64,000 bases of DNA from Halobaculum sp. MBLA0143 (lineage in GTDB: Archaea > Halobacteriota > Halobacteria > Halobacteriales > Haloferacaceae). The position numbers and the translations under genes are program-made. Position 1 is the stretch's first letter. Each line of letters opens with the position of its first letter. A model generated the notes under the pieces. That model worked only from the letters and a program-made list of their open reading frames with translations, was not told the origin of the DNA and ran no database searches. The stretch lies in assembly GCF_041361465.1 (NCBI RefSeq), contig NZ_JBGKAC010000001.1:806001-870000 (forward strand), read 5' to 3'. Positions 1 through 64,000 of this stretch are shown in pieces.

Positions 1-638
1 AACGTGCGGTCGGCGGCCGCGGGTGTGGTCGCCGCCGCCGCCAGCAGCCGAGCCACGTCCGCCCGCGACACCGTCCCCCACAGCTTCGCCCCGGGGTCGG
101 CGACGGTGACATCGTCCGTCCGCGGACTGCCCGTGAGCACGCCCGGTCGGAGAATCGTGTGACGCACGTCCGCGTCCCGGAGCGCAGCCTCCGCGTCCGC
201 CTTCGCGGCTTGGACCGGGCCGATGGCGGCCTCGAACACGGCCGCCAACGGACTCGCCGGCTCGTCGCCGACACCCAGCGCCGACTCCAGGACGACGGTG
301 TCGACGTCGGTCGCCTCTGCGGCCGCGACGAGCGTCCGGTTCCCCTCCCCGTCGACGTACGGCCCGCCGGCGTGGACCTGCGTCGCGGCGGTGCCGACCG
401 TGGAGAAGACGGCGTCGACGCCCGCCAGCGCCATCTCCAACCCGTCCGGGTCGAGTAGGTCGTCGACGAACACCTCGTCTGCGCCGAGCGCGTGCAACGA
501 CTCCCCGTTCGCCGAGTCGCGGGTGAGCGTGACCAGCGTCTCCACCCGGGGGGCGAGCAGTTCCGTCAGGGCGCGTCCGGTCGCCCCGGTCGCCCCGGCG
601 ACGAACGCGGTGTCGAGCCGTGTCGTCTGGTCTGTCAC
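1..638 (-). CDS. NAD(P)-binding SDR/NmrA-like protein, 3' end cut off by window
   Basis: Reads leftward from a GTG at 636-638 and runs off the left edge after about 212 residues. The N-terminus holds a Rossmann fold with the glycine-rich loop GATGATGR at about residues 15-22. Further on come a conserved F-S-T-V-G after the fourth strand and the motif ILRPGVLTG, typical of atypical (NmrA/UbiE-oxidoreductase-like) SDR proteins that bind NAD(P)H. The classical YxxxK pair is not obvious, which fits the atypical group. Substrate cannot be told. It diverges from the gene at 735 across about 97 bp. Confidence 0.75.
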   Translation of the reverse strand, partial: MTDQTTRLDTAFVAGATGATGRALTELLAPRVETLVTLTRDSANGESLHALGADEVFVDDLLDPDGLEMALAGVDAVFSTVGTAATQVHAGGPYVDGEGNRTLVAAAEATDVDTVVLESALGVGDEPASPLAAVFEAAIGPVQAAKADAEAALRDADVRHTILRPGVLTGSPRTDDVTVADPGAKLWGTVSRADVARLLAAAATTPAAADRT

Positions 639-734
639 GGCCCCGTCTCGGGGGCCCGCGCCCGTGAAGGGTCCGGTCCGTCACGGGGGCTCGGGCACCG
701 ACGGTCACAAGCCCACCGCGCCCCTCGACGGAGT

Positions 735-1400
735 ATGGTGCGACGGTCCGGGCGCTTCCGCGTCTACCGCGTCGTGGAGTCGGTGCCACACTACAACCTC
801 CAACGGGTCGACGAGCCCCGGCTGTACACCGTCTACAGCTCCGGCTACGACCCGGACCGGCAGGCGGCCGTCGACGACCTCCGGACGGGAACGCTCGTGG
901 ACGCGACGCTGACGGGCGACCCGGACGACGAGACGGAGCCGTGGCGGCTGGCGGCCGTCGAGCACGACGAGGCGGCCAGCGTCGAGACGGCGTTCGCCGT
1001 CGACGTCGACCCACCGGCGGTCGCCGTCGACGCCTGGGGGTCCGAGCCCGGGGCGACTGAGCCGATCTGTCGGACGCTGACGGAGGACGGGGAGCCGGTC
1101 GGCGCCTGTTGTGTCCAGCCCCGCGAGCCGTTGCCCAACGACGCGTTCGTCCCGAACGTGCTGACGGGGCTGCTCCCGTTGGAGTCGGAGCTGACGGCCG
1201 TCCCCGGCGTCGACGAACCGGCCGCGGAGGCGGTGTTTCTCGACCCGGACCCGCCGTCGGCGACGAGCTACGACGCCCCGTTCGGGGTGCTGTTGTTGTT
1301 CACCGCGGCCGCGACGGAACTGCCCGACCGGTTCCGGGAACGGTACGACCTCCCGCGCGGGAGCGACACTCGGCCGGCGTTCGACCCGTACGCGCCCTGA
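735..1400 (+). CDS. conserved haloarchaeal protein of unknown function
   Basis: A 221-residue acidic soluble protein with no signal peptide or membrane segment. The ATG at 735 is preferred because upstream in-frame sequence is arginine-rich and unlike the rest. Recognisable features are an N-terminal GRFRVYRVV strand, a segment VYSSGYDP near residue 35, and a C-terminal LLLFTAAATELPDRFRERYD helix. From memory it resembles the haloarchaeal DUF6663 group, which is unverified. No catalytic motif is visible. Confidence 0.7.
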   Translation: MVRRSGRFRVYRVVESVPHYNLQRVDEPRLYTVYSSGYDPDRQAAVDDLRTGTLVDATLTGDPDDETEPWRLAAVEHDEAASVETAFAVDVDPPAVAVDAWGSEPGATEPICRTLTEDGEPVGACCVQPREPLPNDAFVPNVLTGLLPLESELTAVPGVDEPAAEAVFLDPDPPSATSYDAPFGVLLLFTAAATELPDRFRERYDLPRGSDTRPAFDPYAP

Positions 1401-1415
1401 CCCGCGTTTCGACCG

Positions 1416-1424
1416 ACTTATTCC
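1416..1424 (+). promoter_or_regulatory. TATA box of the CopD-like gene
   Basis: The A+T element ACTTATTCC stands about 27 bp before the ATG at 1447. That is the spacing expected for an archaeal TATA box driving a leaderless transcript. Confidence 0.5.
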
Positions 1425-1446
1425 CGCGACGACACACCCCAACGGC

Positions 1447-1905
1447 ATGAGCATCACGACGACGGTCGCGTACGCGCTCCACACGGTGTTCGCAGGGGTG
1501 TGGACCGGCGCGGTCGTGTTCACGACGTGGAAGCTCCTGCCGTTGGCGGCCGACAGCGACCTCTCGCCGGCCGTGCTCCGAGGAGCCGCCGGCGGGCTGT
1601 CGGTGTTCTCGCGGACGAGCGCGGTGGTGTTGCCGGCGACGGGGTTGTGGATGATCTGGACGCAGTACGGCGGGCTCTCCGGGCTGACCGTCCCGCCGCG
1701 GGGCCACGCCGTCCTGACGATGGTCGTCCTCTGGCTCCTGATGACCGGGATGACGGAGGCGGGCGCGGCGCGCATCCGCGAGGCGGCGGACGCGGGGAAG
1801 GTGCGGACCGCGGCCCGCGAGTCCGGGCGGTTCCTGAAGGCCGCGAGCGCAGCCGGCGTCGTCACCCTCCTCCTCGGCGGCTACCTCGCGGCGCCGCCGC
1901 TGTAA
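1447..1905 (+). CDS. CopD-like four-helix membrane protein
   Basis: 152 residues with four predicted membrane helices (about 5-25, 45-75, 85-105, 130-150). The first helix contains ALHTVFAGVWTGAVVF, with the His-Gly/Trp pattern seen in CopD and related copper-resistance or haem-linked membrane domains. The C-terminal pair is separated by a basic cytoplasmic loop. Function as a copper or haem membrane protein is inferred from this resemblance only. A TATA box lies 27 bp upstream, so the transcript should start at the ATG. Confidence 0.65.
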   Translation: MSITTTVAYALHTVFAGVWTGAVVFTTWKLLPLAADSDLSPAVLRGAAGGLSVFSRTSAVVLPATGLWMIWTQYGGLSGLTVPPRGHAVLTMVVLWLLMTGMTEAGAARIREAADAGKVRTAARESGRFLKAASAAGVVTLLLGGYLAAPPL

Positions 1906-1947
1906 CTCGTCGCCACGTTCACCACGGGGGGGCGCGAACGCCCGGCC

Positions 1948-2619
1948 GTGATCGACGGCGACCAGACGGTAGACGAGAGTCTGGTGCGGTTCGTGCGGGC
2001 GACCGGACCGGACCACACGGACGTGCAAGCCGAGATGGCGGCCCACGCCGAGGCGGAGTCGTTCCCGAACGTCGGCCGCGGAGCGGGGGCCGTGTTGCAG
2101 TTACTGGCCCGGCTCGCGGACGCCGAGACCGTCTTCGAGTTCGGCTCCGGCTTCGGCTACTCCGCCTCCTGGTTCCTCCGGGGCGGCGCGGGCCGGGTCG
2201 TCCTGACGGAGTTCGACGAGGACGAACTCGCGCTCGGTCGGGAGTTCCTGACGGACGCCGGCCTGGCCGAGCGGTGTGTGTTCGAGTCGGGCGACGCGAT
2301 GGAGACGGTGGAACGCTACGGCGGGCCGTTCGACGTCGTGCTCGTCGACCACCAGAAGTCGCGGTACCCCGAGGCGTTCGAGGCGGTGCGGCGGAAGCTG
2401 TCGCCCGGCGGCGTGATCGTCGCCGACAACGTCACCCGCGGCCCGGCGTCGTTCTCGGCCGTGCTCGACCACCTGGAGTCGGGCGAGCCGCTACCGGCCG
2501 ACGACGACCAGACGGCCGGGACCGCCGAGTACCTCGACCGCGTGCGGACGGCCGACGAGTTCGACACGGCCGTGCTCCCGGTCGGCTCCGGGCTGTCCGT
2601 CTCCGTGAAACGGCGGTGA
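1948..2619 (+). CDS. class I SAM-dependent O-methyltransferase
   Basis: 223 residues from a GTG. The SAM site is clear: FEFGSGFGYSA (motif I, about residue 61) and an acidic T-E-F-D-E after the second strand. DVVLVDH and a later VIVADN mark the acidic metal/substrate region of the O-methyltransferase family 3 (catechol-OMT-like). The substrate is unknown. The gene lies between a CopD-like protein and an MFS carrier on the same strand with short gaps, so co-transcription is plausible. Confidence 0.8.
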   Translation: MIDGDQTVDESLVRFVRATGPDHTDVQAEMAAHAEAESFPNVGRGAGAVLQLLARLADAETVFEFGSGFGYSASWFLRGGAGRVVLTEFDEDELALGREFLTDAGLAERCVFESGDAMETVERYGGPFDVVLVDHQKSRYPEAFEAVRRKLSPGGVIVADNVTRGPASFSAVLDHLESGEPLPADDDQTAGTAEYLDRVRTADEFDTAVLPVGSGLSVSVKRR

Positions 2620-2668
2620 CGGCGGTCGATTTCGACACACACTTTCCAGGGGTTCCCGGAGTCACGGT

Positions 2669-3946
2669 GTGACAGACGAGGAGACGCGATCTGACGAGGG
2701 GTCGCCGGGTCGGAGCCAGTTTTGGGCGCTGTACCTCGCTCGCTTCTCCGCGGGCTACGGGCTCGTCACGCTCCTGACGCTCCTGCCGAAGTTCGCAAAC
2801 ACGCTGGACGCCGGCGGCGAGACGATCGGACTGTTCTACACCGGGTTCACCGTCGCCCAGACGCTGGCGGTCGTGCCCCTGGCGTGGGCCGGCGACCGCG
2901 GCGACAAGCGGACGATCCTGTTGGGCTGTCTCGGGCTCGGCGTCGCCACGTACGCGCTGTTCGGGTTCGTCGGCTCGGCCGCGGGGCTGATCGCCGTCCG
3001 AGCGCTCCAGGGCGTCGTCGCAACCGGAATGGGGCTCATGACGTTGTCGCTCGTCGGCGAGCTTGCGACCGCCGACACGCGAGCGAATCGGATCGGGCGA
3101 GCGAACGCGGCGCGGTTCCTGGCGTCCATCGGCGGCGGGCTGTCGGCCGGCTGGCTGTACGACACCTTCGACGGGTTCGAGGCCGTGTTCGGGGTGACGA
3201 CCGCCCTGTTCGTCGTGACGCTCGTCGCGGTCGCGGCGGTGTTGTCCCGAGACGAGACGACGATTCCGGGGTTCCCGTTCCGCGACCTGGCGGTCAACCG
3301 CCGGATCGTCACCCTGACGAGCTTCCGGGCGCAGTACGCCGTCGCGGTGACGCTCGTCCGGTCGTGGGTGCCGTTGTTCGCGGGCGTCGTCGCCGCCAAG
3401 GGTGGACTGGGCTACCCCGCCTTCGCCGTCTCCGTGATCGTCGTCTCGGAGAAGTTCACGAACATGCTGTGTCAGCCGCTGACCGGCCGGCTGTCGGACC
3501 GCAACGGCCGGTCGTTGTTCGTGTTCGCCGGCGGCGGCGCCTACGGACTGGTCGCGCTCGCGGTGCCGTTCACGCCGGCGCTGGGCCAGGTCCTGGGAGC
3601 ACCCGCGAGCCTGCCGGGCGTCGGCGAGGTGTCGGCCGCGTTCCTCCCGCTCGTCGGGCTGAACGCGACGCTCGGCGTCGCAGACAGCTTCCGCGAGCCG
3701 GCGAGCATGGCGTTGTTCGCCGACGAGGGGTCCGACGGCGACGGCGTCGCCTCCAGTTTCGGGATCAGAGAACTCGTCTGGCGCCCGGGGTCCGTGCTCG
3801 CGCCGGTCGCTGGCGGGTGGCTGATGGGCAACGTCGGGATGGACGTGGTCTTCTTCCTCGGCGGGGCGGCAGCGGTCGCGGGTGCGGTGACGTTCGCCGT
3901 CGTCCTCCGGCGGTTCCACGGCGCCGGCGCCCTCCGGGAGTGGTAG
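2669..3946 (+). CDS. major facilitator superfamily transporter
   Basis: 425 residues from a GTG, with about 12 hydrophobic helices in two halves. The loop between helices 2 and 3 carries GDRGDKRTIL, the MFS signature loop (GxxxDRxGRR-like). A matching loop RLSDRNGRS follows helix 8. The N-terminus is short and hydrophilic. The carrier is likely an exporter of small molecules, with unknown substrate. Its end almost touches the stop of the convergent METTL5-like gene at 3947. Confidence 0.85.
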   Translation: MTDEETRSDEGSPGRSQFWALYLARFSAGYGLVTLLTLLPKFANTLDAGGETIGLFYTGFTVAQTLAVVPLAWAGDRGDKRTILLGCLGLGVATYALFGFVGSAAGLIAVRALQGVVATGMGLMTLSLVGELATADTRANRIGRANAARFLASIGGGLSAGWLYDTFDGFEAVFGVTTALFVVTLVAVAAVLSRDETTIPGFPFRDLAVNRRIVTLTSFRAQYAVAVTLVRSWVPLFAGVVAAKGGLGYPAFAVSVIVVSEKFTNMLCQPLTGRLSDRNGRSLFVFAGGGAYGLVALAVPFTPALGQVLGAPASLPGVGEVSAAFLPLVGLNATLGVADSFREPASMALFADEGSDGDGVASSFGIRELVWRPGSVLAPVAGGWLMGNVGMDVVFFLGGAAAVAGAVTFAVVLRRFHGAGALREW

Positions 3947-4576
3947 CTACCACTCAGTCCGGAACACCTGGGTCTGGATCGTCCGACGGTCGTCCGTGTG
4001 GTGCTCGAACTGCCGGGCGACCGGGAACGCGACGGCGTACGCGTCCGTCACGGTCGCACCGGCGTCGGCGGCGAACGACTCCACGAACCCGCGGCTGCCG
4101 TCGTTGTGGACGGTGTAGGAGACGACCGGAACCCGTTCGGCCAGGGCGGCGACGGCCGAGAGGAACCGCCGGTCGGCGTGTTCGTTGGTCGTCTGCGCGC
4201 CGAACGGAGGGTTCGACACGACGGTGACGGGGCCGCGGGGGCGGACTGGGGGCCGAGTCGCGTCCCCGCGGACCCACGCGACGGGGACGGGTGGCTCGAC
4301 ACGACGCTCGTTGTGCCGAGCAGTCACGAGCGGCGCGGGGTCGCGCTCGACGGCGACGACCCGGGCGGGTTCGTAGAGAGCGGCCGCGAGCGCGAGACTG
4401 CCCGTGCCGGCGCCCAAGTCGACGACGGTCGCGTCCGCGAGATCACCCCGGACGGCCGCGACGTGGAGGAGGTGGGCGGCGACGTCGGCTGGTGTCGGGT
4501 ACTGTTCGAGGGCCGGATCGGGGTCGCGGAACCCCTCGACGGCCGCGAGTCGGTGCTCGACGGCCCGCTTGTGCAC
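3947..4576 (-). CDS. METTL5-type RNA/DNA N6-adenine methyltransferase
   Basis: 209 residues from a GTG at 4574-4576. It contains LEQYPTP near residue 23, motif I VVDLGAGTGSLALAA and the catalytic motif SNPPFGAQ, the NPPF tetrad of N6-adenine methyltransferases. The downstream THNDGS...FV region matches the archaeal METTL5 group, whose human member modifies 18S rRNA. It starts one base beyond the stop of the 134-residue gene to its right, so the two probably form an operon. Confidence 0.85.
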   Translation of the reverse strand: MHKRAVEHRLAAVEGFRDPDPALEQYPTPADVAAHLLHVAAVRGDLADATVVDLGAGTGSLALAAALYEPARVVAVERDPAPLVTARHNERRVEPPVPVAWVRGDATRPPVRPRGPVTVVSNPPFGAQTTNEHADRRFLSAVAALAERVPVVSYTVHNDGSRGFVESFAADAGATVTDAYAVAFPVARQFEHHTDDRRTIQTQVFRTEW

Positions 4577-4577
4577 G

Positions 4578-4982
4578 TCAGAGGCTCACGGGACCGTCGA
4601 GGGTGAGCGTTACGCCTTCGCGTTCCGCGCGTTCCGCCAGCGCCGCCAGCGCCCGCCGGGCGGCGGACTCGTCGGCGACCGTCGTCACCTCGACCGCGAG
4701 CCGGCCGGCACCCAGGAACGACGCTGCCCGGACGAACTCTCGGAGCCGGTCCGTCTCCCGCTGGGCCGGCAGCGTGCCGGTCTCCTCGAAGCTCGCCTCC
4801 GCCCGCAGCGTCGCCGGCTGGGAGCCCGAGGCCGCGAGTTCCGTCTTCAGCTCCCGGAGGTACTCCGGGGCCGTCGACTCCAGCGTCGCTGCCGTCAGCT
4901 CCACCGACTCCACGTCTGCCGGCCGACTCGCCGCCACCGCCCGGTCCACGTCGGACCGCACCGCGCCCGTGCTCGTACTCAT
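4578..4982 (-). CDS. conserved acidic haloarchaeal protein, unknown function
   Basis: 134 residues. The ATG at 4980-4982 is chosen over an in-frame one 30 bp upstream because the extra residues (MYYQFVCVG) come from AT-rich promoter-like DNA. The protein is a single alpha/beta-looking domain with regular helices (LREFVRAASFLGAGR, AARRALAALAERAEREG) and no cysteines. It is followed immediately by the METTL5-like gene, suggesting a linked role in RNA modification, which is inference only. Confidence 0.65.
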   Translation of the reverse strand: MSTSTGAVRSDVDRAVAASRPADVESVELTAATLESTAPEYLRELKTELAASGSQPATLRAEASFEETGTLPAQRETDRLREFVRAASFLGAGRLAVEVTTVADESAARRALAALAERAEREGVTLTLDGPVSL

Positions 4983-5262
4983 GCTACCCACACATACAAA
5001 CTGGTAATACAAAAACCTTCTTCAATGCATAGCAGTAATCTCTGTTGCCCCGGACCCATCGTTGCCTAGCGGAGGACACGAAACCACGAGGTGGTACGAC
5101 GGACCGGGAGAACCCGCAGAAAACGGGCAGTAACGCCACAATTAAACCGAAAATCGGTTCGTTATCGTATCTAATACTAACGGAGCGTGGCCGGGGGAGA
5201 CGACGGGGAATCGCAAGACGACGGCCGTCTCTCTCGGGTGACCCCGCCGAATGGCCGACAGG
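4983..5262. other. intergenic region with inverted repeat
   Basis: About 280 bp between two divergent genes, markedly richer in A+T than its surroundings. An inverted repeat AACCGA-AAA-TCGGTT lies at 5145-5159, followed by AT-rich sequence (5160-5180, TATCGTATCTAATACTAACG). No convincing reading frame is seen. It may hold regulatory sites for TFB or for the leftward operon. Confidence 0.4.
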
Positions 5263-5271
5263 CTTATATAT
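5263..5271 (+). promoter_or_regulatory. TATA box of the tfb gene
   Basis: The sequence CTTATATAT is a strong archaeal TATA element about 28 bp before the ATG at 5295. The transcript should start at the A-rich stretch just before the ATG, giving a leader of zero to a few bases. Confidence 0.75.
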
Positions 5272-5294
5272 GGGCGTGTCCAGAAACCTTAATA

Positions 5295-6251
5295 ATGGAA
5301 GGCCCGAGCCGACAGCGGACGCGAGAGGCCGAGACGGAAGAAGAGGAGTCCGACGAGGCCGTCGAGTGCCCGGAGTGTGGGTCGGACGACGTGGTCATGG
5401 ACGCAGACCAAGGGGAGCTAGTCTGTGACGACTGCGGGCTGGTGTTGGACGAACGGCAGATCGACCGCGGGCCGGAGTGGCGGGCGTTCAACCACTCCGA
5501 GCGGCAGTCGAAGTCTCGGGTCGGAGCGCCGGTGACGGAGACGATGCACGACAAGGGGCTGACGACCACCATCGACTGGAAGGACAAAGACGCCTACGGG
5601 CGGTCGCTCTCCTCCGAGAAACGCTCCCAGATGCACCGTCTCCGGAAGTGGCAGGAACGCATTCGGACGAAGGACGCCGGCGAACGCAACCTCCAGTTCG
5701 CACTGTCGGAGGTCGACCGGATGGCCTCCGCGCTCGGCGTCCCCCGGTCCGTCCGCGAGGTCGCCTCGGTGATCTACCGTCGAGCGCTCAAGGAGGACCT
5801 CATCCGCGGTCGCTCCATCGAGGGTGTCGCCACCGCGGCGCTGTACGCCGCCTGCCGACAGGAGGGTATCCCCCGCTCGCTCGACGAGGTGGCGGAGGTA
5901 TCACGCGTCGAACAGAAGGAGATCGGCCGAACGTACCGGTACATCTCCCAGGAACTGGGCTTGGAGCTGAAGCCGGTCGACCCCAAGCAGTTCGTCCCAC
6001 GGTTCGCCTCCGCGCTCGGACTCTCCGAGGAGACACAGGCGAAGGCAACGGAGATCATCGACGTGTCCGCAGAGCAGGGCCTGCTGTCCGGGAAGTCACC
6101 CACCGGCTTCGCGGCCGCGGCCATCTACGCCGCGTCGCTGCTGTGCAACGAGAAGAAGACCCAACGCGAGGTCGCCGAGGTAGCCCAGGTGACGGAAGTC
6201 ACCATCCGAAACCGGTACCAGGAGCAGATCGAGGCGATGGGGTTCCGTTAG
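5295..6251 (+). CDS. tfb: transcription initiation factor IIB (TFB)
   Basis: 318 residues, full length for archaeal TFB. The N-terminal zinc ribbon uses C25, C28, C44 and C47. The B-reader/linker follows ([19 protein letters not shown]). Two cyclin-like repeats span about 115-205 and 210-310 and contact the TBP-TATA complex and the BRE. Haloarchaea usually have several TFBs, so which copy this is cannot be decided. The stop TAG at 6249-6251 overlaps the TAA of the convergent Agl23 gene. Confidence 0.95.
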
Positions 6252-7900
6252 CGCCTGACGAACACGGTCACTTTTCTGGAGTGGAGCCCCAGTCGGAGCT
6301 CCCGTCGCTCGTAGTCGCCCGACAGCCGATTGCGGACGGCGCCGGCGTACCGCGGTGTCGTCACCACGACCGGGACGGTCCCGGCGTCGCGTGGCACGTA
6401 CGAGACGTTGAACGCGGAGCCCGTCTCGGCGTCTGCCCGTTCGAAGTACCACTGGAGCGGGAGTCGGTTCCCCCACCGTATCCGGTCGAACCCGGTGATC
6501 GGCGGCCGGTCGTACTCCTCGCGGGTGTCGAACCGTGGGGCGACGTACAACACGTCCAGCCCGGTGTCGTTCTCCGTCGCCCGCTCGACGGCCGGCAGCA
6601 GTTCCCCGGGGTCGTCTGCCGGCTGGGCGTACTGTGCGAACGGCGAGCCGCGCTCCGGCGCGGCGTAGGCCCCGGCGACGGGCGCCCCGCCGGCCGCGAC
6701 GGCCGCGAGCACGACCGCCGTCGCCAGCGCCACCCGGGCGGGTGTGTCCCCGCTCGTCCGCCGACGCAGGAGGCTCCAGCCCCGCGCGACGCCGACGGCC
6801 GCCGGCAGCGCGGCCAACGGCAGCAGGTGGACGATCACCCAGGGGTGTGGCTCGGGGGCGGCGATCGCCAGGACGAACACACCCCACAGCGTCGCGTAGC
6901 CGCCGAACGCGACGAGCGACCGGCTGTCCGCGCGGTAGCGCTCCGAGAAGAACCCGACGAGTCCGGCCACGAGCGTCGCCGGAGCGACGCGCACGGCCGT
7001 CTCCACGAGCGGGAACGCGTACTCCAGCAGCCCGTGGCGCCCGGCGGTGCGGGGTTGGAGTCGGTAGACGACACGGTAGCTCCAGAACTCCCGGAGCGCG
7101 CCCTCAAAGGCGGCGTCCGCGACCGCGAACACCCGGGTCGGGTCGTACAGCCCGGGCGCCAACCCGGGTGTCCGCGGCGCGAACAGAAAGAACCACACGC
7201 CCAAGAAGACGAACGTGGCGCGCGCCAGCGGGGTGGCGTGGGGCGCCAGCCGTTCGTGCGGCGCCGGTCGGTCGTCGCCGCCGAGCAACGCCGCTCGGGC
7301 ACGCCCCGGCACGCCACGGATCCGCGCCTCGTCGACGGTGAACAGGGCGGCGACGAGCCAGACGATCGGGTAGGCGAACGCGAACCCGGAGGCGCCCACG
7401 GCAGCCGCCAGCGCTCCCGCGGCGACGTACAGACCACGGCGGTCGCCGTGGTGGCGGTACCGGGTCACGCCGCCGAGCACGGCCAGTCCGAAGACGGCCG
7501 CCGGCACGTCACCTCGGAGGAACCGGGAGTAGTAGAGTCCCAGCGGCTGGACGGCGAGTAGCCCGGCCAGCGCGACCGTCTCGCGGTCGTCGAACGGGCC
7601 ACGGAACGACAGCGCCACCAGCGGAGCGAGTCCGCCGACGAGCGCCACCGGCGCCCGGGCGACGGCGTCGGAGACGCCCGCCAGCTCGAACGCCCACCGG
7701 GCGGCGACGTAGACGAACGGGCCGCCCGCGACGGGTCGGTAGTCGTACGCTCCGGTCTCGAAGAATCGCAGCGCCCAGTAGCCGACCCGCCCCTCCGACC
7801 AGTGGAACGGGCGACCACCGAGCGCGACGAACCGCGCGACGAGCGCCAGGAGTGTCACCCCGAAGACGGCGACGACGACGCGGTCGCGTCGCTGTGACAT
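6248..7900 (-). CDS. agl23: flippase activity-associated protein Agl23 (membrane glycosyltransferase)
   Basis: 550 residues from the ATG at 7898-7900. The architecture is that of a GT-C enzyme with about 10-12 membrane helices and a C-terminal extracellular domain ending FVRR. A luminal loop after helix 1 carries the acidic motif [19 protein letters not shown], the usual site of the catalytic acid. The family is found across haloarchaea and is linked to handling of dolichol-phosphate-linked sugars in N-glycosylation. The exact reaction is not known. Confidence 0.8.
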
Positions 7901-8011
7901 ACCCTGGCGTGTCGTGGCCGCGAGTATGTGTCTTCCGGGTTCGTCACGGGCGAGGACGGGCCGACGGTCGGCTTCCGAACCCTCTTGAAGTCGGCTCCCG
8001 AGAGGCACGAC

Positions 8012-8815
8012 GTGACAGCGTTCACACTCCCATCACCCGGACTGGGAACGTCCGGCAACGACGAGTTCGAGCGGTGTGCCGAGACGGTTGCGACGGCGCT
8101 CGACGCCGGCTACCGCCACGTCGACACGGCACAGATGTACGACAACGAGGCGGCCGTCGGTGCCGGGATCGAGCGTGCGGACGTTCCGCGCGAGGAGGTG
8201 GTCGTCGCCACGAAGATCCACCCGGACAACCTCTCGTACGAGGCGACGAGACGCACCGCGCGGGAGTCGTTGGACCGACTCGGGCTCGACCGCGTCGACC
8301 TCCTGTACGTCCACTGGCCCATCTCCGCGTACGACCCCGCGGAGACGCTCCCGGCGTTCCAGGAGCTGGTAGACGAGGGGGTGACGGACCACGTCGCCGT
8401 CTCCAACTTCGATCGGGAGCTGTTCGAGACTGCCGCCGACCGGCTGGACGCCCCGATCGTCGCCAATCAGGTGGAGTGTCACCCGTTGCTCCCACAGGAC
8501 GACCTCCGGGCGCTGGCCCGCGACCACGGTCACCACCTCGTCGCCTACTCCCCGTTGGCGGGCGGAGAGATCCTGGACGATCCGTTGCTGTCGGAGATTG
8601 CGACCGAACACGACACGACGACCGCCGCCGTCTGTCTCGCCTGGGCGGCGTCGAAAGACAGCGTCGTACCGATCCCGAAGGGGGAGGGTGACCACGTCCG
8701 TGCCAACTACGAAGCCCGAAGCCTGGAGCTGTCCGACGACGCGCTCGCCCGGATCGACGGCTACGACGAACGGCTGCGGGTGGTCGATCCGGCGCCGGCG
8801 CCGTGGAACGAGTAG
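8012..8815 (+). CDS. aldo/keto reductase
   Basis: 267 residues from a GTG at 8012; an earlier in-frame ATG at 7928 would add a poorly conserved tail. The AKR catalytic tetrad is visible as D and Y in DTAQMYDNE, K in ATKIHPDN and H in YVHWP. NADPH-binding residues follow in YSPLAGGE and the VPIPKG segment near the C-terminus. It likely reduces small aldehydes or ketones in the cytoplasm. It stands alone, with about 110 bp upstream and 330 bp downstream free of clear genes. Confidence 0.85.
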   Translation: MTAFTLPSPGLGTSGNDEFERCAETVATALDAGYRHVDTAQMYDNEAAVGAGIERADVPREEVVVATKIHPDNLSYEATRRTARESLDRLGLDRVDLLYVHWPISAYDPAETLPAFQELVDEGVTDHVAVSNFDRELFETAADRLDAPIVANQVECHPLLPQDDLRALARDHGHHLVAYSPLAGGEILDDPLLSEIATEHDTTTAAVCLAWAASKDSVVPIPKGEGDHVRANYEARSLELSDDALARIDGYDERLRVVDPAPAPWNE

Positions 8816-9142
8816 ACGCGACTGTTGGAGGCCGTTCTCTACCAGAACAATATTACTCAACTACAACTATCGCGTTACGTGGGGGTCCTCTCGGCGGTCG
8901 AGTCTCGGTGTCGGTCGTGGTGATACGCCACTGGACGGCGTCCTCGCTCGGCGAACTGTCGGTGCTGCCGACGCTGTCAGCGGGACAGCGTCGCTGAGAG
9001 TCGACACGAACGAGATCAGCCCTTCGACGGTCCGCTCCGTGGAACTGTCTTCGTACACCCGCTCGACACCCGCGCCGGCGACGGACACGGCGCGGACGCC
9101 GTCTCACCGCATTTCAAGACACGACCCGCCGTAGCGTCGCGC
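8816..9142. other. intergenic region, possible small leftward ORF
   Basis: About 327 bp. The start is AT-rich (ACAATATTACTCAACTACAA near 8847). A leftward frame at 8867-9088 could encode 73 residues with a fairly normal acidic N-terminal half (VYEDSSTERTVEGLISF) but an arginine/proline-rich C-terminus. I do not call it a gene. A TATA-like CATTTCAAG at 9111-9119 is about 28 bp before the AhpD-like start. Confidence 0.3.
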
Positions 9143-9775
9143 GTGACGGACGACGCAGACGCGGACCCAGAGACGGACGCACCAGACGGAGACACCCCCG
9201 AGCCGACGCTGAACCCGGACGCCCAACGGCGATTCCCGGTGCCGGAGTTCGAGTCGCTGCCGGCGGACCTGCAGGAACGGATCGCCGAGGAGACCGAAGA
9301 CGCGGGGTTCACCCCGAACGTGTTCGCGGCGTTGGCGTACCGTCCGGCGCAGTTCCGGGCGTTCGTCGCCTACCACGACGCGCTCGTGGAGGAGACGGCG
9401 TTGGACCGCGAAGAGGTGGAGATGATCGTGGTGACGGTGTCGGGACGCAACCACTGTTACTACTGTAACGTCGCACACGGCGCACTGCTCCGGATCTACG
9501 CGCGTGACCCACACCTCGCCGACCAACTCGTCGCCAACTACCGACAGGCGGACGTGAGCGACGAGCGACTCCTGATGCTGGACGTGGCGGTGACGCTGAC
9601 GGAGAACCCGGACGAGGTGACGGCGGCGGATCTGGACCGGTTGGCGGAGGCGGGGTACAGCCGGTCGGAGATCTGGGACGTCGGGGCGATCACGGCGTTC
9701 TTCAATCTCTCCAACCGAATGGCGATCTTCGCCGACTGGCGCCCCAACGCGGAGTTCCACGAGATGGGGCGGTAG
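9143..9775 (+). CDS. AhpD/carboxymuconolactone decarboxylase-like peroxidase-related protein
   Basis: 210 residues from a GTG. After an acidic proline-rich leader of about 30 residues comes an all-helical CMD domain. Its redox motif is CYYCNVAHG (CxxC followed by a conserved His), preceded by EMIVVTVSGRN. The family includes AhpD alkylhydroperoxidases and other peroxidase-related enzymes. This one probably takes part in thiol-based oxidant defence. It is followed after 67 bp by the large gene at 9843. Confidence 0.85.
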   Translation: MTDDADADPETDAPDGDTPEPTLNPDAQRRFPVPEFESLPADLQERIAEETEDAGFTPNVFAALAYRPAQFRAFVAYHDALVEETALDREEVEMIVVTVSGRNHCYYCNVAHGALLRIYARDPHLADQLVANYRQADVSDERLLMLDVAVTLTENPDEVTAADLDRLAEAGYSRSEIWDVGAITAFFNLSNRMAIFADWRPNAEFHEMGR

Positions 9776-9842
9776 CGCGGGCGTCGGACGACTGTCGGAC
9801 TCTCCGGAAAGTATTTGCGTCGGACGGGGTGAGGTACCCACG

Positions 9843-12032
9843 ATGGATAGTGAGATCGTCGACGTGGTGACCGACTGGGAGTCGGAGTCGTACACGGGGG
9901 GGTACGACGGGCTCCGGGATCTCGCCGACGGGGAGTTCACGGGCGCGGTCACGGAGGGTTCGGCCTGGCTGTTCTTCCTCAACGGCCGGGTCGTCGGCGC
10001 GTTCGACGGCGGCGTGGACGCCTTCGAGGCGGCCGACGGAACGGCCTTCGGCGCCCCAGACCCCTCGTTACCGTTGTTGTTCACGATGCTGGCGACCGGT
10101 GGGGAGACGAAGGCGCAGTACTACACGGAAGACACCTCGTTGTCGTCGGCGGACGACACGCTGTCGGCGGGTAGCTTCACGGGCTACGTCGAGCTGTCGG
10201 AGAACGTGTTCTCGGGCGACTACTACGTCGTCTACTACGGTGGGCGGAAGCTCCCGTGTGCGTTCGTCGGCCAGGGCCGCGACCTGCTGACCGGCGACGA
10301 GGCGTTCTCCCGGGCCGCAGACGAGACTGGGATCTACGAGGTGATGGACGTCGACGTCGAGGTCACCGAGCTGCCGGAGCCGCCAGAGCCGGACGAGCCG
10401 GCGGAGCCGGAGTCCGACCCCGACCCGGACGCCGGTTCGTCGGGCACGGCGGAACCGGCGGAGCCGTCGACGGCGACGACGGCGACGACGGAGACGGCCG
10501 AGCCGACGGCGACCGAGACGACCGAGACGACTGACGACACGCCCGACGGGACGGCCGCGGCGACGGCCCAGCCGCCAGAGGGCGACGACGGGACGACGGA
10601 GTCTCCGACGGACGGCGGCGCCACGGCGGCGCCGTCGGCACCCGCTCCCGAGGCCGGCGCGGGAACGGCCGATCCCGCCGGCGGGGCTGGAGCGACGGCG
10701 TCGGAGTCGGGAACGACGGCGTCGGAGTCGACACCGAGCGGGCCGGAGCCGGCGACCGACCCGACGACGACGGACCCGACGACCCGGACGGCCGCCGAAC
10801 GGGAGTGGCAGGAGACGCGGACGATCCCGTCGTTGGATCCGACGGAGTCGTCGACGGACGGCGAGCCCAGCGGCGACACCACCGAGACGGAGTCGCGCTC
10901 GGAGTCGACGTCCGGCGGCGGCACGGACGCCCGGACGAGCGGCCGAACGGTCGGCGCTCCGGCCGACGGCGGGACGCGGGGACAGAGCGCCGACGCCGGG
11001 ACACAGACCGACAGTCGAGCCCGAGGCGGCGAGCAGAGCCGTGGCCGCAGCCAGGCGGGCGGCGGCAGTCGGTCGGACGAGCAGACGGCGGCGCTGCGCG
11101 AGCGGGTCGCCGAACTGGAGTCCGAGCGAGACGACGCCCGCGACAGGCTCCAGGAGCGGGAGTCGGAGCTGGAGGAGACGGAGGCGACCGTCTCGCAGCT
11201 CCGCGAGGACAACGAGCGGCTGGAGTCGCGTGTCGCGGAGCTGGAGTCGGAGCTGGAGGAGACGCGCGAGCGGCTCCGGGAGTTCGAGGCCCAGCGCCCG
11301 GACGGCGACACGGAGGTGACGCCGTCGGCGGCGCTGTCCGGGACGAACCTGTTCGTCCGGTACGACTCCAAGAGCGATCCGACGCTGGAGACGGCCCACG
11401 CCGAGACCGCCACCCGGGCGCAGGTGGAGGAGAACCTCCGCGTGGAGGTGCACACGGACTTCGAGTCCGAGGACGCCGTCGTCGACGGGGAGACGTACGA
11501 CGAGTTCCTGGCCGGGACGGTGGAGTACAACTTCGTCGGCTGGGTGATCCGGGAGCTGCTGTACGAGCTCCAGGAGACGGGCGCAGAGGGGAAGCTGCGT
11601 GACCTGTACGACGCCATCCCGAAGGTGGACCGGGCGGAGCTCCACGGCGTGGTGGAGCTCGTCGGCGACGACCAGAAGGTGGAGGGTGAGCGCCCGTTCG
11701 ACGTGATCCTCCGCGACCGGATGGGTGACCCGTTGGTGGTCGCGAACGTCACGGACGCCCGCGAGGCGACGGCCGAGCCGGAGGTGACGGAGCTGATCTC
11801 CGACGCCCGCGAGGTGGCGGAGTCCCGCGACTCACTGGGGTGTGCCGCCTACGTCTCGGCGTCGTTCTTCGAGCCGCGGGCGTTGGAGGCGGTCACCTCC
11901 GAGACCGGTGGCGGGCTGCTCTCCCGGAACAAGCGCGCCAGCTACGTGAAGCTCGCGCGGAAACAGGGGTTCCACCTCGGGCTCGTCGAGTCGCGCGAGG
12001 AGGGGTTCCACTTCACGGTGCCGGAGCTGTAG
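9843..12032 (+). CDS. large haloarchaeal coiled-coil protein with conserved N- and C-terminal domains
   Basis: 729 residues in four parts. Residues 1-170 form a globular domain with aromatic strands (SAWLFFLNGRVVGAFDGG, GDYYVVYYGG), somewhat like DUF4388-type sensory domains. Residues about 175-415 are a very acidic Pro/Thr/Ser/Ala-rich linker. Residues about 416-485 are heptad-repeat coiled coil. Residues 490-729 are a second globular domain, the most conserved-looking part. No membrane segment or signal is present. It may be a cytoplasmic scaffold or sensor, which is inference. The family resembles haloarchaeal DUF7527 proteins from memory. Confidence 0.75.
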   Translation: MDSEIVDVVTDWESESYTGGYDGLRDLADGEFTGAVTEGSAWLFFLNGRVVGAFDGGVDAFEAADGTAFGAPDPSLPLLFTMLATGGETKAQYYTEDTSLSSADDTLSAGSFTGYVELSENVFSGDYYVVYYGGRKLPCAFVGQGRDLLTGDEAFSRAADETGIYEVMDVDVEVTELPEPPEPDEPAEPESDPDPDAGSSGTAEPAEPSTATTATTETAEPTATETTETTDDTPDGTAAATAQPPEGDDGTTESPTDGGATAAPSAPAPEAGAGTADPAGGAGATASESGTTASESTPSGPEPATDPTTTDPTTRTAAEREWQETRTIPSLDPTESSTDGEPSGDTTETESRSESTSGGGTDARTSGRTVGAPADGGTRGQSADAGTQTDSRARGGEQSRGRSQAGGGSRSDEQTAALRERVAELESERDDARDRLQERESELEETEATVSQLREDNERLESRVAELESELEETRERLREFEAQRPDGDTEVTPSAALSGTNLFVRYDSKSDPTLETAHAETATRAQVEENLRVEVHTDFESEDAVVDGETYDEFLAGTVEYNFVGWVIRELLYELQETGAEGKLRDLYDAIPKVDRAELHGVVELVGDDQKVEGERPFDVILRDRMGDPLVVANVTDAREATAEPEVTELISDAREVAESRDSLGCAAYVSASFFEPRALEAVTSETGGGLLSRNKRASYVKLARKQGFHLGLVESREEGFHFTVPEL

Positions 12033-12036
12033 CCGG

Positions 12037-12738
12037 CTACGCGAACCGTTCTTCCCAACAGACGGAGAGAATCGACTTCCCGATAGCGACGCCGCCGTCG
12101 ACGGGGTCGAGTGTCGTCTCGCCCGCCCGTTCGCGGTACTCGATGGGTTCTTCGACCACGTCGTAGCCGCGGGCGACCGGCCGGAGCAGCAGTTCCGCCG
12201 ACAGCCCGGTGTTCTCCGTCCAGGTGATGTCGTGGAGCATCTCCCGGCGGTAGGCGCGCATCCCCGTCGTCACGTCGTGGACCCGTTCGCCCAGGAGGAG
12301 CGAGGAGACGAGCGCGAACCCGACGTTACCCAGGCGGTTGAACGACGGCATCGCGTCGGCGCCGTGGTACAGCCGGTCGCCGGAGACGACGTCGTACCCC
12401 TCGTTGATCCGGTCCAGAAACGTCGGCAGTGCCTCCATCGGGTAGGTGTCGTCACAGTCCGTCGTGACGACGACCGGGCGGTCGGGCGCGAGCACGGCCT
12501 CCCGAACGGCCTCACCGTAGCCGCGCGGGGGCTGCTCGATCACGGTCGCCCCCTTCTCGCGGGCGATCTCCGGCGTGCGGTCCGACGAGGAGTCCACGAG
12601 GACGACCTCCGCACGGTCGTCCGTCACGTCGGCGACGTCGTCTAACACCGTCCCGACGGCCGCCTCCTCGTTGTACGTTCCCATCACGACCGCCACGTCG
12701 TCGAACGTGTACGGTGCCCCGCCTGTCGACTCGTCCAT
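12037..12738 (-). CDS. family 2 glycosyltransferase (dolichyl-phosphate sugar synthase type)
   Basis: 233 residues from the ATG at 12736-12738; an in-frame ATG 24 bp upstream is possible. GT-A features are VVMGTYNEE near the N-terminus, VVLVDSSSDRTPEIA, and the metal motif TTDCDDTYP. The absence of C-terminal membrane helices and the ending fit soluble DPM/GT2 enzymes that charge dolichol phosphate with hexose. Its stop is only four bases from that of the convergent 729-residue gene. An inverted repeat at 12770-12785 lies just upstream. Confidence 0.8.
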   Translation of the reverse strand: MDESTGGAPYTFDDVAVVMGTYNEEAAVGTVLDDVADVTDDRAEVVLVDSSSDRTPEIAREKGATVIEQPPRGYGEAVREAVLAPDRPVVVTTDCDDTYPMEALPTFLDRINEGYDVVSGDRLYHGADAMPSFNRLGNVGFALVSSLLLGERVHDVTTGMRAYRREMLHDITWTENTGLSAELLLRPVARGYDVVEEPIEYRERAGETTLDPVDGGVAIGKSILSVCWEERFA

Positions 12739-12769
12739 ACCGGTCGCTGTCGACGGCCGCACTTTAGAC

Positions 12770-12785
12770 TTTAGGTTCGCCTAAA
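12770..12785 (-). promoter_or_regulatory. inverted repeat TTTAGG-TTCG-CCTAAA
   Basis: A perfect 6-bp inverted repeat with a 4-base centre, preceded on the plus strand by a further half site TTTAG (12763-12767). It lies just after the stop of the leftward small gene and about 30 bp before the ATG of the GT2 gene. It could be an operator (its TTAGG/CCTAA arms recall DtxR-family sites) or an intrinsic hairpin ending the upstream transcript. Confidence 0.4.
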
Positions 12786-12790
12786 ACAGA

Positions 12791-13048
12791 TCAGCCCAGT
12801 CCACGACCGTCGGGCTCGTCTTCCAGGTGCTTCGCCTGGTCGACGAGGTGTTCGACGAGTCCACGGGCAGACTCCTCTACGGCGGCGAGATCGTCGTCGG
12901 CGCTCCCCTTCACACGGACGTTGATCTGGTAGAGCCCCAACTCCACCTCCGGGGCAGTGTCGGGCGACTCGGCGTCGTTCGGCGGAGCCTCGTCGTCTTC
13001 GGGTGCGTCCGTCTCCGTCTCCATCTCCTCGTCGGACTCCTGACTCAT
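12791..13048 (-). CDS. small acidic haloarchaeal protein
   Basis: 85 residues from the ATG at 13046-13048. The first half is almost all Asp/Glu/Pro. The second half looks like a compact alpha/beta fold (ELGLYQINVRVKGSADDDL, then a helix AAVEESARGLVEHLVDQAKHLE). No metal or catalytic motif. Function is unknown. It lies upstream of the GT2 gene on the same strand. Confidence 0.6.
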   Translation of the reverse strand: MSQESDEEMETETDAPEDDEAPPNDAESPDTAPEVELGLYQINVRVKGSADDDLAAVEESARGLVEHLVDQAKHLEDEPDGRGLG

Positions 13049-13114
13049 ACTGCGAGCGGTGTCTCCCCGCCGGCAAAAGCGTTCGTCTTCGCAGGCTCCA
13101 CTCGGGCGTCGGCG

Positions 13115-13903
13115 TCAGAGGCGGTCGCCGCCCGAGTCCGCGAGCGAACTGACGCCGTCGTCCAACGGCGTCCGGGCGTGGAGGCGGCGGCAGGTCTCGT
13201 CGGCGAGTCGGCGGAGATTCTCCGTGTCGTCGCGGTTGTACGACACGAGCCGTTCGAGCGCCGACTCGTCGCCGGCCTCGTACTGGTGCCACAGCCGGAC
13301 GGCGTCACTGCCGCCGATGTCCGGACCGTCGCGGTCGATGCCGAGCTCTCGCTCAATCGGCTTGAGCCCACCCGTCAGGTCGAGCCGACGACAGGGGTAC
13401 ATCAGGTCGAGGTGTGGTGTGTCCACGTCGATGTCGAGGGCAGTCTCCAGGAACGGCACGTCGAACCGCTCGCCGTTGAACGTACACAGGAGATCTGCCG
13501 CGGCGAACTCCTCGCGGACGGCCGACGGCGTGAGGTCTCGCCCTTGGACGAGCGTCGTCGTCTCCCCGCCACGGTGGAAGGAGACGGTCGTCACCCGGTC
13601 GCGGTGCTGTGAGAGCCCGGTGGTCTCGATGTCGAAGAAACAGACGTTCTCCCGGAACGTCTCGTACAGCCGCCAGTGTTCCCCACGGGGGAACGCCCGG
13701 TCGAAGTAGTCGGCGTCGCGGTCGTCCAGTCGTTCGAGCGCCTCGTCGACGAACGACTCGATCCGGCCGGCCGTCGTCGCCCCGACGCCGCGCGGCCGTT
13801 GGCCGTCGTACGCGGACCAGCCGGTCACCCCCGACTCCCACAGCCGCCGTTCCGTCGTCTCGCCCACGCCCCGTACCGGAATGAAACTATTGTCGACACG
13901 CAT
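13115..13903 (-). CDS. RNase H-like 3'-5' exonuclease (YprB type)
   Basis: 262 residues. The N-terminal 60 residues include a short helix-hairpin-like segment (FIPVRGVGETTERRLWESGV). The DnaQ-like exonuclease fold follows: motif I FFDIETTGL at about residue 92, motif II CTFNGERFDVPFLE at about 140, and motif III YNRDDTENLRRL near 222. All the acidic catalytic residues (D, E, D, D) are therefore present. It matches the YprB/RNase_H-superfamily group. The role is probably nucleic acid trimming or repair. The AT-rich island begins just upstream of it. Confidence 0.8.
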   Translation of the reverse strand: MRVDNSFIPVRGVGETTERRLWESGVTGWSAYDGQRPRGVGATTAGRIESFVDEALERLDDRDADYFDRAFPRGEHWRLYETFRENVCFFDIETTGLSQHRDRVTTVSFHRGGETTTLVQGRDLTPSAVREEFAAADLLCTFNGERFDVPFLETALDIDVDTPHLDLMYPCRRLDLTGGLKPIERELGIDRDGPDIGGSDAVRLWHQYEAGDESALERLVSYNRDDTENLRRLADETCRRLHARTPLDDGVSSLADSGGDRL

Positions 13904-14029
13904 CGTACTGTGCCTCGTTCGCGTTCGTCGTGCTTGTGTGTTGTCTCATCGATGTGTGTCCCTCGATGCTGACTGACAGGAGCGTTGGGCCACCTTCGAG
14001 AGTCACTAGACGTGTCGTACCTCACCGAC
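13904..14029. other. border of an AT-richer island
   Basis: A 126-bp gap between the nuclease start and the stop of the zinc/HEPN-like gene. Composition drops from about 70% GC to near 50% here. No repeat or att-like sequence is evident. Confidence 0.35.
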
Positions 14030-15439
14030 TCAGCTCTCGTGAGACGGGAGAATCATTCCCTCTGGGGTCGGAAGCTGGCCGAACGCCTCCTTCTCGAACG
14101 TCGACGACCGCCAAGCGAGAACGTTCTCCTTCCGTTGCACGTACTCGACGGTCGAACCCAGAGTGTCGGCGACATCCTGATATGAGTTATCCTCAGCACA
14201 CAAAAGACAGAGAACTGTGAAGTCCTGCCGATCGAGATTCGCCTGATCAAGATCGGCTTCGATTCGGTGAAGGAGGAACGACTCGCAGGAGCGGAGAAAC
14301 TCCATCGTCGTTTCGTACAGCTCGTGTTGATCGTCTGTCGCTCTCGCGTCGTCGTTCGGTAACTGTTCGAAGCGCACCCCGTGAGTCACGTTTCGATACC
14401 CGGCACTCCCGATACTGATGTTCCACCGTAACTGTTCAACGGTGACAACATCTGAATCACTGATAACTTCGAACGATTCTCTGTGGTGTTGCTTCCAGTG
14501 CTGCGTAGTGGTTTCAATGGCTGCGTCGCATCGACTGCTCAGGTACTCCGCCGGTCCGTTCTCTGCGATGAGCCTCGCTGCTGCCTTCCCGGTGATGTTT
14601 AAAGCTCCAGTGACCGCTTGATCGATCTCCTTCAGCCTCTCGCCGACCCACTCGCCCTCGTCCCGTCGTGCTAGCCCCGTACGGCGCCGGGGATTGTGGA
14701 CGAGATCGTTTCGCAGCTGTTTTGTCTCGTTGAGATCATCTTTGAGATCTTCAGATATTATTCCACTGCTCTCCAGTATGCTCATCCTCTGTCCCTGCGT
14801 GAGATCGTTCACGCGCATTTCGTTCTCCGACAGCCGGTGTTCTTCCCTGTATATCTCCCTGAAAAGAGCTTCTGCGGTCAACTCTTCGATCAGCGCAGTC
14901 GCCAGCAACAGATGAGCGACAAACTCTCGTTCAAGTCTCGGTGTCATCTGTCCATCCATCTCGGCGAGGTGGTCGGCAACACTGTCACGAGACCTGATGT
15001 ACTGGGTCAGGGTGTCGTCAGATCGCCCGAGCGACCGGTTCACACTCTCGACAAACCCGAGCAGGAGAATTAACCTGGGAGCGGTGTCGTGGTCATCTGC
15101 GATTCTGACAACCGTTGACCGTTGTGGCTCTGTCAGGTGTCGACTGAGGTACGCCTCCTCATTGTACTCTTGTGGGAGGTTCTCGGGAATTGCCTCAACG
15201 ATATTCTTGAATCTCTCATCTCTCTGTATCTCTTGAACTGTGTTCTCAACCTGGGTAGGGTCTTCGTCGACTAATGGCTCAATCCGGTACTGACGGCCGT
15301 CCACCTCTACCGTCGTCTCAAGATCGTCACTCACCGTGAGATTCGACTGTTGCCCAATGTCGACGTGGTAGCGAGTTAAACAGAACTCACGTCTGTAGTC
15401 GTCCAAGTACGAAGCGGACTCGCATCTCGGGCACGGCAT
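14030..15439 (-). CDS. zinc-knuckle/HEPN-like/HTH accessory protein
   Basis: 469 residues from the ATG at 15437-15439. The N-terminus has a C-x2-C...C-x4-H metal site (C3, C6, C20, H25). A helical middle region ends in the motif R243-NDLV-H248, the R-x4-H signature of HEPN ribonuclease/nucleotide-binding domains. A helix of the right type precedes it (HLLLATALIEELTAEALF, about 176-193). Residues about 405-440 look like a helix-turn-helix (SYQDVADTLGSTVEYVQRKEN). Base composition is near 50% GC, unlike its neighbours, suggesting transfer. It follows a 34-residue gene by 20 bp. Possibly a toxin or defence effector. Confidence 0.65.
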   Translation of the reverse strand: MPCPRCESASYLDDYRREFCLTRYHVDIGQQSNLTVSDDLETTVEVDGRQYRIEPLVDEDPTQVENTVQEIQRDERFKNIVEAIPENLPQEYNEEAYLSRHLTEPQRSTVVRIADDHDTAPRLILLLGFVESVNRSLGRSDDTLTQYIRSRDSVADHLAEMDGQMTPRLEREFVAHLLLATALIEELTAEALFREIYREEHRLSENEMRVNDLTQGQRMSILESSGIISEDLKDDLNETKQLRNDLVHNPRRRTGLARRDEGEWVGERLKEIDQAVTGALNITGKAAARLIAENGPAEYLSSRCDAAIETTTQHWKQHHRESFEVISDSDVVTVEQLRWNISIGSAGYRNVTHGVRFEQLPNDDARATDDQHELYETTMEFLRSCESFLLHRIEADLDQANLDRQDFTVLCLLCAEDNSYQDVADTLGSTVEYVQRKENVLAWRSSTFEKEAFGQLPTPEGMILPSHES

Positions 15440-15459
15440 TGCAAGAGGGCTGGATCAGT

Positions 15460-15564
15460 TTAGTCGTAGTACTCCCGTCGGACTGCATCGATATCACGGT
15501 CCTGGTACTCTGCGACGAACCGAATGTAGTCCTCCTCAGACTCGAATCGCCTGACTTGTGCCAT
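15460..15564 (-). CDS. 34-residue protein preceding the HEPN-like gene
   Basis: A 34-residue charged, helical peptide from the ATG at 15562-15564 (begins MAQVRRFESEEDY, ends RREYYD). A GAGG Shine-Dalgarno-like sequence sits 8 bases before the ATG and a TATA box about 40 bp upstream. The downstream HEPN-like gene starts 20 bp after its stop. The size, charge and position ahead of a putative HEPN effector recall an antitoxin or regulator, but nothing in the sequence proves this. Confidence 0.5.
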   Translation of the reverse strand: MAQVRRFESEEDYIRFVAEYQDRDIDAVRREYYD

Positions 15565-15600
15565 GGAGTACGCCTCGTACTGGTGTAGTCTGCTCTGAGG

Positions 15601-15610
15601 TGTATAATTT
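15601..15610 (-). promoter_or_regulatory. TATA box of the HEPN-like operon
   Basis: TGTATAATTT on the plus strand reads AAATTATACA leftward. It is centred about 41 bp from the ATG at 15564, giving a short leader that contains a GAGG ribosome-binding sequence. This differs from the leaderless pattern of most promoters here. Confidence 0.55.
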
Positions 15611-15731
15611 GGGGTTGTGAATACGTCAACGGCGCCGAACGGATGTCGATGATTGTAGAGAACTCTGCTGACAGGCCGACGAGAACAGCCTGGTCCGAAA
15701 TCCACAAACGACCCGGCCGCGAACGGCGGTC

Positions 15732-16640
15732 GTGAACCCACTCGACCGCTACGCCGACCTCGTGGACGACGAGGCGGCGCTGCGGGCCGCCTGCGACCGC
15801 CCCCTGCCGCAGGTCGTCCGGGTCAACACGCTCGCGGCCGACGCCGACCGCGTCGCCGACGCCTTCGACGAGACCGGCGTCGCCTACGAGCGTGTCGACT
15901 GGCACGACGGACTGTTCCGGCTGCCGGACGGCTCACCCGGCACGACCTGGCCGTACTTCCACGGCTGGGTCCACGGCCAGGAGGAGGTGTCCGTCCTGCC
16001 CGGCCTCGCCATCGACCCCGAGCCGGGCGAGACCGTCTGGGACGCCTGTGCGGCGCCCGGGAGCAAGACCTCCCACGTCGCGGCGCTGATGGACGACCGC
16101 GGCACGCTCGTCGCCAACGACTCCAACCTCGGCCGGCTGTCGGCGCTCCGGCACAACGCCGAGCGACTGGGGCTGACGAACCTGGCCGTCACCAACCGGG
16201 ACGCCCGCAACTACTCGCTGCGTCCGTTCGCGTTCGACGAGTTCGACCGCGCGCTCGTCGACGCCCCGTGTTCCTGTGAGGGGACGATCCGGAAGAACCC
16301 GGACGCCCACGAGACGTGGAGCCTGGATCACGTCCACGAGATCGCCTCCGTCCAGAAGGGAATCTTACGCCGGGCCGTCCAGGCCACCCGCGAGGGCGGC
16401 ACCGTCGTGTACGCCACCTGCACGTTCGCGCCCGAGGAGAACGAGGCCGTTCTGGACCACGTCCTCCAGGAGGAAGACTGCCGGATCGTCGACTGGGAGC
16501 CACCCCTGGAGACCCGGCCGGGTGTGACTGCCTGGCAGGACGAGACGTTCGACCCGGCAGTCGAACGCGCCAACCGGGTGTACCCACACCTGAACGACAC
16601 GGGTGGGTTCTTCCTCGCCCGGCTGGAGGTGGGGGCGTGA
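15732..16640 (+). CDS. RsmB/NOP2-family RNA m5C methyltransferase
   Basis: 302 residues from a GTG. It contains the family's N-terminal VVRVNTL segment, the SAM loop WDACAAPGSKTSH (about residue 100), the first catalytic region VDAPCSCEG and the second, YATCTFAPEENE. Both reactive cysteines are present. The enzyme makes 5-methylcytosine in tRNA or rRNA. The bacterial PUA-like extension is missing here; the next gene, overlapping by four bases, probably supplies it. Confidence 0.9.
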   Translation: MNPLDRYADLVDDEAALRAACDRPLPQVVRVNTLAADADRVADAFDETGVAYERVDWHDGLFRLPDGSPGTTWPYFHGWVHGQEEVSVLPGLAIDPEPGETVWDACAAPGSKTSHVAALMDDRGTLVANDSNLGRLSALRHNAERLGLTNLAVTNRDARNYSLRPFAFDEFDRALVDAPCSCEGTIRKNPDAHETWSLDHVHEIASVQKGILRRAVQATREGGTVVYATCTFAPEENEAVLDHVLQEEDCRIVDWEPPLETRPGVTAWQDETFDPAVERANRVYPHLNDTGGFFLARLEVGA

Positions 16641-17146
16641 CGGACAACGACGGCCAGGTGTTCGACCGACTGCCGGCGACGGCCGACGACCGCGAGGCTT
16701 CCGGTCGGCCGACCCGGGCGGCGGTGTTGGAGTGGTGGGACGACCGGTTCGCCGTCCCGCCGTCGACGTTCGACGGCCACACGTTCTGGGAGAAGGGCAA
16801 CGGGAAGATCTGGGCGTTCGCGGGCGACGCCCCCGACGGGATCGACGTGGAGGCGGTCGGGATCACGTTCCTCCACGCCCGCCAGGAGCACTGGAAGCCG
16901 ACGACGGACGCCGCCCAGCGGTTCGGCCGGGCGGCGACACGCAACGTGATCGACCTGTCGGACCCGGAGGCGGCGGCGTTCGCCGCCGGCCACGACCAGG
17001 ACCTCCCCCGGTGGGACGGGGACTGGGGCTACCTGATCGCGACGCGACGGACCGCGGGCGAACGCGAGCCCGTCGGCGTCGGCCTGTACCTCTACGGCGA
17101 ACTCCGGTCGCGGATCCCGAAGGGGCGCCAGGAGGCGATGGAGTAG
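16637..17146 (+). CDS. RNA-binding partner of the m5C methyltransferase
   Basis: 169 residues from a GTG that overlaps the methyltransferase stop (GTGA). The protein is beta-rich (TFWEKGNGKIWAFAG, GIDVEAVGITFLHARQEHWKPTT, VGVGLYLYGELRSRIPKGR) and resembles the C-terminal PUA-like part of bacterial RsmF/NOL1-NOP2-sun enzymes. Translational coupling suggests that the two chains work as one enzyme, the second binding RNA. This split is inferred from context and fold appearance. Confidence 0.7.
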   Translation: MTDNDGQVFDRLPATADDREASGRPTRAAVLEWWDDRFAVPPSTFDGHTFWEKGNGKIWAFAGDAPDGIDVEAVGITFLHARQEHWKPTTDAAQRFGRAATRNVIDLSDPEAAAFAAGHDQDLPRWDGDWGYLIATRRTAGEREPVGVGLYLYGELRSRIPKGRQEAME

Positions 17147-17189
17147 CCACACCCGTCACCGATTTACCCTGGCAGACCCAATCGGGGGT

Positions 17190-17363
17190 ATGGCCGAGGA
17201 CACCGGTGACTGGCAGTTCGAGGTCGACGAGGTCGGGGAGGAGTCCGCGACGGCCGGTGGCGCGGCCGAGTCGATCGAACCGGAGACCGTCGACCTGGAG
17301 AACGCCGCGTTCGTCGCCGCGGGCGTCGTCGGGACCGTGCTCGTGTTCCTGATCGCCCTGTGA
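17190..17363 (+). CDS. small single-pass membrane protein
   Basis: 57 residues: an acidic N-terminal 37 residues, then one hydrophobic helix (AAFVAAGVVGTVLVFLIAL) at the C-terminus. The stop TGA is followed two bases later by the ATG of the NfeD gene, so the two are almost certainly co-translated. The likely topology is N-in tail anchor. It may be a partner of NfeD; function is unknown. Confidence 0.7.
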   Translation: MAEDTGDWQFEVDEVGEESATAGGAAESIEPETVDLENAAFVAAGVVGTVLVFLIAL

Positions 17364-17365
17364 GT

Positions 17366-17953
17366 ATGCTGTTACAGAACTTCGTCGGCCCGAACACGAT
17401 CCCGTTGCTGCTGACACTCGCGGGCCTGATCCTGTCGATCATGGAGGCGCTGGCACCGGGGGCCAACTTCATCGTCGTCGGCGTGGCGCTGTTGGCCGCC
17501 GGGCTCGTCGGGCTGCTCGTGCCCGTGTTGGCGACGCCGTTCGTCCTCGGGCTGATGGTGGTCGCGTTCGGCGCCGCCGCGCTGTACGTCTACCGTGACC
17601 TGGGCATCTACGACAGTGACGGCACCTCACAGACGAGTGACTCGACGGACCTCAAGGGGACGATGGCCCGCGTGACGGAGCGTGTCACGCCGACCGAGGG
17701 GGAGGTGAAGCTAGACGACGGCGGGTTCAACCCCTACTACTCCGCCCGGTCGATCGACGGCGAGATCGCCGAGGGGACCCGGGTGATGGTGGTCGACCCC
17801 GGCGGCGGCAACGTCGTCACCGTCGAGTCCGTCGACGCGGACGCCGACGAGATCGACCGGGAGTTGGCCCGCGAGCGCGACCGACGGGCTGCTCGGGAGC
17901 GGACGGACGTGGATTCGGAGCGAGAACGAGAGCGAGAAGGCGACCCGGAGTAG
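17366..17953 (+). CDS. nfeD: NfeD-family membrane protein
   Basis: 195 residues from the ATG at 17366. Three hydrophobic helices fill residues about 10-75. An OB-like beta domain follows (GTMARVTERVTPTEGEVKL ... GTRVMVVDPGGGNVVTVESV). The C-terminus is a charged Arg/Glu/Asp-rich tail. This is the short NfeD type without the ClpP-like protease domain. NfeD proteins normally pair with an SPFH/stomatin protein, but none is adjacent here; instead a 57-residue membrane protein precedes it. Confidence 0.85.
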   Translation: MLLQNFVGPNTIPLLLTLAGLILSIMEALAPGANFIVVGVALLAAGLVGLLVPVLATPFVLGLMVVAFGAAALYVYRDLGIYDSDGTSQTSDSTDLKGTMARVTERVTPTEGEVKLDDGGFNPYYSARSIDGEIAEGTRVMVVDPGGGNVVTVESVDADADEIDRELARERDRRAARERTDVDSEREREREGDPE

Positions 17954-18016
17954 CCGCGCGACGGACGGTCGTGACAGACCACAAGCTACGAGTTGTCGCG
18001 GGGGCTCCGTCCGTGC

Positions 18017-18805
18017 GTGTACGACCACCACGTCCACTCGACGTACTCCGACGGCTCGTTCCTCCGCTGGATGGTAGAGGCGGCTGCCGACGCGGGGCTG
18101 GACGGCGTCGGAATCGCCGACCACTGTGTCGTCACCCCGACGGACGAGGCCCGCGAGTACCGCCGCGAGATGGGGTTCAACTTAGACGTGGTCCACCAGC
18201 GCCGCCGCGAGGCGATCCGCGACGTAGACGAGCGCCGCGAGATCGACGTGTTCGACGCCGTCGAGGTGGACTACGACCCGGAGTACGAGGCGGAGATCGG
18301 CTCGTTCCTGGCCACCGCCGACTTCGACTACGCCGTCGGGAGCGTCCACGACCTGGACGGCGTGAACGTCCACAGCCGCGACCACTTCGCCGAGTACGAC
18401 GAGGCGACCCGCGCGAGGCTGGTGGACCGTTACTTCGACAAGCTGGTGGCGCTCGCAGAGTCGGAGCTGTTCGAGATCGCCGCCCACCCGGACCTGATCG
18501 AGCGCAACCCTCAGCTCCGGGGGTTCGCCGACCGCGAGCAGTACGAACGTGTCGCGGCGGCGTTCGCCGACTCCCGGACGGTGCCGGAGCTGAACGCCGG
18601 TCGCGTCGACCGGGAGTACGGCGAACTCCACCCCAAGCCGGCGTTCGTGGACGCGCTCGTCGACGCGGGCGTGGACTTCGCCGTCGGGACGGACAGCCAC
18701 GAGCCCGACAGGATCGACCCCCGGGCGACGGCGCTGACAGACACCCTCTCGGAGCGAGGCCTGGAGCCCGTCTCCGTCGCCGAGCGGGCGACCGACCGGG
18801 TGTGA
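18017..18805 (+). CDS. PHP-domain phosphoesterase (HisJ-like)
   Basis: 262 residues from a GTG at 18017; a TTG at 17993 would add 8 residues. Metal ligands of the PHP barrel are visible: HVH in VYDHHVHSTYS at the very start, H in GIADHC, H in GSVHDLDG, H in IAAHPDLI, and DSH in VGTDSHEPDR. These fit a trinuclear metal site hydrolysing phosphomonoesters such as histidinol phosphate, though the true substrate is not known. Confidence 0.8.
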   Translation: MYDHHVHSTYSDGSFLRWMVEAAADAGLDGVGIADHCVVTPTDEAREYRREMGFNLDVVHQRRREAIRDVDERREIDVFDAVEVDYDPEYEAEIGSFLATADFDYAVGSVHDLDGVNVHSRDHFAEYDEATRARLVDRYFDKLVALAESELFEIAAHPDLIERNPQLRGFADREQYERVAAAFADSRTVPELNAGRVDREYGELHPKPAFVDALVDAGVDFAVGTDSHEPDRIDPRATALTDTLSERGLEPVSVAERATDRV

Positions 18806-18845
18806 GCCCCGGAGAGTTATGAGTCGGGGCCCCGAGTGGTCGGGT

Positions 18846-20201
18846 ATGTCAGCCGCTCGTCGCCTGGGGGTCGCGGCGGTCGTCGTCGTCCTGACCGTCA
18901 CGCTGTTCGCGGGCAACGTCGTGGTCGTCGGCCACCAGACGGTGTTGGATCCGGACTACGTCACGGAGACGCTCGCCGAAGAGGACGGCTACGAGGCGAT
19001 CCAGACGGAGTTGGCCGGCCAGGGGACGCTCCCCATCGGCGAGACCGGGCCGTTGCCCGGCTCCGGGACGGAGATCGTCGGTCGTATCCTCACACCCGAG
19101 TACGTACAGTCACAGACGGAGGCGAACCTCGGACGGTTCTACGCCTACCTCCACGGCAACGAACGACAGCTCCGGCTCGTCGTCGACACCGGGCCGTTGA
19201 AGAACCGGACGGCGGTCGTCGTGAGCGAGACAGTGGAGAACACCTCCGCCCGCGAGCTGGCGTCGTTCGCCGGCTTCGAGTCTCGAGAGATCGGCGGCGT
19301 CACCGTCGACGAGACCGTCCTGTCGATGGGCGAAGACGAGGCGGCGTTCCGGACGGCACGGAGTCGGGTGCGTGAACGAGTGCGCGAACGGGTCGCCGAC
19401 GGGGAGCAGTCGCCCGAGGCGGACCGACGGGTGAACGAGACGCTGCGACAGCTCCGGCCGGCCGTCCGGGAGCGGGCGACGGACGTCGACACGTCGTTCG
19501 GCGACGAGGTGGACCGGGAAGCCGCCGGGCTGGTCGCCGTCTACGTGGACGGACTGCTCGCGCCGTCTGCGGACTACGAGGAGTTCCGAGCGAACCTGAC
19601 GGCACAGAAGGCGGAGCTGGGCGAGACGCTCGGTGTCGCCGTCCGCGACCGGCTCGACCGGACCGTGCCCGACCAGCTCGCGCCGACGGACTTCCTCCCG
19701 GCGGAGCTGGTACGGCCGTTGATCCGGCTGCGGGCGGCGATCGTGTTCCTGGACGTGCTCGGGTGGCTGTTGCCGTTGCTGTCCGTCGCGGTCGCCGCAC
19801 AGCTGTGGCTGCTGTCGGACGACCCCGGGACCCCGGTGTTGTGGACCGGAGTTGCGGGCGTGCTCGCCGGGCTGCCCGGGCTGGCCGTCGGAAGCGTCGC
19901 GTCCGGCGCCGTGACCGACAGACTGCGGACGGCCGCTCCGGAGACGGGTGAGGCGGTCGTCGGCGTGGCGCTCGCGCTCGTCGAGGGAGTGTTCGGCACC
20001 CTCTCGGCGCAGTCGCTCGCGCTCGTCGTCGGCGGCGGGGTGTTGGCCGTCGCCGGTGGGCTCGTCCGTGGCGGCGTCGTCGATCCGCCGGAGCTGTCGG
20101 GCGGCGACTCCGACGACTCGGCGGGACTGTCGGGCGGCGACTCCGACGACGAGTCGGGTGTGGACACGACGGACACACCCGAGGGTGACGAGCGGTCGTA
20201 G
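18846..20201 (+). CDS. haloarchaeal membrane protein with large extracytoplasmic domain
   Basis: About 451 residues from the ATG at 18846 (an ATG at 18819 would add 9). A signal-anchor helix (AAVVVVLTVTLFAGNVVVV) is followed by about 290 polar residues rich in Arg/Glu helices. A membrane cluster of three to four helices comes near residues 300-420. The C-terminus is acidic and has a repeated GGDSDD unit (ELSGGDSDDSAGLSGGDSDDE). The layout resembles conserved archaeal and actinobacterial membrane proteins of unknown role. Confidence 0.65.
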   Translation: MSAARRLGVAAVVVVLTVTLFAGNVVVVGHQTVLDPDYVTETLAEEDGYEAIQTELAGQGTLPIGETGPLPGSGTEIVGRILTPEYVQSQTEANLGRFYAYLHGNERQLRLVVDTGPLKNRTAVVVSETVENTSARELASFAGFESREIGGVTVDETVLSMGEDEAAFRTARSRVRERVRERVADGEQSPEADRRVNETLRQLRPAVRERATDVDTSFGDEVDREAAGLVAVYVDGLLAPSADYEEFRANLTAQKAELGETLGVAVRDRLDRTVPDQLAPTDFLPAELVRPLIRLRAAIVFLDVLGWLLPLLSVAVAAQLWLLSDDPGTPVLWTGVAGVLAGLPGLAVGSVASGAVTDRLRTAAPETGEAVVGVALALVEGVFGTLSAQSLALVVGGGVLAVAGGLVRGGVVDPPELSGGDSDDSAGLSGGDSDDESGVDTTDTPEGDERS

Positions 20202-20237
20202 CGGCACGGAGAAAACGGCGAGTGGTGTCGCGGCGGT

Positions 20238-20405
20238 CTACAGGTCGCGCGGTTGGACGGTCTTCCGGTCGTTCTCCTCGGCACGTCGGCTGGCGTCGTC
20301 CAGCAGCTCGGCGACACGCCCGTCCAGGGCGTCGTAGAAGTCGGACGCCACGTTCTCGTCTTCCAGGTACTCCTTGACCGCAGATTTGACGATCAGGTCT
20401 GACAT
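20238..20405 (-). CDS. DUF1931-type mini histone-fold protein
   Basis: 55 residues from the ATG at 20403-20405. The sequence runs helix (DLIVKSAVKEYLEDENVASDFYDALD) then helix (RVAELLDDASRRAEENDRKTV), ending QPRDL. That is the order of a histone fold, with the R-K-T-V...D ending typical of archaeal histones. At 55 residues it is shorter than a usual 65-70-residue archaeal histone. It may bind DNA as a dimer or act as a dimerisation module; DNA binding is inferred. Confidence 0.75.
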   Translation of the reverse strand: MSDLIVKSAVKEYLEDENVASDFYDALDGRVAELLDDASRRAEENDRKTVQPRDL

Positions 20406-20482
20406 CGACAGGACGTTCCGCCGTCCGCCTCTTAGAGGTACCGAAATCCAGCGGCCTGGCGGCCTCTGTGGCCGGTTGTTGC

Positions 20483-20863
20483 TCACTCGAACAGGCGAGC
20501 GAGCGCACGGCCGCCCGCCAGTAGCTCTCGCCCGGCCGCGGCGACGCCGCCGCCGACGCGAACCTCGACGGGATCGACGCCGAGTTCGCGGGCCAGCGGG
20601 CCGGCGACGGCGTCGGCGCCCGCCACCGCGACCGTGGCGCCTCTGACGCGGACCTCGACGGTGAGGTCGGTCACCGCCAGCAGGGTCGACAGGCGGTCGG
20701 TTGCCCGTTCGCCGTCGCGGGCGATCCGGATCGCCGTCCGGAGGTTCGGCACCTCGACGAACAGGCGGTCGCCGGTCGACCGCAGCGGGATGTCCGTGCC
20801 GTCGACGGAGAGGGTGAGGTCCGTCTCGACCGACAGCGGTGCGGCGCCGGCGTAGTCAGTCAC
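20483..20863 (-). CDS. conserved haloarchaeal protein of unknown function
   Basis: 126 residues from a GTG at 20861-20863. It overlaps the stop of the upstream 73-residue gene by eight bases, so the two are translationally linked. The protein alternates short strands (DLTLSVDGTDIPLRSTGDRLFVEVP, LTVEVRVRGATVAVAG) with alanine/glycine-rich helices and has no membrane segment. No recognised motif. Confidence 0.65.
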   Translation of the reverse strand: MTDYAGAAPLSVETDLTLSVDGTDIPLRSTGDRLFVEVPNLRTAIRIARDGERATDRLSTLLAVTDLTVEVRVRGATVAVAGADAVAGPLARELGVDPVEVRVGGGVAAAGRELLAGGRALARLFE

Positions 20864-21077
20864 TCTCTCGTGTGGTGATGGTGATCGTTCCGTCGAGTTC
20901 CCAGTGGGCGTGTTCGGCGTCCTCGCCGGTGCCGCTGGGAACTGCGACCTCCATGTCGTCCATCTCGTACTCGATTTCGGCGTTGCGTCCGGTGAGTCGG
21001 TCGTACAGACCGATTGCCAGATCCGGCCAGGTCGTCGTCTCGTCGATACGCTCGTCGGGGGCTTCTGCCTCGCTCAT
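20856..21077 (-). CDS. small acidic haloarchaeal protein
   Basis: 73 residues from the ATG at 21075-21077. It contains WPDLAIGLYDRLTGRNAEIEYEMDDMEV and ends with a beta strand (LDGTITITTRESD). A clear TATA box about 31 bp upstream gives a nearly leaderless transcript. It is the first gene of a two-gene operon with the 126-residue protein. Function is unknown. Confidence 0.7.
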   Translation of the reverse strand: MSEAEAPDERIDETTTWPDLAIGLYDRLTGRNAEIEYEMDDMEVAVPSGTGEDAEHAHWELDGTITITTRESD

Positions 21078-21104
21078 GCGGGTGGAGTAGACGCGCGCCA
21101 GTGG

Positions 21105-21111
21105 TATATAT
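21105..21111 (-). promoter_or_regulatory. TATA box of the 73-residue gene
   Basis: TATATAT centred 31 bp before the ATG at 21077. A purine start site about 27 bp downstream would leave a leader of only a few bases. Confidence 0.65.
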
Positions 21112-21112
21112 G

Positions 21113-21404
21113 TGTGGGCAGAGTCGGCGACGGGAGTGTGGCGGGAACGGAGTGAGGCCGTGGCAGTCACTACCGAGCGACTCGCTCTCCGTGGTGAACG
21201 AGAGCGTCCTCCCTTCGGGGTCGTCCTCCACCGACGGCACTAGCTTCGACACGACGACTCGTGGCTCACTCGACTGAACCCGTGATCGCTCGCCGGCGCC
21301 CCGTGACCCTCGCTCGTAGTTCCACCCCTCGCCACTCGTCTCCGTCTCGTCACTACCACTGTCTCACACACGTTGTCGACCGCGCTCATCAGTGAACTAC
21401 CCAC
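21113..21404. other. gene-free stretch beside the repeat array
   Basis: About 290 bp with no convincing frame. A leftward open stretch starting near 21252 reads SVEDDPEGRTLSFTTESES and then runs into arginine-rich sequence across the TATA box. It could be a decayed gene fragment but is not called. Confidence 0.3.
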
Positions 21405-21590
21405 CACACAGATGGACTCGCCGGGAGCCACACTCGCTGCCTCGACAAAACACGCTCACACAGATGGACTCGCCGGGAGTCACACTCGCTACCTCGGCAA
21501 AACACGCTCACACAGATGGACTCGCCGGGAGTCACACTCGCTACCTCGGCAAAACACGCTCACACAGATGGACTCGCCGGGAGTCACGCG
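21405..21590 (+). repeat. 52-bp tandem repeat array derived from the tRNA-Ala 3' end
   Basis: Three full 52-bp units start at 21405, 21457 and 21509, and a fourth partial one at 21561. Each contains TGGACTCGCCGGGA, identical to the last 14 bases of the neighbouring tRNA (read on the plus strand), followed by GTCACACTCGCTACCTCGGC (one variant in unit 1) and AAAACACGCTCACACAGA. Units 2 and 3 appear identical. There are no unique spacers, so this is not CRISPR. Such duplication of a tRNA end is typical of integration-site history. Confidence 0.85.
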
Positions 21591-21650
21591 AGCGACCGCA
21601 GGGAGCGAGCGTGACTACGGCGAGTCCAGTGACTGAGCGAACGAAGTGAG
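21591..21650. repeat. haloarchaeal palindromic intergenic element
   Basis: Between the array and the tRNA lies AGCGAGCGTGACTACGGCGAGTCC followed by GAGCGAACGAAGTGAGCGAA. It contains an inverted copy of the GGACTCGCC core and the GAGCGA/GTGAGCGAA motifs common in haloarchaeal intergenic DNA. In RNA it could fold as a hairpin following the leftward tRNA transcript. Confidence 0.4.
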
Positions 21651-21659
21651 CGAAGGAAC

Positions 21660-21731
21660 TGGACTCGCCGGGATTTGAACCCGGGGCCTTCCCCGTGCCA
21701 GGGGGATGATCTACCACTGATCTACGAGCCC
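21660..21731 (-). tRNA. tRNA-Ala (anticodon GGC)
   Basis: The reverse strand folds as a full cloverleaf. The acceptor is GGGCTCG/CGAGTCC, including the G3-U70 wobble pair that identifies alanine tRNAs. The D arm is GATC/GATC, the anticodon arm TCCCC/GGGGA has loop CTGGCAC (anticodon GGC, reading GCC), and the T arm is CCGGG/CCCGG. The discriminator is A73. CCA is not encoded. A TATA-like GCTTTTGTCC lies about 35-40 bp upstream (near 21767). Its 3' end is the source of the adjacent repeat array. Confidence 0.95.
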
Positions 21732-21840
21732 GCGCAACCTAACGTACTGCCGAATCGGACAAAAGCCCTTCGAAAGGGCGACGCCGTGGGGCGACGGGAC
21801 ACGCCGAGAGAGGGAAGGCCACGGAGCGCTTGGGAGTGGT

Positions 21841-22452
21841 ATGTCGATACTCGACGACGCGGACCGCCAGAAGCGAGACACGCGCCCGGACGGGGCGTTC
21901 TACGACCAGCCGCGACTGGTGACCCACGCGGACGACGGCTTCCTGGGACGGCTGACCGAGCTGTACGACGGGGTCCTCGCGGCCGGCGACGACGTGTTCG
22001 ACGCCATGGGGTCGTGGGTGAGCCACTACCCCGAGACGGAGTTGGGTCGAGTGGTGGGCCACGGGCTGAACGAGGCGGAGCTGCGGGAGAACGACCGCTA
22101 CGACGAGTGGTTCGTCCAGAACCTGAACGCGGACCAGACGCTGCCGGTGGCAGACGACACGGTCGACGCGGTGACGTGCGCGCTGTCGGTGCAGTACCTC
22201 CAGTACCCCGCGGCGGTGTTCCGAGAGTTCGCACGGGTGGTGCGCCCGGGTGGTGTCGTGATCGTGAGCTTCACCAACCGGATGTTCCCGACGAAGGCGG
22301 TGCGGGCGTGGCGCGAGCGGACGGGCGACGAACGGCTGGCGCTCGTGGAGCGGTACGTCGAGACGGCGGGGTTGGCAGTCGAGACGACACTCCGGGAACG
22401 GCCGGCGTCGGACCCGTTGTACGCAGTCGTCGGCAGGGCACCCACGGAGTGA
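21841..22452 (+). CDS. SAM-dependent methyltransferase-like protein (type 11)
   Basis: 203 residues from the ATG. The usual glycine-rich motif I is replaced by DAMGSWVSHYPETELGRVVGHG, then NEAEL, a variant seen in a widespread family. Later motifs are regular: DTVDAVTCALSVQYLQYP (motif IV), VVRPGGVVIVSFTNRMFP (motif VI), and a C-terminal Tyr/Val strand (DPLYAVVGRA). The substrate is unknown. It is separated from the tRNA by about 110 bp. Confidence 0.8.
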   Translation: MSILDDADRQKRDTRPDGAFYDQPRLVTHADDGFLGRLTELYDGVLAAGDDVFDAMGSWVSHYPETELGRVVGHGLNEAELRENDRYDEWFVQNLNADQTLPVADDTVDAVTCALSVQYLQYPAAVFREFARVVRPGGVVIVSFTNRMFPTKAVRAWRERTGDERLALVERYVETAGLAVETTLRERPASDPLYAVVGRAPTE

Positions 22453-22676
22453 GCCCGGGGAGTGACGCTACCGAGCGGTGCGGCGGGGTCGTCCCCCCGG
22501 CAGAGACCGAAAGCGGTTAAGCCGGGGGGACGGACTCACGAGTGGGAACAGCACGGCCGCAAATCTGACTCGTCTCGCGAGAGACTCGGGATTGCGGAGG
22601 TGCGTCGCGCGCCGGCGGCGACAGCCGTCGGCGTCGTCAGACACACTCTCGCGGTCGCTGCGTTCCAACCAGACAG
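22453..22676. other. long leader region ahead of rps15
   Basis: About 225 bp without a gene. A weak TATA-like GCGGTTAAGCC at 22513-22523 would place the start near 22545, leaving a leader of roughly 130 bases before the S15 ATG. That is unusually long for this window. It contains short complementary runs but no riboswitch I recognise. Confidence 0.35.
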
Positions 22677-23150
22677 ATGGCACGAATGCACACCCGTCGC
22701 CGTGGTTCGTCCGGCTCGGACAACCCGGCGGCAGACGACCCACCGGAGTGGAGTGACGTAGACGAAGACGCCGTCGAGGAGCGCGTGGTCGAGCTGGCCG
22801 AGCAGGGCCACGACCCCAGCCAGATCGGGCTGAAGCTCCGCGACGAGGGCGTCAAGGGGACGCCGATTCCGGACGTGAAGCTGGCGACCGGGAAGAAGGT
22901 GACCGAGATCCTGGAGGAACACGACGCGGAAGCGGAGATGCCGGAGGACCTCCGGAACCTGATGGAACGGGCCGTCCGGCTGCGCGAACACGTCGACGAC
23001 AACCCACAGGACGTCCAGAACAAGCGAGCGCTCCAGAACACGGAGTCGAAGATCCGCCGGCTCGTCGACTACTACCGTGGCGACGAGCTGGAAGAGTCGT
23101 TCACCTACAGCTACGACGTCGCCGTCGAGCTGCTGGAAGACTACGAGTAA
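22677..23150 (+). CDS. rps15: 30S ribosomal protein S15
   Basis: 157 residues, matching archaeal S15/S13e rather than the shorter bacterial form. It begins MARMHTRRRGSSGSD, contains HDPSQIGLKLRDEGVKG and the rRNA-binding helices, and ends in the conserved SKIRRLVDYYRG region. S15 binds the central domain of 16S rRNA early in small-subunit assembly. It heads the rps15 - recJ-like - pcc1 - rps3ae run, six bases before the next ATG. Confidence 0.95.
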   Translation: MARMHTRRRGSSGSDNPAADDPPEWSDVDEDAVEERVVELAEQGHDPSQIGLKLRDEGVKGTPIPDVKLATGKKVTEILEEHDAEAEMPEDLRNLMERAVRLREHVDDNPQDVQNKRALQNTESKIRRLVDYYRGDELEESFTYSYDVAVELLEDYE

Positions 23151-23156
23151 CGCCCG

Positions 23157-24332
23157 ATGTCGAGCAGTCCCGCCCGGTCGGCGTCCGACCCCGCCGCAGT
23201 AGCCGCGGCGCTGTCGGACGACGGACTCCTCCGGGTGTTCGTCCGACCGACGGGCGACGCGGTCGCGGCCGCGGGACTGCTCGCGCGTGCGGCGGAGGCG
23301 CGTGGCACGGGCTTCCAGGTGCGACCCACCCGCGCGGAGACGGCGCCGTCCGGCGACGGGACGGCGGTCGCGGTCGGCTGGCCGGCAGCGGAGACGGCGG
23401 CGTTGTCGCCCGACGGCCGGCCAGTGTCCGTCGCGGCCGCGGAGGCGGTCCGCGAGGCCGGCGGGGAGCCGGACCCGACCCTGGCGCTGGCGGGCGCCGT
23501 CGCGGCCGGTGTCCACCCGGACGCAGCCGGGACGACGGCGAGCCAACAGTCGGACGGCACCGGCGCGTTGGTCGAGGCGGCCGGTCGCCGTGACGCGGTC
23601 ACCCGACGACCGGGCGTGGCGACGCCGACGGCCGACCTCGTCGACGGGCTCGCTCACTCGACGCTGCTATGGCTGCCGACCTCCGGCGACGAGGCGGCCA
23701 CCCGGGAGCTGCTCGCCGACCTCGGCGCGACGGAGCCGGGGACGGGCGTCGACACGGAGACGAACCGGCGGCTAGCCTCCGTCGTCGCCTTAGACGCGAC
23801 GGAGGGGGCCCCGGAGACGGCGGTCGCCGCGGTCGAACGGACGCTGCGGCCGGTCGTCACGGACGGCCCGTTCGAGACGGTCGGCGGGTTCGCGGACGTG
23901 TTGCGCGCGACTGCCCGGACGGATCCGGGACTGGCGGTCGCGCTCGCGGTCTCGCCCGAGAGCGTCCGGGGGGCCGCGCTCGACGCCTGGCGGGCCCACG
24001 GACGGACGGTCCACGCGCTCGCGGCCGGCGCCGAGACGGCACGCTACGACGGCGTCTCCGTGTTCCGGGTTGACGGCGCGGACGCGACGGCCGACCCGCC
24101 GGCCGCGGCGGCGCTGCCGACGCTGTGTCGGCTCGCGGCCGCCTACCGTGCCCGGGAGGCGACGACACTCGTCGTGACGGACGGCGCCGCGAGCGTGGCG
24201 TCGACGGCTCACGACGCGACGGAACTGCTCGCGCCCGTCGCCGCCGACCCCGTCGGCCACCCCGGGCTGGCGACGGCGACGGACACGGACGCGCCACAGA
24301 CGGTCGTCGAGACCGTCAGGGGGGCAGTGTGA
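23157..24332 (+). CDS. RecJ/Cdc45-like (GAN) protein with degenerate DHH motif
   Basis: 391 residues in the position always held by the DHH-family protein between rps15 and pcc1 in haloarchaea. The start (LLRVFVRPTGDAVAAAGLLARA) aligns with the RecJ strand that normally carries H-x-D-x-D-G, but here the metal-binding residues are missing and no DHH triplet occurs later. It is thus probably catalytically dead, like Cdc45, and may act structurally in the replisome with GINS and MCM. Assignment rests on context plus this weak resemblance. Confidence 0.7.
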   Translation: MSSSPARSASDPAAVAAALSDDGLLRVFVRPTGDAVAAAGLLARAAEARGTGFQVRPTRAETAPSGDGTAVAVGWPAAETAALSPDGRPVSVAAAEAVREAGGEPDPTLALAGAVAAGVHPDAAGTTASQQSDGTGALVEAAGRRDAVTRRPGVATPTADLVDGLAHSTLLWLPTSGDEAATRELLADLGATEPGTGVDTETNRRLASVVALDATEGAPETAVAAVERTLRPVVTDGPFETVGGFADVLRATARTDPGLAVALAVSPESVRGAALDAWRAHGRTVHALAAGAETARYDGVSVFRVDGADATADPPAAAALPTLCRLAAAYRAREATTLVVTDGAASVASTAHDATELLAPVAADPVGHPGLATATDTDAPQTVVETVRGAV

Positions 24333-24628
24333 GCGACGACGAGTCGGCCGCCCGGCCGACGGCGACGGTCCGGACGACGTACGCGGACGCCGCGACGGCG
24401 CGGACGGTCGCGGACGCGGTGCGGCCGGACAACACCGCCGACGTGGACACTCACGTCGACGGCGCGACCGTCCGGACGGTGGTGCGGCGGGCGACGCCGG
24501 GTGGACTGGCGTCGACCGTCGACGACTACGTCGTCGGGGTCGACGTGGCGGCGACGGTCGTGGACGCGGCGGACGGCGAGACGAACAGTGCGGCAGACGA
24601 CACGCAGACACGACAACACGACACATGA
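24329..24628 (+). CDS. pcc1: KEOPS complex subunit Pcc1
   Basis: 99 residues from a GTG overlapping the preceding stop (GTGA). It shows the Pcc1 pattern: a strand ATVRTTYADAATARTVADAV, then the partner strand GATVRTVVRR, and the helix GLASTVDDYVVGVDVA. Pcc1 dimerises and bridges Kae1 subunits in the complex that makes t6A37 of tRNA. It is coupled at both ends to its neighbours by four-base overlaps. Confidence 0.85.
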   Translation: MSDDESAARPTATVRTTYADAATARTVADAVRPDNTADVDTHVDGATVRTVVRRATPGGLASTVDDYVVGVDVAATVVDAADGETNSAADDTQTRQHDT

Positions 24629-25251
24629 GCGAACGATCGGTCTCACGACAGCGCCAGGGGAAGCGGTGGTACACCGTCCTGGCACCGGAACAGTTCGACC
24701 GCGCAGAGCTCGGCGAGACGCTCGCCGAAGAGCCCGAAGACGTGATCGGGCGGACGGTCGAGACGACCTTGGGCGAGATCACGGACGACCAAGGCCAGAA
24801 CAACACGAAGCTGACGTTCAAGATCACGGACGTGGGCAGCGACTCGGCGTACACGGAGTTCGTCGAACACGAACTCACCCGTGACTACCTCCGCTCGCTC
24901 GTCCGGCGGGGCGCCTCGAAGATCGAGGCGGTCGTCACGGTCCGGACGACGGACGACTACCGCGTGCGGGTCCAGCCCGTCGCGTTCACGACGAAGAAGG
25001 CAGACCGCTCTCAGGAGCAGGCGATCCGACAGATCATGGTCGACCTGGTCGAGGAGGCCGCAGACGAGCGGTCGTTCGAGGGGTTGATCGACTCCGTCGT
25101 CGAGGGACGGCTCTCGTCGGCCATCTACGGCGAGGGGAAGGAAGTGTACCCGCTGCGACGCGCAGAGGTACAGAAGCTGACGATGGAGGCGCGGCCCGCG
25201 GAGATCGCCGCCGAAGAGGAGACCTCCGCAGACGTGGGCGACGACGAGTAA
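24625..25251 (+). CDS. rps3ae: 30S ribosomal protein S3Ae (eS1)
   Basis: 208 residues from an ATG overlapping the Pcc1 stop (ATGA). Conserved blocks include RQRQGKRWYTVLAP, GRTVETTLGEIT, NNTKLTFKITDV, HELTRDYLRSLVRR and KKADRSQEQAIRQIM. The C-terminus is acidic, as usual in halophiles. It is a structural protein of the small subunit platform and the last gene of the informational operon. Confidence 0.95.
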   Translation: MSERSVSRQRQGKRWYTVLAPEQFDRAELGETLAEEPEDVIGRTVETTLGEITDDQGQNNTKLTFKITDVGSDSAYTEFVEHELTRDYLRSLVRRGASKIEAVVTVRTTDDYRVRVQPVAFTTKKADRSQEQAIRQIMVDLVEEAADERSFEGLIDSVVEGRLSSAIYGEGKEVYPLRRAEVQKLTMEARPAEIAAEEETSADVGDDE

Positions 25252-25308
25252 CCCCCCGCGCGACACTTCTCGCTGCTCTGTTACAGACGCGACCGGCGAC
25301 GGCGCCGT

Positions 25309-25722
25309 TCACTCCCGCACGACGACCGTGCCGAGCATCCCGGCAGTCTCGTGGGGGATACAGAAGTACGGGTAGCGGCCGGGCACCTGGAAGGTGTGTT
25401 CGTACGTCTCGCCGTTGACGATGACACCCCGGTTGTCGTCCCAGGCCTCGCGGGCGGCGGGCTCGGAGCCGAACTCGCCGGTGGCGAAGTAGTCGGCCGC
25501 GTCGGGAATCGACTCCTCGTAGGCCGTGACGGAGTGTGCACGGGTGGAGGTGTTGCGCCAGGCGACCGTCTCGCCGACGGAGACGGTGATCTCGGCGGGC
25601 CGGAACGCCTGTGCAGTCATCCCCACCTGGTAGTCGGCGTCGTCGTCCGGGCCGAGTCCGAGACAGCCGGCAGACAGGCTGGCGGCTCCGCCGACGGCCG
25701 CCAGGAGACGGCGTCGCTGCAT
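25309..25722 (-). CDS. halocyanin-like blue copper lipoprotein
   Basis: 137 residues. The N-terminus MQRRRLLAAVGGAASLSAGC has a twin-arginine signal and a lipobox (L-S-A-G-C22), so the protein is exported folded and lipid-anchored outside. The copper site is complete: His in RAHSV, then Cys and His in YFCIPHE and Met in AGM near the C-terminus. It probably carries electrons to or from a membrane oxidase; the ba3 oxidase lies 5 kb further right. Confidence 0.85.
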   Translation of the reverse strand: MQRRRLLAAVGGAASLSAGCLGLGPDDDADYQVGMTAQAFRPAEITVSVGETVAWRNTSTRAHSVTAYEESIPDAADYFATGEFGSEPAAREAWDDNRGVIVNGETYEHTFQVPGRYPYFCIPHETAGMLGTVVVRE

Positions 25723-25827
25723 ACCAGAGAGAGGAGTTCGACCGGTAAATGGGGCGCGGTCTCCCCCGGCGAGCGGGAGAGTCGCCAGATGGAAAGGGGT
25801 TTACCGCCGGTGACCGACCGGACGGGT

Positions 25828-26550
25828 ATGTCCCGCCCCCGGTTCCTGAGCCGGCTGGGCCTCGCCGACGCCGTCACGGTGACGAACGCCGTCGTGGGGC
25901 TGCTGGCGGCCGTCGCTGCCACCGTGGACACGGCGGTCGCGGCGCGGCTCGTCCTGTTGGCGGCCGTCGCCGACGGCTTGGACGGCGTGCTCGCCCGAAA
26001 GTTCGGGGGAACGGCCGTCGGTCCACACCTGGACTCGCTGGCGGACGTGGCCTCCTTCGGCGTCGCGCCGGCGTTGTTGGTCGTCGCGGTCGCGCTGCCG
26101 GCGTCGCCGGCCGCGTCACCGGGCGCCGCGGCGCCCGTCCTGGTCGTCGCGGCCGCCTACGTCGCGTTCGCGGTCGTCAGACTCGCCGTCTACACCGTCG
26201 AAGACGAGTCGGCGGCCACGACACACGGCGTCCAGACGACGCTGTCGGCGACGGTCGTCGCGGCGACGGTGTTGGCGGGCGTCGCCGGCCCGACGGTCCT
26301 GCTCGCGGCCGCGGCGGTGTTGGCGCCGGCGATGGTGACGCCCATCGCCTACCCGGACCTCCACGCGCAGGACGCGCTCGTGATGGGCGTGGTCCAGGCG
26401 GTCGCGGTGCTGGCGGGCGGTCGGGTCGGCGAGACGTTCGCGTTCGCGTTGTTGTTTCTGGCGGTAGGCTACGCCGTGCTCGGCCCGGCGTTCTACTGGC
26501 GGGAGACGGACGACGGCCCGGTCGCGGCAGACGAGACGGACGTACAGTGA
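25828..26550 (+). CDS. pssA: CDP-alcohol phosphatidyltransferase (archaetidylserine synthase type)
   Basis: 240 residues from the ATG at 25828. The complete CDP-alcohol transferase signature DG-x2-AR...G-x3-D-x3-D is present (DGVLARKFGG then GPHLDSLAD, about residues 53-74). Around it are six hydrophobic helices. The substrate by family is CDP-archaeol plus serine, making archaetidylserine. Haloarchaeal members of this kind are linked to archaeosortase protein sorting, but no archaeosortase is adjacent here. Confidence 0.85.
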   Translation: MSRPRFLSRLGLADAVTVTNAVVGLLAAVAATVDTAVAARLVLLAAVADGLDGVLARKFGGTAVGPHLDSLADVASFGVAPALLVVAVALPASPAASPGAAAPVLVVAAAYVAFAVVRLAVYTVEDESAATTHGVQTTLSATVVAATVLAGVAGPTVLLAAAAVLAPAMVTPIAYPDLHAQDALVMGVVQAVAVLAGGRVGETFAFALLFLAVGYAVLGPAFYWRETDDGPVAADETDVQ

Positions 26551-26616
26551 GCGACACGTGGAGACGGCGACAGCCGGCAGGAGACTTATGTCGGGCCCCG
26601 ACAACCGCCCGACGGA

Positions 26617-27915
26617 ATGGATCGTCCGCCCTCGCCGTCTCCCCGAGGAGTCGTCGCCGTCGCCCTCCTCCTCGTGGTCGCCGTGCCCGCTGTCGCGCCC
26701 GCCGTCGCCGCGCCGCCGCCAGATCCGATCTGTAGCGCGTGCGCCGGGTTCGAGACGGCCGCCGCAGACGCCGGGGTCCCCGTCGACCTCCGACACGCGA
26801 CGGCGACGGTGGCGCTCGCGCGGAACGGCACCGCGGCGTGGACGGTCAGACTCCGGGTCGACGACCGCTCGGCCCGGACGTTCGCCGCCGACCGGGAACT
26901 CCGTCGGAGCGTCGCTGCCGACGCCGTCACCGGTCGCGGACTCCCGTCCGTTCGAGCGCCCGTCCCGGGGTTGTCGACGAGCGTCTCGAACCAGACGGTC
27001 GTCGTCCGGTTCCGCGACCCGGACGCCGGCCGGCGGGAGGCGGGGCTGCTCGTGGCGACGTTCCTCCGGCCGACCGACGGAGTCGTCGTCGACGCCACCG
27101 ACCGCGTGCGGATCCGCGGACCGTCGGAGACGACGCTGTTGGCCGGCGGCGAGGCGGTCGACGCGGCCGTCGACGGCCGGCGCGTCACGCTCTCGGACCC
27201 CGGCCCGGCCGTCTCCCGGACGCTGCTCGTCTTCGGGCCACCGGACACACCCCCGGGCGTGGCGGCGGCTGCGACGACCGCGACGCTGTCGCCCGCGTGG
27301 CTCCGTGCCGTCGTCCGAGTCGGTCCGCTGCCGGCCGCAGTCGGGGCCGTGCTCGCGGCCGGGTTCGCCGTCGCCGTCTTCCGGGTCGGCGACCGAGACC
27401 GGACGGCGACGACAGTCGGCCGTCGACTCCTGATCGCCGTCGCCGTCGGGAGCGTGCCGCTGACGGTCGGGGTCGCCGGCGGTGGACTCCCGACGGAGCT
27501 GCTCGCCGCCGTCGGGCCGTACCTGGTGGTCGGACTGACCGCGTGGCGACGGCCGACCCGCCTCCGGTCGCGCGACGGGCTCGCGGCCGTGACGGTCGCC
27601 GGTGCCGCAGCGGCGTTCCTGATCGCCGTCGCCTGCCACGGGAGTGACCCGGGCCGTGCGCTGCGGGCGACCGGCCGCGTCGCCCCGGTGATCCTGGCGG
27701 CCGTCGCGGGCACCGCCCGGCGACGACTCACCACGCTCGCCGTCTGGGTCGTCGGCGCCGTCGTCGTGGTCGCGTCCTCCGTCGGGCCGGACGGCGGGAG
27801 CGGGCTGCTCGCGGTCGTCCTGACGGTCGTCGTCGCCGCCGGACTCGTCGCCGCCGTCCCGCTCGCCGTCGTCGCTGGCGCGGCTACTCCCCGGCGACAC
27901 GACGCGCGGTCCTGA
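26617..27915 (+). CDS. exported/membrane protein of unknown function
   Basis: 432 residues. It has a signal peptide (VVAVALLLVVAVPAVAPAVA) and then a C-x2-C pair (ICSACAGF) just after the cleavage region. An extracytoplasmic beta-rich domain of about 200 residues follows, then some seven hydrophobic helices (residues about 235-425). The domain resembles sugar-binding or sensor modules attached to membrane anchors but no family is recognised. The 3' end overlaps the convergent gene at 27884 by 32 bp. Confidence 0.65.
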   Translation: MDRPPSPSPRGVVAVALLLVVAVPAVAPAVAAPPPDPICSACAGFETAAADAGVPVDLRHATATVALARNGTAAWTVRLRVDDRSARTFAADRELRRSVAADAVTGRGLPSVRAPVPGLSTSVSNQTVVVRFRDPDAGRREAGLLVATFLRPTDGVVVDATDRVRIRGPSETTLLAGGEAVDAAVDGRRVTLSDPGPAVSRTLLVFGPPDTPPGVAAAATTATLSPAWLRAVVRVGPLPAAVGAVLAAGFAVAVFRVGDRDRTATTVGRRLLIAVAVGSVPLTVGVAGGGLPTELLAAVGPYLVVGLTAWRRPTRLRSRDGLAAVTVAGAAAAFLIAVACHGSDPGRALRATGRVAPVILAAVAGTARRRLTTLAVWVVGAVVVVASSVGPDGGSGLLAVVLTVVVAAGLVAAVPLAVVAGAATPRRHDARS

Positions 27916-28870
27916 CGTAGCGCCCGGCCAACGACCGGAACTGACCGAGGTAGGTTCCGTCGCGGAACTCCCCGTCCACCTCGGCGAGGCGGCCGTCGAA
28001 CGCCCGGCTGTCGATCCTGATCCCCTCCGTGGTGTACTCCGTCAGCGACTCCATCCCAGTCTCCGGGCTGGGCTCGTCGAACGCCACGTCGAACTGACCC
28101 ACCGGGAGCGGCCAGGAGCCGTCGACGGAGGCGTCCCACCGAGCGTACGCCACGGCGACTGCGGCGGTCGAGAGCGCCAGCCGGGCGTCCGCGACCGTGT
28201 CCAACGGCCCGGACAACGGGGTCAGCCGGTCGCCGGCGTCGACAGCGTCCGGCAGCACCTCGTCGTACGCCGACAGCACGCTCACCACGAGGTCCGCCCG
28301 TTGTGGGTTGGGAAACGCCGGGAGTCGGTCGTCGTCGACGGCGGAGGGGTCGGTCGTCTCGTAGCGCTGGTACAGGAACGCCCCCAACTCCAGGAGGTGG
28401 TCGCCGTACGGGATCATCACCGCACGGGTCTCCGTCTTCGTCTCCTGACGTTTCATCCGAGTGAGCGTGTCACGACACTCCGCGATCTCGTCGGCGAGTC
28501 GGTCGACCGTGTCGTACACCCGGCGACCGAGGGTGTACTTCCGAGCGACGTACTCGGCCAACAGATCCGCCGCCGTGTCGTACGGCTCCGGAAACGTCCC
28601 CATCGCCCCCAGCGAGCGGTTGAGATCGGCCAACACGTCGTCGTCCATCACCGTACTGTGTTGGAACCGCTCCCCGTGAGTGGCGAGGTTGATCCGGTCT
28701 GCGGCCGGCTCGAACAGGTCGTCCAGGTAGCCGAACGCCAGCCCGAAGTCGTCCGCGAGCTCGACTCCCATCACACGGGCGGTCGCCGGATCCGTCTCGT
28801 CGGTCACCGCGGCCGTCGGGGAGCTGTCGAGAAACCAACTGCCGGCGGCCGGGTCCGACTGGTCGTTCAT
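27884..28870 (-). CDS. haloarchaeal 329-residue-type protein, paralogue A
   Basis: 328 residues from the ATG at 28868-28870. A soluble, mostly helical protein. Shared with the next gene are blocks such as FPEPYDTAADLLAEYVARKY followed by TLGRR, a FLYQRYETTDPS helix, LPAFPNPQRA, and PSPETGMESLTEYTTEGI near the C-terminus. No metal or catalytic signature is visible. It lies at the far end of the leftward ba3 oxidase region. Function is unknown. Confidence 0.65.
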   Translation of the reverse strand: MNDQSDPAAGSWFLDSSPTAAVTDETDPATARVMGVELADDFGLAFGYLDDLFEPAADRINLATHGERFQHSTVMDDDVLADLNRSLGAMGTFPEPYDTAADLLAEYVARKYTLGRRVYDTVDRLADEIAECRDTLTRMKRQETKTETRAVMIPYGDHLLELGAFLYQRYETTDPSAVDDDRLPAFPNPQRADLVVSVLSAYDEVLPDAVDAGDRLTPLSGPLDTVADARLALSTAAVAVAYARWDASVDGSWPLPVGQFDVAFDEPSPETGMESLTEYTTEGIRIDSRAFDGRLAEVDGEFRDGTYLGQFRSLAGRYVRTARRVAGE

Positions 28871-29002
28871 TCGCTGTCGCCCGCTAACCGCCGCCCGGTC
28901 AAATGCCTCACGGTGCACCACTGGCCGAGGACCACCGGACGACGGCCGTCTCACCCGACCGAGACTCCGGATCTGTGTCGACACTGACAGATCGACGACC
29001 GG

Positions 29003-29992
29003 TCACGCCCCCGACATCTCACCGAGCACCTCCCGGTAGCGGTCGACGATCTGCCGGAACTGGTCGAGGTACGCGCCGTCGTGGAACCGGTCTGCGCTCT
29101 CCGCGAGCTTCTCGTCGAACGCCCGCAGGTCGTTGACGATTCCCTCCGTGCGGTACTCCGTCAGCGACTCCATCCCGGTCTCCGGGCTCGGTTCGCCGAA
29201 CTCCACGCGGTACTGGCCGACGTCCAACGGCCAGCAGGCGTCGACGGCGGCGTCCCACCGGGCGTAGAACACGGCCGCCCCGGCCCGCGCCAGCGTCTCC
29301 CGAGCGTCGGCGACGCCGTCGACGGGGCCGGGCGGCGCCGCGAGCAGGGTCTCCGTGGCTCCGGCCCGTGGGAGTGCCTGGTCGTACGCCGTCAATACCC
29401 TCCGGACGGCCTCCGCCCGTCGCGGGTTCGGGAACGCCGGTAGTTCTCCCGCCGCCAGCACGGTCGGCTCGAACGTCTCGTAGCGTTGGAACAGAAACGC
29501 GCCGAGCGTCGTCAGCTGTTCGCCCAGCGTGATCAACACCCCTCGGACCGCCTCCGCCGACTCCTGTTCGTCCAGCCGACTGAGCGACGACTGGCACAGC
29601 CGGAGCCGGCCGTCCAGCTCCCGGATGCGTTCGAACTCCCGGCGGCCGAGCGTGTACTTCCGGGCGACGTACTCGGTCAACAGGTCCGCCGGCGTGTCGT
29701 ACGGCTCCGGAAACGTCTCCATCGTCGCCAGGCCGTCGTCGAGTTCGTCCAACTCCGCCGGGTCGATCAGCCCGGTGTGACGCAGGCTGCCGCCGTGTGT
29801 CGACAGTCGGAGCCGACTCGCCGTCGGGCCGAACTGATCGTCCAGCCAGCCGTAGGTGAGCGCGAAGTCACCCCCGAGCTCGACCCCACTCACGCGGTCC
29901 GTCGCCGGGTCCGTCGTCTCCGGGAGCTCGGCCGTCGGATCCGCTTGGAGGAAGTCCGGCGGCGTCGCCCCACGCTCCCGGTCTGACGCCAT
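29003..29992 (-). CDS. haloarchaeal 329-residue-type protein, paralogue B
   Basis: 329 residues from the ATG at 29990-29992 and clearly paralogous to the gene at 27884. It repeats the FPEPYDTPADLLTEYVARKY block, LPAFPNPRRAE, YARWDAAVDACWPLDVGQY and PSPETGMESLTEYRTEGI. The two copies sit in tandem, 132 bp apart, and have diverged over their whole length, so the duplication is not recent. The proximity to the oxidase genes may be chance. Confidence 0.65.
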   Translation of the reverse strand: MASDRERGATPPDFLQADPTAELPETTDPATDRVSGVELGGDFALTYGWLDDQFGPTASRLRLSTHGGSLRHTGLIDPAELDELDDGLATMETFPEPYDTPADLLTEYVARKYTLGRREFERIRELDGRLRLCQSSLSRLDEQESAEAVRGVLITLGEQLTTLGAFLFQRYETFEPTVLAAGELPAFPNPRRAEAVRRVLTAYDQALPRAGATETLLAAPPGPVDGVADARETLARAGAAVFYARWDAAVDACWPLDVGQYRVEFGEPSPETGMESLTEYRTEGIVNDLRAFDEKLAESADRFHDGAYLDQFRQIVDRYREVLGEMSGA

Positions 29993-30042
29993 GTACTGCG
30001 GTTACGACGCCCCGGGTTTCGGTTTTCCGGTCGCGGCGACGG

Positions 30043-30615
30043 TCACCCCTCGATCGGCGGCCGTGCGACCGTCACCTCGCGGGCGACCGTCTCCGTGTCC
30101 TCGCGCAGGAGAGTGACGGCGACCCGGCGGGGCATCTCCCCGTTCGGCAGCCGCCAGGCACCCGTCACCACCCCGGTCTCGCCCGGTGGGATCGTTCCGG
30201 TGCTCGACTCCCCGGCGACGGTCGTCCCGTCGTACAGGGTCACGGTCCCGAGCCGGAGTTCGTGTGGTGTGTCCGTGGAGTTGTCCACCTGGACCCGGAG
30301 GAGGTACGTCCGGTCGGTCGCTCCGCGGACGACCGACCGAGCGACGGTCGCGGAGACGGCGGCCGCCGGGAGGAGCCCGTCGCCCTCTCCGACGGCGTCC
30401 CGGCCGGCCGTCGGGGTCGGAGTCCGCGTCGCCCCCGCGGCACCGCCGTCGTCACCGCCGAACAACGCGTCCACCGCCAGCCCGCCGAACGTGATCACCT
30501 CGATCACGACCGGGACGCCGAACGCCAGAGCCGCCACCCACTTCAGCAGCCGGCGGCGGTCCGTCTCCTCGCCGTACGCCCCCGTCGGCTCGTCTGCGTC
30601 GTCGTCTGTCGTCAT
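30043..30615 (-). CDS. membrane-anchored extracytoplasmic protein next to ba3 oxidase
   Basis: 190 residues. The N-terminus is acidic, then DRRRLLKWVAALAFGVPVVIEVITFGGLAVDALF forms an Arg-led membrane anchor (Tat-like or N-in anchor). A Thr/Pro-rich linker is followed by an immunoglobulin-like beta domain (YLLRVQVDNSTDTPHELRLG, GETGVVTGAWRLP). It starts 49 bp after the oxidase subunit I stop on the same strand, so it is likely part of that operon, perhaps an accessory or assembly factor. Confidence 0.65.
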   Translation of the reverse strand: MTTDDDADEPTGAYGEETDRRRLLKWVAALAFGVPVVIEVITFGGLAVDALFGGDDGGAAGATRTPTPTAGRDAVGEGDGLLPAAAVSATVARSVVRGATDRTYLLRVQVDNSTDTPHELRLGTVTLYDGTTVAGESSTGTIPPGETGVVTGAWRLPNGEMPRRVAVTLLREDTETVAREVTVARPPIEG

Positions 30616-30664
30616 CGGTGTCGTGTGTCGCGGGGTGACCCCGCAGCGTGTCGGGATCGGTCGG

Positions 30665-32437
30665 TCACACCGGGAACGGGACGCTACCCGGGCTCAACAG
30701 CCCGTCGGACAGCATCGAGTACAACGGCAGCCCGTAGGCGATGGCGACGAGGATGACCGCGATCCCGACCCACAGCTTCAGGTTGTCCAGCACGCGGGGG
30801 GAGTCTTCCGCGGTCGACATCGGCGTCGGTAGCTCTCCGTTGACGCGCAGCGACGCGTTCGGCGGGCTGGCGAACCAGGTCCAGGCCATCACCGCCAGGA
30901 ACATCGCGGCCGCGACGAACAGGAGCGTGCCGCCGACGGCGATCTGGATCTGCATCTCACCGACGCCGCCGACGACGGCGTCGTAGCTGAACTGCTGGTA
31001 CTCCGGCTCGGCCGTCCGGCGCGGGACGCCCGCCAGCCCGGCGCGGTGCATCGCGTTGCTCATCAGCACCATCCCGACGAACCAGACGTACGGCTGGACG
31101 GCCGCGACCCCGCGGAGCTTCAGCCGCTTGCCCGTGATCTGCGGGACGAGCCAGTACGACACCGCCATCAGCGTCAGCGCGAACGCCGTCCCGACGGTGA
31201 GGTGGAAGTGGCCCGGCACCCACAGCGTGTTGTGGATCAGGTAGTTGATGTTCATCCCGGCGTTGATCATGCCGGAGAAGCCGCCGGCGGCGAAGGCGAC
31301 CCCCGACAGCGCGATCCCGGAGAACGCCGGCCGGTGCCACGGCAGCGCCTTCAGCCAGCCGAAGTACCCCTCCCCGCCGCGCTGGCGGGCCCCGTGTTCC
31401 ATGCTGGCGACCACCGTGAACAGCGTCAGCAACGACGGCAACAGCAACAGCATCGTGTTCGTCATCGCTACGGCCTTGAACCCGGAGGCGATCCCGGGGT
31501 CGGTGTACTGGTGGTGGAAGCCGACCGGGGTCGACAGGATCAGGAACAACACGAACACGACACGCGCCAGCGGGTCGGAGAACAGCCGACCGCCGGCGAG
31601 CTTCGGCAACACCGTGTACCAGATCACGTACGCCGGCAACAGCCAGAAGTACACCACCGGGTGGCCGAAGTACCAGAACAGCGTCCGGGTGAGCAAGGGG
31701 TCGACCTTCGGGATCAGCCCCAGCGACCACGGGATCAGGAAGAACACGACGCTCACGGCCAGCCCCAGCGTCGAGATGTACCACATCAGCATCGTCGTCG
31801 TCACCATGAACGACTGGAGCGGGATGCGGGCGTCCGGGTTGGCCGACCGCCACTCGCGGTACTGGAGGAACCAGTCGACGCCGGCGACCCACGACCCGAC
31901 GATCAACAGCGCGGCACCGATGTAGAACAACGGGTGTGCCTGGAGCGGGGCGTAGAACGTGTAGAGCACGTCGGCGCTGGCCGGAATCTCGTCGATCAGG
32001 CCGGCGAGGATGGTGCCGCCGGCCAGCAGCGTGCCGAACGACATCGTGCCGACCCACGCCCAGGTGAGCCGTGGCCGCGTGGGCGAGACGCCGAGGCTCC
32101 TGGTGTTGGCCCAGTGGAACAGCCCGGTGATGCCGAACGTGGTGAACACGAGCGCCATCAGGACGCCGTGGCCGGTCAACAACGTGTAGTAGTCGCTCGA
32201 CGGCACGATCCGGAGCACGTCCGTGCGGTGGAGCGCCTGCATCAGCCCGAAGACCGCCCCACCGGCGAACGCCAGGAAGGAGACGGCAAACAGGACCCGC
32301 ACGGCCGCGGCGGCGTCCGGGAACCGGTCGACGAACGCCTGTCGACTGCTCGTGTCCTCGTGGTCTCCGTACGACTCCTCCGTGTCGGTCGGCGTCTCCG
32401 CCGGTGTGTCGACGTTGTCCGGGTGTTCAGTCGCCAT
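30665..32437 (-). CDS. cbaA: ba3-type haem-copper oxidase subunit I
   Basis: 590 residues with about 13 helices. Ligands are all present: low-spin haem His H90 (TGHG) and H412, CuB ligands H259 (in HPVVYFW, with Tyr Y263 for the cross-link), H308 and H309 (GFHHQY), and haem a3 His H410 (PGHFH). The K-channel-only B-family layout fits ba3 oxidases. It reduces oxygen at the cytoplasmic membrane. Its first codons overlap the end of subunit II by 11 bp. Confidence 0.95.
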   Translation of the reverse strand: MATEHPDNVDTPAETPTDTEESYGDHEDTSSRQAFVDRFPDAAAAVRVLFAVSFLAFAGGAVFGLMQALHRTDVLRIVPSSDYYTLLTGHGVLMALVFTTFGITGLFHWANTRSLGVSPTRPRLTWAWVGTMSFGTLLAGGTILAGLIDEIPASADVLYTFYAPLQAHPLFYIGAALLIVGSWVAGVDWFLQYREWRSANPDARIPLQSFMVTTTMLMWYISTLGLAVSVVFFLIPWSLGLIPKVDPLLTRTLFWYFGHPVVYFWLLPAYVIWYTVLPKLAGGRLFSDPLARVVFVLFLILSTPVGFHHQYTDPGIASGFKAVAMTNTMLLLLPSLLTLFTVVASMEHGARQRGGEGYFGWLKALPWHRPAFSGIALSGVAFAAGGFSGMINAGMNINYLIHNTLWVPGHFHLTVGTAFALTLMAVSYWLVPQITGKRLKLRGVAAVQPYVWFVGMVLMSNAMHRAGLAGVPRRTAEPEYQQFSYDAVVGGVGEMQIQIAVGGTLLFVAAAMFLAVMAWTWFASPPNASLRVNGELPTPMSTAEDSPRVLDNLKLWVGIAVILVAIAYGLPLYSMLSDGLLSPGSVPFPV

Positions 32438-32990
32438 CCGTCCCTCCCGACGCCGCCCGAGCGTCGCTCGTGTCGGGCTCGACGTCGAACTGTGACTGCG
32501 GCACCACCTCCAACGACCCCGCCATCGTGTGGTGGCCCGACCCGCAGTACTCGTGACAGACGATCCCGTAGCTCCCCGCCTCGTCGAAGGTGACGGAGAA
32601 CTCCGACACCTGTCCGGGGATCACCATCGTGTTGACGTTCGTGCCCGCGAGATTGAACCCGTGTGTCACGTCGGCGGAGGTGACGTGGAACGTCACCTGC
32701 TCGCCGGCGGGCACCTCGACCGCCTCGGCCGTGCCGGGCTCGAACAGGAACTGCCGCGCGACGACGTACACGTGGAGTCCGTCGTCCTCGCGGTACACAC
32801 CCGGCTCGCGGAAGTTGTCCATCCGGTCGAACTCACCGTCGGCGACGGCGGAGGCGTCGATCGTGCCGCCGGAGTCGTCGACCATCGCTACCCCCGGGCC
32901 GACGGCGCCGTAGACGATCGTGGCGACGAACGCCCCGATCAACAACAGCGCGGCCCCGAACCAGATCTTCTCGAATCTGTGTACGTGCAT
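32427..32990 (-). CDS. cbaB: ba3-type oxidase subunit II (CuA)
   Basis: 187 residues: one N-terminal membrane helix (about 10-32), then a cupredoxin domain outside the cell. CuA ligands are H110, C145, E147, C149, H153 and M156, the last five in VCHEYCGSGHHTM. It takes electrons from a halocyanin and passes them to subunit I. The gene starts four bases after the two-domain halocyanin gene ends, so all three are one operon. Confidence 0.95.
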   Translation of the reverse strand: MHVHRFEKIWFGAALLLIGAFVATIVYGAVGPGVAMVDDSGGTIDASAVADGEFDRMDNFREPGVYREDDGLHVYVVARQFLFEPGTAEAVEVPAGEQVTFHVTSADVTHGFNLAGTNVNTMVIPGQVSEFSVTFDEAGSYGIVCHEYCGSGHHTMAGSLEVVPQSQFDVEPDTSDARAASGGTDGD

Positions 32991-32994
32991 CGTG

Positions 32995-34188
32995 TCACCC
33001 CCCGATCGACGGTCCGGTGAGGAACTCGACGAAGTACATGAACACCCACAGCAGCCCGATCAACACGAAGTAACCGGCGACGAGCGCGGCCGTGCCGACC
33101 GGGTCGTAGTCGTCGTCGACCTCCCGGGCGTGTTCTTCGGCGGGCGCCTCGGTCGCGGTCCCGCCGGCGGCGGCCTCCTTGGCCGCCGAGATGTCCCTGT
33201 ACCCCGAGTACGCCTCACCGCCCAACACCGCGACGGCCGCCACCGTCGTGATCCCGCCGGCGAACAGGGCGAACCACCCCCGGAAGTCGCCCGGCATCGG
33301 GAGGACACCGCCGCCGGAGGCGGCCGCGCTGTCGCCGCCGTCACTGCCACCGCCGCCGATGTCCCCGACGACGATCGCGCCCTTCATCCCGAGTGCCCTG
33401 TGCGGCTGGCAGTAGTACGTGTACACCCCCGGCACCTCGAACGTGTGCGAGAAGGTGTGGCCGGCGTCGGCGACGAGTTCGCTCTCGAAGGTGCCGTCGG
33501 TGCCGACCACGTTGTGAGAGCCACCGTTCCCGTTCCACTCCCAGGCCACGGTCGTGCCCGGGGAGACGCGGACGGCGGCGGGTCCGAACCCGTACGGTCC
33601 GTCCCCGTTCTGGGCGCCGACGGTGACGCTCACGCCGTCGCTGCCGCGTTCGTCGACGGTGCCGTCGTAGTTGGCGACGTCGTCGAACCACCCCTCGTAG
33701 TTCGGCTCGGCGACGCTGCCGCCGGAGCCGTCGCCGGAGCCGACGACGACGGCACCCTTCATCCCGAGCGCCCGGTGTGGCCGACAGTAGTACTCGTACG
33801 TGCCCTCGGCCTCGAACGTGTGCGAGAAGGTGTGGCCGGCGTCGGCGACGAGTTCGCTCTCGAAGGCACCGTCCGTGTGGACGACGTTGTGAGAGCCACC
33901 GTTCCCGTTCCACTCCCAGGTCACGGTCGTCCCTGGGGAGACGCGAACGGCGGCGGGCCCGAACCCGTACGGTCCGTCCCCGTTCTGGACACCGACCTCG
34001 ACCGTGACCTCGTCGCGGCCGGTCCGGTCGGTGACTCCGTCGAAGTTGGAGACACCGTCGAACCACCCCCCGAAGTCCCTGCCGGACTGCGCGGCCGCGG
34101 GCTCGGCGGCACCCAGGAGTGCCACGGAGGCCGTCGCGCCGCCAGCCAGCACCTGCCGGCGGGTCGGTGTGCGTTCGATGCGTGACAT
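32995..34188 (-). CDS. two-domain halocyanin fused to C-terminal membrane helices
   Basis: 397 residues from the ATG at 34186-34188. A twin-arginine signal (TPTRRQVLAGG) leads to two blue-copper domains of about 125 residues. Each has the four copper ligands: H in GGSHNVV, then Cys, His and Met in YYCxPHRALGMKG. The domains are so alike in DNA (about 375-bp period) that a tandem duplication is evident. The C-terminus adds two membrane helices around residues 300-320 and 365-390. It is probably the electron donor built into the ba3 oxidase. Confidence 0.9.
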   Translation of the reverse strand: MSRIERTPTRRQVLAGGATASVALLGAAEPAAAQSGRDFGGWFDGVSNFDGVTDRTGRDEVTVEVGVQNGDGPYGFGPAAVRVSPGTTVTWEWNGNGGSHNVVHTDGAFESELVADAGHTFSHTFEAEGTYEYYCRPHRALGMKGAVVVGSGDGSGGSVAEPNYEGWFDDVANYDGTVDERGSDGVSVTVGAQNGDGPYGFGPAAVRVSPGTTVAWEWNGNGGSHNVVGTDGTFESELVADAGHTFSHTFEVPGVYTYYCQPHRALGMKGAIVVGDIGGGGSDGGDSAAASGGGVLPMPGDFRGWFALFAGGITTVAAVAVLGGEAYSGYRDISAAKEAAAGGTATEAPAEEHAREVDDDYDPVGTAALVAGYFVLIGLLWVFMYFVEFLTGPSIGG

Positions 34189-34214
34189 GTGATTCGGCGT
34201 TCTCCACACGCGCC

Positions 34215-34223
34215 GATAAGAGG
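34215..34223 (-). promoter_or_regulatory. TATA box of the ba3 oxidase operon
   Basis: Leftward CCTCTTATC, centred about 30 bp before the ATG at 34188, placing transcription start within a few bases of that ATG. Confidence 0.55.
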
Positions 34224-34347
34224 GTCGAGCGGTTCCCAATCAGTAGGAAGCGGGGCGTTCGAGCGTCCCAGACGACGGGAGCCGCCCGCCGTCGGCGGAC
34301 GCCGACGGTCGAAGGAGGCAAATGTCGGCTCCCCGTAGCAGGCAGGG

Positions 34348-35061
34348 ATGTCGCTCATCGACCGGATCAAGCGCCTCCTCGGAGTGGCGGACGACGACGA
34401 CGACGACGCCAGTGGCGCCGTGACGATCGAACGCGAGCCGGAGAGGGAGACGGCACCCCCGGCAACCGAGACGGAGGCGGCGGTGAAGGGGACGGACGCC
34501 GGCGCGGCCGCCCCCGCCGACGAGCCGGTCGAGACGGACGAGACGAGCGGGGACGACGCCACGACGGACGACGACACGACCGACACCGCGACGGACGACG
34601 ACACGACCGACACCGCGACGGACGACGACACGACCGACACCACGACGGACGACGCCGCGGCGGACGACACGGCTGCAGACGGCGACGAAACTGCTGCCGA
34701 ACCGAGAGACGACGAGGCGGCGGGAGGGGACTCTCCGGAGACAGTCGCAGACGACACCGAGGAGACGGCAGACGACACCGAGGAGACGGCAGACGACACC
34801 GAGGAGACGGCAGACGACACCGAGGAGACGGCAGACGACGCCACGGACACCACGAACGACACCGCGGAGCCGGAGGACGTACCGGTCGCGGAGATTCGCG
34901 GGATCGGTCCGGCGTACTCCGACCGGTTGGCCGACGCGGGCGTGGAGACGGTCGCGGAGCTGGCGGCCACGGACGCCGAGACGGTCGCGTCGGCGACGGA
35001 GCTGTCGGAGAAACGGGTGTCCACGTGGATCCAGCGGGCGGCCGACCACGGGGCGACGTAG
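34348..35061 (+). CDS. helix-hairpin-helix protein with acidic repeat linker
   Basis: 237 residues. A short N-terminal helix ([20 protein letters not shown]) is followed by a 150-residue linker of Asp, Glu, Thr and Ala. The linker contains three 27-bp repeats encoding DDDTTDTAT and four 21-bp repeats encoding DDTEETA. The C-terminal 60 residues form a helix-hairpin-helix pair ([20 protein letters not shown], then [14 protein letters not shown]), like DUF4332/RuvA-type DNA-binding modules. It probably binds DNA non-specifically. Confidence 0.75.
34567..34647 (+). repeat. 27-bp tandem repeat, three copies, in coding sequence
   Basis: Three in-frame copies of a 27-bp unit encoding DDDTTDTAT (last copy DDDTTDTTT). 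The first two copies are identical in DNA, so this is a recent or actively slipping repeat. Confidence 0.85.
34750..34833 (+). repeat. 21-bp tandem repeat, four copies, in coding sequence
   Basis: Four in-frame copies of a 21-bp unit encoding DDTEETA. The copies are identical or nearly so in DNA, which suggests copy number varies among strains. Confidence 0.85.
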
Positions 35062-35104
35062 CCGCGACCGGAAGTCACATTCGGCCGACACGCCGAACTG
35101 TCGT

Positions 35105-36817
35105 ATGCGACTCACGACGGACCGCGAGACGTACCGGCGGCTCGCGGCCGACGGCCCGCCGTCGGCCCGCGTGCCGGTGGTCGGGCGTCTCCAGGTCGCG
35201 GACCCGTTCGACGCCTACCGCCGCGCCCGCGGCGACGACTGGAGCGTGTTCTTGGAGACCAGCGGGGTCCAGTCCGGCTGGGGCTACTTCGGAGTGACGC
35301 CGACGGATCGACTGACCGTGCGGGCGCCGGCGGCGCCACGGAGCCGCGAGCCCGACGGCCACGGCCAGTACGCGGACCCGTCGCCGACGCTCGCGGCGTT
35401 GTCCGGCTTTCTGGACGCCGGGGAGCTCCGACGGGGGGAGTGTCCGGTGCCGTACCCCGGCGGGACGGTCGGCTGGCTGTCGTACGACGTGGCCCGGGAG
35501 CTAGAGACGCTGCCGGGGGGGACCCCCGACGACCGAGGACTGCCGCGGCTCCAGGCGGCGCGTTACGACGCGCTGGCGGCCTGGGAGTGTCCCGCCGGCG
35601 ACGACGAGCCGCTGTACGACGACTCCGTCGACCTGTGGCTGTGTGCGAGCCCGCCGGTCGGCGACGACCCGGACGCGGGCTACGACCGCGCGGTCGCGGC
35701 CGTGCGGTCGCTGGCCGACCGAATCCAGACTGGCGACCCGGGGGTCGGAGCGCCGCCGGCGGCGGCCGACCGGGTTCGGTTCGAGAGCGGCGTGGGCCGG
35801 GAAGCGTACGCCGACCGGGTGCGGGCGGTGCGGGAGTACGTCCGCGCGGGCGACACGTTCCAGGCGAACGTGAGCCACCGGCTGACGGCGCCGGCCGCGG
35901 TCCACCCGGTCGACGCCTTCGCCGCGCTCCGGCGGGTGAACCCGGCGCCGTACTCCGGGCTCGCGGAGTTCGGCGGCGTGGACTTAGTGGGCGCGAGCCC
36001 CGAGCTGTTGCTCCGGCGGGAGCCCGTCGACGACGACACGGTGGCCGTCGACGGGGAGTCGTTCTCGGCGACGGCGCGGCTCGTCACCGAGCCGATCGCC
36101 GGGACACGGCCCCGTGGGGAGACGACCGACGCCGACGCGGCGCTGGAGACGGACCTCCTGAACGACGAGAAGGAACGCGCCGAGCACGCGATGCTCGTGG
36201 ACCTGGAGCGAAACGACTTGGGGAAGGTGTCGGTTCCGGGGTCGGTCGCGGTGCCGGAGTACCGTCGGGTGGACCGCTACAGCGAGGTGATGCACCTCGT
36301 GTCGTTGGTCGAGGGTGCAGAGCGGCCGGACCGCTCGCTCGCGGACGGGGTCGCGGCGGTGTTCCCCGGCGGGACGATCACGGGCGCGCCCAAGCCGCGG
36401 ACGATGGACATAATCGACGAACTGGAGACGACGCGTCGCGGGCCGTACACGGGGTCGCTCGGCCTGTTCGGCTTCGACGGCCGGGCGACGCTGAACATCC
36501 AGATCCGGACGCTCGTCCGGACTGGCGAGCAGTACGCCCTCCGGGTGGGCGCGGGGATCGTCCACGACTCCGAGCCGGAGCGAGAGTACGACGAGACGCT
36601 GGCGAAGGCCCGCGGGCTGGTGTCGGCGTTGGACGACCGGTTGGACGCGGCGGCACTCGACATCGTCGGACCGAACGAGACGGGAACGTCAGCGGGTGAC
36701 GAGACGGACGAACCGAACGTATCGACAGGCGACGAGATGGACGAACCGAACGTATCGGCAGGCGACGAGACGGACGAACTGGACGCCCCAGCTGGCGACG
36801 GGGGTGAGGGGTCGTGA
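35105..36817 (+). CDS. pabB: aminodeoxychorismate synthase component I
   Basis: 570 residues. The chorismate-binding domain carries [63 protein letters not shown] and [22 protein letters not shown] with its threonine-alanine context favours the PabB/TrpE group; the adjacent PabA and absence of other trp genes favour p-aminobenzoate or folate-type use. The C-terminal 45 residues are an acidic tail of three 11-residue repeats not needed for the fold. It overlaps pabA by four bases. Confidence 0.85.
36700..36795 (+). repeat. 33-bp tandem repeats in the pabB tail
   Basis: Three 33-bp units encoding [22 protein letters not shown] and [11 protein letters not shown]. The first two differ by only a few bases. 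Confidence 0.7.
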
Positions 36818-37386
36818 CGGAGATTCTCGTCGTGGACAACTACGACTCGTTCGCGTACAACCTCGTCCAGTACCTCGGACAGTTCGCGTCCGTGACGGTC
36901 CGGCGCAACGACCGGATCGACACGGCCGGAATCGCGGAACTGGATCCGGACGGGATCGTCGTCTCCCCGGGCCCGGGAACGCCCGCGGACGCCGGGGTGT
37001 CGATCCCGGTGTTCGAGGAGCTGTCGTACCCGACACTGGGGGTGTGTCTGGGCCACCAGGCGCTGTGTGCCGCGGCCGGCGGCAACGTCGGGTCGGCGCC
37101 GGAGGTGGTCCACGGGAAGCCGTCGGCGATCACACACGACGGTGAAGGGGTGTTCGCGGGGCTCCCGCCGGAGGTCGACGTGGGGCGGTACCACTCGCTC
37201 TGTGTCGCACCCCACGACGTACCGTCGTCGCTGTCGGTGACGGCCCGGACGGCGGACGACCGCGGGACGGTGATGGCCGTCAGGAGCCGGACGGAGCCGC
37301 ACGTCGGGGTGCAGTTCCACCCGGAGAGCGTGCTGACGGACGCCGGCGAACGACTCGTCGAGAACTTCGTCGCCGGCTGTGAGTGA
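36814..37386 (+). CDS. pabA: aminodeoxychorismate/anthranilate synthase glutaminase
   Basis: 190 residues from a GTG overlapping the pabB stop. A class I glutamine amidotransferase: [17 protein letters not shown] at the start, [13 protein letters not shown] (oxyanion loop), the nucleophile in GVCLGHQAL, and the His-Glu pair in VGVQFHPES. It hydrolyses glutamine and channels ammonia to PabB. The tight coupling implies one heterodimer made in equal amounts. Confidence 0.9.
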
Positions 37387-37447
37387 CGGTCGGTCGCGTG
37401 ACGAGCACGACCGCCAGCCAGTTGTCCCTGCCCCGCCTACGGACGGT

Positions 37448-37963
37448 GTGAGTGACACGACACGCGGGGCGGAGGCGGCGCCGGCGTTCGAGCTTCGAAA
37501 CGTCGGTCCGGGTCCGGACCCGTTCACCCCGATGGCGGCCGCCGAGACGGAGGCGAGTCTCGTCGTCCTGTTCCAGCGCGACTACTACTGTGGCAACTGC
37601 CGCGACCAGGTGGCGGACGTGGCCGACAGAATCGAGGAGTTCCGCGAGCTGGACGCGCTCCCGGTGTCCGTGCTCCCGGAGTCCGTCGACCGGACGCGGG
37701 AGTGGCAGGCCAAAGTGGAGCTGCCGTACCCGGTGTTGGCGGACCCCGGCGGCGCCGTCGGCGACGAGTACGACCAACCCAGCCGCTTCGGCGTCCTCGG
37801 CAACGTCTTCGACCTCGTCGGCCGGATGCCGTTGGCGGTCGTCGTCCGTCTCGACGAGACGGGCCCGACCGTCACGACGACGTACCCCGGGTCGACGCCG
37901 TCTGACCGCCCCGACATCGACGAGTTAGTGGCCGACTGCCGGGCATGCCTGGACGAGGATTGA
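37448..37963 (+). CDS. redoxin/peroxiredoxin-like protein
   Basis: About 171 residues from a GTG at 37448; a GTG at 37379 that overlaps the pabA stop is in frame and possible. A thioredoxin-fold AhpC/TSA-like protein with APAFELRNVG, then LVVLFQRDYYCGNCRDQ holding a C48-x2-C51 pair at the active site. VLADPGGAVGDEY and the later VVVRLDETG strands match peroxiredoxins. It likely reduces peroxides or disulfides. It takes the place where pabC often lies. Confidence 0.75.
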   Translation: MSDTTRGAEAAPAFELRNVGPGPDPFTPMAAAETEASLVVLFQRDYYCGNCRDQVADVADRIEEFRELDALPVSVLPESVDRTREWQAKVELPYPVLADPGGAVGDEYDQPSRFGVLGNVFDLVGRMPLAVVVRLDETGPTVTTTYPGSTPSDRPDIDELVADCRACLDED

Positions 37964-38148
37964 CGTTCTCCCGACGAGTGTAAGAAATCTGATATCGGTC
38001 GTCGCCGAGCAGATCGCACGACGGTGCGGTAGTCGCTCGGACGGCGCCGCCGGCCCTTTCGAACGGAAACACGTCCATCTACACACAGTTACACTGCGCG
38101 AACCAATGGGAAATGCATTTGAATACGCCCTCGAACGTCTACGTAACG
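37964..38148. other. intergenic region before the prenyltransferase
   Basis: About 185 bp with AT-richer patches. CATTTGAATA at 38117-38126 lies about 28 bp before the GTG at 38149 and could be its TATA box, which argues for that start over an ATG at 38113. Confidence 0.35.
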
Positions 38149-39168
38149 GTGGCGACAGACAGACGGCCAGGCGTCGAAGCCGGCGCCGGGCGTGACGACG
38201 AGTGTGGTGACAGTGAGTCGGACGGGGACGCCAGACCGGACGGAGGCAGTGTCGTCCAGAGTCGCTCGCGACTCGTGGTGCCCCGAGCACTGTGGCAGAT
38301 GCTCAGGCCCGACCAGGCGGCGCTGATTCTGTTCCTCTACGGTGTCGGGCTGGCGGCGGCGGCGGTGACCGCTGGCGAGCCGTTGGCGGCTCACCTCTCC
38401 CGGGCCGTCGGCGGACTGGTCGCGCTGGCGGCGACGACGGCGACCGTCCACTACGCCAACGAGTACGCCGACTACGAGACGGACGCGCTGTCGACCGGCA
38501 GCGAGTTCTCCGGCGGCAGCGGCGCGCTCCACGAGTACGACCTCCCGCGGTCGGTTGCCCGGTGGGCGACGACCACCACCGCCGCCGCGACCCTGCCGGC
38601 TGGCCTGTTGGCGTACAGCCTGGGCGTTCCGCTCCGGGCGCTCGCGGTGTTGGGGGTCGTGTTGGTGGGGGGCTGGGAGTACTCGCTGCCCCCGTTGGAG
38701 TTGGCCTGGCGCGGCCTCGGTGCGCTCACGAACGCACTCTTGGGGGCGCTCCTGTTGCCCGTGTACGCCGTCGCCGTCGTGACGACCCCGACGCTCGACC
38801 ACGTCGCCCTCTTCGTTCCGTTCACCGTGGTGACGACGCTGAGCCTCCTCACGACACAGTGGCCCGACCGCGACGGCGACGCCGCCGTCGGCAAGCGGAC
38901 GCTCGCCACCCGGCTGTCGCCCGCTCGGCTCCGTCGGTTGTTCTTCGCCGTCGCGGCCGCGTACCCCGTCAGCGTCGCCACGGTCCACCTGACCGTCGGC
39001 CTCCCGACGCCCGTGCTCGTCGCCCACCTCCTGCCGCTCCCGGCCATCGCCTGGGGTACGCGGACGTTCACCCGCCAGGAGTCGCCGCTGCCGGGCGTCA
39101 CCGCCATGGTGTCGACGGCGGTCGCCGTCGGGGCCGCCTGGGGTCTCGAACTGCTCGCGCACGGCTGA
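38149..39168 (+). CDS. UbiA-family prenyltransferase (MenA-like)
   Basis: About 339 residues from a GTG; an ATG at 38113 would add 12. An acidic 40-residue leader is followed by eight to nine helices. The first Asp-rich motif is HYANEYADYETD with the downstream GGSGAL loop of MenA-type enzymes; the second is QWPDRDGDAAVGKRT. These bind the prenyl diphosphate and magnesium. It probably attaches a polyprenyl chain to the menaquinone precursor, supplying the quinone pool of the respiratory chain. Confidence 0.8.
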   Translation: MATDRRPGVEAGAGRDDECGDSESDGDARPDGGSVVQSRSRLVVPRALWQMLRPDQAALILFLYGVGLAAAAVTAGEPLAAHLSRAVGGLVALAATTATVHYANEYADYETDALSTGSEFSGGSGALHEYDLPRSVARWATTTTAAATLPAGLLAYSLGVPLRALAVLGVVLVGGWEYSLPPLELAWRGLGALTNALLGALLLPVYAVAVVTTPTLDHVALFVPFTVVTTLSLLTTQWPDRDGDAAVGKRTLATRLSPARLRRLFFAVAAAYPVSVATVHLTVGLPTPVLVAHLLPLPAIAWGTRTFTRQESPLPGVTAMVSTAVAVGAAWGLELLAHG

Positions 39169-39204
39169 GTGGGCTTTTCCCGGCTGGAGCGTCTCTACTC
39201 ACCC

Positions 39205-39915
39205 GTGACCGAGGGACAGACGACGGCGACGGACCCACTGGCCGCCAGCCGGTCGTTCCTGTTGGCGGTGCGACGCGACGAGCCGACCGACGAAGCGGAA
39301 CGGCGGCTCGCGGCGCTGTCGGAGTCGGCGCTGTCGGCACTCTCCGTCGACGCCCGGACGGCGTTCTGGCTGAACGTGTACAACGCCGCGACCCAGACGC
39401 TGTTCGCCGACCGAGGGGAACTGTACGAACGGAGCAGGTGGCGCTTCTTCCGGGCGGACGCCGTCCGCGTCGCCGGCGCGACGCTGTCGCTGGACGACGT
39501 CGAACACGGACTGCTCCGGGCCAAGAGCAAGTACGGCCTCGGCTACGTCCCGCGACTGTTGGCGTCCGGCTTCGAGCGCCGGCACGCGCTCCCGGAGCCG
39601 GACCCGCGAGTCCACTTCGCGCTCAACTGTGGGGCCGCCTCCTGTCCCCCCATCGCGGCGTACTCGCGCGACGTGGACGCCGAGTTGGATCTGGCCGCGG
39701 CCGGCTACCTGGAGGCGACGGTAGATCACGACCCGGAGGCGAACGTCGTCAGGGTGCCGGCGCTGTGCCGGTGGTTCCGGGGTGACTTCGGCGGACCGGC
39801 CGGCGTCCGCGAACTGCTCGCTCGCTACGACCTGATCGACGAGGCGGCGACGCCGACGGTCCGGTACCTGGAGTGGGACTGGAGCCGGACGCCGCCGGCG
39901 TTCCGAGACGTGTGA
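39205..39915 (+). CDS. DUF547 family protein
   Basis: 236 residues from a GTG at 39205 (an upstream GTG right after the prenyltransferase stop is possible). DUF547 features: AFWLNVYNAATQ near residue 55, the Cys-containing block HFALNCGAASCPPIAAYS near 140, and a C-terminal ALCRWFRGDFGG. The family is widespread but without an established function; the conserved Cys/His set suggests an enzyme or metal site. Confidence 0.8.
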   Translation: MTEGQTTATDPLAASRSFLLAVRRDEPTDEAERRLAALSESALSALSVDARTAFWLNVYNAATQTLFADRGELYERSRWRFFRADAVRVAGATLSLDDVEHGLLRAKSKYGLGYVPRLLASGFERRHALPEPDPRVHFALNCGAASCPPIAAYSRDVDAELDLAAAGYLEATVDHDPEANVVRVPALCRWFRGDFGGPAGVRELLARYDLIDEAATPTVRYLEWDWSRTPPAFRDV

Positions 39916-40062
39916 GTCGGGGGCCTGCACCACGCCGTCGACCACTGTCGTCGAAGATCACGGTGAACGGACGCTCCGTGGTCGAAGACAGTGCACGTAG
40001 CGGTCCCGTCCCCCGGTGTCGGAACCGTAGGCTTTTGTCCCGCCCGGGCTACTGTGACGAGC

Positions 40063-40251
40063 ATGAAGGAGTCGCTGCTGGACATCGTCTGTTGCCCGGT
40101 CGACAAGGCGGACCTGGAGCTGGAGGGTGCCGAACACGAGGACGGGGAGATCGTCGCCGGCGAACTCGTCTGTGTCGAGTGTGGTGAGACGTACCCCGTG
40201 GAAGACGGGATCCCGAACCTCTTGCCGCCGGACATGCGCGAGGAAGCGTAG
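40063..40251 (+). CDS. trm112: Trm112-family methyltransferase activator
   Basis: 62 residues from the ATG at 40063. A zinc-binding protein with CCP at residues 10-12 and C37-x2-C40, plus the closing IPNLLPPDMRE. Archaeal Trm112 homologues bind and activate class I methyltransferases that modify tRNA, rRNA and release factor. The METTL5-like enzyme at 3947 is one possible client in this window. A TATA-like GCTTTTGTCC lies near 40035. Confidence 0.85.
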   Translation: MKESLLDIVCCPVDKADLELEGAEHEDGEIVAGELVCVECGETYPVEDGIPNLLPPDMREEA

Positions 40252-40354
40252 TCAATCCGTCCGCAGTCGGGCGATTTCGGGTTCCGAGAGAGCCAGCTCG
40301 GACCGCCCGCGCTTCGGGACGAAGTTTTTTGTTCCACGCCGAGAATCTCCGGAC

Positions 40355-41017
40355 GTGTCACGTCGCGGTACACTGTCGGTCGCGCTCAACCGGGACCGCC
40401 TCAACGGGGTGAGTCTGCCCGAGCGGTTCGAGACCGTCGGTGACTTCCGCGTGGGGCTGGAGAACGCCGACGCCCCGGTCCACGTCCACCTCAGGCTCGA
40501 GGGGCCGTTGGCGAGGGTCGCCGAGACGGTCAGCTCCAACCACTACCTGGAGCCGGGCGACCGCAAGTTCGTCGACGTGGAGGTGGCGGCCGTCGACGAG
40601 TCCGTCGCCGGTCGGCTCACCGTCGTCACGGGCCACGGCTCCATCGAGGAGAGTGTCCCGGTGACGGTGACGTCCGCCACCTCCGGCGCGGTGGAGGTCG
40701 ACCCGGACCTCGCGGCGCCGGACGGTCGCGCGCCACGAGCGGAGTCGGACGGCCAGCAGCCACGGGCAGAGTCGGACGACCAGCCGCCACGAACAGAGCC
40801 GGACGACGAGGAGCCGCCCCCCGTCGCGGAGGTCGCCGCCGCCGTCGCCGACAGCCGCCCGGACTCCGGCACGCTGCTCGTCGGCGGCTTCGCCGTCGGT
40901 GCTCTCCTGTTGGCCGTCGGGCTGCAAGTGACCGTCGGCTCCCCGGTCGTCACGCTCGGGTTGTTCGCCGTCCTCGTGGCTGTCGCCGCCGCCGGGTACA
41001 TCCTCCTGTCCGAGTAG
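40355..41017 (+). CDS. haloarchaeal membrane protein with beta domain
   Basis: 220 residues from a GTG at 40355. Residues 1-115 form a beta-sandwich-like domain (FRVGLENADAPVHVHLRLEG, GRLTVVTGHGSIEESVPVTV). A linker holds repeated PRAESD/PRTEPD units. The C-terminus has two hydrophobic helices (about 165-190 and 195-218). The topology suggests an N-terminal domain held at the membrane by a C-terminal hairpin. Function is unknown. Confidence 0.65.
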   Translation: MSRRGTLSVALNRDRLNGVSLPERFETVGDFRVGLENADAPVHVHLRLEGPLARVAETVSSNHYLEPGDRKFVDVEVAAVDESVAGRLTVVTGHGSIEESVPVTVTSATSGAVEVDPDLAAPDGRAPRAESDGQQPRAESDDQPPRTEPDDEEPPPVAEVAAAVADSRPDSGTLLVGGFAVGALLLAVGLQVTVGSPVVTLGLFAVLVAVAAAGYILLSE

Positions 41018-41025
41018 CCGTCGAG

Positions 41026-41700
41026 CTACGCCTCGTCGTCGGCTTCCGTCTCCTCGTCGACCCGCGACCGGAGCCGTTCGACCGTCCCGCGGAGGTCGTC
41101 CACGGCGGTCTGGATCTCGTCGAGTCGCCGCTCGACGGCGTCGGCCTCCTCCAACACTGCCTCGACGGTCGCGGGGGTCGGCGACGCCGTCTCACCGGCG
41201 TCACCCGTGAACTCGATCCGAGTGCGCCGTCCAACCCGGACGGTCGGGTCTTCGGGCTCCGTCTCCGTCACGGTGAACTCTACGACGCCAGTCTCGCCGG
41301 CACGCGACTCGATGTCGTACCGCTCCGTGCCGCGGTGGAGGAACGCCTCCCGGTCACGGAGGAGACTCGCGAGATCAGTCGGGTCGTTGCTCCCGGGGTC
41401 GACGACCACCCGGTCGGCCTCCGGGACGACCCCCGGAGAGACGGTCTCGACACGGATCTCCCCGGCCTCGGGCGGCGGGAGCAGCCGCTCGGCGAGAGGT
41501 TCGGCGACGTGGACCTCGTCGTCGATCCCGTTCGCGAGCTGGTCGTCCACCGGATCCACCCGGAAGAAGACGGAGTGGTCGTCCGCCCGGAGAGCGACCG
41601 CGTCACCCTTCTGGAGCCGACCGCCGAGCTGCGTGCGCCCGAGCCGGACGTGTGAGGTCGGCCGGTCTGCCGTCGGAACGAGCGTGGCGTACAGCGTCAC
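41026..41700 (-). CDS. haloarchaeal protein with beta-barrel-like start and coiled-coil end
   Basis: 224 residues from a GTG at 41698-41700; an upstream GTG at 41793 would add an arginine-rich stretch. The first 60 residues (SHVRLGRTQLGGRLQKGDAVALRA) look like an OB or double-psi barrel. The middle is mixed alpha/beta. The end is a coiled coil (VEAVLEEADAVERRLDEIQTAVDDLRGTVERLRSRVDEE). No family is recognised. Confidence 0.6.
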   Translation of the reverse strand: MTLYATLVPTADRPTSHVRLGRTQLGGRLQKGDAVALRADDHSVFFRVDPVDDQLANGIDDEVHVAEPLAERLLPPPEAGEIRVETVSPGVVPEADRVVVDPGSNDPTDLASLLRDREAFLHRGTERYDIESRAGETGVVEFTVTETEPEDPTVRVGRRTRIEFTGDAGETASPTPATVEAVLEEADAVERRLDEIQTAVDDLRGTVERLRSRVDEETEADDEA

Positions 41701-41873
41701 GACACACCACCCCGGCGGCCCGGGCGCCCGGCGGCGCGAGCGTGTCCGGACATACTCGACACGGTCGGTCGGCCGTCGGGTAAACTTTCCCACACTCCTC
41801 GGGCGTCGAGAGTCACTTCCAGCGCGAACGGACAGGATTTATCCTCGTGCCGTTCCTGTGGCTGGAACGTAAC

Positions 41874-42017
41874 GTGATCGACAGACTGGACGGACTGCTC
41901 TCGGGCGACGACGCCGAAGTCCTGATCGAGTGTCGCAACTGTGGCCGGACGCTCGACGAGGACACCGGCGCCTGTCCCGCCTGCGAGGCGACGGAGTTCG
42001 CACGCTACGAGGTCTGA
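41874..42017 (+). CDS. 47-residue zinc-ribbon protein
   Basis: A short gene from a GTG. Two C-x2-C knuckles (IECRNCGRTLDEDTGACPAC) form a single zinc ribbon, with a brief N-terminal helix. A TATA-like GATTTATCC at 41836-41844 is well placed for a start a few bases before the GTG. It ends five bases before the convergent radical SAM gene. Such mini zinc ribbons in haloarchaea often act in regulation or protein contacts; no role can be assigned. Confidence 0.7.
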   Translation: MIDRLDGLLSGDDAEVLIECRNCGRTLDEDTGACPACEATEFARYEV

Positions 42018-42022
42018 TCGGG

Positions 42023-43102
42023 TCAGTTCCCCTCCGTGCTCGCTTCCCCCTCGACAGCCGGCGGCTCGTACGGACACGACGGGTCCGGCCCGAGCGGGTC
42101 GCCCGTCTCGGCGTACGCCCGCGAGCGACTCCCGCCACACACCTGCCGGTACGGACAGACGCCACACTTCCCGGTCAGCGCCCCCGTGTCCCGCAGCCGT
42201 TCGAACAGGTCACTCTCTCGATAGCGTTCCACGAGCGACGCCTCGCGGACGTTGCCGACGGAGACCGGCAGGAACCCGGAGGGGTACACCTCGCCGACGT
42301 GCGAGACGAACGCGAACCCGTCGCCCGCGCGGGCCGCCGGCCGCGTCGCCGGCGGCCCGCGTGTCGGCGTCAGGCTCGCGGGGTCGACACCCCGCCGTTC
42401 GAGGTCGACACGTCGGAACGCCGGTGCCTCCGTCGTCTTCACGGCGAACTCGCTGGTCGCCCGCACGTCGTGGAGCCAGTCGAACACGCGGTCGGTCCGC
42501 TCCGGGGCCACGGGCGTCAGCGTCTCCCCCCGGCCGACGCCCACGAGGAAGAACACGGCCCACCGCGTCACGCCCAACTCGGCGACGAGATCCCGAACCG
42601 CCGGGAGTTCGTCGACGGTTCGCTCACAGACGGTCGTGTTCACCTGGAGTTCCAGGCCGAGATCGTCGGCCCACCGCGCCGCCCGGAGCGTCTCCTGGAA
42701 CACACCCGACTCCCCCCGGTGGCCGTCGTGGACCGCCGGGTCGGCGGCGTCGAACGACAGCGCGAGCCGGGCGAGCCCGGCGTCGGCCAGCCGCGCCAGC
42801 CGCTCGCGGGTGAGCGACGTGGTGCCGCTGGGAGTGAGCGCCAGCCGCAGTCCCAGGTCCGTCCCGTGGGCGATCAGCTCCGCCAGGTCCGGCCGCTTCA
42901 GCGGGTCGCCGCCGGACAGGATCACGATCTGGCCGTCGCCGAACGCGGCGGCCGCCTCCAACAGTCGCTTCCCCTCCGCGGTCCCGAGCTCGTCCGGGTG
43001 TCGTGCCGGCGTCGCCGCCGCGCGACAGTGGTCACACGCCAGGTCACAGGCGCGTGACACCTCCCAGACGAGCACGATCGGTCGGCGGCTCGTGTCGAAC
43101 AC
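42023..43102 (-). CDS. radical SAM/SPASM protein
   Basis: 359 residues from a GTG at 43100-43102. The [4Fe-4S] motif C-x3-C-x2-C is in SRACDLACDHC, followed by SGGDPLKRPDL for SAM binding. The C-terminus has a SPASM-type cysteine set (CGVCPYRQVCGG, then CPYEPP) for auxiliary clusters. It resembles the TIGR04053 group and related haem- or peptide-modifying enzymes. No precursor peptide is recognised beside it. It is oriented leftward, just downstream of the dehydratase gene. Confidence 0.8.
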   Translation of the reverse strand: MFDTSRRPIVLVWEVSRACDLACDHCRAAATPARHPDELGTAEGKRLLEAAAAFGDGQIVILSGGDPLKRPDLAELIAHGTDLGLRLALTPSGTTSLTRERLARLADAGLARLALSFDAADPAVHDGHRGESGVFQETLRAARWADDLGLELQVNTTVCERTVDELPAVRDLVAELGVTRWAVFFLVGVGRGETLTPVAPERTDRVFDWLHDVRATSEFAVKTTEAPAFRRVDLERRGVDPASLTPTRGPPATRPAARAGDGFAFVSHVGEVYPSGFLPVSVGNVREASLVERYRESDLFERLRDTGALTGKCGVCPYRQVCGGSRSRAYAETGDPLGPDPSCPYEPPAVEGEASTEGN

Positions 43103-43169
43103 ACCGACAGACGGGGCCCGGGGGTGAAACAGTCCGGTGCGGCTCCCGGGCGGCTGGAACGCCGGCGCC

Positions 43170-44315
43170 CTACCACTCCGCGAGGCTGCCGTCGTCGTGG
43201 CGCCAGACGGGGTTGTGCCAGTCCGGCTCCGGCGCCGCCGCGAGCGCCGTCTCGTCCACCTCGACCCCCAGCCCGGGACCGGTCGGCAGGTCGACGAAGC
43301 CGTCGTCGAACGCGAACACGTCCGGGTTCGCGAGGTAGTCCAACACGTCGCTCGTCTCGTTGTAGTGGATGTCCAGGCTCTGTTCCTGGATCGTCGCGTT
43401 CGGCGCGACGGCGTCCACCTGGACACACGCCGCCAGCGCGACCGGTCCGAGCGGGCAGTGGGGGGCCAGCGCGGCGTCGTGTGTCTCGGCGGCGGCCGCG
43501 ATCTTCTGCACCTCCGTGATTCCGCCGGCGTGTGACACGTCCGGCTGGACCACGTCGACGGCGCCCGTCTCCAACACCTCCCGGAAGTCCCACCGGCTGT
43601 ACAGCCGTTCGCCGACCGCGACCGGCGTCGTGGTGTGGGCAGCCACCGCCGCGAGTTCGGCCGTCTGCTCCGGCCCCACCGGCTCCTCCACGAACGCCGG
43701 ATCGTACGGCTCTAAGGCGGCGACGAGCCGTTTGGCCGCCGGCTTCGACGCCCGGCCGTGGAGGTCGACCGCCACGTCGACGTCCGGCCCGACCGCCTCC
43801 CGGACGGCCGCGAGTCGGTCTGCGGCCGCCTCCACGGCCGCCGGCGACGCCAGCCGTTCCAGCTCCGCCGTCGCGTTCATCTTCACCGCCGAGAAGCCGG
43901 CCGCGACCTTCTCGCGGGCGGCGTCGGCGACGTCCGCCGGCCGGTCGCCGCCGATCCACTGGTACACCTGGACGCGGTCCCGCACCGGACCGCCCAGCAG
44001 TTCGTAGACGGGAGCGCCGAACCGTTTCCCCTTCAGGTCCCACAGCGCCTGGTCGATCCCGGCGATCGCCGACAGCAGGACCGGTCCACCGCGGTAGAAC
44101 CCGCCGCGGTACATCGTCTGCCAGTGGTCCTCGATCCGCCCGGCGTCCTCGCCGACGACGTGTGTCTCCAACAGCTCCTCGACGGCCGTCTCCACCGTCC
44201 GGGCGCGCCCCTCGACGACCGGCTCACCCCAGCCGACGAGGCCGTCTGCAGTCTCCAGCCGGAGGAACAGCCACCGTGGCGGGGCGTGGTAGAGGTCGTA
44301 GTCCGTGACTCGCAC
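43170..44315 (-). CDS. dgoD: enolase-superfamily dehydratase (D-galactonate dehydratase type)
   Basis: 381 residues. The N-terminal capping domain (PPRWLFLRLETADGLVGWGE, GRARTVE, YRGGFYRGGPVLLSAIAGID) is very close to D-galactonate dehydratase. In the barrel, metal ligands lie in VAVDLHGR, FVEEPVGPE and VGERLYSR, with the catalytic His in APHCPLGP. It would make 2-keto-3-deoxy-galactonate in sugar acid breakdown. Closely related gluconate or arabinonate enzymes cannot be excluded by eye. Confidence 0.8.
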   Translation of the reverse strand: MRVTDYDLYHAPPRWLFLRLETADGLVGWGEPVVEGRARTVETAVEELLETHVVGEDAGRIEDHWQTMYRGGFYRGGPVLLSAIAGIDQALWDLKGKRFGAPVYELLGGPVRDRVQVYQWIGGDRPADVADAAREKVAAGFSAVKMNATAELERLASPAAVEAAADRLAAVREAVGPDVDVAVDLHGRASKPAAKRLVAALEPYDPAFVEEPVGPEQTAELAAVAAHTTTPVAVGERLYSRWDFREVLETGAVDVVQPDVSHAGGITEVQKIAAAAETHDAALAPHCPLGPVALAACVQVDAVAPNATIQEQSLDIHYNETSDVLDYLANPDVFAFDDGFVDLPTGPGLGVEVDETALAAAPEPDWHNPVWRHDDGSLAEW

Positions 44316-44340
44316 GCCCGCCTGTCGGCCCCGTCGGCGC

Positions 44341-45411
44341 TTAGTCCCGGTGGTCGCGGTAGACGGCGAGCAGCCGGTCCGTCGTCTCCGCCCACGTCGG
44401 GACGGCCGTCGGGTCCGGCGCCGGCCCGTCGACGGCCGTCCGGACGGCCTCGCCGACCGTCGACGGGTCGACCTCGGAGACGCCGACGACGCCGTCGTCG
44501 CCCGTCCAGTCGGACAACGCCGCCGCCGTCCGGACGACCGCGGGCGTGCCCGCCGCCAGTGACTCCCCGACCGTCAGTCCGTACGCCTCGTGTGTCGACA
44601 GCGCGACCGTCGCCGCCGCGCCGGCGTACAGCCCTGGCAGCCGCTCGTCGGCGACGTACCCCAGGAACTCGACGCGGTCGGCCACGCCCGCGGCCCGCGC
44701 CCGCTCGGCCAGCGTCTCCCGGTACGGCCCCGCGCCGGCCACCCGGAGGTCGTACTCCGGGAGCACTTCCAGCGCCGCGACGGCGTGTTGCACGCCCTTG
44801 TACGCCTCCAGCCGACCGACGGACAGGAGGTAGGGGCGATCGGTCGACGCCGGCGTCGCCGACTGGAACCGCTCGCGGACGACGCCGTTCGGGACGACCG
44901 TCCCCTCGACGCCGAAGTCGGTCGCCAACTGCCGTCGCTCCCAGTCGCCGACCGGCAACACCGCCGCGGCCCGCCGGAGCGTCGCCGCCCCCAGCGGTCG
45001 GTAGACGGCCAACAGCCGGTCGCGGAGTGTGTCGTCACTCCCGCCGTGGTAGTGTGGCGTGGCGACGACCGGCACCGCCTCGTAGGCGGCGGTGAGTCCA
45101 CCCAACGCGAACGGGATCGCGTGGTAGTTGTGGACGTGGACCACGTCCGGGTTCCACGACCGACAGCACTGCCGGACGGCCGCGACGACCCCGGGGGCGA
45201 CGTAGAGGTTGTCACCGGGGGCGAACGCTCGGACGCGACGCACCCGGACGCCGTCGCGCCGCTCCCGCCGTGCGCCGTCGTCGCCGGCGTCGGCGGCCAC
45301 GACGGTCACGTCGTGGCCCCGGTCGACGAACCGCGTGGCGACCGCCTTGACGTGGGTCTCCACGCCGCCGGACTGTGGCGGGTAGCGGTGGGTGACGAGA
45401 CAGATCCGCAC
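44341..45411 (-). CDS. family 4 glycosyltransferase
   Basis: 356 residues of GT-B fold: LVTHRYPPQSGGVETHV near the start (acceptor side), LLSVGRLEAYKGVQHAVAAL in the hinge, and the donor-site motif ALSTHEAYGLTVGESLAAGTPAVV with its E-x7-E glutamates. It moves a sugar from a nucleotide to a lipid or glycan. It ends three bases before the start region of the next leftward gene's partner and runs in the same direction as the GT2 at 45415, suggesting an exopolysaccharide or glycan pair. Confidence 0.85.
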   Translation of the reverse strand: MRICLVTHRYPPQSGGVETHVKAVATRFVDRGHDVTVVAADAGDDGARRERRDGVRVRRVRAFAPGDNLYVAPGVVAAVRQCCRSWNPDVVHVHNYHAIPFALGGLTAAYEAVPVVATPHYHGGSDDTLRDRLLAVYRPLGAATLRRAAAVLPVGDWERRQLATDFGVEGTVVPNGVVRERFQSATPASTDRPYLLSVGRLEAYKGVQHAVAALEVLPEYDLRVAGAGPYRETLAERARAAGVADRVEFLGYVADERLPGLYAGAAATVALSTHEAYGLTVGESLAAGTPAVVRTAAALSDWTGDDGVVGVSEVDPSTVGEAVRTAVDGPAPDPTAVPTWAETTDRLLAVYRDHRD

Positions 45412-45414
45412 GGC

Positions 45415-46572
45415 TCAGTCGTACGCCTCCCGCAGCTCCGCGTCTACCTCCCAGGTGCCGTCACCCTCGCCCGCGAGCAGCTTCAACGCCGCCCGGAACA
45501 GCGACACCTGGGTGTCGAACAACGAGTAGACGGGCTGGAGGTCACCCAGCGCGTCCCGGGAGCCGGCGAGGACGAACGCGTACACCGCCAGCGGGACTGC
45601 GAGCCCGACGGGCCCGGCGAGCGCGAGCCCCGCGAGCGTGGCGACGGCGACGCCGCCGGCGACGAGCCACGGGGAGACGACGGTCGCCCAGAAGTTGAAC
45701 GGCAGGACGACCGCACCGTACAGGCCGTACTGCGGGCGGAACAGGGCGTCGCGCTGGCGCCACAGCAGCCGGACCAGTCCCATCGCGCGGCGGTCCTTCT
45801 GGCGGCGTCGTTTCCGGAACTCGGAGTGGGCCGCCTCCATGTACCTGATCGCGGGGTCGAACACCACGCGGTCACCGCCGCGGCGAATCCGCAGCGCCAG
45901 CTCCGTGTCGTCGGCGATGGAGTCGTCGTCCACCGGGACGACCGCGTCCCGCTCGAACGCCGAGAACGGACCGTGGAACACGAACGTGGAGTCGAGGTGC
46001 GACTCCAGCGTCTGGATCCGGGCCTGCACGTCGCGGTAGCCGCGTTCGACGGCGCTGCCGCCCAACACCTCGGCGTTCCGGCCGGTGACGGCGCCGATCG
46101 CCGGGTCCGCGAGGTTGGCGACGGCCTCCCGGACGGCGTCGGCCGCGACCCGGGAGTCACAGTCCGTCTTCACGATCACCTCGTTCTCGGCGGCGGCGTA
46201 CGCCTCGTTCAACGCGACCGCGAGCCCACGGCGCTCGTCTTCCTCGATCAGCGTGAGCGACGGCGTCACCCGGTCCGTGAAGAACGACTCCACGATCTCC
46301 GGGGTGTCGTCGTCGCTGGAGTCGACGACGACCACCTCCACGCGCTCCATCGGGTAGTCCCACGAACAGATCGACTGGAGCTTCGACTCGACGATCTCCG
46401 CCTCGTCGTACGTCGGCAACACGACACTGACGGTCGGGCGGTGGTCGCGTCGCTTGTCGGCCGGTGACCCCTCGGGGTCCCAGACGACGGAGAGGGCGGC
46501 GAACACGAGGTACGGCAGCCCCGTCGCGGCGACGAGCCCCGCCAACACGGAGAGGAGACGGCGCGGGTTCAC
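45415..46572 (-). CDS. membrane family 2 glycosyltransferase
   Basis: 385 residues from a GTG. One N-terminal helix, a GT-A domain (VSVVLPTYDEAEIVESKL, VEVVVVDSSDDDTPEIVE, KTDCDSR metal site, DDTELALRIRR catalytic acid), then FRKRRRQKDRRAMG and two or three C-terminal helices. This is the processive or membrane polysaccharide type. The stop lies four bases before the GT4 gene starts, so they are co-transcribed. Confidence 0.85.
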   Translation of the reverse strand: MNPRRLLSVLAGLVAATGLPYLVFAALSVVWDPEGSPADKRRDHRPTVSVVLPTYDEAEIVESKLQSICSWDYPMERVEVVVVDSSDDDTPEIVESFFTDRVTPSLTLIEEDERRGLAVALNEAYAAAENEVIVKTDCDSRVAADAVREAVANLADPAIGAVTGRNAEVLGGSAVERGYRDVQARIQTLESHLDSTFVFHGPFSAFERDAVVPVDDDSIADDTELALRIRRGGDRVVFDPAIRYMEAAHSEFRKRRRQKDRRAMGLVRLLWRQRDALFRPQYGLYGAVVLPFNFWATVVSPWLVAGGVAVATLAGLALAGPVGLAVPLAVYAFVLAGSRDALGDLQPVYSLFDTQVSLFRAALKLLAGEGDGTWEVDAELREAYD

Positions 46573-46615
46573 GATCCGCCGTACACCGACCCGACGGGAA
46601 AAGGCGTCGGACCGT

Positions 46616-47260
46616 TCAGCCGAAGTTCTCCACCTTCGCCGTCGCCGGGTCGACGCCCGCGGCCTCCAGGGCCGCCTCCGCCTCCGCGACGAAGTCGTCG
46701 AAGCCGTAGACGAACGCCTGCTCGCCGTCGCCGCCGGCCACGGCGTCGGCGACGGCCGCGCCGACGGCGCCGTCGGTCACGGTCACGGCGGCGCCGGCCT
46801 CCCGCAGCGCCGCCAGTCGGTCCTCGTGGGCCGGCGCGTCGTCGCGGTAGACGACCGCCGCCTCGTTGTCGGCCGCGACCGCCCGCTCGGCGATGGCGAC
46901 GGCCGGGCCGACGCCCGGTCCGCTGGCCAGCACGACCGCCCGCGACTCCTCCTCGTAGAACTCCTCGCCGAACGGGCCGGCGACGGCCAGCTCGTCGCCC
47001 GCCGACAGCGCCGCGAGGTAGCCGGCGAAGTCCGGACCGTCGCCGTCGCCGCCGCCGACCCCCACGGTGGTCTGGAAGCCGCCGGCCGTCTCCGGCGACG
47101 ACACCGTGTAGAACCGCGAGACCGACTCGCCGTCTACGGTCGCGGTCAGCTTGACGAACTGCCCGGGCTTCGCGTCGAACGTCTCCGGAGCCGACAGTTC
47201 CACCGCGACCGTCTCCGGTCCGACGGACGCAACCTCCCGCACCGTTGCAGTGAACTCCAT
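46616..47260 (-). CDS. ferredoxin/flavodoxin-reductase-type flavoprotein
   Basis: 214 residues. The FAD domain (1-95) has the R-x-Y-T/S signature in RFYTVSSPE. The nucleotide domain starts VVLASGPGVGPAVAIAE and ends VYGFDDFVAEAEAALEAAGV. No iron-sulfur domain is attached. It probably transfers electrons between NAD(P)H and a small carrier. Confidence 0.8.
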   Translation of the reverse strand: MEFTATVREVASVGPETVAVELSAPETFDAKPGQFVKLTATVDGESVSRFYTVSSPETAGGFQTTVGVGGGDGDGPDFAGYLAALSAGDELAVAGPFGEEFYEEESRAVVLASGPGVGPAVAIAERAVAADNEAAVVYRDDAPAHEDRLAALREAGAAVTVTDGAVGAAVADAVAGGDGEQAFVYGFDDFVAEAEAALEAAGVDPATAKVENFG

Positions 47261-47299
47261 ACCGGACGGTGGGGCGGCGACGACACGAGGCTGTCGGTC

Positions 47300-47572
47300 T
47301 CAGCTCTCCCCGCCGGCCGGCTCCCCGTCGCCGCCCGTCGTGTCGCTCGCGGTGGGCGTAGGTCCGGCGTGGTCGGTCACCGGCGCGAGCGTCACCTCCA
47401 ACTGCCGGCGTCGGCCGTCACGCTCCAACTCCAGTCTCACGGGGTCGGAGGGGTGGAGTCGGGCCGACCCCTCCCCGAGGTCGAGTGTCAGCGGGCCGCC
47501 GGCGCCGAGATCAGCCGCCAGCCCACGAAGCTGTGCCGCTACGGTCGTCGGCTCGTCTCCAGGTGTAGTCAC
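47300..47572 (-). CDS. small haloarchaeal protein (amphi-Trp-like)
   Basis: 90 residues from a GTG at 47570-47572. VAAQLRGLAADLGAGGPLTLDLGEGSARL then strand pairs (VRLELERDGRRRQLEVTL) recall the amphi-Trp/HVO-type small domain, but its tryptophans are missing. The C-terminal 20 residues are disordered. Function is unknown. Confidence 0.55.
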   Translation of the reverse strand: MTTPGDEPTTVAAQLRGLAADLGAGGPLTLDLGEGSARLHPSDPVRLELERDGRRRQLEVTLAPVTDHAGPTPTASDTTGGDGEPAGGES

Positions 47573-47636
47573 GGACGACGGTCACCGTCCCCGACCCTCA
47601 ACCCCGGGCGTTCTCCTCGCGCGGCGGCGAGAAGTC

Positions 47637-47909
47637 TCACCTGCGGGCCGCGTCCAGCCCGACGGCCGCGAGGCCGACGAACGACACCGCGAGCCCGACG
47701 CCCGGGCGGACCGCGAACGACGACACCACCACGGGCGTGACCGCGACCGCCAACGCCGACAGGAGTGACCGTTCGGCGTCGTCCGTCGCCGGTGCCGTCG
47801 TGCCGGGGTGGCCCCCGACCTGCGGTGTTCCGGTCAGTTCCGTGGGTTCTCCCCGTGTTCCGATAAGCGCCCGGCGCGTGCCACGGTCGTCGGAACGCCT
47901 CCCGGGCAC
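47637..47909 (-). CDS. possible small two-helix membrane protein
   Basis: About 90 residues if the GTG at 47907-47909 is the start. The N-terminal half is polar and unconvincing. The C-terminal half is two membrane helices (LLSALAVAVTPVVVSSFAV and VGLAVSFVGLAAVGLDAA) and looks real. The start may therefore lie further downstream at a non-standard codon. Confidence 0.4.
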   Translation of the reverse strand: MPGRRSDDRGTRRALIGTRGEPTELTGTPQVGGHPGTTAPATDDAERSLLSALAVAVTPVVVSSFAVRPGVGLAVSFVGLAAVGLDAARR

Positions 47910-48007
47910 GACAGCACCCAGAGCTCCGCGTGCGTGCCGGTGGAACCTCCCGCCGCTCACCGCCGCAATCGTCAGTGGTATGTCGGCGTGGTACCGACGA
48001 CTCACAG

Positions 48008-48679
48008 ATGCGAGTCGAATACGGAACGTACCTCGTGACCCAGGCGACCCTCTCCGACGGGCGACCGACGGACGAGATCGTGGCGGCGGCGCTCGAGGGA
48101 GGGGTAGACGTGGTGCAGGTGCGCGAGAAGGGTCGGTCGGCCCGAGAACGGTTGGAACTGGCCCGACGGCTCCGCGAGCCGACGGCCGAGGCGGGCGTTC
48201 CGTTGATCGTCAACGACCGCGTGGACGTGGCCGCCGCCGCGGACGCCGACGGCGTCCACCTCGGCGACGAGGACCTCCCGGTGGCCGACGCCAGAGCGCA
48301 ACTGGGCTCGGGCGCGCTGATCGGCCGGTCCGTCTCGACCGTCGCCGACGCGGAGGCGGCCGTCGCCGCCGGCGCAGACTACCTCGGTGTCGGCGCCGTC
48401 TTCGAGACGAGCTCGAAAGACGTCGACGACGAGGAGTCGGGGATCGGGACGGAACGAGTCCGAGCAATCGCCGACGCCGTGAGCGTCCCGATCGTCGGGA
48501 TCGGCGGGATCGACGCCGACAACGCCGCGGACGTGGTCGCGGCCGGCGCGGACGGCGTGGCCGTGATCTCGGCGATCACCGGCGCGGACGACCCCGCGGC
48601 GGCGACGGCGTCGCTCGGGGAGGCGGTCGAGACCGGCCGGGAGCGCCGCGCGACGCGGGCCGGGGGGCCAGAGCAGTGA
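48008..48679 (+). CDS. thiE: thiamine-phosphate synthase
   Basis: 223 residues from the ATG at 48008. TIM-barrel ThiE motifs: YLVTQ, VDVVQVREKG, LIVNDRVDVA, DGVHLGDEDLPV, IGRSVST, DYLGVGAVFETSSK and IVGIGGIDADN with GADGVAVISAI. It joins HMP-PP and thiazole phosphate. The stop overlaps the start of thiM, so the two are coupled. No thi-box riboswitch is evident upstream. Confidence 0.95.
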   Translation: MRVEYGTYLVTQATLSDGRPTDEIVAAALEGGVDVVQVREKGRSARERLELARRLREPTAEAGVPLIVNDRVDVAAAADADGVHLGDEDLPVADARAQLGSGALIGRSVSTVADAEAAVAAGADYLGVGAVFETSSKDVDDEESGIGTERVRAIADAVSVPIVGIGGIDADNAADVVAAGADGVAVISAITGADDPAAATASLGEAVETGRERRATRAGGPEQ

Positions 48680-49500
48680 GCCACCCACCCGTCGACCTCC
48701 CGGACGCGCTGGCGACCGTCGCGGAGACGGCGCCGCTCGTGACGGCCGTCACCAACCGCGTCACGGTCGCGGACGTGGCACAGACCGTCGACCACTGGGG
48801 TGCGCTCCCGGTGATGTCCGAGGACGAACGCGAGGTGGACGAACTCGTCGCGGTCGCCGGCGGACTCCTGCTCAACGTCGGCACGATCACGGCGAGCCAG
48901 GAGGAGACGATGCTCGCGGCCAGCGAGGCGGCGAGCGACCACGACGTCCCGGTCGTGTTGGACCCGGTCGGCGCCGGCGCGACGGACACCCGCGACCGTG
49001 TGTCGGCGACGCTGGCCGATCACGGCGTCGCGGCGATCTGTGGCAACTACGGCGAGATAACGGCGCTGACGGGCGCCGACGCCGAGGTGCGGGGGGTGGA
49101 GTCCGTCGGCGACTACGACGACATCGCGGAGACGGCAGTCGCCTGCGCCCGCCAGTCCGACGCGGTCGTCGTCGCCTCCGGCGAGACCGACGTGGTCGCC
49201 ACGACGGACGCGGCCTACGAGGTCGCCGTCGGCACGCCGGAGATGGGTGAGGTGGTCGGGACGGGCTGTACGCTCGGTGCGACCCTGGCGGCGTTCCTGG
49301 CGGCGCTGCCGGCCGAACGGGGGGCGCTGGCGGCGACGGCGGCCTTCGGGCTCGCGGGCGAGGCCGCCGCGGCCGAGGAGTTCGGCTCCGTCTCCGGACC
49401 GGCGTCGTTCCAGACGGCGATGCGAGACGCCGTCGCCGGGCTCGCGGCGACGGCGCCGGACGCGAGCGACCGGATCACCCGGGTGCTCGCTCCGGAGTAG
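48676..49500 (+). CDS. thiM: hydroxyethylthiazole kinase
   Basis: 274 residues from a GTG that overlaps the thiE stop. A ribokinase-fold ThiM: PLVTAVTNRVTVADVAQ, GALPVMSEDEREV, LLLNVGTI, VVLDPVGAGATDTR, CGNYGEI, and the ATP/anion-hole motif GTGCTLGATLAAF near the C-terminus. It phosphorylates the thiazole alcohol for ThiE, so this pair serves thiazole salvage. Confidence 0.95.
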   Translation: MSHPPVDLPDALATVAETAPLVTAVTNRVTVADVAQTVDHWGALPVMSEDEREVDELVAVAGGLLLNVGTITASQEETMLAASEAASDHDVPVVLDPVGAGATDTRDRVSATLADHGVAAICGNYGEITALTGADAEVRGVESVGDYDDIAETAVACARQSDAVVVASGETDVVATTDAAYEVAVGTPEMGEVVGTGCTLGATLAAFLAALPAERGALAATAAFGLAGEAAAAEEFGSVSGPASFQTAMRDAVAGLAATAPDASDRITRVLAPE

Positions 49501-49501
49501 C

Positions 49502-50725
49502 TCACGCCTCCGCCGGCGCCAACTGCGGCACGAGTCGGTCGGCCGCCAGCCGGGCGCCCGCGAGGTTCGGCGCCAACGGCCCGACGGTCGTCACCGCCGC
49601 GGCCCCGACCGGGAACACCCCCGACCGACTCCCGTCGCGGCGCCGCCAGGCGAGCGTCCGGTCACACGCGACGGGGTAGCCCTCGTCGTCGCGTGCCAGC
49701 CCCAACTCCTCGGCGACCCGTGCCACGATCGGGTGTGCCGACACGGCCTCCAGCCCGGTTGCCAGCACGACCGTCCCGGCGACGACGGTCGCCCCGTCCG
49801 ACAGCCGGAGTCGGACGCCGTCGGTCGTCGGCCCCGCGGCCGTCACCTCGCGGACGTGGGCGGCCAGCCGGTCGCGGTCGCGCGCCTTCGTCAGCCGCAC
49901 CTTCAGATACGGCGGCACGGTGCCGTCGGCGCGGGCCGACCTGACGAGTCGGTGGCGGTCGGGACTCCCCGGCGGCAGGGTGTGGAGCGTCTCCGCGAGG
50001 TGATCCCACTCCGTCCAGACGGCCGGCGCCTCCGCCTGCTGCACCCGCAGCGGCCGCCGACACAACAACGTCGTCTCCGTCTCCACCTCCGTCGCCAGCC
50101 GACAGGCGAACTGCCCGGCCGTCGCCCCGCCGCCGACGACGGCCACCCGCCCGGGCCGGTCGACCAGCCGCGACGGCGCCGCGTCGTCCGCCCAGACGTG
50201 TGTCACCGGGGCCGTCGCCGGCAGTTCGCGGGCCCAGTCCGGGTAGGTGAGCCCGGCGTCCACGCCGACCGCGAGCACGACTCGGTCGGCGACGACCGGC
50301 CCCGCACGGGTCGACAGCCTGTACCCGTCACCCTCGCGGGCGACGCCCGTGACGGTCGTCTGGACGTGACAGTCGTCGAGCCTCTGGCGGGCGACGACGT
50401 GGCGCGCGTGGTCCAAGAACAGCTCCAGCGTCGGCCGTCGCGGGTAGTCGGTCGTCGACACGAGCTCGACGGCCCGGTCGCGGTCGTCGGCGAACTCGAC
50501 CAACGAGCAGTCGGCGCCGACGTGGTGGGCGACCGACGACCGGAGCGTCCGCGTGCCACACCGGCGGGTGCGCTCGGTGAAGCATGCCAGCAGCTCCGGA
50601 TGTGGGTCGAGGACACACACGTCGTCGACCGACAGCCCGGCCGCACGGAGGTGTGCGGCGGCACAGACGCCGTGGAGCCCTCCGCCGACGACGGCGACCG
50701 TCGGCTCCGTCTCGTCGACTGCCAC
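49502..50725 (-). CDS. FAD/NAD(P)-binding monooxygenase-like protein
   Basis: 407 residues. Two dinucleotide motifs: VAVVGGGLHGVCAAAHL at the start (FAD) and VAVVGGGATAGQFACRL near 197 (NADPH). VVLATGLE and the late GDG-like FPVGAAAVTTVGPLAPNLAG close the FAD site. The plan resembles lysine/ornithine N-hydroxylases and flavin monooxygenases, but the substrate loop is not diagnostic. It ends next to thiM on the opposite strand. Confidence 0.8.
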   Translation of the reverse strand: MAVDETEPTVAVVGGGLHGVCAAAHLRAAGLSVDDVCVLDPHPELLACFTERTRRCGTRTLRSSVAHHVGADCSLVEFADDRDRAVELVSTTDYPRRPTLELFLDHARHVVARQRLDDCHVQTTVTGVAREGDGYRLSTRAGPVVADRVVLAVGVDAGLTYPDWARELPATAPVTHVWADDAAPSRLVDRPGRVAVVGGGATAGQFACRLATEVETETTLLCRRPLRVQQAEAPAVWTEWDHLAETLHTLPPGSPDRHRLVRSARADGTVPPYLKVRLTKARDRDRLAAHVREVTAAGPTTDGVRLRLSDGATVVAGTVVLATGLEAVSAHPIVARVAEELGLARDDEGYPVACDRTLAWRRRDGSRSGVFPVGAAAVTTVGPLAPNLAGARLAADRLVPQLAPAEA

Positions 50726-50778
50726 GTCCCCCCGTGTGCGGGCGAGGGTCTAATACTCCTGGGTCGACCGGGGTCGGT

Positions 50779-51222
50779 TCAGTCGTCTTCCAGCGCCTGA
50801 GCGATGCGTTGGAGCTGGCGGGTGGCGTCGCGAACCTCGTCGCGCAGTTGGCGCACCTCGCGGACGAGCTCCTCGCTGTCGGTGCCGTCGTCGTCGGCCT
50901 GTTGGCCGCCGGGGCCCATCTCGCCGCCCATGCCGCCCATGCCACCCATTCCGCCGCCGCCGCCACCGCCGCCCATCATCCCGCCCATCATCTGGGCGAA
51001 GGGGTTGCCGCCGCCGCCGCCACCGCCGGGACCCATCCCGCCGCCGCCGCCCATCATCTCGTCGGGGGACGGCGGACCCTCGCCCTCCTCGCGTTGTTGC
51101 TCGCGTCGCTCGCGGATCTCCTCGACGCGCTCTCGGAACGACTTCTCTTCACCGTCTCCGTCCCCGTCGCCGGCGTCCGTCTCCGGCGCGGCGTCGGCCG
51201 TCTCGTCGTTGTCGTCTGCCAT
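50779..51222 (-). CDS. Gly/Met-rich protein with flanking helices
   Basis: 147 residues from the ATG at 51220-51222. An acidic start and a charged helix (FRERVEEIRERREQQREE) lead to 55 residues made almost entirely of Gly and Met with a few Pro, Asn and Ala (FAQMMGGMMGG, GGMGGMGGMGGEMG). A C-terminal amphipathic helix (SEELVREVRQLRDEVRDATR) follows. The Gly-Gly-Met repeats recall chaperonin tails. No signal peptide. Function is unknown. Confidence 0.7.
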   Translation of the reverse strand: MADDNDETADAAPETDAGDGDGDGEEKSFRERVEEIRERREQQREEGEGPPSPDEMMGGGGGMGPGGGGGGGNPFAQMMGGMMGGGGGGGGMGGMGGMGGEMGPGGQQADDDGTDSEELVREVRQLRDEVRDATRQLQRIAQALEDD

Positions 51223-51653
51223 ACTCCCGGTTGGCCGGCGGCTCCAAAAAGCGTTGTCTCTGTCGCCCGCGGGCGCGACTCCCGGTCGAACACCCCGAAT
51301 CTCCCGCGTGACGCCTCGACACGACGGGTCTCTCGGCGAGCAGTTCGACCCTGCCGCCCGGCTGTCGTTCGTGACGCGACTGCAGCGACCGCCGACGCTG
51401 GTGGTCCTGGTCGTACCCGTCGGCCGTGGCGGGCCGGGTGGACCGCCGACGACGGCGACCGACCCCACGGCGGCACGAGCCTCTTCTGCGGCACGAGCAC
51501 CTCCGGAGACCTAGCCGCCGCCTCGGACCTGGCCACTCGCCCGTGGCGGACTGTTCGTCGTCGCCCCGGAGGCGACGCCCGAGTCGGCGGGAGTGTCACG
51601 GCCGACCTGTCGCCGGGGGAACACGGCGTCGTCGCCGGCGAGCCTCGACGGCG
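51223..51653. other. gene-poor stretch
   Basis: About 430 bp between two leftward genes. A rightward frame 51308-51514 from a GTG could give 68 residues but has a Pro/Ala/Thr-rich end with no fold. No tRNA, repeat or strong promoter is seen, except the usual upstream region of the 50779 gene near 51240. Confidence 0.35.
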
Positions 51654-52745
51654 TCAGTCGTCGGCCGGCGTCGCCCGGGCGCGGGCGGCGGCGGTGTCGG
51701 TCAGGGCTTCGACCCGTCGCTCGACGGGCGGGTGCGCCCGGGTGTCCAGGCTGAAGGAGTCGAACAGGCTCGTCTCCGGCGACGACGAGTCGCGCTCGAA
51801 GCCGAACGGGAGCAGCGACAGCTCGGCGACGTGAGCCGCTCGGGCCCGGCGCGCGTCCGTCGCTGTCGGCCCGGCGTCCGCCAGCCGTTGGAGTGCGCCG
51901 GCGACGGCCGCCGGCGAGCCGGTCAGCTCCGCGGCCGCGCGGTCGGCGGCGAACTCGCGTTCCCGCGACAGTTCCCGGGCGAGGAACAACGTCGCGGTCG
52001 CGGCGACGCCCAGCGCGATCCCACCGAGGACGACCACGCCCACCAAGGCGCCCGCGTAGGCGACGAACGAACTGGCGGTCCACGCCGGCGCCGGCAACGA
52101 CGGCGCCGCCAGGAAGTAACCGGCGGCGACGACGGCGCCGCCCAACAGCCACTGGGCGCCCGCCGGGCGGTCGTCGAGTCCGAGGTCCGACACGGGGCTG
52201 TAGTCGCCGGCGACGACCGCTGGGAGGAACGACGCGAGCGTCAGGACGACCGCGTCGCGGTTGCGGAGGTGCGCCAGTTCGTGTGCGAGCACGGCGTCCA
52301 GTTCCTCGTCGTCCAACTCGGACAGGAGCCCGGCCGAGACGACGACCGTGCCGGCGGCAGAGCCGGCGACGGAACAGCTGTTGGGGACGGCGCTGTCGAC
52401 GACCGCGAGGTCGGGCACCGGGGCGTCCGCGGTGCCGGCGAGTCGGGTGAGCCGGGCGTGTAGTTCGGGGTAGTCGTCGCGCGAGACGACCGTCGCGTCC
52501 ACCTCCGAGAGGAGGCCCCGGCGAACGTACCGGAGCTGGACGGCGACGAGCCCGACGGTCAACAGGCCGGTCAGCAGTGCGACACCGACGGCGCCGGACG
52601 GGAGCACGGCCGCCAGCCACGGCGCCAGCAGGCCGGCGAGCCCGGCGGCGACGCCGACCGTCGCCGACAGCGCCGCCGCGAGCGTGGCGGCGACCCGGAG
52701 CGTCCGAGCACCGCCGCGAGTGTCTGTCGAAGTGCGGGAGACCAT
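51654..52745 (-). CDS. htpX: M48-family (HtpX-like) membrane metalloprotease
   Basis: 363 residues from the ATG at 52743-52745. Two membrane helices (about 18-70) precede the zinc motif H155-E-x2-H159 (AVLAHELAHLRN), with the third ligand Glu in the later helix ELSREREFAADRAA. Two more helices lie between. It cleaves damaged membrane proteins. It diverges from the DUF4129 gene around a shared TATA box. Confidence 0.85.
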   Translation of the reverse strand: MVSRTSTDTRGGARTLRVAATLAAALSATVGVAAGLAGLLAPWLAAVLPSGAVGVALLTGLLTVGLVAVQLRYVRRGLLSEVDATVVSRDDYPELHARLTRLAGTADAPVPDLAVVDSAVPNSCSVAGSAAGTVVVSAGLLSELDDEELDAVLAHELAHLRNRDAVVLTLASFLPAVVAGDYSPVSDLGLDDRPAGAQWLLGGAVVAAGYFLAAPSLPAPAWTASSFVAYAGALVGVVVLGGIALGVAATATLFLARELSREREFAADRAAAELTGSPAAVAGALQRLADAGPTATDARRARAAHVAELSLLPFGFERDSSSPETSLFDSFSLDTRAHPPVERRVEALTDTAAARARATPADD

Positions 52746-52770
52746 CCTACCCCCACCTCGTGTCCGGAAA

Positions 52771-52780
52771 AACATATACT
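52771..52780. promoter_or_regulatory. single TATA element shared by two divergent leaderless genes
   Basis: ACATATACT is nearly symmetrical. Its centre (about 52776) is 31 bp from the htpX ATG at 52745 leftward and 30 bp from the ATG at 52806 rightward. Both spacings fit TATA-directed, almost leaderless starts, and no other AT-rich element exists in the 60-bp gap. Confidence 0.65.
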
Positions 52781-52805
52781 TCCCCCCTCCCACGAACGAG
52801 ATAGC

Positions 52806-53867
52806 ATGGGACACGACCCCGCACGCGCCGCGACAGTCGGCGTGCTCGCCCTCCTCCTCGTCCTCACGGCGTCGTTGTTCCCCGCCGGAGGGTTCGGGAG
52901 CTACCCCGGAGCCGACCGGGCGGGCGTCGCCGACGACGACTCCACAGGCACTGGTCTCTCCGCGTTGGACGACGCGGACGCGACGACGTCGACGCCGGCA
53001 CAGCAGGCGACGCCGACCCCGACGGCGACGCCGACACCGACGCCGGAGCCGACAGACGACGACAGCGATCCGCCGAGCGGCGGGTTCGACGGCCCGGATC
53101 TGAACCTCGGCGCCGTGATCCTCTGGGGCGGTGGACTGCTGCTCGTCGCGCTCCTGGCCGCTGTCGGCCTCTCGGCGGCCGGCACGGTCGCCGCGGCCGA
53201 GACCCTCCCGGACGGCCGACTCCCCCGGGTCCGGTTGTTCCTGGCGGCGGTGCCGCGGGCGACCGTCGCGGTCCTGTTGGGTTCGGGCGGCGTGGTCGCC
53301 TCGCTGAGCGGGACGGTCGCCCGGCTCGGCTCCGGCGTCGGAGGCGTCGGTCTGGGCGGGCTGGCGGCGTTCGCCCGAGGCATCGGGGCCGCCGCCGGCG
53401 GGCTGGCGACCGGCGTCGCCTCGCTGTCGCTGCCGTCGCTGTCGCTGCCAACCGGCGGGCTGTCGTTGTCGACGCCGGACCGCGGCACGGAGACGACCGC
53501 CGGTGCCGCGTCCGGCTCGGCGACCGCCGCGACCGACCCGACCCCGGAGCCGACCGACGACGGCCCGACCGGCCCACAGACCGTCCGAGAGGCGTGGGCC
53601 AGGTTCCCAGCGCAGGTGCCCGGCGTCGCCGGCCGCGTAGAGACGCGGACCCCCGGTGAACTCGCCCGGACGGCCGTCGCGGCCGGGCTGCCGGCCGACG
53701 CGGTCGAGACGCTCACCGCGGCGTTCCGGCGAGTTCGGTACGCCGACGACGTCGGCGAGACGGACCGAACGGCCGCGCTCGCGGCGTTCGACCGACTCCG
53801 ACGCGGCGCGGACGACGACTCGGACACCCGCGCGGACGACGACACCGACGGAGGTGGGTCGTCGTGA
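52806..53867 (+). CDS. DUF4129-domain membrane protein
   Basis: 353 residues. A signal/anchor helix (AATVGVLALLLVLTASLF), then a Thr/Pro repeat linker (ATPTPTATPTPTPEPTD). Two or three membrane helices follow (about 95-215), and a C-terminal soluble domain has the DUF4129-type TVREAWARF...ELARTAVAAGLP...VETLTAAFRRVRYAD pattern. DUF4129 is often joined to transglutaminases; here it is separate. It overlaps the next gene by four bases. Confidence 0.8.
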   Translation: MGHDPARAATVGVLALLLVLTASLFPAGGFGSYPGADRAGVADDDSTGTGLSALDDADATTSTPAQQATPTPTATPTPTPEPTDDDSDPPSGGFDGPDLNLGAVILWGGGLLLVALLAAVGLSAAGTVAAAETLPDGRLPRVRLFLAAVPRATVAVLLGSGGVVASLSGTVARLGSGVGGVGLGGLAAFARGIGAAAGGLATGVASLSLPSLSLPTGGLSLSTPDRGTETTAGAASGSATAATDPTPEPTDDGPTGPQTVREAWARFPAQVPGVAGRVETRTPGELARTAVAAGLPADAVETLTAAFRRVRYADDVGETDRTAALAAFDRLRRGADDDSDTRADDDTDGGGSS

Positions 53868-54799
53868 GCCTCCGCGGACGGTTCGCGCGGGCTGCCGGCC
53901 GGACGCTCGGCCGCGCAGCCGGTCGGGCTGCCCGGTGGTGGGGCGGCGACAGCGACGACGGCGACGAAGGCGGTCGACTGTCGACCGTGTTGCCGAGCGG
54001 TCGTCGGGTGTTCGACGCCGTCGCCGTCGCGGCAGTCGCGGGCGCGGCGGCGTCACTGGCCGGGCTGTTGCCGGCGGCGGTCGTCCGGACCCTGTCGGCC
54101 GGCGCCCGCCCGGCGTTGGGTGTGATCGGTGTGGCGACCGTCACGGTCGTCCTCCTGACGTGGGGCTCCGACGAGACGGACGACGACGACGAGTGGACGG
54201 AGGAACTGCGCGCGGCGGCGCCCGAACGGGTGCCTGCCGGCGACGCCGTCCCGTTGGGGGCGTGGGTGACGGTGGCTGCCGACGGGGACGACCGGATCGC
54301 CGACGCGGCGACGGTGGGTCACTCCGGCCACGGGATGGCCCGCGAGCGCCTGACGGACGCGGCCGTCGAGACGCTGACCACCGTCCGCGACGTGGACGAG
54401 ACGGCCGCTCGGGCGGCGGTCGCGGACGGCAGTTGGACGGACGACCCCCGGGCGGCGGCGTACCTCGCGGACGGGGAGACGCCGACCGTCTCGCCGACGA
54501 CCCGGTTGCGCGACTGGTTCGCCGGCGAACGACGGGCGCGTCGCGTTCGGGCGACCGCCCGGGCGATCCGTCGACTGGACCCCGGAGCCGAGGAGCCGGC
54601 CGTGCCGGAGCCGACGACGGACGCGGTGGCGGCGACGACGACACCGGCAGCGGCCGAACTGACGGCGTCGGTCGAGCCGGAGGAACCGGTGTCGACCGAT
54701 CCGGAGTCGGCCGACAGCGAGCCGACGGTCGCCGACGAGTCCGTTGCGGCGGCGACGGACGGCGGCGAGACCGGCGTCCGCCGGGAGGTGGAGGAGTGA
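53864..54799 (+). CDS. haloarchaeal membrane protein of the DUF58 operon
   Basis: 311 residues from a GTG overlapping the DUF4129 stop. A basic start (RGRFARAAGRTLGRAAGRAARWW), two hydrophobic helices (about 55-105), then an acidic soluble domain (TDAAVETLTTVRDVDETAARAAV, then a helix DWFAGERRARRVRATARAIRR). The last 80 residues are an acidic low-complexity tail. Probably the DUF7269-like partner that sits between DUF4129 and DUF58 in haloarchaea. Confidence 0.7.
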   Translation: MSLRGRFARAAGRTLGRAAGRAARWWGGDSDDGDEGGRLSTVLPSGRRVFDAVAVAAVAGAAASLAGLLPAAVVRTLSAGARPALGVIGVATVTVVLLTWGSDETDDDDEWTEELRAAAPERVPAGDAVPLGAWVTVAADGDDRIADAATVGHSGHGMARERLTDAAVETLTTVRDVDETAARAAVADGSWTDDPRAAAYLADGETPTVSPTTRLRDWFAGERRARRVRATARAIRRLDPGAEEPAVPEPTTDAVAATTTPAAAELTASVEPEEPVSTDPESADSEPTVADESVAAATDGGETGVRREVEE

Positions 54800-56127
54800 G
54801 CAGTCTCGCGGAGCGCTCGCGGTACGCGCCGGCGTTGCTGCTGGCGGTCGCGCTCGCGGGTGTCGGCGTCGTCGCCGGCGACCCGGTGACGTTGTTCGCG
54901 GCGGTGATCCCGTTGGCGGTCGTCGCCTTCGGCGTGCTCGTCGTCGCGCCCCCGGAGGACGCGGTGACGGTCGACCGGACGCTGTCGACTCACGCGGCTG
55001 CGCCGGGAGAGACGGTCACGGTCACGCTGACCGTCGAGAACGAGACGGACCGACACCTCCCGGACGTGCGGCTGGCCGACGGCGTGCCGGACGCGCTCGC
55101 GGTCGTCGACGGCTCTCCCCGTGCCCACCTCACCCTGGCGCCCGGGGAGTCGACGACCGTCTCGTACGAGGTGCGGGCGGCCCGCGGCGAGGCGACGTTC
55201 GAGCCGGCACAGTTGGACGTGCGGTCGTTGGCCGAGACCGCACAGCGCCGGCGGACGGTCGCGGGCACGGACCGACTCCAAGCCCGGACGGCCGCGGAGC
55301 CGTTGTCGGTGACGGACGCCGCCGGCGTCGTCGGCCGGGTGGAGACGGACGACGCCGGTGACGGCGTCGCCTTCCACTCCAGCCGGGAGTACCGTCCGGG
55401 CGACCCGATCAGCCGGGTGGACTGGAACCGCTACGCTTCGACGGGGGAGCTGAGCACCGTCCAGTTCCACGAGGAGGCGGCCGCGACGGTCGTCCTCGTG
55501 GTCGACGACCGGCCGAGCGTCCGAGCGGTGGCGGCGCCCGGCGAGCGCGACGCCGGTCAACGGGGTCGGGCGGCCGCGCGCGAACTGGCGACGGAGCTCC
55601 TGGCCGTCGGCGACCGGGTCGGGCTGGCGCTGAAAGACTCCGCCGGCGGGTTCGTCTCCCCCCGTTCCGAGGACGGGAGACTGGAGACCGCGCCGTCGCG
55701 CTACCGCGCGGCGGCCGAAGGGTACCTCCCGCCACGGGGCGCCGGCACCGCCCAGGAGACGGCGATCAGAAAGTGTCTCGCGACCCGTGACGAGGAAGCG
55801 ACGAACCTCCCGCTGTCGGAGTTCGGCTTCTGGTTCGCAGACGACCTGGCAGACCGGTTCCCGTCGGCCGCGGAGGTGGTCGTGGTGTCGCCGCTGACGG
55901 ACGACGAACCGGTCGCGGCAGCCGAGACGTGGCTGGCCCGGGGCCACGCCGTGACGGTGATCGCGCCGGACCCGACGCCGGAGTCTGTCGGCGGTCAGGT
56001 GGAGCAGACGCGACGACGCGAACGCCGGCGACGGCTCCGCCGCGCCGGCGCACGGGTCGTCGACTGGGACGGGACGGAACGGCTCGCGGCGGCGGTCGAA
56101 CGCACGAACACGGAGGCCACGGGATGA
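54796..56127 (+). CDS. DUF58-domain protein
   Basis: 443 residues from a GTG (GTGA overlap). Two membrane helices at the start (about 10-55), a beta domain of about 120 residues, then the DUF58 core with its signature REYRPGDPISRVDWNRYAST near 200 and a von Willebrand-like fold (VVLVVDDRPSVRA ... VGLALKD). DUF58 proteins normally work with a MoxR AAA ATPase, which is missing next to this operon. It overlaps the last gene by four bases. Confidence 0.85.
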   Translation: MSSLAERSRYAPALLLAVALAGVGVVAGDPVTLFAAVIPLAVVAFGVLVVAPPEDAVTVDRTLSTHAAAPGETVTVTLTVENETDRHLPDVRLADGVPDALAVVDGSPRAHLTLAPGESTTVSYEVRAARGEATFEPAQLDVRSLAETAQRRRTVAGTDRLQARTAAEPLSVTDAAGVVGRVETDDAGDGVAFHSSREYRPGDPISRVDWNRYASTGELSTVQFHEEAAATVVLVVDDRPSVRAVAAPGERDAGQRGRAAARELATELLAVGDRVGLALKDSAGGFVSPRSEDGRLETAPSRYRAAAEGYLPPRGAGTAQETAIRKCLATRDEEATNLPLSEFGFWFADDLADRFPSAAEVVVVSPLTDDEPVAAAETWLARGHAVTVIAPDPTPESVGGQVEQTRRRERRRRLRRAGARVVDWDGTERLAAAVERTNTEATG

Positions 56128-57650
56128 CGACGACACGACAGCCCGAGACGGGCGCGACACGGACGGGGAGTGTAGTCGCACTGATCGCAACGGCGCTCGC
56201 GGTCGTGACGGTCGGCTTCGGCGTGGGCGTCGGCGCCCCGGCCGCCGTCGTCGCGGCCGGCGGGGTACTGCTGTGGCCGGCCGCGCGGCTGACGGACGAC
56301 GACGGTCCGCTACGCGACCGGGCGGCCGCGGCGGCGGGGCGCCCCGAAGACGACGCGCGGACGCTGACGGCGGCGGCCGCGACCGCGGCCGCGGTCGTCC
56401 ACGGCCTGACGGTCGGGCTGGCGATGACGGCGCTCGCCGGCCCGGTCGCGTTCGTCCTGTTGTACGTCGGCGGCGTCGCGGAGACGGTGACCGTCGTCGC
56501 CGGCGGGTTCGCGGTCTCGGCGGTCGCGCTGGAGAGGGCCGTCGGCTTCGACCGCGCCGACGACCTCTGGGCGATCGACGACGGGCTGTGGGCCCGGCTG
56601 TCCAACCCGTTGTTGGGGCTGACCGTCGTCGCCGTGACGCTGGCCACGCTCGTGCTCGCGCTCGCGGCCGGCGGTGTCGGCGCCGTCGACTGGCTGTCCC
56701 GCGGCGGGGTCGGTCCGTTCGGGCTCGCCGTCCTCCTCCAGGCGACGGTGTTGGGGCTGGCGCTGTTGGCCCCACACGTCGAGCGGTCACTGTCGCAGCT
56801 GCTGGGGCCAGACCGGTTCGACCCTCCGGCGTTGCTGTCGGAACTGGGGCGCTCTCCCGAAGAGATCCCCCGCGGGTACTGGGTCGGGATCGGCGTCCAG
56901 CTCCTGTTCCTGTGGAGCGGGTTCGGTCTGCCGGCCGTCTGGCCCGGTGGGATCGTCGGGCTGGTGCTCGGGACGCTGCTGCCCGGGATCGCGGTCGCCA
57001 CCGTCGTCGTCGCGCTGTCCGTCGTCGGCGTCTGGGGACTCGTGGAGTTCGTCCTGGCGGCCAGCGGCGACGACGGGCCGTTCGTCGTGCGGACGGTCGC
57101 GTCGGCGCTCCCGGCGGGCGCGGCGACGCTGCTCGTCGTCGCGCCGTTGCCGGTCCAGACTCCGTACGTCACGGCCGTCACGGTCCCGTTGGGGGTCGGC
57201 GTCGGCACGATCCTCGTTCGGCTGTGTGGCCACGCCCTGTCGTTGTTCGCTCGGTTCGGCCCGCTCGAGAACGACGTCGCCGGGTTCGGTGTCGCCGCCG
57301 GACTGACGGCGGCGCTGGCGCCGACGGCCGCGCTGTCCGGGGCGCCGGCGCCGACGGTGTACCTCGCCGTCGCGGCCGCGCTGGCCTGTTGGTACGCCGG
57401 CGAGCTGTCGGCCGGGCTCGGCGCGGCGCTGGGCCGCGACGCCGACACCGCCGCCGGAGAGGCCGCCCACACCGTCGGTCTGACGGTCGTGCTCGTGGCC
57501 GCGCTCGGGCTCGTCACGGGGCTCACCTACTTCCTGTCCGTGCCCGCCGGGCTCGTCGCCGGCCCGCAGACGGCCGCGGCGATCGTGTTGTTGGTGGTCG
57601 CCGCCGCCGCGCTCGTCGCCCGCGAGAGCGTCGTCCGCGATCGGGGGTGA
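56124..57650 (+). CDS. multi-pass membrane protein closing the DUF58 operon
   Basis: 508 residues from an ATG overlapping the DUF58 stop (ATGA). About 13 hydrophobic helices. Conserved-looking segments are the loop YPxx-like RSPEEIPRGYW near 250 and a WAIDDGLWARL motif. It matches the DUF7519-type last gene of haloarchaeal DUF58 clusters from memory. The role is unknown; all four genes overlap and so form one membrane complex or pathway. Confidence 0.7.
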   Translation: MTTTRQPETGATRTGSVVALIATALAVVTVGFGVGVGAPAAVVAAGGVLLWPAARLTDDDGPLRDRAAAAAGRPEDDARTLTAAAATAAAVVHGLTVGLAMTALAGPVAFVLLYVGGVAETVTVVAGGFAVSAVALERAVGFDRADDLWAIDDGLWARLSNPLLGLTVVAVTLATLVLALAAGGVGAVDWLSRGGVGPFGLAVLLQATVLGLALLAPHVERSLSQLLGPDRFDPPALLSELGRSPEEIPRGYWVGIGVQLLFLWSGFGLPAVWPGGIVGLVLGTLLPGIAVATVVVALSVVGVWGLVEFVLAASGDDGPFVVRTVASALPAGAATLLVVAPLPVQTPYVTAVTVPLGVGVGTILVRLCGHALSLFARFGPLENDVAGFGVAAGLTAALAPTAALSGAPAPTVYLAVAAALACWYAGELSAGLGAALGRDADTAAGEAAHTVGLTVVLVAALGLVTGLTYFLSVPAGLVAGPQTAAAIVLLVVAAAALVARESVVRDRG

Positions 57651-57927
57651 GACGGGCGGGAGTTCCGCCCGGTGACGCGCGCCGCCACAGATCAGTCCGG
57701 TGCGGTCGCGGTGCGGCCGCGGAGGCGGTGTGACGGCACAGCGGACGACGCTCGGCCCGCGAGCGAGCGTCGACGATTCGGGTGAGCGGCACACCGCGGT
57801 GCTGTGCGGTACAGCACCAGAATCAGGACGCGAGCGAGCGCCTCTTTCGCCACCGAATCGCGGAGCGATCCGGTTGGCAGCCAGATCTCTCCGGGATCTG
57901 GCGGCATCGACCATTTTTCCCGTGAGA
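57651..57927. other. intergenic region with inverted repeats
   Basis: A 277-bp part of the gap between convergent genes. It contains GCCAGATC (57880-57887) and its complement GATCTGGC (57895-57902), a repeated GCGAGCGAGCG at about 57757 and 57831, and a T5 run at 57913-57917. No reading frame is convincing. The two inverted repeats may end the two convergent transcripts. Confidence 0.45.
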
Positions 57928-57952
57928 GGTGAGCGCGCGCAGCGCGCTCACC
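57928..57952. terminator. 11-bp stem hairpin between convergent genes
   Basis: GGTGAGCGCGC at 57928-57938 and its exact complement at 57942-57952 with a three-base loop. For the leftward malic enzyme transcript it is preceded by T5 (57960-57964 complement of AAAAA), and for the rightward transcript by T5 at 57913. It probably acts on both strands as a transcript end. Confidence 0.5.
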
Positions 57953-57972
57953 CGAACGGCAAAAAGGTCGTA

Positions 57973-60225
57973 CTATTGGGCGTCTACTACGGCCACTCCG
58001 GCCAGGTTGACGATGTCTTTCACCTCGTCGCCGCGCTGGAGGACGTGGACGGGTTCGTCCATCCCGACGAGCATGGGGCCGATGGCCTCGGCACCGCCGA
58101 GGCGTTGGAGCAGCTTGTAGCCGATGTTGCCGGACTCCAGGTTGGGGAAGATCAGGACGTTCGCGGGCTCGTTCAGCTCGGAGAACTCGTAGGTGTCACG
58201 TAGGATGTCCTGGACGACGGCAGTGTCGGCCTGCATCTCCCCGTCGACGGGGAAGTCGACGCCGTCGTCGGCGTGGAGCCGTTCGACGGCCTCCCGAGAG
58301 GTCTGTGGGGAGCCGTCGTCGACGGAGCCGAAGTTGGAGTACGACAGCATGGCGGCCCGGGGCTCGACGTTGAACCGCCGCGCCAGGTCGGCGGTGTGGC
58401 GGGTGATCTCCGCGAGCGTGTCGGCGTCCGGGTCGCGGTTGACCGTGGCGTCTGCACAGAACACGACACGGTTGCTGAAGGTGAGCATGTAGACGCCGGC
58501 GACGTGGTCGGTGTCCTCCGTGGCGCCGATCACTTGGAGCGGCGGCCGGAGCGCGGACGGGTAGTTGTGGGTGAGCCCGGTGAGGAGCGCGTCGGCGTCG
58601 TCCTGTTCCACCATGACGGAGCCGAAGTAGTTGGTGTCACGCCGGACGAGTTCGCCGGCCTCCGTCCGGGTGATCCCGTCGCGGCGACGCATCTCGAACA
58701 ACCGGTCTGCGTACTGTTCGGCGGCCTCGTCGGCGCCGGGGTCGACGATCTGGGGGTCGTAGTCCAAGCCGAGCCGAGCCGTCTCCGAGCGGATCGTGTC
58801 GGCGTCACCCAGGAGGACGGGGTCGGCGATCTCCTGTTCGGACAGCTGGTAGGCGGCGCGGATCATCTTCTCGTCGGTACCCTCGGCGAGCGCGACGCAC
58901 TTGGGATCGGACTTGGCCTTGTTGAGGACGACCCGCATCATCTCGCGGCTCTTGCCCAGCCGGGCCTCCAGCCGCTCGGCGTACGCCTCGGGGTCGATCT
59001 CGCGGCGGGCACACCCGGAGTCCATCGCGGCCTCCGCGACTGCGGGGGCGATCTCGAACAGGACCCGCGGGTCCAACGGCTTCGGGATGACGTAGTCCGG
59101 CCCGAACTGGAGCGGCTGGTCGCCGTACGCCTTCACCACTTCGTCGGGCACGTCCTTGCGGGTGAGCTCCGCCAGCGCCTCGGCGGCGGCGCGTTTCATC
59201 TCCTCGTTGATGTCCGTCGCCCGCGCGTCGAGCGCCCCGCGGAAGATGAACGGGAACCCCAAGACGTTGTTCACCTGGTTGGGGTAGTCCGACCGTCCGG
59301 TCGCCATGACGACGGTGTCGTCGCGGGCGGCCTTGGCGGTCTCGTAGCCGATCTCCGGGTCCGGGTTCGCCATGGCGAAGATGATCGGGTCGTCGGCCAT
59401 CGACCGGACCATCTCCTCGTCGACGATGCCGCCGACGGACAGCCCGACGAACACGTCGGCGCCGGCCATCGCGTCCGCGAGCCCGCCTTCGGGCACGTCG
59501 CGGGCGAACTCGCGTTTGAACTCGTTCACGTCGCCGTCGGCCGCGCGGGCGTCCGTGATGATCCCGGAGGAGTCACACATCGTGATGTTCTCCCGGCGAG
59601 CGCCCAGCGAGAGGTAGAAGCGCGCGGTGGCGATGGCGGAGGCGCCGGCGCCCGAGAAGACGATCTCCAGGTCTTCGATCTCCTTGTCGGCGATGTCGGC
59701 GGCGTTGATCAGCGCTGCCCCGGAGATGATCGCCGTGCCGTGTTGGTCGTCGTGGAACACGGGCACGTCCATCTCCTCGCGGAGCCGTTGTTCGATCTCG
59801 AAACACTCCGGCGCCTTGATGTCCTCCAAGTTGATGCCGCCGAACGTCGGCTCCATCGCGGAGACGGACCGGACGAAGTCGTCCACGTCCGTCTCGTCGA
59901 GCTCCACGTCGAACACGTCGATGTCGGCGAACCGCTTGAACAGGACGCCTTTCCCCTCCATCACCGGCTTCGACGCCTGGGCGCCGATGTCGCCGAGCCC
60001 GAGAACCGCAGAGCCGTTAGAGACGACACCGACCAAGTTCCCCTTCGCGGTGTACTCGTAGGCGCGCTCCGAGTCCGTGTCGATGTCACGACACGGAGCG
60101 GCGACGCCCGGCGAGTACGCAAGCGAGAGGTCTCGTTGTGTGTTCGTCGGCTTCGTCGTCGAGATCTCCAGTTTCCCGGGTGGCTCCTCGCGGTGGTACT
60201 CCCGGGCGTCGTCTTCGAGTCCCAT
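57973..60225 (-). CDS. maeB: NADP-dependent malic enzyme with phosphotransacetylase-like C-domain
   Basis: 750 residues. Residues 15-150 hold the malic N-domain ([45 protein letters not shown]-type). The NADP domain carries [14 protein letters not shown] and [11 protein letters not shown]. Residues about 430-750 are a PTA-like domain (RMxLNxAK-like [14 protein letters not shown] and [10 protein letters not shown]-type), likely a regulatory module. It turns malate into pyruvate plus CO2. Confidence 0.95.
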
Positions 60226-60309
60226 GCTGGGTCTCTCCGGCGGCGTGACAAAAAGCGTACCTACTTGCGTACTGCCGTTGTGCCAGACGGGACCAGACCC
60301 CGAGGGGGC

Positions 60310-61467
60310 TCACGCCCAGCGATCGTCGTCAGTGTCGTCGCCGTACTCTGTGTCGTCGCCGTACTCTGTGTCGTCGCCGCTCTCCCGCTCGTCGAGGTCG
60401 TCCACGTCGACGTACTCCGTGTCGTCACGCGAACGCGTGGACCCCGGCGGGGGACCGGAACGGGTCGTCGGCGGGACGAGCGACGGGGACAGGACCGCGA
60501 GGTCGTCGTCGAACCCGGCCAGCGACCGGAGTTCGAACGCCCGGGTGTACGTCTTCGACACGGCGTTGATCGGGAGCAGGACGACGAGCATCGCCAACAG
60601 CCAGGTGACGCCGCCGGCGACGAAGCCGAGCCCGACGCCCAACGGCCCGGCGAGTCCACCGCCGAGCGCCCCGACGACCAGCCCGACGGCGGCTGCGAGG
60701 ATCGTCGCCGGAATCGCCCCGACCACCAACAGGAACGTCCGGACGATCCCGACGCCGATCCCGACCAGGAGGTGGACGACGACGTAGACGACCGTCTGCC
60801 ACCCCTCTCCACGCAGTAGGGGCCAGAGCCGTCGCCAGGCGTCGACGACGCCCCGGCCCTCGTCGAACATCACGGGGACGACGAACTGGTTCGTCAGCGA
60901 CCGGACGAGTCCGGAGACGAAGGCGAGACCGGCGACGACGGCGACGACGGCGACGACCCCGACGGCGCCGACGGCCGCGGGCGACACCACCCCGCCGAGC
61001 ACGGCGGCTACGCCGACGAGCACGGGGGTGGCGACCGGCAGCGTCACGGCGAGCCGGAAGCCGAACAACCGCAGCCCGTCGCCGGTGTGTCGCCGGAACG
61101 GCGCGCGGATCCGAACCTCGTCCGTCGACAGCGCCGCGAGGAACACGAACTCCATCACGGCGCCGACGACGTCGAAGAGGAGCCACACCCCGATCAGAAT
61201 CACGACGACCGCGACCAGGAGCCAGACGTCCGGCCCGCCGAACTCGACGAGGCCGGGGTCGGTCGACGGCAGGGTCGGTGACGGCCTCTCGCCGGGGGAC
61301 AGCCCCGGAACGTTCGAGAGGTTCGAGAACTGCCCCCCGACGCCGCCGGTCCCGAGGAGCAGCGTGATCGCCGCCAACCGCGCCCACCGCCACAGCGAGG
61401 CCCCCCCGAGGAACGTTCGCGTGGCGCCGATGGCGTCGTCGACGGCGTCGACCGCGTACCACGACAT
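60310..61467 (-). CDS. haloarchaeal multi-helix membrane protein
   Basis: 385 residues from the ATG at 61465-61467. About six to seven helices with a Gly/Val-rich core, including a repeated GVVAVVAVVAGLAF stretch. The C-terminus is acidic with repeats GDDTEYGDDTEYGDDTDD. It matches the DUF7544/DUF4013-like haloarchaeal membrane group. A TATA box gives a leaderless transcript. Function is unknown. Confidence 0.7.
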   Translation of the reverse strand: MSWYAVDAVDDAIGATRTFLGGASLWRWARLAAITLLLGTGGVGGQFSNLSNVPGLSPGERPSPTLPSTDPGLVEFGGPDVWLLVAVVVILIGVWLLFDVVGAVMEFVFLAALSTDEVRIRAPFRRHTGDGLRLFGFRLAVTLPVATPVLVGVAAVLGGVVSPAAVGAVGVVAVVAVVAGLAFVSGLVRSLTNQFVVPVMFDEGRGVVDAWRRLWPLLRGEGWQTVVYVVVHLLVGIGVGIVRTFLLVVGAIPATILAAAVGLVVGALGGGLAGPLGVGLGFVAGGVTWLLAMLVVLLPINAVSKTYTRAFELRSLAGFDDDLAVLSPSLVPPTTRSGPPPGSTRSRDDTEYVDVDDLDERESGDDTEYGDDTEYGDDTDDDRWA

Positions 61468-61488
61468 ACACACACGGACGCCGTCCCC

Positions 61489-61497
61489 AATAAAAGG
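61489..61497 (-). promoter_or_regulatory. TATA box of the DUF7544-like gene
   Basis: Leftward CCTTTTATT, centred about 26 bp before the ATG at 61467, so the transcript should begin at or next to the ATG. Confidence 0.6.
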
Positions 61498-61613
61498 GGT
61501 TGTCGTTCATTACGCAGCCAGAAACACGCCACGGCGGCGCGACGACTCCGTCGGCGACCGACTCGGCGGTTCCGTCGGCGACGACACAGACGAGCACGCG
61601 CCTCCCGTGACGG

Positions 61614-62747
61614 CTACACCGACAACACGTCCGGCCGTTCCAGCGACAGGCCGTCGACAGTCACGGTCGTCGTCGGCCAGTCGCCGGTCGTCGTCACCGG
61701 CTCCACCGTCTCTCCGTCGACGATGGCAGTGTCCTCGCTCTTCGCGCCCTCGACCGTCGGGTTCCAGGCGTACGCCGCCGGGGAGACGACGGGGGCGTCG
61801 CTGTCGGGCGTCGCGATCCACTCTCGGCCGGCGTAGCCCGTCGCGCCGCCCTGGTGGTGTTCACGCCACTCCCCCCGGTGGCCGGCGTCGGCGTACGCCG
61901 ACTCGATCGCGTCGAACACCGTGCCGGCGCGGCCCGGCTCCGTCTCCGCCGTCGCCGACTCGCGGTGGGTCGCGACCCGGCGCGTCGCCGCCAGCGCCGC
62001 CGTCTCCACCTGCTGGGCGGCGCTGTGGCGATCACAGAGCCAAGTTGGCGGATCGAACGCGACCGTCCGGGTGAGACTGACGGACAGCCCCCCGCGGCGC
62101 GCCGTGACGGCGACGAGCGCGTACGACCCCAACTGCTCGGTCGTCGGCGTCGGGTGTCGGTACGCCGGCGCGCGCTCGCTGCCGCCGACGAGGACGACCG
62201 GCGTGTCGATCCCGCGGCCGGACAACCCCACCTGGAGCGCGCTTGCGACCTCGCGTTCCGTGTCCTCCGGCTGGAGCTGTCGACACACCCGTTCGACTCC
62301 GGCCGCGACCTCGCCGCCGAGCCGGCGGTAGCGCTCGCGGTCCGCCGCCGACAGGCGGAGTCGGAGCCGCGTCGGGTCGATCTCCGTCGTGCCGGCGACC
62401 GGGAAGTCCGCGAGCGCGTCGTCGGTCGCCCGGGCGGCGACGGCGCCCGCCAGATCCGTCTCGTACCACGGGTCCGCGACGACGGACATCGACAGCGCCG
62501 CCGGCAGTTGCTCGACCGCCAGTCGTTCGCTCTCGATCTCGTTCGTCAGGACGGTCCAGTCCCCGTCCCCGTGGTAGCCGACCGCCGCCTCGCCGACCCC
62601 TGCCGCGCGGGAGACGCGGCTGTCGGCCCCGCCGGTTGCCCACGCGAAGCTGTCCGGCCGACCCAGCCAGACCTCGTCTGCGTCCTCGGCCGCGAGCAAC
62701 GCCTCCAGTCGCCGCTCGCGTTCGTCCGTGTCGAACTCGACTGTCAC
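61614..62747 (-). CDS. M24-family protein, probably a pseudopeptidase
   Basis: 377 residues with an N-terminal creatinase-like domain and a pita-bread C-domain. The expected first metal segment (D-x-G then G-Y-x-x-D-x-T-R-T) reads VAVTARRGGLSVSLTRT: the T-R-T is kept but both aspartates are lost. Later landmarks are EHHQGGATGY and WNPTVEGAKSED. The missing ligands argue against hydrolysis of Xaa-Pro peptides. It may bind peptides or partners instead. Confidence 0.75.
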   Translation of the reverse strand: MTVEFDTDERERRLEALLAAEDADEVWLGRPDSFAWATGGADSRVSRAAGVGEAAVGYHGDGDWTVLTNEIESERLAVEQLPAALSMSVVADPWYETDLAGAVAARATDDALADFPVAGTTEIDPTRLRLRLSAADRERYRRLGGEVAAGVERVCRQLQPEDTEREVASALQVGLSGRGIDTPVVLVGGSERAPAYRHPTPTTEQLGSYALVAVTARRGGLSVSLTRTVAFDPPTWLCDRHSAAQQVETAALAATRRVATHRESATAETEPGRAGTVFDAIESAYADAGHRGEWREHHQGGATGYAGREWIATPDSDAPVVSPAAYAWNPTVEGAKSEDTAIVDGETVEPVTTTGDWPTTTVTVDGLSLERPDVLSV

Positions 62748-62857
62748 ACCGGAGCGTGCGTGCCGACGGATTTCAGCCGTGCGGTCCCGGCGGGACCGAC
62801 TCGCTCGTCTCCGGTGTGTCGACCCACCCGTTCCCGGTCGTCGGGGGAGTCAGACAG

Positions 62858-62865
62858 GTATAAAT
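62858..62865 (+). promoter_or_regulatory. TATA box of ctaA
   Basis: GTATAAAT about 30 bp before the ATG at 62892. It predicts a leader of only a few bases. Confidence 0.65.
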
Positions 62866-62891
62866 TCACGAGACACTGGGTTCGACCCGAG

Positions 62892-63755
62892 ATGGACTGG
62901 CCAGAGTGGCTCACCTTCAGGCGGTACGTCGCGGCGGCGACCGGGATGGCTGGACTCCTGATCGCGCTCGGGATCTACACCGCCGCCTCCGGCTCCGGGC
63001 TGGCGTGCGCCCAGCAGTGGCCGTTGTGTGACGGCGGCGTCCTCCCGCAGACGATCCCCTCCTTCGTGGAGTGGTTCCACAGACTCTGGGCGATGATCAC
63101 CGGGTTCGTGATCTTCGGCGCCGCGGTCTGGGCGTGGCGGGCGGATCTCCCCCGGGTGACGACGGCGGCGACGCTGACGGCAGCCGTCCTCACCCCGTTG
63201 CAGGCGGTGTTCGGCGCGGTGACGGTGACGCTGGAGGGGGCGGTCCCCGGCGGCTACTCCGCGCCCGTCCACGCGGCGCACTTCCTCACCGGGACGACGA
63301 TCTTCCTCGGACTGACGTACGCGGCGCTGACGAGCGCCGAGACGCGAGTGCCCGACCGACGCGCCCGCGTCCGGCTGGCCACTCGGACGGCCGTCGTCGG
63401 CGTCGGCGTGTCGCTGCTGTTGTCGCGCGCGCTCCCGTTCGTCCAGTTCGGGCCGTGGGCACAGGCGGGCTTCTACCTCGCCGCGCTGACGACGCTGGGG
63501 GCGCTCGTCGCCGCCGTGCGGTGGCTGGGGGCGCTGGGGCGCGGTCGGCTCCGCGCCGCGGCGGGGCTCGCGGCCGTCGCCCACGCCGGCGCGATGCTGC
63601 TGGGGCGTGATCTCGTCTACTACGCCGAGACGGTGGAACTGCTCAACCTCGTGTTCGCGCTCGTGGCGGCCGCGCTCGTCGCCGGCACCGCCTGGAGCGT
63701 GGAGACGGAAGACGGCGGTCGCGCCGACCGGGCGCGGGCGCCGACGGACGACTAA
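62892..63755 (+). CDS. ctaA: haem A synthase (CtaA/Cox15)
   Basis: 287 residues with eight helices in two four-helix halves. The first outer loop has the Cys pair C39 and C46 (LACAQQWPLC) and the haem ligands are near H63 (FVEWFHRLWAM), HAAHF near 130, and AHAGAM later. It turns haem O into haem A for terminal oxidases. In this window that links it to the ba3 oxidase genes 29 kb away. Confidence 0.9.
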   Translation: MDWPEWLTFRRYVAAATGMAGLLIALGIYTAASGSGLACAQQWPLCDGGVLPQTIPSFVEWFHRLWAMITGFVIFGAAVWAWRADLPRVTTAATLTAAVLTPLQAVFGAVTVTLEGAVPGGYSAPVHAAHFLTGTTIFLGLTYAALTSAETRVPDRRARVRLATRTAVVGVGVSLLLSRALPFVQFGPWAQAGFYLAALTTLGALVAAVRWLGALGRGRLRAAAGLAAVAHAGAMLLGRDLVYYAETVELLNLVFALVAAALVAGTAWSVETEDGGRADRARAPTDD

Positions 63756-63833
63756 CGACGGTAGAAGCAGTCTCGTTCGCGCCGTTGTCCCCCCGGAACC
63801 GACTGTCGTGTGTACGTGTCACGTGAAACGATA

Positions 63834-63843
63834 CACTTATGAA
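63834..63843 (+). promoter_or_regulatory. TATA box of the 36-residue gene
   Basis: CACTTATGAA centred about 28 bp before the ATG at 63867, in an AT-rich patch. Confidence 0.5.
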
Positions 63844-63866
63844 TTCGTGATCTCAATTATTGTCAG

Positions 63867-63977
63867 ATGTCGCGTGGATGGAACATCAGCCCGCGAGCAC
63901 AGTTCGTGGCGGAAGTTCTGCTCGTTCTGATCCCATCCGGGATCGCACTCTTCCTGTCAGACCTCGCAACTTTATAG
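63867..63977 (+). CDS. 36-residue membrane protein
   Basis: A short gene from ATG to TAG. The product starts MSRGWNISPRAQF and continues with one membrane helix (VAEVLLVLIPSGIALFLSDL). A TATA box at the leaderless distance and an AT-richer setting support it. Its base composition is lower in GC than the surrounding genes. Function is unknown; it may be a regulator or a subunit of a membrane complex. Confidence 0.5.
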   Translation: MSRGWNISPRAQFVAEVLLVLIPSGIALFLSDLATL

Positions 63978-64000
63978 AAGCTCTTGGGATTCGTCGGGGC

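Follow-up and report, generated by a model that had tools for sequence, protein, structure and literature searches.

Mobile elements enter archaeal genomes mainly at the 3′ ends of tRNA genes. Among described systems, those closest to the locus reported here are the attachment sites of the SNJ2/pleolipovirus type (Harhisp1, HHPV4, HRPV9, Halfgib1 and SNJ2), which belong to the same host order and have as their core the last 13–14 nt of a tRNA (PMC7911831, PMC8371274). The att site of SNJ2 consists of 13–14 nt at a tRNA end (PMC8371274), and the provirus Harhisp1 is integrated at tRNA-Ala of Har. hispanica, with excision detected (PMC7911831). In HHPV4, HRPV9 and Halfgib1 we found the exact last 13 nt of tRNA-Met, tRNA-Ile and tRNA-Arg, respectively. 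These known sites have one att copy per element end.

Outside archaea, the closest arrangement is that at tyrT of E. coli. There, a 178-bp tandem repeat (rtT) lies behind tRNA-Tyr in 3.1 copies at tyrT/tyrV, and we verified by sequence that each unit ends in 19 nt of the tRNA-Tyr 3′ end. The rtT unit encodes a small RNA and an ORF, and its tRNA-end copy includes CCA. Integron cassette arrays, finally, bear a resemblance to the units described below in their imperfect-palindrome hairpins, their fixed orientation and an order that differs between relatives.

Here, we analyzed a 64-kb stretch of haloarchaeal DNA (the window; C1:806001-870000 of a 3.58-Mb genome) in which a 52-bp tandem array lies behind tRNA-Ala(GGC). 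The core of this array is letter for letter the attP of Harhisp1. Unlike the known SNJ2-type sites, the locus has a tandem array, an inverted arm and a hairpin, and the genome retains neither an element nor such an integrase. With tyrT the locus is alike in layout, in that a repeat unit that includes the tRNA 3′ end is arrayed in tandem behind the tRNA; however, rtT occupies one locus, whereas hairpin units lie behind a third of the tRNAs here, and the window units have no Rfam match to the rtT small RNA. The integron comparison is a resemblance only. Neither an IntI integrase nor ORF-bearing cassettes were found: the units measure 52–205 bp, which leaves no room for a gene of usual size, they have no ORFs, their recombination core is a tRNA end, and the single PF00589 gene of the genome lies beside no array and far from the tRNAs with copies. 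The window's array is best explained as a member of an order-wide class of tRNA-end units in haloarchaea.

Results

The array behind tRNA-Ala(GGC)

Tandem Repeats Finder placed an array of period 52 at 21405–21587 of the window (3.5 copies, 97% matches). The 14-mer TGGACTCGCCGGGA, the exact 3′ end of tRNA-Ala(GGC), matches the array at 21413, 21465, 21517 and 21569 and the tRNA gene itself at 21660, with no further match in the window. The two analyses agree with the original observation of a 52-bp array in which the last 14 bases of the tRNA recur exactly, in four copies.

The tRNA-Ala(GGC) gene is located at 21660–21731 on the minus strand, and its last 13–14 nt (plus-strand 21660–21673) are the copied core. 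Read in the tRNA sense, it is followed by a 91-bp unit, then by three units of 52 bp with the 14-nt core at the end of each, and by the start of a further unit. The 91-bp unit (unit beta; 21569–21659, minus strand) consists of trailer, inverted tRNA end, hairpin and tRNA-end copy. Its inverted tRNA 3′-end copy, CGGCGAGTCCA on the plus strand, lies at 21618–21628; the inner palindrome GTCACGCGAGCGACCGCAGGGAGCGAGCGTGAC, a motif found again elsewhere in the genome, lies at 21583–21615 (no strand assigned); and copy 1 of the tRNA end (14 nt; 21569–21582, minus strand) closes the unit. Next, all on the minus strand, come 52-bp unit 1 (21517–21568; tRNA-end copy 21517–21530), the identical unit 2 (21465–21516; copy 21465–21478), unit 3 with 3 differences (21413–21464; copy 21413–21426) and the first 8 bases of a truncated further unit (21405–21412). 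The 52-bp units had been taken to adjoin the tRNA; each does include its exact last 14 bases, but unit beta, which is of a different kind, lies in between. The core copies of the window, TCCCGGCGAGTCCA, resemble an SNJ2-type attachment site in that they equal the last 13–14 nt of a tRNA gene and match an attP.

Folding of the trailer RNA in the window is much stronger than that of shuffled sequences (z −5.7), with the tRNA kept intact. At the gathering score, none of the Rfam families extends over the units; the only matches were to tRNA, plus a sub-threshold one on the tRNA. The inner palindrome of unit beta (GAGCGACCGCAGGGAGCGAG) is found again in the same genome, at L004 1501–1555 with no tRNA nearby and at L005 1501–1542 behind a tRNA-Arg(CCT) that has tRNA-end copies. 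A search with a flanking methyltransferase gene returned three named relatives, from a Haloferacaceae MAG, Halorientalis and Halorubrum, which puts the genome among the haloarchaea. Elsewhere in the window, we noted a direct duplication of ≈ 375 bp at 33365–34076 (1.9 copies, 84% matches) and, at 34551–34873, overlapping short-period arrays (27, 21 and 42 bp) rich in GAC triplets that possibly encode an acidic protein linker.

Copies of tRNA ends in three genomes

The last 13 nt of each tRNA were searched for within 400 nt, allowing at most one mismatch, and the expectation was obtained by swapping tRNAs. In the window's genome, copies of the tRNA's own 3′ end were present downstream of 16 of the 43 tRNAs and upstream of none (0.12 expected). 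A genome of the same genus (G002) had downstream copies at 9 of 45 tRNAs and no upstream copy, and one of another genus (G033) had them at 26 of 49, with 2 upstream; in three cases of G033, the copy is a duplicate of an almost entire tRNA gene. At orthologous tRNAs, the number of copies mostly differed between the three genomes. Tandem arrays were found in the window's genome at tRNA-Leu(TAG) (3 units, ≈ 90 bp each), tRNA-Arg(TCG) and tRNA-Ala, and in G002 at tRNA-Met (3 × 97 bp).

The tRNA-Ala(CGC) gene, 255 kb away in the window's genome, is followed by a near-identical 91-bp unit and then by a 52-bp array of its own. The GGC and CGC arrays have the core and ≈ 11 flanking bases in common, and the remainder of the unit is 74% identical; tRNA-Ala(TGC) of this genome showed no copy. 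Units related to unit beta were found at tRNA-Ala in the window's genome (CGC), G001, G002 and G033, and beside an integrated element in G079. The Ala fillers are 59–74% identical between arrays (shuffled, 49–56%), whereas the core matches at 13–14 of 14 positions, which argues for constraint on the core. In the same genome, ≈ 3 kb of AT-rich DNA (GC 0.39–0.48; L107 ≈ 680–3600, C1 from ≈ 2686280) lies directly behind the tRNA-end copy of tRNA-Pro(TGG), and no second copy of that end was found within 19 kb.

Boundaries, inverted arms and hairpins

The left edge of the copies in the three genomes was exact at 13–16 nt in 29 of 73 and at 21–24 nt in 41, the remaining 3 being tRNA duplications. 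The two ranges place the edge on either side of the T-loop. On the right, the match stopped at the last tRNA base in 32 of 73 copies and one base beyond it in 10 more. Edges at such fixed places are not expected from random duplication; they are expected from a process that cuts at fixed sites and leaves a working tRNA.

The direct copy was preceded by the local tRNA end in inverted form (9 or more of 10 nt) in 53 of the 73 units, compared with 3.6% in shuffled spacers, and a hairpin-prone core sits between the two arms. Two such cores recur behind many tRNAs in many genera: class I, AGGGAGCG...GCGACCG, and class II, CCTNNCAGTCGC...GTCTGNN. Both arms follow the local tRNA, even where the T-loop is unusual (Gly-TCC and His). 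We rejected the T-arm as a universal terminal repeat of a transposon because the arms copy the local tRNA, these rare T-loops included, and tRNA-primed reverse transcription because the inverted arm lacks the complement of CCA.

Among 167 genomes of the family, 131 matched the pattern of inverted and direct T-arm, and none matched a control pattern. T-arm palindromes were present in 61 of 72 Halobacteriales genomes versus 2 of 224 other Halobacteriota. Repeat units away from tRNA genes, or an array conserved without variation in all relatives, had been named as observations that would speak against an attachment-site origin. We saw neither. Of 70 distinct palindromes, 67 are on the downstream side of a tRNA and none is on the upstream side; for the other 3, no tRNA was detected within 600 bp. 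The array itself is variable among relatives. Orientation to the tRNA is fixed, at 21:0 for class II and 12:0 for class I (33:0 together); the other 34 are unclassified.

Covariation was analyzed in 42 class II sequences picked by eye, and the outcome applies to that class. In these, 97.8% of the cells pair, 75 cells are changed on both sides (23 after shuffling), and the covariation score is 0.292, compared with 0.081 for shuffled and at most 0.060 for slid alignments. Pair 16–54 is CG in 17 sequences, AU in 15 and GC in 10, with none broken. Such compensatory change indicates that pairing is kept, either by selection, at the level of RNA or single-strand DNA, or by copying from arm to arm.

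Hairpin cores also differ in their arrangement. At tRNA-Ser(TGA), two cores are common to G177 and G217 in a different order, and G217 has a third unit there, with the same core also found behind tRNA-Pro. On a plasmid of Haloarcula halophila, a class II hairpin interrupts a tRNA-Cys gene as an insert of 69 bp, placed precisely between G53 and T54; the flanks, when joined, give a normal 74-nt tRNA. This insert may be a mobile element or an intron. The split gene belongs to a cluster of 23 tRNA gene predictions that lies close to PolB and to TROVE-domain genes on that plasmid (NZ_CP119561; L312 858–5673).

Attachment sites, integrases and elements

In Haloarcula virus Harhisp1, the sequence annotated as attP is CCCGGCGAGTCCATG, and this 13-mer, CCCGGCGAGTCCA, is at the same time the core of the window's array. 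At tRNA-Ala(CGC) of G079, an element of 24.4 kb is bounded by a copy of TGGACTCGCCGGG. The recombinase gene by this element is 73% identical to the Harhisp1 integrase, and the array of tRNA-end copies is displaced to the far side of the element. The array core had been proposed to be an attachment core, traceable through related genomes and through an integrase that uses it: Harhisp1 and the G079 element bear this out, as does the differing copy number among relatives. Several other integrase genes in G079 and G033 adjoin tRNA-end copies, one followed at a distance of 113 bp by a class I unit. Segments of ≈ 3.6–4 kb in G030 and G033 have identical units on either side (57/57 and 125/125 bp), which suggests that exchange took place at the unit itself. 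The G030 segment begins with an ORF resembling the N-terminal part of an integrase, for which no Pfam match was found.

The absence of an integrase from the window, as originally stated, extends to the whole of its genome as far as the SNJ2 type is concerned; G002 and G003 also lack one. No integrase-bearing element bounded by the core was found at the window's tRNA in this genome. A homology search of the Ala array against phages and plasmids returned short matches only. For the class of 21–22 nt, we found no clear viral attP, phage LSV-48N being nearest. Viral contigs were also scanned for the palindrome (70), and none of those inspected had a haloarchaeal-type filler. Five viral contigs (L143, L149, L163, L167 and L180) have near-identical, perfect palindromes, GATTTGAACC-GTGGACCTCTGG..., that are not related to the haloarchaeal units.

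Discussion

Repeated use of one attachment site, leaving a scar or a landing pad of tandem att copies, was the explanation first offered for the array. The core does fit, with an actual virus and an actual element behind it. An accident confined to a single tRNA is not supported, as the same architecture of inverted arm and hairpin lies behind many different tRNAs across Halobacteriales; nor is this a simple local scar, since the genome lacks a suitable integrase and known attPs lack hairpins. Tandem att copies leave the inverted arms, the hairpins and the order-wide spread unexplained.

We tentatively favor, at somewhat less than an even chance, the view that site-specific recombination at tRNA ends gave rise to the units, which were then amplified in tandem. 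A short non-coding segment would insert at the 3′ end of a tRNA gene, the tRNA staying intact, and a second tRNA-end copy, cut at one edge of the T-loop, would be left downstream. Tyrosine recombinases of mobile elements would create and move such segments; for tRNA-Ala this would be a recombinase of the SNJ2/pleolipovirus type with the last 13 nt as core. Cores lying near each other may then allow unequal exchange between chromosome copies, through the recombinase or ordinary homologous recombination, which would amplify or delete the segment between them and produce tandem arrays, the 52-bp array among them. The units would persist as spare attachment sites, possibly to the benefit of host or element. 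Recombination is supported by the edges at the T-loop sides and the stop at the last tRNA base, by the identity of the Ala core with the Harhisp1 attP and the last 13 nt of tRNAs in other viruses, and by the elements and integrase genes at such sites, with units flanking the G030 and G033 segments. The arrays at tRNA-Leu(TAG), tRNA-Arg(TCG) and tRNA-Ala and that at tRNA-Met of G002 argue for amplification. Against recombination stand the three genomes without an SNJ2-type integrase (the sole PF00589 gene of the window's genome being far off), the missing Pfam match in G030, and viral sequences in which neither the inverted arm and hairpin of most units, nor the palindrome with haloarchaeal filler, nor a clear attP for the class of 21–22 nt was seen. 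Covarying stems and one-way orientation are not expected of scars either.

These last two features are what a hairpin element of its own kind would account for, and such an element is the strongest rival, though we consider it unlikely. It would be a small non-coding haloarchaeal mobile element with one or two hairpins, inserting between tRNA positions 53 and 54 through an enzyme yet to be found and usually carrying the tRNA 3′ end; SNJ2-type viruses would merely share its address, and the 52-bp array would be a decayed unit amplified in tandem. The insert in H. halophila tRNA-Cys lies at exactly this position, though it might be an intron, and the same core behind different tRNAs of one genome and the changed unit order at tRNA-Ser would be natural for a mobile unit. 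However, no enzyme is known for such an insertion, gene conversion between existing units could also spread hairpins, and simple insertion does not account for arms that follow the local tRNA even with an unusual T-loop. This agreement with the local tRNA would instead follow from replication slippage and template switching, in which a local duplication of tRNA end and trailer plus fold-back synthesis would produce the inverted arms with no recombinase; the alternation of direct and inverted copies around hairpins and the uniformity of arrays within a locus, with differences between loci, are consistent with it. We regard this origin as improbable: slippage alone fails on the boundaries, as left edges at T-loop borders in 70 of 73 copies and stops at the last tRNA base are not expected from random duplication, and conserved cores recurring across tRNAs and genera, with palindromes near-absent outside Halobacteriales, also speak against it.

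Alternatively, the units might act as RNA, the trailer of the tRNA transcript folding into hairpins that end in tRNA-like 3′ ends and steer processing, termination or decay. The strong folding of the window's trailer with the tRNA intact, the compensatory change in class II stems and the orientation fixed to the tRNA fit such a role, which nevertheless appears very improbable. Most tRNAs lack units in two of the three surveyed genomes, orthologous tRNAs differ widely, and no Rfam family matches. Moreover, alanine charging needs G3 opposite U70, and the inverted Ala arm puts A there. A wider proposal, which we consider doubtful, is that gene-free hairpin elements insert at the T-loop edge (53|54), restore the 3′ end, build cassette-like arrays behind a large part of the tRNA genes and serve as spare landing sites for integrating viruses and plasmids; they would form an undescribed class. 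A literature search, conducted mostly outside subscription journals, found no paper describing the motif or tRNA-end repeats in haloarchaea.

The compensatory change in the hairpins suggests an as yet undescribed process, involving either recombination or RNA. Should a fifth to a half of the tRNA genes in haloarchaea be accompanied by arrays of their own attachment core, integration could be directed to places other than the tRNA itself, elements could stack and be exchanged, and islands could become enclosed by two cores. In that case, the arrays would preserve a readable history of past integration.
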